A stretch of DNA of 32,906 nucleotides from Candidatus Kuenenia stuttgartensis (GTDB lineage: Bacteria; Planctomycetota; Planctomycetia; Pirellulales; UBA1268), in the NCBI GenBank assembly GCA_945897435.1, contig CAMDFJ010000016.1, positions 1 to 32,906 of the forward strand, given 5' to 3'. How positions within the stretch are numbered: the stretch's first letter is position 1; each line of letters starts with the position of its first letter. The notes below the pieces were generated by a model. The model was given only the letters and a program-made list of their open reading frames with translations. It was not told where the DNA came from and ran no database searches. Positions 1 to 32,906 of this stretch are shown here, in pieces. Position numbers and translations under genes: made by a program.

Positions 1-35
1 TCGATGTCTCAGGGGCATCCAGGCGTTCGTCACCG

Positions 36-698
36 ATGCAACACGAACCAATCAGCCAGTCGGTCGGCATACCCGACGGCGGGCGGACGAAACCCGGGCG
101 GACGAAACCCTGGACGCCCCTCGCCCGCGGACTCGCATCGGTCGCGATGGTCGCCTACATGGCGGCGGTGATCGTTCCGCCGCTGGCCGGCCCGCCGCCC
201 GCCAGCGATCTTGCCAGAGCCCTGATTCAGCCCCTCCGGCCCCTCATCGGGCTGCTCCATCTCGGCCACGGGTATCGGTTTTTCGCTCCCGATCCCGGCC
301 CCGGCCATTCGATCCGCTGGAGGCTCGAGCGTTCTGATGGTTCGACGCTCGCCGGCACGATCCCCGACCGCGACCGCGACTGGCCGCGGCTCCTCTACCA
401 CCGTCGGTTCATGATCAGCGAGAAGATCGCAGCCATGGTTCCGCTGCCCGGTGCATCGGAGGAGGTGCGACGCGACGCGAAGCGGGAATGGCTGCCGCTG
501 GTGAAGGGGGTCGCCGGCCAGTTGCTCGACCGCCATGGCGGCGGCCGTGTCGAACTGACCCTCGTGGAGCACTACCTGCCAGATCCCGATGAACTGCTGC
601 CTCCCCCGGCCGGGGCCGCGGCCCCGGCCGCCGCCGATCGTGCCGATCTTCTGATCCCACTCGGCATTTTTGCCCCCGCCGGGAGCATCGGACCATGA
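36..698 (+). CDS. Small membrane protein, partner of the HTTM protein
   Basis: About 220 aa. One hydrophobic segment near residues 32-50 (LASVAMVAYMAAVIVPPLAG) could be a membrane anchor. The rest looks soluble, with a 'GHGYRFFAPDPGPGHSIRW' stretch near residue 77. In planctomycetes I recall proteins with a similar 'YRFFAPDP' segment encoded next to HTTM-domain proteins, so I read this as the conserved partner of the next gene; its biochemical role is unknown. Its stop overlaps the next start (ATGA at 695-698), which indicates translational coupling. The frame is open to the left window edge with no in-frame stop, so the true start may lie outside the window. An in-frame 15-bp tandem repeat at 81-110 encodes GRTKP twice. 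No catalytic motif was recognised. Confidence 0.7.
   Translation: MQHEPISQSVGIPDGGRTKPGRTKPWTPLARGLASVAMVAYMAAVIVPPLAGPPPASDLARALIQPLRPLIGLLHLGHGYRFFAPDPGPGHSIRWRLERSDGSTLAGTIPDRDRDWPRLLYHRRFMISEKIAAMVPLPGASEEVRRDAKREWLPLVKGVAGQLLDRHGGGRVELTLVEHYLPDPDELLPPPAGAAAPAAADRADLLIPLGIFAPAGSIGP
81..110 (+). repeat. Perfect 15-bp tandem repeat, two copies
   Basis: The unit gggcggacgaaaccc occurs at 81-95 and again at 96-110 without a mismatch. It is in frame in the first gene and encodes GRTKP twice, just before the membrane segment. It looks like a recent slippage duplication in a tolerant N-terminal linker. Confidence 0.85.
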
Positions 699-1693
699 CC
701 ACGAGGACCGTTCACAACGCCGCTGCGGCTGTCGGCCGGGCAGGGGAGGGGAGTTCGCCGGCGGAGAAGCCCAATTTCGGGGTCTCGGCATGGCTGCCTG
801 CCTGGCTTCACGCCTGGGGTGAGGCCTGGGACCGGTTCTGGTTCACCCCCGCTGATCCATTGCCGCTTGGATGGATCCGCATCGCTGTCGGCTGTCTCTT
901 AGCCTGGTCGATGGCGGTCTGGCTCCTCGATGTCGATGCCTTCCTCGGCGATTCGGCCTGGCTTCCTCCCACCGAGGTCTGGCGGATGAACGACCAGCCC
1001 TGGCAATGGAGCGGCTACTTCGCGGTCTCCTCGCCAGTCGGCATCCGGCTGCTCGCCGGTATCACGCTTCTGGCCGCAGTGCTGCTCGCCGTCGGGCTGT
1101 TCACGCCGTTGGCCGCCGCCGTCTCGTTGGCGGGGTTCATCAGCGTTGCCAACCGCGCCCCGCTGAACCTGTTTGGATTCGACGACATTCTCGGGCTTCT
1201 GCTGATCCCTTTGGCCGTCGGGCCGGCCGCAGATTCGCTCTCACTCGACCGCCGGCTCGGCCTCCGTCGCGGCGGAGGACCGTCGGTGGGGGCCAACATC
1301 TCCCTGCGGCTGATCCAGCTTTCGATCTGCGTCGTCTATTTCTTCTCCGGTTGCGGGAAGCTGCTCGGGGCGAGCTGGTGGGAGGGCACGGCCCTCTGGG
1401 GGGCGGCGGCGAACGTCCAGTATCGGACGCTCGACCTGACCTGGATGGCCGGCCACCCGCTCCTGGTCAATGCCCTGACCCTGGGAACGCTGTTCTGGGA
1501 GGTCTCCTACGCGGCCCTCGTCTGGCCCCGGCTGACGAGGCCGCTGGCCCTGGCGATGGCGGTTCTCGTGCATTTGGGGATCGGGCTGACGATGGGCATG
1601 ATGGAGTTCGGCCTGGCTATGATCGTTGCAAACCTGGCGTTCGTTTCCCCTCCCAATTTCCCCAATCGTAGGACACACCAAGGGCTTCCATGA
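695..1693 (+). CDS. HTTM domain membrane protein
   Basis: 332 aa integral membrane protein. After an N-terminal tail, hydrophobic helices start near residue 53 (GWIRIAVGCLLAWSMAVWLL) and recur to the C-terminus; I count about six to eight. The block 'NRAPLNLFGFDDILGLLLIP' near residue 149 is typical of the HTTM family (horizontally transferred transmembrane domain, related to vitamin K-dependent gamma-carboxylase). The lumenal carboxylase part of the animal enzyme is absent, so carboxylation should not be assumed. The gene overlaps both its upstream partner and asd by ATGA, placing it in the first operon. Substrate and function are unknown. Confidence 0.8.
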   Translation: MTTRTVHNAAAAVGRAGEGSSPAEKPNFGVSAWLPAWLHAWGEAWDRFWFTPADPLPLGWIRIAVGCLLAWSMAVWLLDVDAFLGDSAWLPPTEVWRMNDQPWQWSGYFAVSSPVGIRLLAGITLLAAVLLAVGLFTPLAAAVSLAGFISVANRAPLNLFGFDDILGLLLIPLAVGPAADSLSLDRRLGLRRGGGPSVGANISLRLIQLSICVVYFFSGCGKLLGASWWEGTALWGAAANVQYRTLDLTWMAGHPLLVNALTLGTLFWEVSYAALVWPRLTRPLALAMAVLVHLGIGLTMGMMEFGLAMIVANLAFVSPPNFPNRRTHQGLP

Positions 1694-2721
1694 TCGACAC
1701 GCTGGCAGTTGTTGGCGCCACCGGCGCCGTGGGCCGCATCATCGTCTCGCTGCTTCTGGAGCGGCAGTTTCCGGCCCGTCGGATCAAACTGCTCGCCTCC
1801 CCGCGGTCGGCCGGCAGGCCGATGGAGGTTGCCGGTGCCAGGCTCGAGGTCGAGGTGCTGAGGCCGGAATCGTTCGAGGGCGTCGATATCGCCATCGGCA
1901 GCACGCCCGATGAGGTGGCGGCGGAGTTCGTGCCCTGGGCGGTGGAACGAGGCTGCATCGTGGTCGACGAGAGCGCCTTCTACCGGATGCGGGCCGACGT
2001 GCCGCTCGTGATCCCCGAGGTGAATGCCGATGCGATCGACTCGCACCGCGGCATCATCGCCAGTCCGAACTGCTCGACGACCCAGTTGGTGATGGTGATG
2101 AAGCCACTGCACGATGCGGCCCGGGTGAGGCGGGTGATCGTCAGCACCTATCAGGCCGTCAGCGGGGCCGGGCTCTCGGCCTCGCTCGAGATGGAGCAGG
2201 CCACCGCCGCCTGGCTCGCCGGCACGCCCGAGACGAAGGCGATCTTTCCCCATCCGATCGCCGCCAACCTGATTCCCCAGATCGGTTCGGCCCGGCCGGG
2301 CGGCTCGACCAGCGAGGAGATGAAGATGGTGCTCGAGACTCGAAAGATCCTCGGAGACGATTCGATCGGCGTGAACGCCACCTGCATCCGCGTGCCGGTT
2401 GCCAACTGCCACAGTGAGTCGATCCTGATCGAGACCGAGCGGAAGCTCAGCGCCGCGGATGCCCGCCGGCTGCTCGAGGCGATGCCGGGCGTCGTCGTCA
2501 TCGACGACCTCGAGGCGAAGCTCTACCCGATGCCACGGGAGTGCAGCGGCCGCGACGAGGTGTTTGTGGGGAGAATTCGCGAGGACGCTTCGAGTCCCTG
2601 CGGCATCTCGCTCTGGTGCGTCTCCGACAACCTGCGGAAGGGCGCGGCGACCAACGCGGTCCAGATCGCCGAGCATCTCGCGCGGCGTGCCGCGGCAGGC
2701 CGTGGGGCGGTGCCCGCATGA
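1690..2721 (+). CDS. asd: Aspartate-semialdehyde dehydrogenase
   Basis: 343 aa, normal family length. It reduces aspartyl phosphate to aspartate semialdehyde with NADPH, at the branch point to lysine/diaminopimelate, threonine and methionine. Visible signatures are the N-terminal nucleotide-binding loop GATGAVG (residues 9-15), the catalytic cysteine Cys128 in SPNCSTTQ, and the following SGAG segment. The N-terminal domain is a Rossmann fold; the C-terminal half carries the dimerisation/catalytic domain with the 'RVPVANCHSES' strand. It overlaps the upstream HTTM gene and downstream truA by ATGA at both ends, so it sits in a coupled operon with genes unrelated to amino acid synthesis. Confidence 0.95.
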   Translation: MIDTLAVVGATGAVGRIIVSLLLERQFPARRIKLLASPRSAGRPMEVAGARLEVEVLRPESFEGVDIAIGSTPDEVAAEFVPWAVERGCIVVDESAFYRMRADVPLVIPEVNADAIDSHRGIIASPNCSTTQLVMVMKPLHDAARVRRVIVSTYQAVSGAGLSASLEMEQATAAWLAGTPETKAIFPHPIAANLIPQIGSARPGGSTSEEMKMVLETRKILGDDSIGVNATCIRVPVANCHSESILIETERKLSAADARRLLEAMPGVVVIDDLEAKLYPMPRECSGRDEVFVGRIREDASSPCGISLWCVSDNLRKGAATNAVQIAEHLARRAAAGRGAVPA

Positions 2722-3503
2722 CGCGGACGATCTGCCTGCGGCTGGCCTACGAGGGCACTCGCTACTCGGGATGGCAGGTGCAGCCGGAGCGGATCACGGT
2801 GCAGGGGGAGGTCGCCGGAGCGATCCGCAGCATCAGCGGGGAAGAGATCCTGCCGCGGGGCTCGAGCCGTACCGATGCCGGCGTTCATGCCCTCGATCAG
2901 GTCGTGGCCTTCACGAGCGGCAAAGACCTCACGGCTGACGTCTGGATGCGGGCCCTGAATGCCCGGCTGCCAGCCGACATCAGCGTGCTGGCTGCCCGCG
3001 AGGTGCCGGCCGGGTTCGATCCGGTCTGGGCCGCCGCCCGCAAGCGGTATCGCTACCGGATTCACGACGCTCCCTGGCGACCGGTGCTCGCCAGAAAGTT
3101 TGTCTGGCGCTGGAAGTCGAGGCTCGATCAGGCTGCGATGCAGGCCGCCGCCGCGGCCCTCGTCGGCGAGCACGACTTCACCAGTTTCGAGACCACCCCT
3201 TCCACCCGGGTCTCGAAGGTGCGCACAATTCAGGCTCTCGAAGTGACCCGCCATTCGGGCCACGACGATGCCCCCGAGGCCGAAGTCTGGATCGAGGTCG
3301 AGGGGAACGGATTCCTCCACAACATGGTCCGGATCATCACGGGATCGCTGGTGATGGTCGGCTGCGGCAGGCGAACGGTCGACTGGCTTCCTACGGTGCT
3401 GGCGGCCCGCAGCCGGCCGGTCGCCGGGCCAACCGCGCCTCCGGAGGGGCTGGTGCTGGTGCGGACCTGGTTGAAGGAAGAGGGGCTCGAGGTAAACCGC
3501 TGA
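2718..3503 (+). CDS. truA: tRNA pseudouridine synthase A
   Basis: 261 aa. It isomerises uridines 38-40 of the tRNA anticodon stem-loop to pseudouridine. The catalytic aspartate is Asp53 in the motif GSSRTDAGVHAL, and the typical start MTRTICLRLAYEGTRYSGWQ matches the family N-terminus. Later hallmark segments are 'HDFTSF' and 'GNGFLHNMVRIITGSLVMVG'. The frame is open further upstream inside asd, but the ATG at 2718 gives the normal family N-terminus and an ATGA overlap with the asd stop. The stop overlaps the kinase start by one base (TGATG). Confidence 0.95.
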   Translation: MTRTICLRLAYEGTRYSGWQVQPERITVQGEVAGAIRSISGEEILPRGSSRTDAGVHALDQVVAFTSGKDLTADVWMRALNARLPADISVLAAREVPAGFDPVWAAARKRYRYRIHDAPWRPVLARKFVWRWKSRLDQAAMQAAAAALVGEHDFTSFETTPSTRVSKVRTIQALEVTRHSGHDDAPEAEVWIEVEGNGFLHNMVRIITGSLVMVGCGRRTVDWLPTVLAARSRPVAGPTAPPEGLVLVRTWLKEEGLEVNR

Positions 3504-4330
3504 TGGCACGAATCCCCGAAACGCTGGGATCGCTGAAGCTCGTCGCCCAGCTGGGCCTGGGCCGTCATTGCCAGATCTGGGAGGCAGTCGAGGCCGGCAC
3601 GGGTCGGCGGGTTGCCGTCAAGCTGGTCGTGCCCGAGGCCGCCAAGGATGCGGGCCAGCGAAAGCTGCTCGAGCACGAACTCAAGGTCGCCCGGTCGGTG
3701 TCGCATCCGACGATCATCCGAATCGAAAGGATCTCCGACGATGGCGGCCTGCCGCATCTGGTGATGGAACTCTTTCCGCACCCGAATCTCAAGAAACAGG
3801 TTGCGGCTGGTGTCGAGCCGCTGGCTCCACGGCTGCAGCGGATCGTCACCGAGACGGCGCTTGCGCTCGACCATCTCCACGGCCGTGGCTGGGTGCACCG
3901 CGACGTGAAGCCCGACAACGTGCTCGCCGCCCCGGACGGCGCTGTGAAGGTCATCGATCTGGCGATTGCCGCCCGCCGGCCAGGAATGCTGGCCGGCCTG
4001 TTCGGCGGCAGAAGTCTTGCCCAGGGCTCGCCGAGCTACATGCCCCCGGAGCAGATCCGGGGCCAGTCGGTCGACCCCCGGGCAGACATCTATTCGCTCG
4101 GCTGCACGATCTACGAACTCGTGAGCGGCAAGCCGCCGTTTGCCGCGGCCACCACCAACGACCTGCTCAACAAGCACGTTTCGGCGACGCCTCCCCCGAT
4201 CGAGTCGCTCAATCCGAATGTCTCGGCCGGCCTGGCGAAGCTGATTCGGCAGATGCTCGCCAAAAAGCCCGATGACCGGCCTGCGACGATGCGGGACGTG
4301 CTCACCCAGCTGCGGGCCATTCGCTGGTGA
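3503..4330 (+). CDS. Serine/threonine protein kinase, bare kinase domain
   Basis: 275 aa, almost entirely one Hanks-type kinase domain with no membrane segment or sensor domain, so probably cytoplasmic. Visible elements are the glycine loop LGLGRHCQIWEA (17-28), VAVK with Lys40, a helix-C glutamate near Glu59, HRDVKPDN (132-139, catalytic Asp134), and SPSYMPPEQ in the P+1 region near 177-184. The magnesium-binding DFG motif reads Asp-Leu-Ala at 152-154: the metal-binding Asp is kept but the glycine is lost. Since Lys40, Asp134 and Asp152 are present, it is probably catalytic. It is the last gene of the coupled operon, one base overlapping truA. Substrates are unknown. Confidence 0.92.
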   Translation: MARIPETLGSLKLVAQLGLGRHCQIWEAVEAGTGRRVAVKLVVPEAAKDAGQRKLLEHELKVARSVSHPTIIRIERISDDGGLPHLVMELFPHPNLKKQVAAGVEPLAPRLQRIVTETALALDHLHGRGWVHRDVKPDNVLAAPDGAVKVIDLAIAARRPGMLAGLFGGRSLAQGSPSYMPPEQIRGQSVDPRADIYSLGCTIYELVSGKPPFAAATTNDLLNKHVSATPPPIESLNPNVSAGLAKLIRQMLAKKPDDRPATMRDVLTQLRAIRW

Positions 4331-4376
4331 CGCCCGGGCCGTTGGCCTGAGGGTATTTCGTCCGGAAGAGGTCGAA

Positions 4377-4406
4377 TTGACGGCGGAGATTCCGGCCGTT
4401 GAGAAT
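4377..4406 (+). promoter_or_regulatory. Possible sigma-70-type promoter for accA
   Basis: TTGACG at 4377-4382 matches 5 of 6 bases of the -35 consensus. GAGAAT at 4401-4406 matches 4 of 6 of the -10 consensus, with an 18-base spacer. It lies in the 132-base gap after the kinase gene, about 57 bases before the accA start. This would give accA its own transcript. It is a by-eye match only. Confidence 0.33.
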
Positions 4407-4462
4407 GGGTGGCTTTCGCTCAGCGCTCGTGCTGCGGAAGCCCCGTCTGTTCAGGAAATGCC

Positions 4463-5437
4463 ATGTCGCGTGGACTCCATCGACTGCCGCTCGAAAAGCC
4501 GATCTATGAGATCGAGGATCGGATTGCCGCGCTCGAGGCGGCGCCGCTCGGGGGCCAGCAGCAGGAGGAACTCCGCCGTCTGAAACGCGAGGTCGTCGAG
4601 GTCCAGAAAAAGATCTTCGGCAGCCTCGACCCCTGGCAGACGGTCGAGGTGGCCCGCCATCCCGACCGGCCCAAGACGAGCGACTACCTGACGCTGGTGT
4701 TCGACGAGTTTGTCGAACTCCACGGCGACAAGTCGTTTGGCGACGACCCGGCGATGCTGACCGGCTTCGCCAAACTCGATGGTCAGCGGGTGCTCGTGAT
4801 CGGCCACCAGAAAGGCAAGACGCTGGCCGAGCGGCAGGCCTGCCATTTCGGCTGCGCCCACCCCGAGGGCTACCGCAAGGCGATGGGCAAGATGCGGCTG
4901 GCCGCCAAGTACGGTCTGCCGGTGATCTGCCTGATCGACACCCCTGGGGCCTATCCCGGCGTCGGTGCCGAGGAACGTGGCCAGGCCCAGGTGATCGCCG
5001 AAAGCATGTTCCTGATGGCGACCCTCCCGGTGCCGGTCGTCTGCGTGGTGATCGGCGAGGGGGGCTCAGGCGGGGCCCTCGGGATCGGAGTCGGCGACCG
5101 GGTGGCCGTGCTCGAGCATGCCTATTACAGCGTGATCAGCCCGGAGGGCTGCGCGGGGATTCTCTGGAAGAGCGCCGAGCACAAGGCTGCTGCCGCCACG
5201 GCGCTGCGGATGCGGTCGGCCGACCTGAAGGAGTTTGGGATCGTCGACAGTGTGATCGACGAGCCGCCGGGGGGCGCCCATCGGGATCCGCGGCAGATGG
5301 CGACCCGTCTCAAGACATTCCTCGTGCGGACGCTCAGGGATCTGGTCGGCCAGCCGGCCGAGAGTCTCGTCTCGGGTCGCTACGAGAAGTTCCGCCGGAT
5401 GGGGAAGTTCCTCGAGCCCGAGGCCGCGAACGGTTGA
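4463..5437 (+). CDS. accA: Acetyl-CoA carboxylase carboxyltransferase subunit alpha
   Basis: 324 aa, close to the usual 315-320. It forms the carboxyltransferase with AccD and transfers carboxyl from biotin to acetyl-CoA, giving malonyl-CoA for fatty acid synthesis. The N-terminus 'LEKPIYEIEDRIAALE' is family-typical. The crotonase-fold oxyanion region GEGGSGGALG (198-207) and the stretch 'YYSVISPEGCAGILWK' are clear signatures. The frame is open 18 codons further upstream, but the ATG at 4463 matches family length. accD is not in the window. A possible promoter lies at 4377-4406. Confidence 0.95.
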   Translation: MSRGLHRLPLEKPIYEIEDRIAALEAAPLGGQQQEELRRLKREVVEVQKKIFGSLDPWQTVEVARHPDRPKTSDYLTLVFDEFVELHGDKSFGDDPAMLTGFAKLDGQRVLVIGHQKGKTLAERQACHFGCAHPEGYRKAMGKMRLAAKYGLPVICLIDTPGAYPGVGAEERGQAQVIAESMFLMATLPVPVVCVVIGEGGSGGALGIGVGDRVAVLEHAYYSVISPEGCAGILWKSAEHKAAAATALRMRSADLKEFGIVDSVIDEPPGGAHRDPRQMATRLKTFLVRTLRDLVGQPAESLVSGRYEKFRRMGKFLEPEAANG

Positions 5438-5704
5438 TGTCTCCAGCGAACGTCCGGGCGAGGCGGGACGGAAAACCCCGGGCCTCAAGAGGATAGCCAA
5501 TCGCCGCGAAACCACCCCTCTCCCCAACGTCCGATAATGTCTCTTATGTCCGGTTCCTGGTTTGATCGTCTCGGCCTGGATTTCCAGAGCAAAACCGCCT
5601 CGGCTCCCCTGCCCGCTGGCGAGTCAGGCTGGCTCTGATCGCGAACTGGGCCGTGGTTCCGCCGCTTGTCGGGTCCGACTCGGTCCGGCTTCAACAGGGC
5701 TCGC

Positions 5705-6550
5705 TCAACGCATTGGCAGCGGCGATTGGCTGCCAACTGGAAACGGCTGCGGAGCCTGTCCGAATGCGCTGCCGCTCGATCGCATCGGCTGCTGCATCTG
5801 CTGCGGCTGCTGGCGGGTGTTGGGCACGAACCAGGCTGAGCCTGATGGAAGCGGGCCGCCGGCCTGCTGCGGTCCCTGGGCCCCCTGCTCCGCGCCGACC
5901 CAGGCGGCGGCCGACGTCACTCCCTCGAGGATCGCCTTGAACGGGGAAACCTGCCCGGCAGCGGGCTGGACTGCTGTCTGGCCCCAGGCTGGCCCGGCCG
6001 CCGCCCGTGGAGCGCCGAACGGCTGCTGAAAGGGCTGTTGGAATTGCTGCTCGAACTGCTTCACGAACGGTTCGACCGTGTCGTGAAGTTCCTTGGGAAG
6101 GTAGGTGTCGGCCCTGACGATCAACTCGGCCACGATCCTCCCGCTTTTGCTTGCCACGATCTGGTCACGGTAGGCGGGGGCGAGCGTCACCGCGAAGAAG
6201 GTGATCACGATGCACAGCAGCCCGCCTTTGGCGAGGCCAAGGAGCAGCCCGAGCTGGTGGTCGAAGGCGGAGAGGTGGATCGCGTTGATCGCCCCTGAAA
6301 CCAGACGAAATACGAGCCAGACGCCGATCGAGGTCGCCGCGTAGAGGGCGAGCATCGCGCTGAACCGATTCCATGGCGCCTGCTGGCCGAAGAACGGGGC
6401 CAGCTGGCTGCCAAAGCGGAGGGACACATAGGAACTGGCCACGATGCCCGCGATCCAGGCGATCTGCCAGACCATGCCCTTGAAATAGCCGAGCAACGCC
6501 GTGACGGCGAGGATGCCCACCATGACCAGGTCATAACCATCGACAGCCAC
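5705..6550 (-). CDS. CvpA-family membrane protein with Gln/Pro-rich tail
   Basis: 281 aa from the GTG at 6550. Four hydrophobic helices occupy about the first 140 residues, beginning 'GYDLVMVGILAVTALLGYFKG', the pattern of the CvpA family (colicin V production/envelope homeostasis). The conserved 'GLLLGLAKGGLLCIVITFF' helix is present. The last roughly 110 residues are low-complexity, rich in Gln, Pro and Ala (FEQQFQQPFQQPFG), and probably disordered. Start choice: an open frame also begins at a GTG at 6556, but that codon overlaps the GGAGG (6560-6556). GTG 6550 sits five bases after it, a normal spacing. The gene is monocistronic and converges on accA. The molecular role of this family is poorly defined. 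Confidence 0.85.
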   Translation of the reverse strand: MAVDGYDLVMVGILAVTALLGYFKGMVWQIAWIAGIVASSYVSLRFGSQLAPFFGQQAPWNRFSAMLALYAATSIGVWLVFRLVSGAINAIHLSAFDHQLGLLLGLAKGGLLCIVITFFAVTLAPAYRDQIVASKSGRIVAELIVRADTYLPKELHDTVEPFVKQFEQQFQQPFQQPFGAPRAAAGPAWGQTAVQPAAGQVSPFKAILEGVTSAAAWVGAEQGAQGPQQAGGPLPSGSAWFVPNTRQQPQQMQQPMRSSGSAFGQAPQPFPVGSQSPLPMR

Positions 6551-6560
6551 ATCCACCTCC

Positions 6561-7056
6561 GGTGTTCACGAGAGGCTGAGTGTAGGCCCGTTGACTCTGA
6601 CGAATGAAGGGCAATCGGGGGATTTTGCCGATTCCTGCACCGCCGCAATTTCTCTTTCTCGCGACGCAAGACGCTCGAAAAAGTCTCCCATCTGTCTTTT
6701 CCAATTTCAGAAACTTCAAGAAAAAACCGGATTTTTTCGGGGGTAACGACCGCCCAGCCAAGAGGCATCGCAAGTCACCCAAAACACCCAAAGCCCGCAG
6801 GCGTGTCACGTCTCGATTTCGTTTTATATCCCCCAGATTTTTTCATCGGATATGTCGGGCTTCGGTCAGCAACGGACCTTTACGTTCCGGCGGTGCAGGG
6901 GACGTCCGCAGGCGGCGGTGACGGTCCGCGGCAAGGATGCCGAATAGAGGATGAGGGCGGATCCTGCGCCGGCCGGTAGACCCGGCGGTCGCGGGAGGCC
7001 GCGCACTCGGCCTTCGGGCCGTGGTGTCGGGGATGAGCCTTTCGGGGGGGATCGCG
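6561..7056. other. AT-richer intergenic region between divergent genes
   Basis: About 500 bases between cvpA-like (minus) and the hydrolase gene (plus), visibly richer in A/T than the rest, especially 6650-6870. It holds an imperfect hairpin at 6721-6737 (six A, loop CCGGA, six T) and T-rich stretches around 6820-6845, including ttttatatcc. It must contain the promoters of both flanking genes, but I could not place a convincing -35/-10 pair. An open frame at 6604-6921 encodes a very basic, low-quality peptide without a ribosome binding site and is not called a gene. Confidence 0.6.
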
Positions 7057-7776
7057 GTGCCCGGATTTCAGGTGCATATCACCGGTTCGACGATCGTCGG
7101 CGCCGGATATGCGGCCGCAGCGTGGTGGATCGGCGACATGCCGCCGATGACCTGCGCGCTCGCCGGCGGACTCTGCGCAGTCGCCGGGATGATGCCCGAC
7201 CTCGACAGCGGCCCGGGAATTCCCCTCAAGGAGAGTGTCGCCTTCGCGGCCGCCGTGGTCCCGATGATGATGCTCCACCGCTTCCATCAGATGGGGCTGC
7301 CGATGGAGGGCATGATCCTCGCCGGGGCCCTGATCTACCTGGCCATCCGCTTCGGCATGTCCTGGCTGCTGAAAAACTATTCCGTCCATCGGGGAATGTT
7401 CCACAGCCTGCCGGCCGCCCTGATCGCCGGGCAGGTCGCCTTCCTCGCCTTCAGCGCCGAGGATCCACTCCGCCGCTATTTCATCTCCAGCGCCGTGATC
7501 CTTGGATTCCTCACCCACCTCGTGCTCGACGAGATCTGGAGCGTCAAACTCGGCCTCTTCGGTCCCAAGGTGAAGAAGTCGTTCGGGACGGCGCTGAAGT
7601 TCTATGGAACAGAAGCCTGGTCGAACCTGCTCTCCTACGTGCTCGTCATCGTCCTCGGGTTCCTGGCCTCGAAGGATGCGTCGTTGACCGAGCGGATGCA
7701 TACGATGCGGCAGCAGGTGGAGCAGGCTTCCAGGCAGTATGCCCCGACGCAGGCGCCCTGGCAGTACCGACGGTAG
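7057..7776 (+). CDS. YdjM-like (DUF457) membrane metal-dependent hydrolase
   Basis: About 239 aa with several membrane helices. The motif order fits the YdjM/YbcI (DUF457) family of membrane-bound metal-dependent hydrolases: an early His in PGFQVHI, PDLDS near residue 50, SVHRGMFHSLP near residue 110, and THLVLDEIWS near residue 156. These His and Asp residues are the likely metal ligands. Substrate is unknown. Start choice: GTG and ATG codons at 7021 and 7033 are in frame. I prefer the GTG at 7057 because it follows a G-run (7044-7050) at good spacing and gives the N-terminus MPGFQVHI, which I recall as the family start. It is followed 117 bases later by the ZIP transporter gene. Confidence 0.8.
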   Translation: MPGFQVHITGSTIVGAGYAAAAWWIGDMPPMTCALAGGLCAVAGMMPDLDSGPGIPLKESVAFAAAVVPMMMLHRFHQMGLPMEGMILAGALIYLAIRFGMSWLLKNYSVHRGMFHSLPAALIAGQVAFLAFSAEDPLRRYFISSAVILGFLTHLVLDEIWSVKLGLFGPKVKKSFGTALKFYGTEAWSNLLSYVLVIVLGFLASKDASLTERMHTMRQQVEQASRQYAPTQAPWQYRR

Positions 7777-7893
7777 GGCGACTCCGCAGAATCCGAAGCG
7801 TCACCGTGGCGAGACAATCGCCCGTCTCTTGCCCTCGGGGTCGGCCTGCGGGATCATCGCAGATCCACGTTCTGACCGCCCTCGGATCTCCCG

Positions 7894-8916
7894 ATGAACT
7901 TCCCGCCCATGCTCGCGGTCTACCTGGCGCTGATCGCCGCCGCCGCCTATGCAGGTGGCTCGTCGGTCGCGTTCCTGTCGCTCGGCCATCGGCGGATGCA
8001 GGTGCTGCTCTCGGTCACGGGGGGCATCCTCCTCGGCGTCGGCCTGCTCCATCTTCTGCCCCACGCCTACCTGCAGCTCTCCCGCCAGATCGATACCACG
8101 ATGGTCTGGGTACTCGCCGGCTTCTTCCTGATGTTCCTGCTCGAACGGGCCTTCCACGGCCATGCCCACCACTCAACCGACGGTCGGCACGACGGCCACG
8201 GCCATGCCTGCGGTCATGACCACGACCATGCCCAAGACAGTCAGCATGCCAACGGCGAGGGCCCCGGAGCCGGTTCAGGACATGGACATTCGGCCACGGC
8301 CCATCACAGCCGCTGCGGACCCTGGGCCTGGTGTGGTGCCTTGGCCGGCCTCGCGCTTCACAGCCTCGCCGACGGTGCGGCGCTGGCCGCCTCGATCAAC
8401 GCCGATGGCAGGCTTGGCGCCGGGCCACTCGCCGGATTCGCGACCTTCCTTGCGATCGTGCTCCATAAGCCCTTCGATGCGGGCATCATCGCCACGCTGA
8501 TGATCAATTCCGGCACCGCGGCGGGGACTCGGCGGATCGTCAATCTCGTCTATGCGCTCGTCGTTCCGCTGGGTGCGGTCATGTTTCTCGGCAGCCTGAG
8601 AGTTGTCGGCGGCAACCAGGCAGCCGTGCTGGGCGCGGCGCTTGCCATGGCCGCCGGGGCGTTTCTCTGCATCGCCGCCGCAGATCTGCTGCCGGAGGTG
8701 GAGTTTCACAGCCACGACCGGCTGCTGCTCACCGCGTCGTTGACGCTCGGAATCGCGATCGCCTGGGGCATCACGACGCTCGAGCATGGATCCCATGCCC
8801 ATTCGCTCCACTCCAGGGCGGCTGGCGAGTCGATGATCAGGCCGGAGTCTGAAGGTCAACGTCCAGTCCGCGGGCCAGACGAACCGACCGCACCTCTTCC
8901 AGAACCCGCTCGATGA
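7894..8916 (+). CDS. ZIP-family divalent metal transporter
   Basis: 340 aa, inner membrane. It probably imports zinc or another divalent metal. The ZIP metal site appears in helix 4 as HSLADG (His156, Asp160) and helix 5 as HKPFD (His191, Asp195). A long His-rich cytoplasmic-type loop (about residues 87-137, with repeats such as HGHACGHDHDH) lies between helices 3 and 4, as in many ZIP proteins, and probably binds metal. The C-terminal tail from about residue 300 is hydrophilic, Pro/Glu-rich, and unlike a family terminus. It is encoded over the end of the convergent gene 8837-9400, so it may be a read-through extension. Metal specificity cannot be told from sequence alone. Confidence 0.9.
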   Translation: MNFPPMLAVYLALIAAAAYAGGSSVAFLSLGHRRMQVLLSVTGGILLGVGLLHLLPHAYLQLSRQIDTTMVWVLAGFFLMFLLERAFHGHAHHSTDGRHDGHGHACGHDHDHAQDSQHANGEGPGAGSGHGHSATAHHSRCGPWAWCGALAGLALHSLADGAALAASINADGRLGAGPLAGFATFLAIVLHKPFDAGIIATLMINSGTAAGTRRIVNLVYALVVPLGAVMFLGSLRVVGGNQAAVLGAALAMAAGAFLCIAAADLLPEVEFHSHDRLLLTASLTLGIAIAWGITTLEHGSHAHSLHSRAAGESMIRPESEGQRPVRGPDEPTAPLPEPAR

Positions 8917-9400
8917 GATCGTGCTGCCGGCGCATGTTGGGAAGCTGGGCCTGAAAGCACCAGGCGATCGCCGCCACGAGCCCGATGCCTCCGATCAGGT
9001 GCGGCGTGACCCAGGCCTCGGTCCCGGGCCGGCCCGACGCCGGGTCGGCGGCGCCGCCGAGGGCCACGATCGCCACCACCCCGAGCATCCCCAGCAGTGC
9101 GAATGGAAAAGCCTTTCGCTTGAGCCTCCGGCTCTCGTCGATGTAACTGGAATTCAATCCATAGGTCTCGACCACTTCGCGGCACCAGCGGCCCGTCCCG
9201 ATGAAGTAGGTGACGGCCATGCTGTTGACGAGCACGACCGTCAGGGCGGCCAGGACGCCGGAGAGACGGTGCACGGTGCCCCAGCGGAGCACCGCGGGAT
9301 CGGTCTGGCCGTGAAGGTCGCCCAGCCAGAGTCCGAGCCCGGCCGTCGCCACCATCAATGCCACGGCGAAGATCGCCACCCTGGAAAAGACTCGCTCCAT
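8837..9400 (-). CDS. Four-helix membrane protein of unknown function
   Basis: 187 aa. Four hydrophobic segments are visible: residues about 6-27, 46-70, 95-118 and 132-150. A Cys-containing loop 'GTGRWCREVVETYG' follows helix 2, and a charged C-terminal tail 'RRQHDLIERVLEEVRS' follows helix 4. His at 'GTVHRLSGVLAA' and 'VTPHLIGGIGL' within helices could bind haem or metal, but this is only suggestive. The ATG at 9400 follows GAGGAG at about 9 bases. A TATAAA (9462-9457) about 57 bases upstream could be a -10 element; no good -35 goes with it. The 3' end overlaps the convergent ZIP gene by 80 bases. I do not recognise a named family. Confidence 0.75.
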   Translation of the reverse strand: MERVFSRVAIFAVALMVATAGLGLWLGDLHGQTDPAVLRWGTVHRLSGVLAALTVVLVNSMAVTYFIGTGRWCREVVETYGLNSSYIDESRRLKRKAFPFALLGMLGVVAIVALGGAADPASGRPGTEAWVTPHLIGGIGLVAAIAWCFQAQLPNMRRQHDLIERVLEEVRSVRLARGLDVDLQTPA

Positions 9401-9521
9401 CTGAATTCCTGCTCCTCAATGCCACTGCCGGCCGCGGTAGTGACGGCCTCGAACCATTTATAGGCAGGTCATCGCGACGGCACCATTCGAACGCCGCTAT
9501 CGTGGCCAAGTGCCTGCCGCG

Positions 9522-10511
9522 TCAGGGGCGAAGCGGCCCGAGCTGCTGGACGACGACGCTCGTGGTATCGCTCAGTCCCTCGATGGCCGGCTTGTAGACG
9601 AACGCCGTGGCATCGACCGGTTCACCGATCCGCACGTCGTAGAGTTCGAGGACCGCCACGACCTCCGCAGGCCGTTCGGCGACCGGCCGCTTTCCCGGGA
9701 TCGCCAGCCATTCGATTCGAAACGGGAACAGTTCCCGCTGGCTGATCGAGAGCCGAACGCCCCAGGGAACGCCTTCGGGGAGGTCGGACGCTGCGACCTC
9801 TTCCCCGTCCACGATCGCCTTGGCCTGAGCGGGCAGATGGGCTGCGAGGCGGTCGCGGTTCCAGCGGCCCTCGATGCTCCAGACCGGCACTTCGTCGATC
9901 GCCGCCGCCGATACGCTCTCGAACCTGAACCATTCGCGGACGAGGGCCAGCGTCCGTTGTACGCCCCCGAGGTAGGGCGACACGCAGGCCTGATCCCTGA
10001 CGCCGAGTGCCTCGAGCCGCTCGCGGACGCTTCTGATGTCGACCCGCTCGACCGTCGGCGGCGCCGCAGCCAGCCGGCGAAACGACCAGGAGAAGATCCC
10101 ATCGCAGACTTCGAGGACCTCGAATTCCTCGGTATCGGCGCTGAGCAGCGACTCGAACCGGAATCGCTGCTCTTCTCCAAGGCCGGATTGCAGATAGCGT
10201 CCGCCCCCCTTGAGCACCGTGTCGCCGACCCGGGCGAGTTGTCGGACCCGGGCCGAGAACGAGGCCGCGTTGCCCAGGCCGGCAAGTGATGCGGCGACGA
10301 TCCGCTCCGCCCGTTCGGCCGGTGCCGCCCGTTCCAACCGCTGGTAGATGCTGCCCGGCACCGGTGGCTGGGCCCGGGCCGGGGCGGGAAACGCGGCCAG
10401 CAGTCCGAGGACGGCGAACGTTGGAATCGAAAGCCCCGTCGCCCTCGGCCAGAAAGGGTTCGATCGGCGCGGTGGCAGACCCGGGGGTTTGGGGTGCTGG
10501 GTGTGCTTCAC
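9522..10511 (-). CDS. Exported LolA-like protein
   Basis: About 329 aa from the GTG at 10511; the open frame extends further but that region is non-coding in character. A signal peptide (TGLSIPTFAVLGLLAAFPAP, then ARAQ) ends near residue 46, so the product is exported. The mature part has short strands such as 'GGGRYLQSGLGEEQRFRFES' and 'VLEVCDGIFSWSFRRL', the pattern of LolA/outer-membrane lipoprotein-sorting-like domains in planctomycetes. A second region near residue 200 (VWSIEGRWNRDRLAAHLP) suggests a lipoprotein/lipid-binding beta half-barrel. There is no clear ribosome binding site for the GTG, so the start is uncertain. It is divergent from the lipoprotein gene at 10705. Specific cargo is unknown. 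Confidence 0.7.
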   Translation of the reverse strand: MKHTQHPKPPGLPPRRSNPFWPRATGLSIPTFAVLGLLAAFPAPARAQPPVPGSIYQRLERAAPAERAERIVAASLAGLGNAASFSARVRQLARVGDTVLKGGGRYLQSGLGEEQRFRFESLLSADTEEFEVLEVCDGIFSWSFRRLAAAPPTVERVDIRSVRERLEALGVRDQACVSPYLGGVQRTLALVREWFRFESVSAAAIDEVPVWSIEGRWNRDRLAAHLPAQAKAIVDGEEVAASDLPEGVPWGVRLSISQRELFPFRIEWLAIPGKRPVAERPAEVVAVLELYDVRIGEPVDATAFVYKPAIEGLSDTTSVVVQQLGPLRP

Positions 10512-10704
10512 GGTCAGAGAGACTTTGCTGATTTTGTCAAAGAAATGGCCGCCCGAGCGTCGAAGACTGTGGGGTCGGAGAAAGACCGCTGCAGGCGGCC
10601 CGAGTCCGACGGAAGTCGCTGAGTCTACGGAATCGCTCGAACCCAACCCAAGACGAGATGGCAGCCCGACCGCGGTCAGGCAGCAAGGCTTTGGAGGTGA
10701 TGCA

Positions 10705-11952
10705 ATGGTGGTGAAGATGCGTCTGCATGGATTCGTCGGCCTCTCGCTGGCGGCCAGCCTCACCGGCTGCCACATTCCGGCGAATTCGCCGCTCACCGGA
10801 CTGGCCCAGATTCGGCCGGTCGCGACTCCGCACACCAACGTGCTGCCCCCGGCGGCGATGCTGCAGCATCCTGGGCCGGGCGTCGAGGGCCCCGGCCCCG
10901 GCGTGATCGTTCCCGCCTCCTATGAGGCCGCCCTGGCCGACGCCGGCGCGGCGGGTGGTGCCGGCGGCCCGATGGTCGCGGGCATGTCGGCTCCGACCTC
11001 GCAGATCGGATTCATCGGCCCCGACGGGATGCAGGTTCGCTGGGACATCTCGGCCTCGGGCGGCTTCGATTCATCGCCCCTCGTCGCTCCCGGCCGCTAC
11101 GACTTTCCGCAGGGAGGCATCTACCGGCTCAAGGTCACGGACATCCCGGGCCGCGAGGGGCTGGAGCTCTATCCGACGCTCGAGGTCGCGCCCGTGTCTC
11201 CGCGGACGGCGGCCTATCTCGACCACAACGCGATCCCGTTCCAGCTCACCGAGGAGGATCTCGATCAGGTCACCAGCGGCAACTTCGTGACCAAGGTCGT
11301 CTACCTGCCCGATCCCTGCTTCCAGGAACTGGCCGTGGCGGGCGTGGAAACGCTCGTCAGCACGCGGCTCGATCCGGGGGTCGACCCCGTCGTCGAGGCT
11401 GATCGTCGCGGCTCGATCCTGGCGATCATCCGGATCGGCAACAAGGACCTCCAATCGACCGGCAACGGCGACGGGACCACGATTGCCTCGGCTGGCGGGG
11501 GCACGCCCGTCGGAATGGCCGCGCCCCTCGGCATGCCCTGCGGCGGCGATCCATCCCAGTTGCCCCCTGCCTTCGTGGCCGGCATGACTGCCCCACAGTA
11601 CGGGATGCCGATCACCGGAACCCCGATCGGACTCCCCGGACCGGCCCACATCCCGCTCGGCATTCCCGCCGGACTCCAGAAGCACTCGATCACCAATCAC
11701 ACGAAGATGCACATTCCGCCGCCGTCCCGCGAACTCAAACTGCACGTGCAGCAGTATCCGGGCCTGAGCTATCCCAAGCCGGCCCACAGGGCCTACATCG
11801 CGGAGCGTTCCGACGTGCCGCACATCAAGCTCAAGCAGCCGCCGGAAGACCGCAAGCGATGGGTCGACAACGGCGGGCCCGATCCGGACGCCGAGGCGGC
11901 GGCCGCGATGGGACTCCCCTGCCCTCCCGAGCCCGCCGACTTCGTCAACTGA
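10705..11952 (+). CDS. Envelope lipoprotein A with paralogous domain
   Basis: 415 aa predicted lipoprotein. A strong ribosome binding site (GGAGGTGAT, 10693-10701) precedes the ATG at 10705, which settles the start although the frame is open for 119 more codons upstream. The signal peptide ends in the lipobox LTGC (Cys22). Residues about 102-246 form a domain running from GPDGMQV (105) through YRLKV, LELYPTLEV and TKVVYLPDP to RIGNKD (243-248). The same domain recurs in the next gene. The tail from about 255 is rich in Gly, Pro and Met (GMP-type repeats) and ends Pro-rich. I do not know a function; surface or periplasmic location is inferred from the lipobox. Confidence 0.8.
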   Translation: MVVKMRLHGFVGLSLAASLTGCHIPANSPLTGLAQIRPVATPHTNVLPPAAMLQHPGPGVEGPGPGVIVPASYEAALADAGAAGGAGGPMVAGMSAPTSQIGFIGPDGMQVRWDISASGGFDSSPLVAPGRYDFPQGGIYRLKVTDIPGREGLELYPTLEVAPVSPRTAAYLDHNAIPFQLTEEDLDQVTSGNFVTKVVYLPDPCFQELAVAGVETLVSTRLDPGVDPVVEADRRGSILAIIRIGNKDLQSTGNGDGTTIASAGGGTPVGMAAPLGMPCGGDPSQLPPAFVAGMTAPQYGMPITGTPIGLPGPAHIPLGIPAGLQKHSITNHTKMHIPPPSRELKLHVQQYPGLSYPKPAHRAYIAERSDVPHIKLKQPPEDRKRWVDNGGPDPDAEAAAAMGLPCPPEPADFVN

Positions 11953-12064
11953 GTCCGGCAGGCCAGAAGATCCGGGTCAGAATTCGAAGTTCATCCAGGA
12001 ATCAAATCCAACGCCCGTCAGACAAACCGAGCCCCGCGAACGATCCCGACCCACAGACCAGATC

Positions 12065-12895
12065 ATGAACCCGCTGCACACAACCGGATGGCTTTGCAGC
12101 GGGCAGCGGGCGGCCGAAAGGAACGAGTTTTCAGCGAGTTGGATTTCAGCACTGTTCAGCAGACACTGCATCCGCAGAAGGACCGCGCTGCGTGGCGCCT
12201 GCGGGGTGCTGGCGATCGTCGTGTTCGCCCTGACGGCCTCGACGGGCAATGCCCGCGAGGAGGTCGAGTCGACCACGGCGGACCGAATCGCCAGCGTCTC
12301 ACAACCGGGAGCGATTGGTGCCCGCGGGCCCACGCAGTCCGGTCCTTCTGCGGATCGGCGGTGTGCCGATGGTGGCTGCCGGCAGCGGCTGCCGCAGTCG
12401 GCCCCTGCGCCGCTGCCACACGGGTCGCTGCCGGACTTCATTCAGCCGGTCGAGATTCGGGGTCCTGAGGGAATGCAGATCTCGATCGAAACTGCGGAGG
12501 GCTGGTCGCCACTGTCGGCGGCCCCGCTGCGGATGGGACTCGCGGTTGGCAGCCCCTACCGGCTCCGTCTGGCGGGCTCGACAGCGGGCGAAACCTGGGA
12601 ACTCTTCCCCACGATCCGTCTGCTGGCCCGGCTCGCCACGCCACCCGGCATGGCATGGCGATTTCCGGTCGAACTCGTCGTCGACGAGGCCGACATCAGC
12701 TCGGCGCTCGCAGGATCGCTCGTCCGCCGCGTCGTCTACGTCTCCTGCGATCCCGAGCGGGAGGGCGTCACGCCGGCGAACTGGTTCGATGTCCGGCCCG
12801 GCGACGATGCGATGCAGGTGGCAACGACGCTCGGTGACCCGATCGCCGAAATCATCATGGGGAACCGCCTCCCCGTGTCGGGAGATGTCCGATGA
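12065..12895 (+). CDS. Exported protein B with the same domain
   Basis: 276 aa. An unusually long n-region with 'CIRRRTALRG' is followed by a hydrophobic core 'VLAIVVFALTASTGNA', a signal peptide ending near residue 62. Residues about 130-267 repeat the domain of the preceding lipoprotein: GPEGMQI (133), YRLRL, WELFPT, PVELVVDEADI, RRVVYVSCDP and the closing IIMGN (263-267). No good ribosome binding site precedes the ATG at 12065, and no other in-frame start gives a complete signal peptide. It overlaps the next gene by ATGA, so the two are co-translated. Function unknown. Confidence 0.78.
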   Translation: MNPLHTTGWLCSGQRAAERNEFSASWISALFSRHCIRRRTALRGACGVLAIVVFALTASTGNAREEVESTTADRIASVSQPGAIGARGPTQSGPSADRRCADGGCRQRLPQSAPAPLPHGSLPDFIQPVEIRGPEGMQISIETAEGWSPLSAAPLRMGLAVGSPYRLRLAGSTAGETWELFPTIRLLARLATPPGMAWRFPVELVVDEADISSALAGSLVRRVVYVSCDPEREGVTPANWFDVRPGDDAMQVATTLGDPIAEIIMGNRLPVSGDVR

Positions 12896-14079
12896 CGCCA
12901 CCTGGCATTCGTCTGGCCGGAATGCTCGCAATCGCCGTCGGCGGCATGAGCCTGGCGTCGTGCCGATCCCTGACGGCGCCGATCCTGCTGCCGATCGCCG
13001 CGATCGCCCGGCTCGATGAGGCGAAGCCATGCGAAGACGAGATGACCTTCGCGGTGGCCGAAGACCTCGCCGAACGAGCAGGCGACTGCCCGCCTTCGGC
13101 CTGCGGACCCTGCCTCTGTCCGCCGCCCCCGTATGTCCCGGTCGTGGCCCCCTGCCTCGTCTGCGACGGTGGCGATCACGACGCGATCGCCAAACCGGTC
13201 GGCCGGTTCGGCATCGGCAACCTGACTGCGGGCGACACGGTGGCACGATACCGTCCAGCCGACGACCTCTCGACCGGCTACGAGGCCACGGGCAACAGCG
13301 AGGTCTGTCTGACGACATCCAACTGCGCCTGCGTCTTCGCGCCGCGATTCGCATCGGTGCGACAGCTCGTCCGGCCGCACGAGGACGCCACGCCCGTCGG
13401 CCCCAAGGGACTGGCCCTCGACACGCTCGTCGAGGCGGCCGTCGATACGCTGCCCGTGCTCGATCGCAGGCAGGCGCTGCTGCCAGCCGGAGCCCGCAGG
13501 GCCCAGCTGGGGCTGGCGGTCGAGGAGCGAATGCCCTCGTTGGCGGTCGATCAGCTCGTCGTGCCCGGCGAATCGGCCAATCGGGAGAACCCTGTCGAGA
13601 AAACGCTCGATGCAGAGCCGCTCATGGCCGAGGGCGTCGACACGCCTCGGCTTGCAGTCGGGTTTGACGTGCCCCTGGCCTGGACCTGCGTGCAGGCGGC
13701 CCAGGTCACCGTCAAGGGCGAGTCTGCAGACGTGGTCGCGGCCGATCGCGGTACCGCCACGTTGCGGCTCGAGCAGCCCGGCCGCTGCGAACTCACCCTC
13801 TGCAAGCAGGCCGGCAGCGACACGGCCCGCTCGGGCGAGGAACTCGACTTCACCATCTACATGATGAACTCCGGCGACCGGCCGCTGGAGGATGTCGTCC
13901 TCGCGGATGCGATTCCAGCGCGGCTGATTCTGATCCCGGGCAGCGCCGTCTCGAACCTGCCGGCCGAGATCGGCACGGAGACGGGCGATGACGGTTCGGT
14001 CGTCGTTCGCTGGCGACTGGAACAGGTGCTGCGGCCCGGCGAGGGCGGGTTTGTCCGCTTCCGTACCAGGGTGCGGTAG
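12892..14079 (+). CDS. Cys-rich lipoprotein with C-terminal DUF11 domain
   Basis: 395 aa predicted lipoprotein; lipobox LASC with Cys24 after a hydrophobic signal. Residues about 45-150 are Cys-rich, including SACGPCLCPPPP, APCLVC and SEVCLTTSNCAC. The C-terminal roughly 80 residues (about 308-390: ARSGEELDFTIYMMNSGDRP, then LEDVVLADAIPARLILIPGS) are a DUF11 repeat, an Ig-like beta-sandwich found in surface proteins. The start overlaps the stop of the previous gene (ATGA). Role unknown; a structural envelope protein is an inference from lipobox, Cys content and DUF11. Confidence 0.82.
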   Translation: MTPPGIRLAGMLAIAVGGMSLASCRSLTAPILLPIAAIARLDEAKPCEDEMTFAVAEDLAERAGDCPPSACGPCLCPPPPYVPVVAPCLVCDGGDHDAIAKPVGRFGIGNLTAGDTVARYRPADDLSTGYEATGNSEVCLTTSNCACVFAPRFASVRQLVRPHEDATPVGPKGLALDTLVEAAVDTLPVLDRRQALLPAGARRAQLGLAVEERMPSLAVDQLVVPGESANRENPVEKTLDAEPLMAEGVDTPRLAVGFDVPLAWTCVQAAQVTVKGESADVVAADRGTATLRLEQPGRCELTLCKQAGSDTARSGEELDFTIYMMNSGDRPLEDVVLADAIPARLILIPGSAVSNLPAEIGTETGDDGSVVVRWRLEQVLRPGEGGFVRFRTRVR

Positions 14080-14166
14080 CCGGCCGGGAACCTCGTTGCC
14101 CCGGTTCCTGCCGCGCGGGTACGCTGTCCACTTCGTTCACCTCACGTTCCCTCCTGCGAGGCTCCC

Positions 14167-15354
14167 ATGCTCCCTGCTTCCGTCACACGGTCGTTGCCGC
14201 CCTTCGTCCTCGCGCTGGCGGCCATCGCCGGGCTGTCGCTGCAGTCCTTCGCCCCGCCGGTTCAGGCCCAACAGACGGCGACGCCGAAGCGTCCTCAGGC
14301 CGCCGGCGTGCCGCAGGTGCCGCCGCTGCCGGAAGGCACCCCCGAGCAGTTGATGGCCTTCGTCGAAGGACTCACCCAGAGCAATGTCCGTCCGAAGAGC
14401 CGGGAAGAGATGATGGGCTACATGCGGGATGTCGCCGCGGTGTCGGTCCAGGCCGCCGACAGGATCCTCGCCCAGGTGAAGCCGGCCGACCCGCTCCACG
14501 ACCGCGCGGCGAAGATGAAACTCCAGAGTCTGACGATGCTCGGCAGGCTCGGCGACGAGAAGGCATCCAAGGAGATGGCCGCCTTCAGCCAGACGCTCGT
14601 CAACGGGCCGTCGGTCGAACTCGCCAACGAAGCCAAGCGGCTCCTGATCGTCGCCGAGGCCCAGGAGATGTTCGCCAGTGGCAAGCTCGACGGCGGGGCC
14701 GCACTGATCCAGAAGACAGCCGCGATGCTGACGGCGATGCCCGACGACGCCCAGACGGCCGGTCTGGCGATGCAGCTCGCCGGGGCCTTCGAACATCTGC
14801 CGGGTGGCGAGCAGCTCGCCGCCACCGCCTACAGCACGTTCGGCCCGATGTTTGCCAAGAGCGGCAGCGAGGAGATCCGCGCGATGGGCGAGAGTTTTGC
14901 GGGCACCCTGCGCCGGCTCTCGCTGCCCGGGCATCCGATGGAGATCAGCGGCACCCTCCTCAGCGGCAAGCCCTTCGACCAGAAATCGCTGGCCGGCAAG
15001 GTCGTGCTCGTCGACTTCTGGGCCACCTGGTGCGGCCCCTGCATCGCCGAGATCCCCAACGTGCTCGAACAGTATGAGAAGTACCACGACAAGGGCTTCG
15101 AGGTCGTGGGTGTCAGCCTCGACGAGGATCGCGACGCGCTCGAGAAGTTCGTCGCCGAGCAGAAGATCCCCTGGCCAATCCTCTATGAAAAGCCGCAGGG
15201 CGAAGGCTGGCGGCATCCGCTCTCCACCTTCTATGGCATCAGCGGGATTCCGACTGTGATCCTCATCGGCCGTGACGGCAACGTGGTCACCCTCGATGCC
15301 CGGGGCGAGAAGCTCGGCGAACAACTCGACAAGTTGTTCGCGGGCGGGAAGTGA
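14167..15354 (+). CDS. TlpA/ResA-like thiol-disulfide oxidoreductase
   Basis: 395 aa. An N-terminal signal peptide (to about residue 36, VQAQ) exports it. A roughly 210-residue alpha-helical region of unknown role precedes a thioredoxin-fold domain from about residue 258. The active site is WCGPC at 288-292 (redox Cys289 and Cys292), inside 'VVLVDFWATWCGPCIAEIPN'. The cis-proline segment SGIPTVILIGRDG is also present, so the domain looks complete. This is the membrane-associated TlpA/ResA type that reduces or exchanges disulfides outside the cytoplasm. It follows the Cys-rich lipoprotein gene by 87 bases and precedes the aminotransferase by 9 bases. Confidence 0.9.
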   Translation: MLPASVTRSLPPFVLALAAIAGLSLQSFAPPVQAQQTATPKRPQAAGVPQVPPLPEGTPEQLMAFVEGLTQSNVRPKSREEMMGYMRDVAAVSVQAADRILAQVKPADPLHDRAAKMKLQSLTMLGRLGDEKASKEMAAFSQTLVNGPSVELANEAKRLLIVAEAQEMFASGKLDGGAALIQKTAAMLTAMPDDAQTAGLAMQLAGAFEHLPGGEQLAATAYSTFGPMFAKSGSEEIRAMGESFAGTLRRLSLPGHPMEISGTLLSGKPFDQKSLAGKVVLVDFWATWCGPCIAEIPNVLEQYEKYHDKGFEVVGVSLDEDRDALEKFVAEQKIPWPILYEKPQGEGWRHPLSTFYGISGIPTVILIGRDGNVVTLDARGEKLGEQLDKLFAGGK

Positions 15355-15363
15355 TCGACACCG

Positions 15364-16470
15364 GTGCGTCGCGGGATTTCGAAACGGGCCGCCGCCTTCG
15401 ATTCGTCAGGCATCCGCAAGGTCTTCGACCTTGCGGCGAAACTCGACGACCCGATCAATCTCTCGATCGGCCAGCCTGATTTCCCGATGCCGGAGGCGGC
15501 CCGCGGGGCGGCCAGGCAGGCGATCGACGCCGGCCGCAATGGCTACACGCCCACCCAGGGCATTCCGGCCCTTCGTGACAGGCTCGAGGCCGAGGCCCGG
15601 GCTGAAACCGGCCAGCCCGATCGGCGGCTCTGCGTCACCAGCGGTTCGAGTGGTGGACTCGTGCTCGCGCTGATGTCGCTGATCGACCCCGGCGACGAGG
15701 TGATCATCTTCGAGCCGGCCTTTCTGATGTACCGCCCGCTGGTGGAGTTTCTCGGCGGTCGCTGCCTGGTGATCGACACGGCCCCCTCGTTTCGGATCGA
15801 TGTCGACCGCGTGGCGGCCTCGATCAGCGGCGCGACCCGGGCGATCCTGCTCAACACCCCGGCCAATCCCACGGGAGTGGTCGTCGATGCCGACACCGTC
15901 GGGGATCTGGCCCGGCTGGCGGAGTCGCGGGGCGTCACCCTCGTCAGCGACGAACTCTACCGCTCCTATTGCTACGACGCCCCCTTCTCCTCCCCTGCCC
16001 TGCACTCCGAGGAGGTGGTGGTCATCGATGGCTTCTCGAAGTCGCACGCCATGACGGGCTGGCGGGTGGGCTGGGTGCATGGCCCGAAGCCGATCATCGA
16101 TGCCTGCACCATGATCCAGCAATACACCTTTGTCTGCGCCCCGCAGGTCGGCCAGTGGGCGGCCCTGGCCGCGCTCGACGCGCCGATGGATCTGCCGCTT
16201 GCCGAGTGCCGACGGAAGCGGGACAGGCTCATGGCCGGTCTCCGCGACCGCTATCGATTCGTCCAGCCTGGCGGTGCCTTCTACCTCTATCCAGAAGCCC
16301 CCGGCGGCTCGGGCCGGGCCTTCGCCGAGCGGGCCATCGAGCGGGAAAAACTGCTTCTCGTGCCGGGCACCGTCTTTGGCACGGCCGACACCCACTTTCG
16401 GATCGCCTACACCGTCAGCGATGCGATGCTCGACCGGGGTATCGCTGCCCTCAACCGACTCGCCGAATGA
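15364..16470 (+). CDS. Class I/II aminotransferase, possible MfnC-type transaminase
   Basis: 368 aa PLP-dependent aminotransferase of fold type I. The PLP lysine is Lys226 in GFSKSHAMTGWRVGW. NTPANPTG binds the cofactor pyridine side, SDELYRSYCY carries the Asp/Tyr pair, and Arg346 (FRIAYT) is the carboxylate-binding arginine. The GTG start at 15364 gives the expected length and sits 9 bases after the thioredoxin-like gene. By sequence alone it could be any aspartate/aromatic-type transaminase. It lies directly upstream of three methanofuran-type biosynthesis genes, and archaeal MfnC (4-HFC-phosphate:alanine transaminase) is a class I enzyme of about this length, so MfnC is a reasonable guess but unproven. 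Confidence 0.88.
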   Translation: MRRGISKRAAAFDSSGIRKVFDLAAKLDDPINLSIGQPDFPMPEAARGAARQAIDAGRNGYTPTQGIPALRDRLEAEARAETGQPDRRLCVTSGSSGGLVLALMSLIDPGDEVIIFEPAFLMYRPLVEFLGGRCLVIDTAPSFRIDVDRVAASISGATRAILLNTPANPTGVVVDADTVGDLARLAESRGVTLVSDELYRSYCYDAPFSSPALHSEEVVVIDGFSKSHAMTGWRVGWVHGPKPIIDACTMIQQYTFVCAPQVGQWAALAALDAPMDLPLAECRRKRDRLMAGLRDRYRFVQPGGAFYLYPEAPGGSGRAFAERAIEREKLLLVPGTVFGTADTHFRIAYTVSDAMLDRGIAALNRLAE

Positions 16471-16547
16471 GGGCCGTTTCCCCTGCTGGAGGATTCGCGG
16501 CGCTGTCGTCGTCCGAGATCCCGAATTGAACGTTGCCGGGGGCCTGA

Positions 16548-17540
16548 ATGCTGCGGGTGCTGCTGTACGAGTGGTGCTGCTCGGGTGGAGCCGACGCCGT
16601 CGACCGGGAGCCGATCGCGGCCGAGGGACGGGCGATGCTCGAGGCTCTCGCCCGCGACGCTGTCAGGGATGACTCGCTCGCTGTCACCGTGTTCGACGGC
16701 GGAGTGGCGGGGCTCGACCTGCCCCGCGGGGTGCGGCGTTTGCAGGCGCCGGCCGGCCGAGGCCTCGAGCGCCTGCTGGCAGAGTCGCCGAACCACGATC
16801 GTGTGATCCTCGTCGCGCCCGAGACCGACGGCCTGCTGGCAACCCACCTGGCGGGCGTCCGTGCGGCCGGCGGACGTCTGGCTGGATGCGGCGAGCGGTT
16901 TGTGGCCCTCACCGCCGACAAGCAGGCAACCGCCGTCGCCCTCGCTGCCGCAGGGGTGCCAGTGCCCGCCGGCAGACTGCTTGCGGCGGGTGAGCCGATC
17001 CCGGCCGAGTTCCACCGGCCAGCCGTTCGCAAGGCACGGGCGGGCGTCGGCTGCGATGGCCTGCGACTGATCCGGGAGGATCTCCGGAGTGATCTCCGGG
17101 AGGACGATCCTGTGGCGGAAGGCGAGTCGCGGCTCGAGGCCTTCGTGCCCGGGGCGTCGGTCGGCGTCTCCTGCCTCTGCGGTCCGCTCGGGGTGCGGCC
17201 TCTGCCGCCGATGCGGCAGCTGTACACGGGTGGCGACCAGCCGCGACTCGTCGGCCTCGAACGGTTCGATCAGCCTGCGGCTGCGGACCGCGGGAAGGCG
17301 CTTGCGATCCGGGCCATCGAGGCCTGCAACCGGGCGACGGGCGATCCCGAAGCTGCGGCGGGCTGGGTGGGAGTCGACATGATCCTCGGCGACCGCGAGG
17401 ATGGTCGGGCTGATCGGGTGCTGGAGTTGAATCCGCGGCTGACGACGTCGTTCGTCGGCCTCTCGGCCATGTTCGACGGCAGCCTCGTGCGGGCGATCAT
17501 CGACGCGGCCGATGGCTGTCTGGGAGGCCGTGGTGTCTGA
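16548..17540 (+). CDS. mfnD: ATP-grasp ligase, MfnD-like (tyramine/tyrosine-glutamate ligase)
   Basis: 330 aa. ATP-grasp features are a Lys/Arg/Gly-rich loop 'RKARAGVGCDG' near residue 160, 'WVGVDMILG' near 273, and the metal-binding strand LELNPRLTTSFVGL with Glu293 and Asn295. The last motif is what I recall for the MfnD/Orf17 group. Archaeal MfnD joins glutamate to tyramine in methanofuran; bacterial methylofuran carries a related tyrosine and polyglutamate side chain, so the amine substrate may differ. The next gene overlaps its end, and the next two genes belong to the same pathway, which supports the call. Weaker alternative: an unrelated ATP-grasp amino acid ligase. Confidence 0.78.
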   Translation: MLRVLLYEWCCSGGADAVDREPIAAEGRAMLEALARDAVRDDSLAVTVFDGGVAGLDLPRGVRRLQAPAGRGLERLLAESPNHDRVILVAPETDGLLATHLAGVRAAGGRLAGCGERFVALTADKQATAVALAAAGVPVPAGRLLAAGEPIPAEFHRPAVRKARAGVGCDGLRLIREDLRSDLREDDPVAEGESRLEAFVPGASVGVSCLCGPLGVRPLPPMRQLYTGGDQPRLVGLERFDQPAAADRGKALAIRAIEACNRATGDPEAAAGWVGVDMILGDREDGRADRVLELNPRLTTSFVGLSAMFDGSLVRAIIDAADGCLGGRGV

Positions 17541-18576
17541 TTCGGACCAGCTGCTCGCGTTCGATGTCGGGGGTGCGAACATCAAGGCCGCCGATGGCCT
17601 CGGCTGGACGTCGAGCGAGCCGTTCGAACTCTGGCGGCAACCCGAGCGGCTCGGCGCGGCCCTCGCCCGGACTGCCGCGATGCGTCGGCCTCGCCGGATC
17701 GTCGCCACGATGACCGGAGAGATCGCCGACTGCTTTCATTCCCGGGCCGAGGGCGTGGCAGGGATCGTGGCGGCGATCGAGGCCGCGGCGGAGAGCCTCG
17801 ACCCACCCGCCTCGGTTGGCATCTATCTCGTCGATGGATCGATCGTGAGCTCTGCCGAGGCCATCTCCCGTCCACTCGATGCCGCCGCATCCAACTGGCA
17901 TGCGATGGCGAGGCTTGCGGGCCGGCATGCCGCCAGCGATCGGGCCCTCGTGATCGACGTCGGTTCGACCACGACCGACATCCTGCCGCTCTTCGATCGT
18001 CAGGTCGCAGCCGTCGCCTGCGACGACATCGGCAGAATGGCCTCGGGCGAGCTCGTCTACACCGGCGTGGAGCGGACGCCCGTCGCAGCGACCGTGCGGT
18101 CGCTGCCATTTCGCGGCGGCAGTGGCCGCAGCCTCCGGCCGATCGCGAGTGAACGCTACGCCGATTCCAGGGATGTCTGGCTGCTGCTTGGCGGTCTGCC
18201 GGAGAATCCCGCATCCAGGGAGACGGCCGATGGCCAGCCCTTCACGCGGGAGGCTTCGCGGATTCGGCTGGCCCGGATGCTTCTGGCCGATCCTTGCGAC
18301 TTCAGCTCCGCAGATGCCGATTCCGCCGCCCGTTGGTGCGCCGGCCTGCAGGCTCGGCAGGTCGCCCGCTCGATCGCTTCGGTCGTACGGGCGATCGGCT
18401 GGCGACCGACGAGCATTGTCGAAAGCGGTCACGGGGCGTGCCTGGCGAGGATGGCCCTCGAGCGGCTCGGATGGAACCTCCCCACGGTGTCGCTGCCAGA
18501 TCTGATCGGACCCGGGCCATCGCGGGCGGCGCCGGCCCATGCGTTGGCGCTGATCGCCCGCGGGGAAATTCCATGA
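17533..18576 (+). CDS. mfnF: MfnF-like synthase of methanofuran/methylofuran biosynthesis (hydantoinase/oxoprolinase fold)
   Basis: About 347 aa in the hydantoinase/oxoprolinase (ASKHA-like) superfamily, known as the 'H4MPT-linked C1 transfer pathway protein'. Archaeal MfnF couples the aminomethylfuran diphosphate to gamma-glutamyltyramine. Visible motifs are FDVGGANIKAADG at the N-terminus, the second phosphate-binding strand VIDVGSTTTDILP (Asp142), 'MASGELVYTGVERTPV', and a C-terminal 'IVESGHGACLARMALE'. Start choice: an ATG at 17512 is in frame, but GGGAGG at 17522-17527 fits the GTG at 17533 with normal spacing. Either start overlaps the ATP-grasp gene end. The stop overlaps the next start by ATGA. 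The call is strong because the family is pathway-specific. Confidence 0.88.
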   Translation: MSDSDQLLAFDVGGANIKAADGLGWTSSEPFELWRQPERLGAALARTAAMRRPRRIVATMTGEIADCFHSRAEGVAGIVAAIEAAAESLDPPASVGIYLVDGSIVSSAEAISRPLDAAASNWHAMARLAGRHAASDRALVIDVGSTTTDILPLFDRQVAAVACDDIGRMASGELVYTGVERTPVAATVRSLPFRGGSGRSLRPIASERYADSRDVWLLLGGLPENPASRETADGQPFTREASRIRLARMLLADPCDFSSADADSAARWCAGLQARQVARSIASVVRAIGWRPTSIVESGHGACLARMALERLGWNLPTVSLPDLIGPGPSRAAPAHALALIARGEIP

Positions 18577-19241
18577 GCCCTCAGCCACCGAAAACGGCCA
18601 TCTGGCGGCAGGGATGGCTGCGGGGCCCGGCGGGCTCGACAGCGGACTTCCCCTCCACGCTCAAGATCGGAGGCAGTCTGCTTGCCTGGCCCGACTGGCC
18701 GCAGCTGATCCGGGCCCGCGTCGAGGAGTTCGATCCCGCCTCGCCACCCCTGCTCGTGGTCGGCGGCGGCCGGATCGTCGACGGTCTCAGGGCAATCGAT
18801 GCAGTGGCACCACAGCCTGTCCGGATCGTCCATCGGCTGGCGATCGATCTGATGGGCGTCACCGCCCGACTGGTGGCCGAAGCAGTCGGCCTGCCGCTCG
18901 TCGGCGATCAGAGGATCGCATCGGCGGCCGTGCTCGACATCTCCCTCTGGATCGAGGCGGAGGGCCGCGGTTCCCGCCTGCCCGATGGCTGGGACGTCAC
19001 GAGCGATTCGATCGCCGCAGCCGTCGCGGAGGAGCGGGGAGGAACGCTCGTGCTCGCCAAGAGCCTGCCCCCTCCAGGTGTCGCAGCCGCCTGGAGCCTC
19101 GAGCAACTCGCCGAGGCCGGCTGGGTGGACAGGTTCTTTCCCGAGGCGGCGAAAAGGATCGCGGCGATTGCCTGGTGCTGCCCCGATTCAGTCCCACCAC
19201 CAGCGGTCGGCGGGACGGGTCTCGAGTGCCGCAACTCGTGA
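18573..19241 (+). CDS. mfnE: Amino acid kinase family protein, MfnE-like
   Basis: 222 aa from the ATG at 18573, which overlaps the previous stop (ATGA). Motifs of the amino acid kinase fold are STLKIGGSLLAWPDW near residue 30 and LLVVGGGRIVDGLRAID near residue 60. Archaeal MfnE phosphorylates the aminomethylfuran phosphate to the diphosphate used by MfnF, and a short kinase of this type sits next to MfnF homologues in bacterial C1 islands. The last roughly 20 residues (CCPDSVPPPAVGG onward) do not look like a conserved terminus. The 3' end overlaps the convergent DUF1598 gene by 54 bases. Confidence 0.8.
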   Translation: MSPQPPKTAIWRQGWLRGPAGSTADFPSTLKIGGSLLAWPDWPQLIRARVEEFDPASPPLLVVGGGRIVDGLRAIDAVAPQPVRIVHRLAIDLMGVTARLVAEAVGLPLVGDQRIASAAVLDISLWIEAEGRGSRLPDGWDVTSDSIAAAVAEERGGTLVLAKSLPPPGVAAAWSLEQLAEAGWVDRFFPEAAKRIAAIAWCCPDSVPPPAVGGTGLECRNS

Positions 19242-20564
19242 AGCACAGGCCGCGTCGGATTCTGTCGTCTGCGTGGCGAACTGCCAGGGCTGAAACTGCA
19301 CGCCGCCGGAGGCCGTCACGATCCAACGGCTTCCCTTCTTGAGGCCACTGGCCACCGTCGACACCGTCGCGGGTGTTTCGTATCTCGGCAGCGAGAGCCG
19401 GCCGGCATCCCGCAGCGGAGCGAGGTCGATACCGGCCCGGCTGTCGAGTTGTCGGGCCTGGATCAACGCGGCCACGACGGCAAGATCGACGCAGTTGACC
19501 AGTTCGGCGAACACCGGCTGCCGCCTGGCGAGTTCGTCGTAGTGGGCGGTCATCGCGCCGCACCACTGAGCGGCGATGGCATCGGCCGGCGCCCGCCCGC
19601 GTTCGATCGTACCGCCCTTGGCGAGCATGTCGGACTCCGTCATGCACTTCATGCCACGCCCCTTGATCTGCCAGGCGAGCTCGTCGGCGTCGCGAACGAT
19701 GGGCTCATAGGTGGCCTCGAGCCAGAACCGTGGCAGCGTCGCGCCGCTCGTTCCGCCGGCTGGGATCATCGACACATAACTGGGCAGGGCCTCCACGCCG
19801 GAGGGCTCGAGCCCCATGCCGATCCGCTTCATGCTGTAGTCCGCTGCGACGAGGACGTGGGCGAAGCGACTGTCGGCAGGCACGCCGCCGACGGAAACCG
19901 TCTGCGGTCCGAGCACGTCCTCCATCGATCGGAGCGTGGCGTCGGGATCGTTGCCGATCCCCTTCAGGCTGCGAAGATAGCGCTGCAATTTGGCAATACC
20001 CTCTGGTGACGGATCGATCGAGCAGCGGACCCCGCCCGATCGAACGCCGTCGATCGATCGCAGGGCGACGATGAAATCCTCGAGCCGCAGCAGCGGGCGG
20101 CCGCTCTGGGCTGCGAGCACGGTTCCGGCATCGTCGATGATGGCGGCGTCGGCTGGACCGGCGAGAATGATGTCGTGGCCATCGGGATCGACGAACAGGT
20201 GGGTGATCTTTTCAAGTCCGCCCATGAAGAGCAGATCCGGCGGTAGTGGCTCGCCGCTCCTGCTGCACCGCTCCACTGCCTCAAGCAGACGGGCGAGTGA
20301 AACCTTTCTCAGCGGAGCCTTTCCCCTGCCGGCTTCCATCGCGGCGATCGCGGCCCGGCGTTCGGCGGCAAGTTCGGCGGAAACCTTGGGATCGAGTCTG
20401 CGGATCATGCCCTCGGTGTCGATCGAGATGCCGCCGACGGCCTGGCCGCCGAAGCCGAAACCCTGGCCATGGGCGGAATTGGCGGCCGTCGTTGCCGCCG
20501 TCGCGACGAGCAGGAACCAGACCGACGTGCCAAGCCGGCGAAACGCTGTTGAAAACGGGCTCAT
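19188..20564 (-). CDS. Exported DUF1598 protein
   Basis: 458 aa. The signal peptide 'GTSVWFLLVATAATTAANSAHG' ends near residue 33. A glycine-rich 'GFGFGGQAVGGISID' segment follows, then a long DUF1598-like region with 'LRKVSLARLLEAVERC', 'HDIILAGPADAAIIDDAG' and 'GRPLLRLEDFIVALR'. I know DUF1598 as a planctomycete family; no biochemical role is known to me. The C-terminus is Trp-rich (DRWWWD). The ATG at 20564 follows GAGGTGG closely. The 3' end lies 54 bases inside the convergent amino acid kinase gene. Divergent from the sigma-54 activator gene. Confidence 0.85.
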   Translation of the reverse strand: MSPFSTAFRRLGTSVWFLLVATAATTAANSAHGQGFGFGGQAVGGISIDTEGMIRRLDPKVSAELAAERRAAIAAMEAGRGKAPLRKVSLARLLEAVERCSRSGEPLPPDLLFMGGLEKITHLFVDPDGHDIILAGPADAAIIDDAGTVLAAQSGRPLLRLEDFIVALRSIDGVRSGGVRCSIDPSPEGIAKLQRYLRSLKGIGNDPDATLRSMEDVLGPQTVSVGGVPADSRFAHVLVAADYSMKRIGMGLEPSGVEALPSYVSMIPAGGTSGATLPRFWLEATYEPIVRDADELAWQIKGRGMKCMTESDMLAKGGTIERGRAPADAIAAQWCGAMTAHYDELARRQPVFAELVNCVDLAVVAALIQARQLDSRAGIDLAPLRDAGRLSLPRYETPATVSTVASGLKKGSRWIVTASGGVQFQPWQFATQTTESDAACASRVAALETRPADRWWWD

Positions 20565-20584
20565 GGGCCACCTCTGGGGAGTGC

Positions 20585-20600
20585 TGGACCGGAAGGTGCG
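20585..20600 (+). promoter_or_regulatory. Possible -24/-12 (sigma-54) promoter upstream of the activator gene
   Basis: TGGACCGGAAGGTGCG has GG at 20586-20587 and GC at 20598-20599 with the required 10 bases between, plus the CG after the GG box and T before GC; I count 8 of 11 consensus bases. It points toward the sigma-54 activator (start 20754). An 11-bp inverted repeat, TGCAT-G-ATGCA, lies between them at 20728-20738. By-eye match in GC-rich DNA, so weak. Confidence 0.25.
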
Positions 20601-20753
20601 TCATCGTAGAGGGATGCCCCACGATGCCGCAAACCCGTTTCACGGCCGAAAAACCAGGATTCTGCGGTCTGGCAGCGGCCGTCTCGGATGAGACAGTTCT
20701 CCGCCCTCCCCAAACGATCGGGCCTGGTGCATGATGCATGTCGAGGCGAAATC

Positions 20754-22712
<1,959 letters not shown>

Positions 22713-22728
22713 ACGGCCACCGGCGGGC

Positions 22729-23211
22729 TCAGAAGCCGAAGTACTTCTTCCAGGCCTCGACGTCGTGCGCTGACGGCTCGGCGGGCTTGGCATCTGCCCG
22801 CTCGGCGGCATGCCGCCGCTTCGCCCGCATCTCGGACAGCCATGCATCGCTGTCGACGGCCTCCGCCCGGCGGCGGCGGGCGGCCGCCTGCAGACGGCGG
22901 TCACTCGACACGACGGTCATGCTGGTCGGCGAATTGTCGTCGACGATCAGTTCCTCGATCAGGGAATCGGCGTCGGGGTATTCCCGGGCGAACCAGACCC
23001 GGATGCCGCCGTGGGTGTATCGGCCGGGAAGTCCGTCGGGGGCGTTGGCCGCGTCGAAGACGACGATCGTCCGGGCGGCATCCTCGCCGAGCAGATCGAC
23101 AAGGGTGTCGAGCAGCTTTAGCCTCGATTGCTCGAATCCGCGCGGACCCCGTTCCCTGCCGAACACGCCCGAGGCGTGGAGCAGGTTGTAACCGTCGATG
23201 ATCAGGATCAT
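22729..23211 (-). CDS. NYN-domain (YacP-like) ribonuclease
   Basis: 160 aa. The N-terminus MILIIDGYNLLHASG and 'TIVVFDAANAPDG' give the PIN/NYN-type acidic site (Asp6, Asp53), with further acidic residues at DADSLIEELI (near 80-88) and SSDRRL (102-107). This is the YacP/Rae1-like group of small RNA nucleases. The tail from about 118 is charged and helical. Its start overlaps the pyrC stop (ATGA at 23211-23208), so it is the last gene of the pyrimidine operon. Target RNA unknown. Confidence 0.88.
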   Translation of the reverse strand: MILIIDGYNLLHASGVFGRERGPRGFEQSRLKLLDTLVDLLGEDAARTIVVFDAANAPDGLPGRYTHGGIRVWFAREYPDADSLIEELIVDDNSPTSMTVVSSDRRLQAAARRRRAEAVDSDAWLSEMRAKRRHAAERADAKPAEPSAHDVEAWKKYFGF

Positions 23212-24503
23212 GGTCCGCCGAGTCGGTGCTTCACGCGGCCGCCCACGATCGTGGCCACCGCCCTGCCCTGCAGCGTCCAGCCGTCGAATGGAGAGTTGAC
23301 GCTCTTCGACTGCATCGACCGCACGTCGACCTTCCAGGTCATCTGAGGGTCGATGATCGTGATGTCGGCCACGGCGCCGGGCCGGAGCGTGCCCCTTGCG
23401 ATGCCGAGAATTTTTGCAGGCAGCGTGCTCATCGCCTCGACGAGCCGCGGCCAGCCGATCCGTCCGCTGGCGACGAGCCGGGTCACTGAAAGGCCCACGG
23501 CCGTCTCCAGTCCGAGGATTCCGAACGGGGCTCGGTCGATCTCCAGCATCTTCTTCTCGCGGGCGTGCGGGGCGTGGTCGGTCGCGATGCAGTCGAGCGT
23601 GCCGTCGGCCAGCCCCTCGATGATCCCCTCGACGTCGGCTGCCGTCCGTAGCGGCGGGCTCATCTTGAAGTTGGCGTCGAAGCCCCGCAGGTTCTCGTCG
23701 CTGAGCGTGAAGTGGTGCGGGCAGGCCTCGGCGGTGACGCGGGCCCCCCGGGCCTTGGCCGCCCGGATCAGGGCGACTCCCCCAGCGGTCGAGACGTGCA
23801 TCACGTGGAGCCTGCCGCTGGTCACCTCTGCCAACGCGATGTCGCGGCCGATCATCACCTCCTCGGCCGCGGCCGGCATGCCGGTGAGGCCGAGCAGAAG
23901 CGAGACGAGCCCCTCGTGCATCACGCCGCCGCGGGAGAGTTCGAGGACCTCCTCGTGGGCGAGGATCGGCTTGTCGAACATCCGGCAGTATTCGAGGGCC
24001 CGGCGCATCAGTTCGGCGTCGTAGACCGGCGCGCCATCGTCGCTGAAGGCCACCGCCCCGGCCTCGACGAGCTGGCCGATGTCGGCCAGCTCCTTCCCCT
24101 CGCGATTGCGGCTCACGCAGCCGACCACGTAGACGTTGCAGGTGTCGGCCCTGGCGGCCTTCTGATGGATGAACTCGACCGTCGACTGGGTGTCGATCGG
24201 CGGCTCCGTGTTGGGGATGCAGGCCACGCTGGTGAAGCCGCCGGCGATCGCCGCACGGGTGCCACTCTCGATCGTCTCGTCCTCCTCCCGGCCAGGCTCG
24301 CGGAGATGAACGTGCATGTCGATCAGGCCGGGGGCGACGACGAGGCCGGTGGCGTCGATCGTCTCGTCGGCCCGGCCGATCGGCTGGGTGCCGTCATTGC
24401 CGATCGCGACGACCAGCCCGTCACGGACGAGCAGATCGTCGAGCCTGTCGATGCCCTGCGAGGGATCGACCACGCGGCCGCCACGAATCAGGAGCGTGCC
24501 CAT
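23208..24503 (-). CDS. pyrC: Dihydroorotase (type I)
   Basis: 431 aa, normal for class I dihydroorotase. It cyclises carbamoyl-aspartate to dihydroorotate in pyrimidine synthesis. Zinc ligands are seen in DMHVHLREPG (His64, His66), and the catalytic aspartate is Asp309 in ATDHAPH. The amidohydrolase fold is complete, ending in the usual 'GTLRPGAVADITIIDP' and 'SPFDGWTLQGR' strands. The start overlaps the pyrB stop by one base (TGATG), and its end overlaps the NYN gene, so the three are translated together. Confidence 0.95.
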   Translation of the reverse strand: MGTLLIRGGRVVDPSQGIDRLDDLLVRDGLVVAIGNDGTQPIGRADETIDATGLVVAPGLIDMHVHLREPGREEDETIESGTRAAIAGGFTSVACIPNTEPPIDTQSTVEFIHQKAARADTCNVYVVGCVSRNREGKELADIGQLVEAGAVAFSDDGAPVYDAELMRRALEYCRMFDKPILAHEEVLELSRGGVMHEGLVSLLLGLTGMPAAAEEVMIGRDIALAEVTSGRLHVMHVSTAGGVALIRAAKARGARVTAEACPHHFTLSDENLRGFDANFKMSPPLRTAADVEGIIEGLADGTLDCIATDHAPHAREKKMLEIDRAPFGILGLETAVGLSVTRLVASGRIGWPRLVEAMSTLPAKILGIARGTLRPGAVADITIIDPQMTWKVDVRSMQSKSVNSPFDGWTLQGRAVATIVGGRVKHRLGGP

Positions 24504-25507
24504 CAGACGAACCTCCCCTCGGCCGGCGTCGCGGCCGTCTCGATCGACGCATCCTCTCTCGGACCGCAGATCAGCCAGAGCACCCCCATCCGCACCGCCA
24601 GACCATTCGTGACCTGGTCAAGGATCAGCGACTGCGGGCAGTCGGCGACATCGGCCGTCACCTCGACGCCGCGGTTGATCGGTCCAGGGGCGAGAATCAG
24701 CAGGTCCCTGCGGGCCCGCTTGAGCCGCTCCCTAGTCATTGCGTAGAGGTGGGCATATTCGCGAACCGATGGGAACGGTCTGGTGTTCTGCCGCTCGAAC
24801 TGGATTCGCAGCAGGTTGAGCACGTCGCAGCGGGGCACGATCGCGTCGAGGTCGTGCGAGACCTCGACCCCGACCTCCCGCCAACGGCTGGAAACGAGTG
24901 TGGGCGGCCCGCAGAGAATCACCTTGGCCCCGAGCTTGAGAAGTCCCCAGAGATTCGACCTGGCCGTACGGCTGTGGGCGATGTCGCCGACGAGGCCGAC
25001 CGTCACACCGGCAAGATCGCCGCGGCGCTCCCGGATCGAAAAGATGTCGAGCAGACCCTGCGTGGGGTGCTCGTGCGGTCCGTCACCTGCATTGATCACA
25101 CCCACGTCGAGGTGCTGGGCCAGCAGATGGGGCGTGCCGGGCGTTGCATGCCGGACGACGACCGCGTCGACCCCCATCGCCTCCAGATTCTTCGCCGTGT
25201 CGATGAACGATTCGCCCTTGGAGAGACTGCTCCCCGAGGCACTGAAGTCGACGACATCGGCCCCGAGCCTGCGGGCCGCCAACGCGAAGCTGGTCTTGGT
25301 GCGGGTTGAGTTTTCGAAGAACAGGTTGACGATCGTGCGGCCGGTGAGAACGGCGAGTTTGCGACGGCAGCCATCCGTCGCCTCCTTGAAGCGGGCGGCG
25401 GTGTCGAGCAGAAGGCGGATTTCGTCGCCGCTCAGCCGCTCGAGATCGAGCAGATGGCGGTGGTTCCAGCCGGGGGTCGGAGTGGCGTCGGATGAGAGGT
25501 GGGGCAT
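24503..25507 (-). CDS. pyrB: Aspartate carbamoyltransferase catalytic subunit
   Basis: 334 aa from the ATG at 25507. It joins carbamoyl phosphate and aspartate. The phosphate-binding STRTKTSF (67-74, within FFENSTRT) and the [14 protein letters not shown] loop are diagnostic. No pyrI regulatory subunit is present nearby. The frame is open back to 25666, but the extra 53 residues ([15 protein letters not shown] and so on) are not family-like, and a -10-like TAGAAT lies 32 bases before the ATG at 25507. No PyrR-type attenuator was seen. First gene of pyrB-pyrC-NYN. Confidence 0.95.
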
Positions 25508-25538
25508 TGGGAGGATTCCGGGAGCGTTTTGCGAGGGG

Positions 25539-25544
25539 ATTCTA
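25539..25544 (-). promoter_or_regulatory. Possible -10 element for the pyr operon
   Basis: On the minus strand this reads TAGAAT, 5 of 6 bases of the -10 consensus, 32 bases upstream of the pyrB ATG. No good -35 is seen 16-18 bases further up. It is consistent with transcription starting inside the longer open frame, which supports the shorter pyrB start. Confidence 0.28.
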
Positions 25545-25665
25545 ACAGGCTCGCCGAGAAGGCAGAGAAGGGCTTTTTGGACCCGATCTGGCATTGCCTT
25601 GGCCGCTCCCCACTGGCTACCTTCCCCGCCGCTACCGACCCCTGGAACCCGCTCCCTCTTTTCCA

Positions 25666-26817
25666 ATGGCCGTTTTCCACAGCGAACAGCAGGTCAGGAA
25701 TGCATCGCCCGCCAGTGACGCGGCCCCATGCCGGCTGTTCGCTGCGGTCGTTGCGGGCCTCGTCATCCTGACGCAGACCGGCTGCACGTCGGCGATCACG
25801 AACGCCGCATTGCGAAACGCCCTGCTCGACTCGCTCAACACGGTGGCCTTCACCTCCGCTGACGAGCGGCACCGCCGCAAGAAGGAGGCGTTGGCCGAAG
25901 ACGACGCCGAGATCGCCTCGCAGGACACTGCCCCGGAAGCCATTGCCGCCGGACCGGCTCCCGAGCCGATGTCGCTCGACGAGGCGGTCGAGCGGGCCGT
26001 GAAGCGGCTTTCGGAAATGGGGGAGATCGATGCCGCCACCCAGGCCACACTGCTTTCGATGCTCGAATCGACCAGGCCCGAGGACTGGCCGGCCGCGATC
26101 GATGCATTCGCCGCCGCCCTCGAGGCGAATCGTCCCGCGCGGCCGGCGCTGCCGGCGCTGCCGGGAGAATCTCGCAGTCAGGTGATCCCCGTGGTCCATC
26201 AGGATGCCGATGCGTCGGCCGAATCCACGGCCATCGCAACCGCCGATGCCGGCGCAGCATCCGAACCAGAGACTCCCGCACAACCGGCCGCTCCCGCGCG
26301 CCTCGTCATCGAGCCGGCTGCATCGTCGCTGGAATCAACCGCCGAAGCTTTGTCTGTCGAGGCTCCGGTGATCGATCCAACGACGGCTCCTCCGCAGGAC
26401 GCTTCGGCTGATGTCACGCCCAGTCCGTCGCTCGAGGTCAGGAATTCCTGCTTCGTCTCGCGGGTTCGCGGCTGGGGCGAGGTCGACAGGTTTCCGGATC
26501 AGGCTTTCAGGCCCGGTCAGGACCTGATCGTCTACTTCGAACTCGAAAACCTCGCGGCACAGGTCACTCCGGAAGGGCATTCGACGAGCATCGACACCCT
26601 GCTGCGGCTGGTGTCTGCCGACGGTGTGGAACTCGGTCGATGGAGTTTTCCGCCTGTCGAGGAAACCTGTCGTTCTCCCCGTCGCGACTATTTCGCCCGC
26701 TATCTCATCCGCCTGCCCGACGACTGTCCGGCGGGACCTGGCCGGATGGAGATTTCGGTCAGCGACCGAACGGCTGGAGCGTCTGCCCGGTCGCAACTCG
26801 CCGTCGACGTCCGCTAG
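25666..26817 (+). CDS. Lipoprotein of unknown function
   Basis: 383 aa from the ATG at 25666. A hydrophobic segment '[17 protein letters not shown]' ends in a lipobox-like QTGC (Cys40), so it is probably membrane-anchored after export, although the n-region is long. Residues about 105-145 form an acidic helical block ([20 protein letters not shown]). A Pro/Ala/Ser/Thr-rich linker of about 90 residues follows. The C-terminal roughly 135 residues ([20 protein letters not shown] and on, ending RSQLAVDVR) look like a folded beta-rich domain. I do not recognise a named family. No clear ribosome binding site, so the start is moderately certain. Confidence 0.75.
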
Positions 26818-26855
26818 CCTGGAACGTAGAGCAGACCTGACCGGCAGGCCCGTCG

Positions 26856-28418
26856 TTACGGAGGTGGGAGCGGCTGGATTGGAGCGGGGCGAGGAGGGTC
26901 TGGCTCGTCGGGGAATCTCGCCGGCGGTTCTGCGGGTTCGGCTTGCTTGGAGTCGGGTTTCTTGCCGGCGGCTTCGCTGGCTGTTTCGGGCCGCTCATCC
27001 ACCACGATCGTGGCGGGCGCGTCGAGCCGTGGTGGAAACTCCTCCAGCTGCAGCAGGTCAGCGATCGTGACGGCCCCGCTCCAGCGGGTGTCCTGGGCGT
27101 CGACGAACGCCAGTTCGGTCTCGGTGAGGATTTTCTGGGCCTGGAGCAGGCTCAGGAAGGTCACCTCGCCCCGGGCGTAGAGGTTCTGGGTCAGCTGCAC
27201 GGTCTCGCGGGCCTTGGGGAGGATGTATTCCGCGTACCATTCGACGAGCCGCTGCGATGTGCGGTAGTTGGCGATCGCCTCCGCGGCCTGAGAGGCGAGG
27301 TCGAGTTCGATCGTCCGCAGGTCCGCCCGGGCCGAGGCGATGTCTGCCCTGGCGGAGCGAATGTTGCCTTGATTGCGGTCGAAGAGCGGTACGGCGAGCA
27401 TCACCTGGGCAAGTCCCTGATCCTGGGCCGGCTCGACCTGCCGTTGGTAGCCGCCCATCAGATTGACGTTCGGGATCGGCTGCACGACCGCCCGTTCGAG
27501 CATCCATTGGGCCCGGGCGATCTCGGCCTCGGCTGCCCGCGGTTTGGCGTTGGCCCGAACGACCGCCTCCTGCAGCGTCTTGAGGTCGAAGTTGGGCAGT
27601 TTTTGAAACATGTCGGCCTCGAGCCTGCCGATGTCGGCCCGCGGCAGGCCGATCGCGGTCGTCAGCTGCCGGCGACCCGTCTCGATGAAGACCATCGAGT
27701 TGAGCAGTCGGACCTCGGCCCGGTCACGTTCGATGCTCCAGAAGAGCACGTCGGCCCTCGTCCCCTCGCCGGCCTCGGCGAGCTGCCGGCCGATCTCGTA
27801 GGAACGCTTGGCGATGTCGAGCAGCAGCTTGTAGATCTCGACCCGACGCTGCGACACCAGCAGCATGTAGAAGCTCATGCGAACATCCCGGAGCACGTCG
27901 AAGCGTGCCCGGATGAGCTCGTATTCCGCCCGCTGAACTTCCCGTAGCGAGGCCTGTTGGGAGAGCCGCAGCTTGCCGCCGGTGACAAGGTCCTGGGCCA
28001 CCGTGCCAGACCACTGGCTCTCCGGGCCCGCCGCCTGCGGCGTGAAGCCAGCCATCACGGGATTCGGGTAGAGTCTGGCCTGCACGGCCTTGCCTCGGGC
28101 CGACTCGACGGCTGCCAGGGCCTGACGGAGCTTGGGGTGGCTCCGCATGGCAATCCCGACGAACTCCGGCAGCGTCGTCGGCGACGGCCCGTGGATCGTG
28201 GCCGTGTCGGCCGGCAGAGCCGGCACGATGGCGTTTTCAGGCGGCTCGATCGGTGTCGCCGGAATGGCCAGTCGCAGCGATTCGGGCGGCCTCGGCCAGT
28301 CCTCCGCCAGACAGGCCGACCCAGTCAGGATAAGTGCAGTCAGTGTGGCAACGATGCGGAGCGGCATCGGCAGCACGCCAGCCTTTGTGGTGGTGACCTT
28401 CAAAACAGCAGCATGCAT
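26856..28418 (-). CDS. TolC-family outer-membrane efflux protein
   Basis: About 520 aa from the ATG at 28418 (GGAG precedes it by about 10 bases); 28460 and 28367 are other in-frame starts. The signal peptide is 'IVATLTALILTGSACLA' followed by EDW. Two long heptad-like helical regions give the TolC/outer-membrane efflux architecture: about 75-275 ('FVGIAMRSHPKLRQALAAVE', 'YPNPVMAGFTPQAAG') and about 290-460 ('ALAQVM'-type barrel strand 'QVMLAVPLFDRNQGNIRSAR'). The C-terminus is a Pro-rich tail. Divergent from an ABC ATPase/permease pair, a plausible partner; no membrane-fusion protein gene is present between them. Confidence 0.9.
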   Translation of the reverse strand: MHAAVLKVTTTKAGVLPMPLRIVATLTALILTGSACLAEDWPRPPESLRLAIPATPIEPPENAIVPALPADTATIHGPSPTTLPEFVGIAMRSHPKLRQALAAVESARGKAVQARLYPNPVMAGFTPQAAGPESQWSGTVAQDLVTGGKLRLSQQASLREVQRAEYELIRARFDVLRDVRMSFYMLLVSQRRVEIYKLLLDIAKRSYEIGRQLAEAGEGTRADVLFWSIERDRAEVRLLNSMVFIETGRRQLTTAIGLPRADIGRLEADMFQKLPNFDLKTLQEAVVRANAKPRAAEAEIARAQWMLERAVVQPIPNVNLMGGYQRQVEPAQDQGLAQVMLAVPLFDRNQGNIRSARADIASARADLRTIELDLASQAAEAIANYRTSQRLVEWYAEYILPKARETVQLTQNLYARGEVTFLSLLQAQKILTETELAFVDAQDTRWSGAVTIADLLQLEEFPPRLDAPATIVVDERPETASEAAGKKPDSKQAEPAEPPARFPDEPDPPRPAPIQPLPPP

Positions 28419-28602
28419 CAGAAACGCTCCGGAACTACCGTCTTCTGGAAGAATCGGCATTCACGGCACAATCGCTTCAGCCTCCCGGACCACTCCCTCC
28501 GGGAAAGTCATCCGGTTCTGCGAAACAGGCGACGAATGGGTACATTGGGCTGAGTTTGCCTGCTGCCGGTCTGTCGAAGATCATCGGAATCTGGAGTCTT
28601 TC

Positions 28603-29322
28603 GTGTCGATTCTCCGCGCCGAACAACTGCAGAAGACGTTCGCCACGGGATCGGCGGCCAGGTCGGGCGTGGCCGCAGTCCGCGGCATCGATCTCGAGAT
28701 CGATGCCGGCCAGTTCGTCGCGATCACGGGGGCCTCGGGCTCGGGAAAGAGCACGCTGCTGCACATGCTCGGCGGGATCACCCGGCCGACGGCGGGCCGC
28801 GTTCTCCTCGAAGGAATCGATCTGGCCGGACTCGATGACGACGCCCTGGCGGTCGTTCGCCGCCGCCGGATCGGGTTTGTCTTCCAGCGATACAACCTGC
28901 TGCCGGAACTCTCCCTCGTGGAGAACGTCGCCCTGCCGCTCGTGCTCGACGGGGTGGCGGATCTCCGCTGCCGTGATGCCGCCGCCGCGGCGCTCGCCGC
29001 CGTGGGCATGGAGCATCGGGCGAGCCATCGGCCCGACGAACTCTCCGGGGGTGAGCAGCAGCGGGGGGCGATCGCCCGGGCACTCGTCACCCGGCCGGCC
29101 ATCGTGCTGGCCGACGAGCCGACGGGCGCACTCGACTCAGACAATTCGAGACGGGTCGTCGAGCTCCTCGCAGAGCTGGTGGCCGAGCGGGGACAGACGG
29201 TCGTTCTCGTCACCCACGACGCCGGGGTGGCGGCGGGTGCCAGCCGCACGATCCGGATCAGCGACGGCCTGGTCGCATCCGATTCGGCCAGATCTGCAGC
29301 CGTTCCGGTACCAACCCGATGA
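28603..29322 (+). CDS. ABC transporter ATP-binding protein (LolD/MacB type)
   Basis: 239 aa from the GTG at 28603, which follows GGAG (28593-28596) by 6 bases; the frame is open further upstream but that start is much better. Walker A is GASGSGKST (43-51), the signature is LSGGEQQR (147-154), Walker B is VLADEPTGALD (Asp171, Glu172), and the switch is His205. The type and its pairing with an FtsX-type permease point to the LolD/MacB group, which moves lipoproteins, lipids or large molecules instead of small solutes. The stop overlaps the permease start (ATGA). Confidence 0.94.
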   Translation: MSILRAEQLQKTFATGSAARSGVAAVRGIDLEIDAGQFVAITGASGSGKSTLLHMLGGITRPTAGRVLLEGIDLAGLDDDALAVVRRRRIGFVFQRYNLLPELSLVENVALPLVLDGVADLRCRDAAAAALAAVGMEHRASHRPDELSGGEQQRGAIARALVTRPAIVLADEPTGALDSDNSRRVVELLAELVAERGQTVVLVTHDAGVAAGASRTIRISDGLVASDSARSAAVPVPTR

Positions 29323-31829
29323 GGCTCGGCCGTCTGCTTCTGCGGCAGTGGTGGAACCGGCCCGGACGGGCTCTCGCCACCGCGGCCAGCGTTGCCATCG
29401 CCGTCGGGGCAGTGGTCGCCACCTGGGTCTCGGCAGACGCATCCCGCGCCGGCTTCCGGCGGCTCAACGAGGCCGTCGAGGGCGTGCCTGCGATCGATAT
29501 CCTGGCCCGAGGCGGCGGCCGGTTCGACATCGAAACGCTGCCGTCGCTCGGCGATCTGCCCGGCGTTCGGGCCGCCGTGCCGCTGTTCTACCGGCCCACG
29601 CTGCTTCGCGTCGGTGAGAAGCGGGTCCGGGAGATCGCCGTCGGCGTCGATGTCGGGTCGCTCGTCGATCGGGGTCTGATGAAGCTCTCCGCCGGCCGCC
29701 CCTGCTTCGGCGAAGACGAGGTGGTTCTCGACACCCGGCTGGCCACCGCGCTCAAAAAGGGCCTCGGAGACGAGATTCTGCTGTTCGCGCGGCGGAAGAT
29801 CGCCCGGATGACGGTCGTGGGGATCGCCGAGGGGCGGTCGATCGCCTGGTTTACCGAGGGGGCCGGAGTCGTCGTCGATATCGCCTCATTGGCCGACATG
29901 TCGCGATCGCTCGGGCTCGTTGACCGGGTGCGTGTTGTCCTCGACGGAGATGCGTCGCGGACTGAACTGCTGGCCCGGGTGGGAGATCGGCTCCCTGCAA
30001 CGCTGATGGCCGAGGTGCCTGCCGGCCGGTCGAGCATGGCGGAGGACGTGCTCCACTCGGCCAACCTCGGGCTCGATTTCGTCACCGGACTGACGATGGC
30101 CATGGCCTGGTTCATCGTTGGCAACGCGATGCTGATGAACGTTACCGAGCGGCGTCGGGGGTTTTCGCTGCTGAGGCTTCTTGGCGCGACGAGCCGGCAG
30201 GTCCGCCGCTTCGTGACCATCGAGGCCGCGATCCTCGGCGGGATCGGGGCAGTCGTCGGAGCGGCGCTTGGGCTGGCGGCCGCTGGACCGATCTCGGCAG
30301 GCATCTCGAGGGCGTTGCAGGCGCCGGCGGCCGGGCTTCTGGTTCATCCGCTGGTGGTGCCGATGGCCGTGATCACCGGCACGCTCGTGGCCGTGGCCGC
30401 CGCATGGTGGCCGGCAAGGGAGGCGGCCGCGGTCGATCCGCTCGAGGGCCTCGACGCTGCGCCGCCGCCGGCCCGTGGAGTGCCGGTCCGATTCATTCTG
30501 CTGGCGCTTGGACTCTGGGGCTTCGCTGCGGCGGTGATGGGCCTCGTCCTCAACGAGCGCCTGCCACCACGGGCCGCCGTTCCGGCCGGAATCGCGATGC
30601 TGCTGGCGTTCGTCGCCACAACCCCGGCGATCCTTCCGCCGCTGGCCCGGGCGCTGGCGACCCTGATCCCGAACCGCTGGCGGATCGAAGGAAAACTGGC
30701 CGTCGAACAGATTCTGCGACAGCCCGTCCGGACCGCCCTCACGACCGGGGTGCTCGTGGTCGCGGTCAGCAACGGCATCGGCCTCGGTCATGCAATCCGT
30801 GACAACGTCGACGACGTGCTCGGCTGGTATGCCCGAATGATGCGGGCCGACTGGATGCTCACCCATGCCGGGATGGTGCGGGCCGACGGTTCTTCGGACG
30901 GCGCCGAAGCCGTGGCCGCTGAAGAGCAGATCCGAAACCTCGACGGTGTCCGGCGTGTCGAGGGCATCGGCGTGGCGACGGGGCGGGTGGCCGGTGTGGC
31001 CTGCGTGATCGTGGCCCGCGATCTGGCCGCCGACAGTCCGCTGCCGCTTGATCCGGTCGCCGCGACGGCGGACGAGGTGCGGGCCGCCCTCGATCGTGGC
31101 GAGGCCGTGGCCGGTACGGTGCTCGCCCGGCGGACGGGGATCGAGCCGGGTGACGAGGTGGCGGTGGAAGTCTTCGGCCGCAGCACCAAGGTCCGGATCG
31201 CGGCCCTCGTCGTCGATTACACGTCGGGAGGGGCATCGATCCATCTGCGGCGCGACGCGGCCCGCCGCCTGTTCGGCATCCAGAACGCGGACATCCTCCT
31301 GGTCAGCGCTGCCGAGGGAGATGCGGCCGACCTGCGCGACCCACTGGCCGCGATCGCGGAGCAGAATGGCATGCTCCTACGTTCGTTTGGCGACGTGCAG
31401 GCATTCATCGACACGATCGTCAACGGCGTGGTCGGCTCGCTCTGGGCAATTCTCGGCCTCGGCTTCCTGGTCGGCAGTCTGGGGGTGGCCAACACGGTGA
31501 CGATGAGCGTGCTGGAGAAGAAGCGAACCCTCGGCCTTCTGCGGGCCATCGGCATGACGAGCAGCCAGGTGACCCGCATGGTGGTCCTCCAGAGCCTGCT
31601 GCTCGGGGCGGCCGGCGGCCTGATCGGACTGCTCGGCGGCCTGGTCACCGCATGGTTCATTCAGATGGCGAGCCAACCGCTGCTGGGGCACCCGATCCGC
31701 GCCTCCTTCCGGCCCGGGCTCGTGGCGATGAACCTTCTCGCAGCCCTCCTGGTGACGGTGCTGGCCGCCTGGATTCCGGCGCGGCGGGCCTCCCGGCTCG
31801 ATCTGCTCGAGGCGGTGTCGAGCGAGTGA
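29319..31829 (+). CDS. FtsX-type ABC transporter permease
   Basis: 836 aa. A helix at about 15-40 is followed by a large extracytoplasmic domain. An FtsX module lies at about 254-345 (with 'LMNVTERRRGFSLLRLLGATSRQ'), a further helix pair near 390-440, a second extracytoplasmic domain at about 500-690, and a second FtsX module at about 702-825 ('NTVTMSVLEKKRTLGLLRAI'). The double-FtsX layout is that of LolC/E- or MacB-like permeases, but a bare MacB ATPase fusion is not present; the ATPase is the upstream gene. Substrate unknown. The gene starts at the ATG at 29319, four bases into the ATPase stop. Confidence 0.92.
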   Translation: MRLGRLLLRQWWNRPGRALATAASVAIAVGAVVATWVSADASRAGFRRLNEAVEGVPAIDILARGGGRFDIETLPSLGDLPGVRAAVPLFYRPTLLRVGEKRVREIAVGVDVGSLVDRGLMKLSAGRPCFGEDEVVLDTRLATALKKGLGDEILLFARRKIARMTVVGIAEGRSIAWFTEGAGVVVDIASLADMSRSLGLVDRVRVVLDGDASRTELLARVGDRLPATLMAEVPAGRSSMAEDVLHSANLGLDFVTGLTMAMAWFIVGNAMLMNVTERRRGFSLLRLLGATSRQVRRFVTIEAAILGGIGAVVGAALGLAAAGPISAGISRALQAPAAGLLVHPLVVPMAVITGTLVAVAAAWWPAREAAAVDPLEGLDAAPPPARGVPVRFILLALGLWGFAAAVMGLVLNERLPPRAAVPAGIAMLLAFVATTPAILPPLARALATLIPNRWRIEGKLAVEQILRQPVRTALTTGVLVVAVSNGIGLGHAIRDNVDDVLGWYARMMRADWMLTHAGMVRADGSSDGAEAVAAEEQIRNLDGVRRVEGIGVATGRVAGVACVIVARDLAADSPLPLDPVAATADEVRAALDRGEAVAGTVLARRTGIEPGDEVAVEVFGRSTKVRIAALVVDYTSGGASIHLRRDAARRLFGIQNADILLVSAAEGDAADLRDPLAAIAEQNGMLLRSFGDVQAFIDTIVNGVVGSLWAILGLGFLVGSLGVANTVTMSVLEKKRTLGLLRAIGMTSSQVTRMVVLQSLLLGAAGGLIGLLGGLVTAWFIQMASQPLLGHPIRASFRPGLVAMNLLAALLVTVLAAWIPARRASRLDLLEAVSSE

Positions 31830-31967
31830 CGTTCGGGCCGACTGTCGGCACGAAGTGTCCCCCCGGCACAGCGAGTGAATCGCGGTTGTTGCGATCCCTG
31901 CGGTCGATCTCCCGGTCGGCTGGCCGTATGGTCGTGGGACAGCAGTGAAATACACGGGAGGCCCAGC

Positions 31968-32363
31968 ATGCAGACCCAGCCCCAGGTGACGTTCGATGAC
32001 CTGCCCGTCGACGAGGCGGTTCGCGACGGGGTGCTCGAGCAGATCGAATCACTCGAGCGGATCTACGGCAGGATCACCGGCTGCCACGTCGTCGTGGCCC
32101 AGCCGCACCGTCGGCAGCGGGAGGGCCGACTCTATTCGATTCGTATCGATCTGCTCGTGCCCGGCGCGGAACTTGTCATCAATCATTCCCATCCGCTCGA
32201 CCACGCCCACGAAGACGTCTACGTGGCAATGCGAGATTCGTTCCTGGCGGCCCGTAGGCGGCTCGAGGACCACGTCCGGCACCTCCGCGGCATGGAGTCG
32301 CATCCGTCTCGTCGGCAGCCGCGTGCCGCCCGGCTGGACGGCGACGGAGAAGAGATCCGATGA
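31968..32363 (+). CDS. HPF/RaiA-like ribosome-associated protein, short form
   Basis: 131 aa from the ATG at 31968, which follows GGGAGG (31956-31961) by 6 bases. The N-terminal roughly 100 residues look like an S30AE/HPF domain ('IESLERIYGRITGCHVVVAQ', 'YSIRIDLLVPGAELVINHS', 'DVYVAMRDSFLAARRRLED'). Such proteins bind the ribosomal decoding region during stasis. The C-terminal dimerisation domain of long HPF is absent. It stands alone, 138 bases after the permease gene. Convergent with the DUF1552 gene. Confidence 0.85.
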   Translation: MQTQPQVTFDDLPVDEAVRDGVLEQIESLERIYGRITGCHVVVAQPHRRQREGRLYSIRIDLLVPGAELVINHSHPLDHAHEDVYVAMRDSFLAARRRLEDHVRHLRGMESHPSRRQPRAARLDGDGEEIR

Positions 32364-32455
32364 CCATGAACCTCCTCCTGATCCGCTCCGCGAATACGGC
32401 TCACCGATCGCACTGCCGGCAGGCCCGTCATGACCTTCGATCGCGGCGGCCCTCT

Positions 32456-32906
32456 TCAGGCGGCATCGAGGCCGGGCATGGTGCCGTGGGAGGAGGCGAA
32501 GCGATCTGTTTCGATTCCCATCCGCTGCAGCATGCTCACGAACAGACTGGCGAGAGGCTGGTTGTGGTGGGGGTCGAAGCAGAGGTGACCGGCGTGCCGG
32601 AAACCTCCGCCGGCCAGAAGCACCGGCAGATTCGTATTGGAATGGCTGTTGGCGTTGCCCATGCAGGAGCCGTAGAGCACCATCGTGCGGTCGAGCAGGG
32701 TGCCGCCCGGTTCCTTGACCGCATCGAGGCCGGCGAGCAGTTCGGCAAGCATGGCAAACTGCCGTTCCTCGACGCTCCGTAGCTCGTCGATCATCTCGGG
32801 ACGATTGCCATGGTGGGTCAGCGAGTGGGTCTCGTGGGCCACGCCGGGGGCCCGCGGCACCCAGATCGCGGGATTGACGAAGACGGTGATGATTCGAGTG
32901 GAGTCG
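32456..32906 (-). CDS. DUF1552 protein, C-terminal part (cut by window edge)
   Basis: About 150 residues of the C-terminus; the open frame continues past base 32906 with no start, so the gene is partial. Visible: 'DSTRIITVFVNPAIW', 'HETHSLTHHGNRPEMIDELR', 'LLDRTMVLYGSCMGNANSHS' and 'NLPVLLAGGGFRHAGHL'. This is the C-terminal pattern of DUF1552 proteins, which in planctomycetes usually sit next to a DUF1592/1588/1587/1585-type cytochrome-like protein. The function is not established. The stop (TGA) is at 32458-32456. Confidence 0.9.
   Translation of the reverse strand, partial: DSTRIITVFVNPAIWVPRAPGVAHETHSLTHHGNRPEMIDELRSVEERQFAMLAELLAGLDAVKEPGGTLLDRTMVLYGSCMGNANSHSNTNLPVLLAGGGFRHAGHLCFDPHHNQPLASLFVSMLQRMGIETDRFASSHGTMPGLDAA

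Follow-up and report, generated by a model that had tools for sequence, protein, structure and literature searches.

The stretch of DNA analysed here (the window, 32,906 nucleotides) is one entire contig (C16) of a planctomycete genome of 3.02 Mb in 205 contigs, which is 96% complete. Positions 16548-19241 hold three consecutive + strand genes with overlapping ends, in agreement with the initial annotation, which had described an ATP-grasp ligase, an MfnF-type protein and an amino acid kinase in that order. These are an MfnD/Orf1-type ATP-grasp ligase (16548..17540, 330 aa), an MfnF/Orf9-type protein of the TIGR03123 family (17512..18576, 354 aa as called) and an MfnE/Orf21-type kinase with an amino-acid-kinase fold (18573..19241). 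The first two genes overlap by up to 29 bp, and the true MfnF start possibly lies slightly downstream of 17512. The kinase had been listed as a protein of 315 aa starting from a TTG at 18294. This start was too long and was rejected as a mechanical artefact, since homologues align from the ATG at 18573. That start codon shares the sequence ATGA with the MfnF stop codon and gives a protein of 222 aa. The nearest named relatives of the window mfnF come from MAGs that carry the labels Planctomycetaceae, Planctomicrobium and Planctomycetota; Pirellulales are more distant.

Profile searches, which had been suggested as a check, returned matches to the named families for all three proteins, each with a score below the curated cut-offs. 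MfnF aligned with TIGR03123 at E=1.3e-67 over profile positions 3-326 of 327, scoring 228.3 bits against a cut-off of 244.1 bits that is passed by 25 of 294 Planctomycetota genomes. It also matched the MfnF model (E=3.2e-39), where it fell below the cut-off of the methanogen equivalog NF040623 (135 versus 520 bits), as well as PDB 3c0b/3cet, a conserved archaeal protein (3c0b is Q6M145), at 3e-28. The invariant motifs common to planctomycete homologues (DxGGA, N-W and D-GSTTTD) are present, the residues kept including D18, G20, G21, A22, N128, W129, D149, G151, T153, T154 and D156.

The ligase matched ATP-grasp_3 (E=1.7e-12) and, partially, MfnD_Meth (E=1.2e-8), while a profile built from its relatives matched PDB 3df7 at 1.3e-32. 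It scored 34.8 bits on the methanogen MfnD equivalog NF040722, for which the cut-off is 400 bits; the ligase homologue of another planctomycete (G185) reached 111 bits on the same model. In a tree with annotated proteobacterial references, the window ligase was placed in the Orf1/MfnD group, apart from MyfA and MyfB, and its identity as MyfA was rejected on this basis. Support was 100/100 for the MyfA branch, 100/100 for the MyfB branch and 92/90 for the side uniting Orf1 with the planctomycete proteins. The join between MyfA and MyfB was flagged for long branches, and the window ligase lies outside it. The tree thereby separated three glutamate ligases in this genome, namely MfnD/Orf1 in the window, MyfA on contig C87 and MyfB on contig C117. 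The kinase taken alone gave a weak match to MfnE (E=6.5e-4; 19.5 bits on the methanogen equivalog NF040622, cut-off 300 bits). A profile of six planctomycete neighbours of the window kinase (profile A3) recovered the Orf21-position kinases of the Cupriavidus, Azoarcus and Thiodictyon H4MPT clusters, with E-values of 4.7e-35, 1.8e-28 and 4e-24, and the kinase profile matched PDB 7qrh at 5.7e-16. The motifs K-GGSL, GGG, SDSIAA and KS are kept.

The three families occur in the same order and with overlapping ends in the orf1-orf9-orf21 segment of Azoarcus sp. KH32C pAZKH. That segment shares an annotated H4MPT methylotrophy island with mch, fae, mtdB and mfnB, whereas here these genes are on other contigs. 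Azospirillum and Thiodictyon likewise have the ligase-mfnF order of the window. The proteobacterial reference sequences are distant from the window proteins, with phmmer scores of 80 bits for the ligase and 95-133 bits for MfnF across references. Homology to methanogen MfnD, MfnE and MfnF is detectable, being strongest for MfnF, and the same reactions are predicted. None of the three proteins reaches the methanogen NCBIfam cut-offs, so that they belong to the bacterial branch and are not methanogen equivalogs in the NCBIfam sense. MyfA (OrfY) and MyfB (Orf5) of methylotrophic proteobacteria are ATP-grasp ligases of the same coenzyme, and both have counterparts in this genome in addition to the window ligase.

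None of the genes scanned by profile search in the window belongs to the mch, fhc, fae or mtd families, in keeping with the initial annotation's remark that the enzymes of C1 transfer are absent from it. A match to the FwdA model at 24303-24494 was considered as fhcA and rejected as a pyrC-like amidohydrolase. Whole-genome searches found these families on contigs other than the window: mch together with myfB on C117, fhcA and fhcB on C59, an N-terminal piece of fhcD whose gene start lies at the very end of C175 (contig-cut), and two fae genes, a strong one on C87 and a second on C40, as well as an mtdB-like gene. The furan-forming candidate mfnB is on C96. The proposal had been held to fall if the genome lacked all H4MPT enzymes; because they are present, this objection fails. 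On C87 (L149:1850-4881) the mtdB-like gene and fae stand beside a divergently oriented myfA, forming a second small H4MPT/methylofuran cluster. The C40 fae (L150) is divergent (E=2e-34, match at 9296-9793). Near mch and myfB on C117 (L007:3-1370), citG-like (orf7 position) and 6-pyruvoyl-tetrahydropterin-synthase-like domains share one frame in an apparent fusion. Orf17 gave only a weak match, which may be an ordinary HisA/HisF relative.

Across a phylum survey of 294 Planctomycetota genomes, all 27 genomes with a convincing MfnF have mch, and 27 of the 28 genomes with mch have MfnF, the sole exception being 83% complete. Weak, short TIGR03123 matches (E ~1e-4) in five genomes of the phylum were treated as hydantoinase-like and left out of this count. 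Gene order is also conserved: at named-genome planctomycete loci the ligase adjoins mfnF in 56 of the 70 cases with room upstream and the kinase in 63 of the 75 with room downstream, both far beyond chance. Blastopirellula marina and Lacipirellula limnantheis are cultured planctomycetes that have the block. The ligase is, however, not always part of the block, since in two close relatives (L070:2043-4236 and L074:8233-10432) the locus is syntenic except that it lacks the ATP-grasp gene, and the aminotransferase runs straight into mfnF with overlapping ends. The initial annotation had further described the block as split from the genes that use its product. This holds in that mch and the others lie on other contigs, but it is no peculiarity of this genome: in genomes of this class that consist of a single contig, mfnF and mch are megabases apart (1.59 versus 3.93 Mb in G291, 1.25 versus 4.24 Mb in G283), so that the separation is normal. 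A few planctomycetes do keep the block beside mch. In G185 (L060) the ligase, mfnF and kinase share a locus with citG/queD, myfB and mch and have mfnB next to them, and in a Gemmataceae MAG (L136) mfnF and mfnE lie ~2-3 kb from mch and myfB.

Methylofuran is a carrier coenzyme for one-carbon units in the oxidation of formaldehyde. The block at 16548-19241 very probably represents, in planctomycete form, the bacterial operon for the methylofuran core, orf1-orf9-orf21 (mfnD-mfnF-mfnE). The analysis shows what the genes are, where they fall in the tree, how they co-occur and what else the genome encodes; every enzymatic activity proposed below, and the product, is predicted from homology. MfnB would make the furan phosphate, to which a transaminase, MfnC, would add the amine. 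The window kinase, as MfnE, would then phosphorylate the aminated furan phosphate to the pyrophosphate, while the MfnD/Orf1-type ligase would join glutamate to tyrosine or tyramine and MfnF would couple the furan to the resulting Tyr/tyramine-Glu unit. MyfA is expected to add a second glutamate and MyfB to lengthen the polyglutamate tail. The Fhc formyltransferase/hydrolase complex would bind the completed coenzyme, which would act together with Fae, Mtd and Mch in the H4MPT-linked oxidation of formaldehyde. The roles of MfnE, MfnD/Orf1, MfnF, MyfA, MyfB and Fhc follow a published scheme, in which no gene is assigned for bacterial MfnC or for the tyrosine-glutamate ligase (PMC8141765). The initial description of the block as the last steps of methanofuran synthesis thus suits MfnE and MfnF, which act late, and not MfnD, as the ligation of glutamate to tyrosine or tyramine is not a late step. 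The H4MPT/methanofuran genes of Planctomycetes have been reviewed and their presence is known in outline, as had been stated (PMC5020050). Compared with the planctomycetes of that review, the present lineage belongs to the same phylum and has the same pathway, with a small genome (3.0 Mb) and scattered genes. Many methylotrophic bacteria and planctomycetes are already known to carry these genes, and most of the remaining pathway genes are elsewhere in this genome, which makes this an ordinary example. The finding confirms a known pathway.

The single-sequence scores of the ligase and kinase, weak and under the curated cut-offs, would be compatible with the three proteins being unrelated ATP-grasp, hydantoinase and amino-acid-kinase family members of some other pathway. 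The tree, the profiles, the conserved gene order and the shared occurrence with mch speak against this. Each of the three proteins groups with the methano/methylofuran families, and we strongly disfavour the unrelated-family reading as highly improbable. A separate matter is the class I aminotransferase directly upstream of the methylofuran block (15364..16470, + strand; Aminotran_1_2, 2.4e-54), which might be the missing bacterial MfnC. It is on the same strand and immediately precedes the block, its end overlaps the mfnF start in the two relatives without the ligase gene, and its matches include PDB 2z61, an entry for an aspartate aminotransferase (M. jannaschii MJ0684). Other solved aminotransferases match it better, however, and in most relatives it does not adjoin the block. 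Of the 294 Planctomycetota, 158 have a close homologue, and most of these lack mch; among them is G167, which belongs to the same order (5e-132). Because the aminotransferase is so common in planctomycetes without mch, we consider its identity as MfnC unlikely and reject a firm claim.

Within the methylofuran assignment, the chances that the product has a tyrosine core, with the MfnD/Orf1-type ligase acting on tyrosine, appear about even. This reading arises because the organism has no MfnA: no match to the MfnA-type tyrosine decarboxylase family (PF00282) was found in the 96%-complete genome, by a search that was positive in 8 of 14 control genomes. Which of the two cores is made has been investigated in proteobacteria. 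There, tyrosine-type producers are without MfnA homologues, but 3 of 6 tyramine-type strains also have no recognisable MfnA, and MfnD is absent from most tyrosine-type strains, unlike the present genome with its MfnD/Orf1 type (PMC8141765). In addition, the assembly may lack 4% of the genome. The absence of PF00282 thus leans towards a tyrosine core and is not decisive. That planctomycetes in general make tyrosine-core methylofuran via a MfnD/Orf1-type ligase accepting tyrosine is a more doubtful proposal, which we put forward tentatively; if true, such a ligase would fill the tyrosine-glutamate ligation step. The loss of the ligase from the locus in some close relatives suggests that a different ligase may substitute for it. 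Measurements of methylofuran exist for proteobacteria; for planctomycetes, the literature searched contained neither a measurement nor core-type data. The combination of MfnD/Orf1, MyfA and MyfB without a recognisable MfnA allows the question of the core to be tested directly in a further major group of bacteria.

Upstream of the aminotransferase lies a gene for a thioredoxin-domain (ResA/TlpA-like) protein (14167..15354, + strand; Redoxin, 3.3e-19), for which a role in the pathway is not implied. On the other side, a DUF1598 protein is encoded convergently (19188..20564, - strand; PF07643, 1.1e-24), followed by a FHA-GAF-sigma54 activator (20688..22712, + strand; Sigma54_activat 3.1e-69, with FHA, GAF and a Fis-type HTH). 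Both are often conserved beside the block and are possibly linked to it functionally, the activator perhaps through regulation of the block. Of 80 related planctomycete loci, 41 have both genes close to the block.
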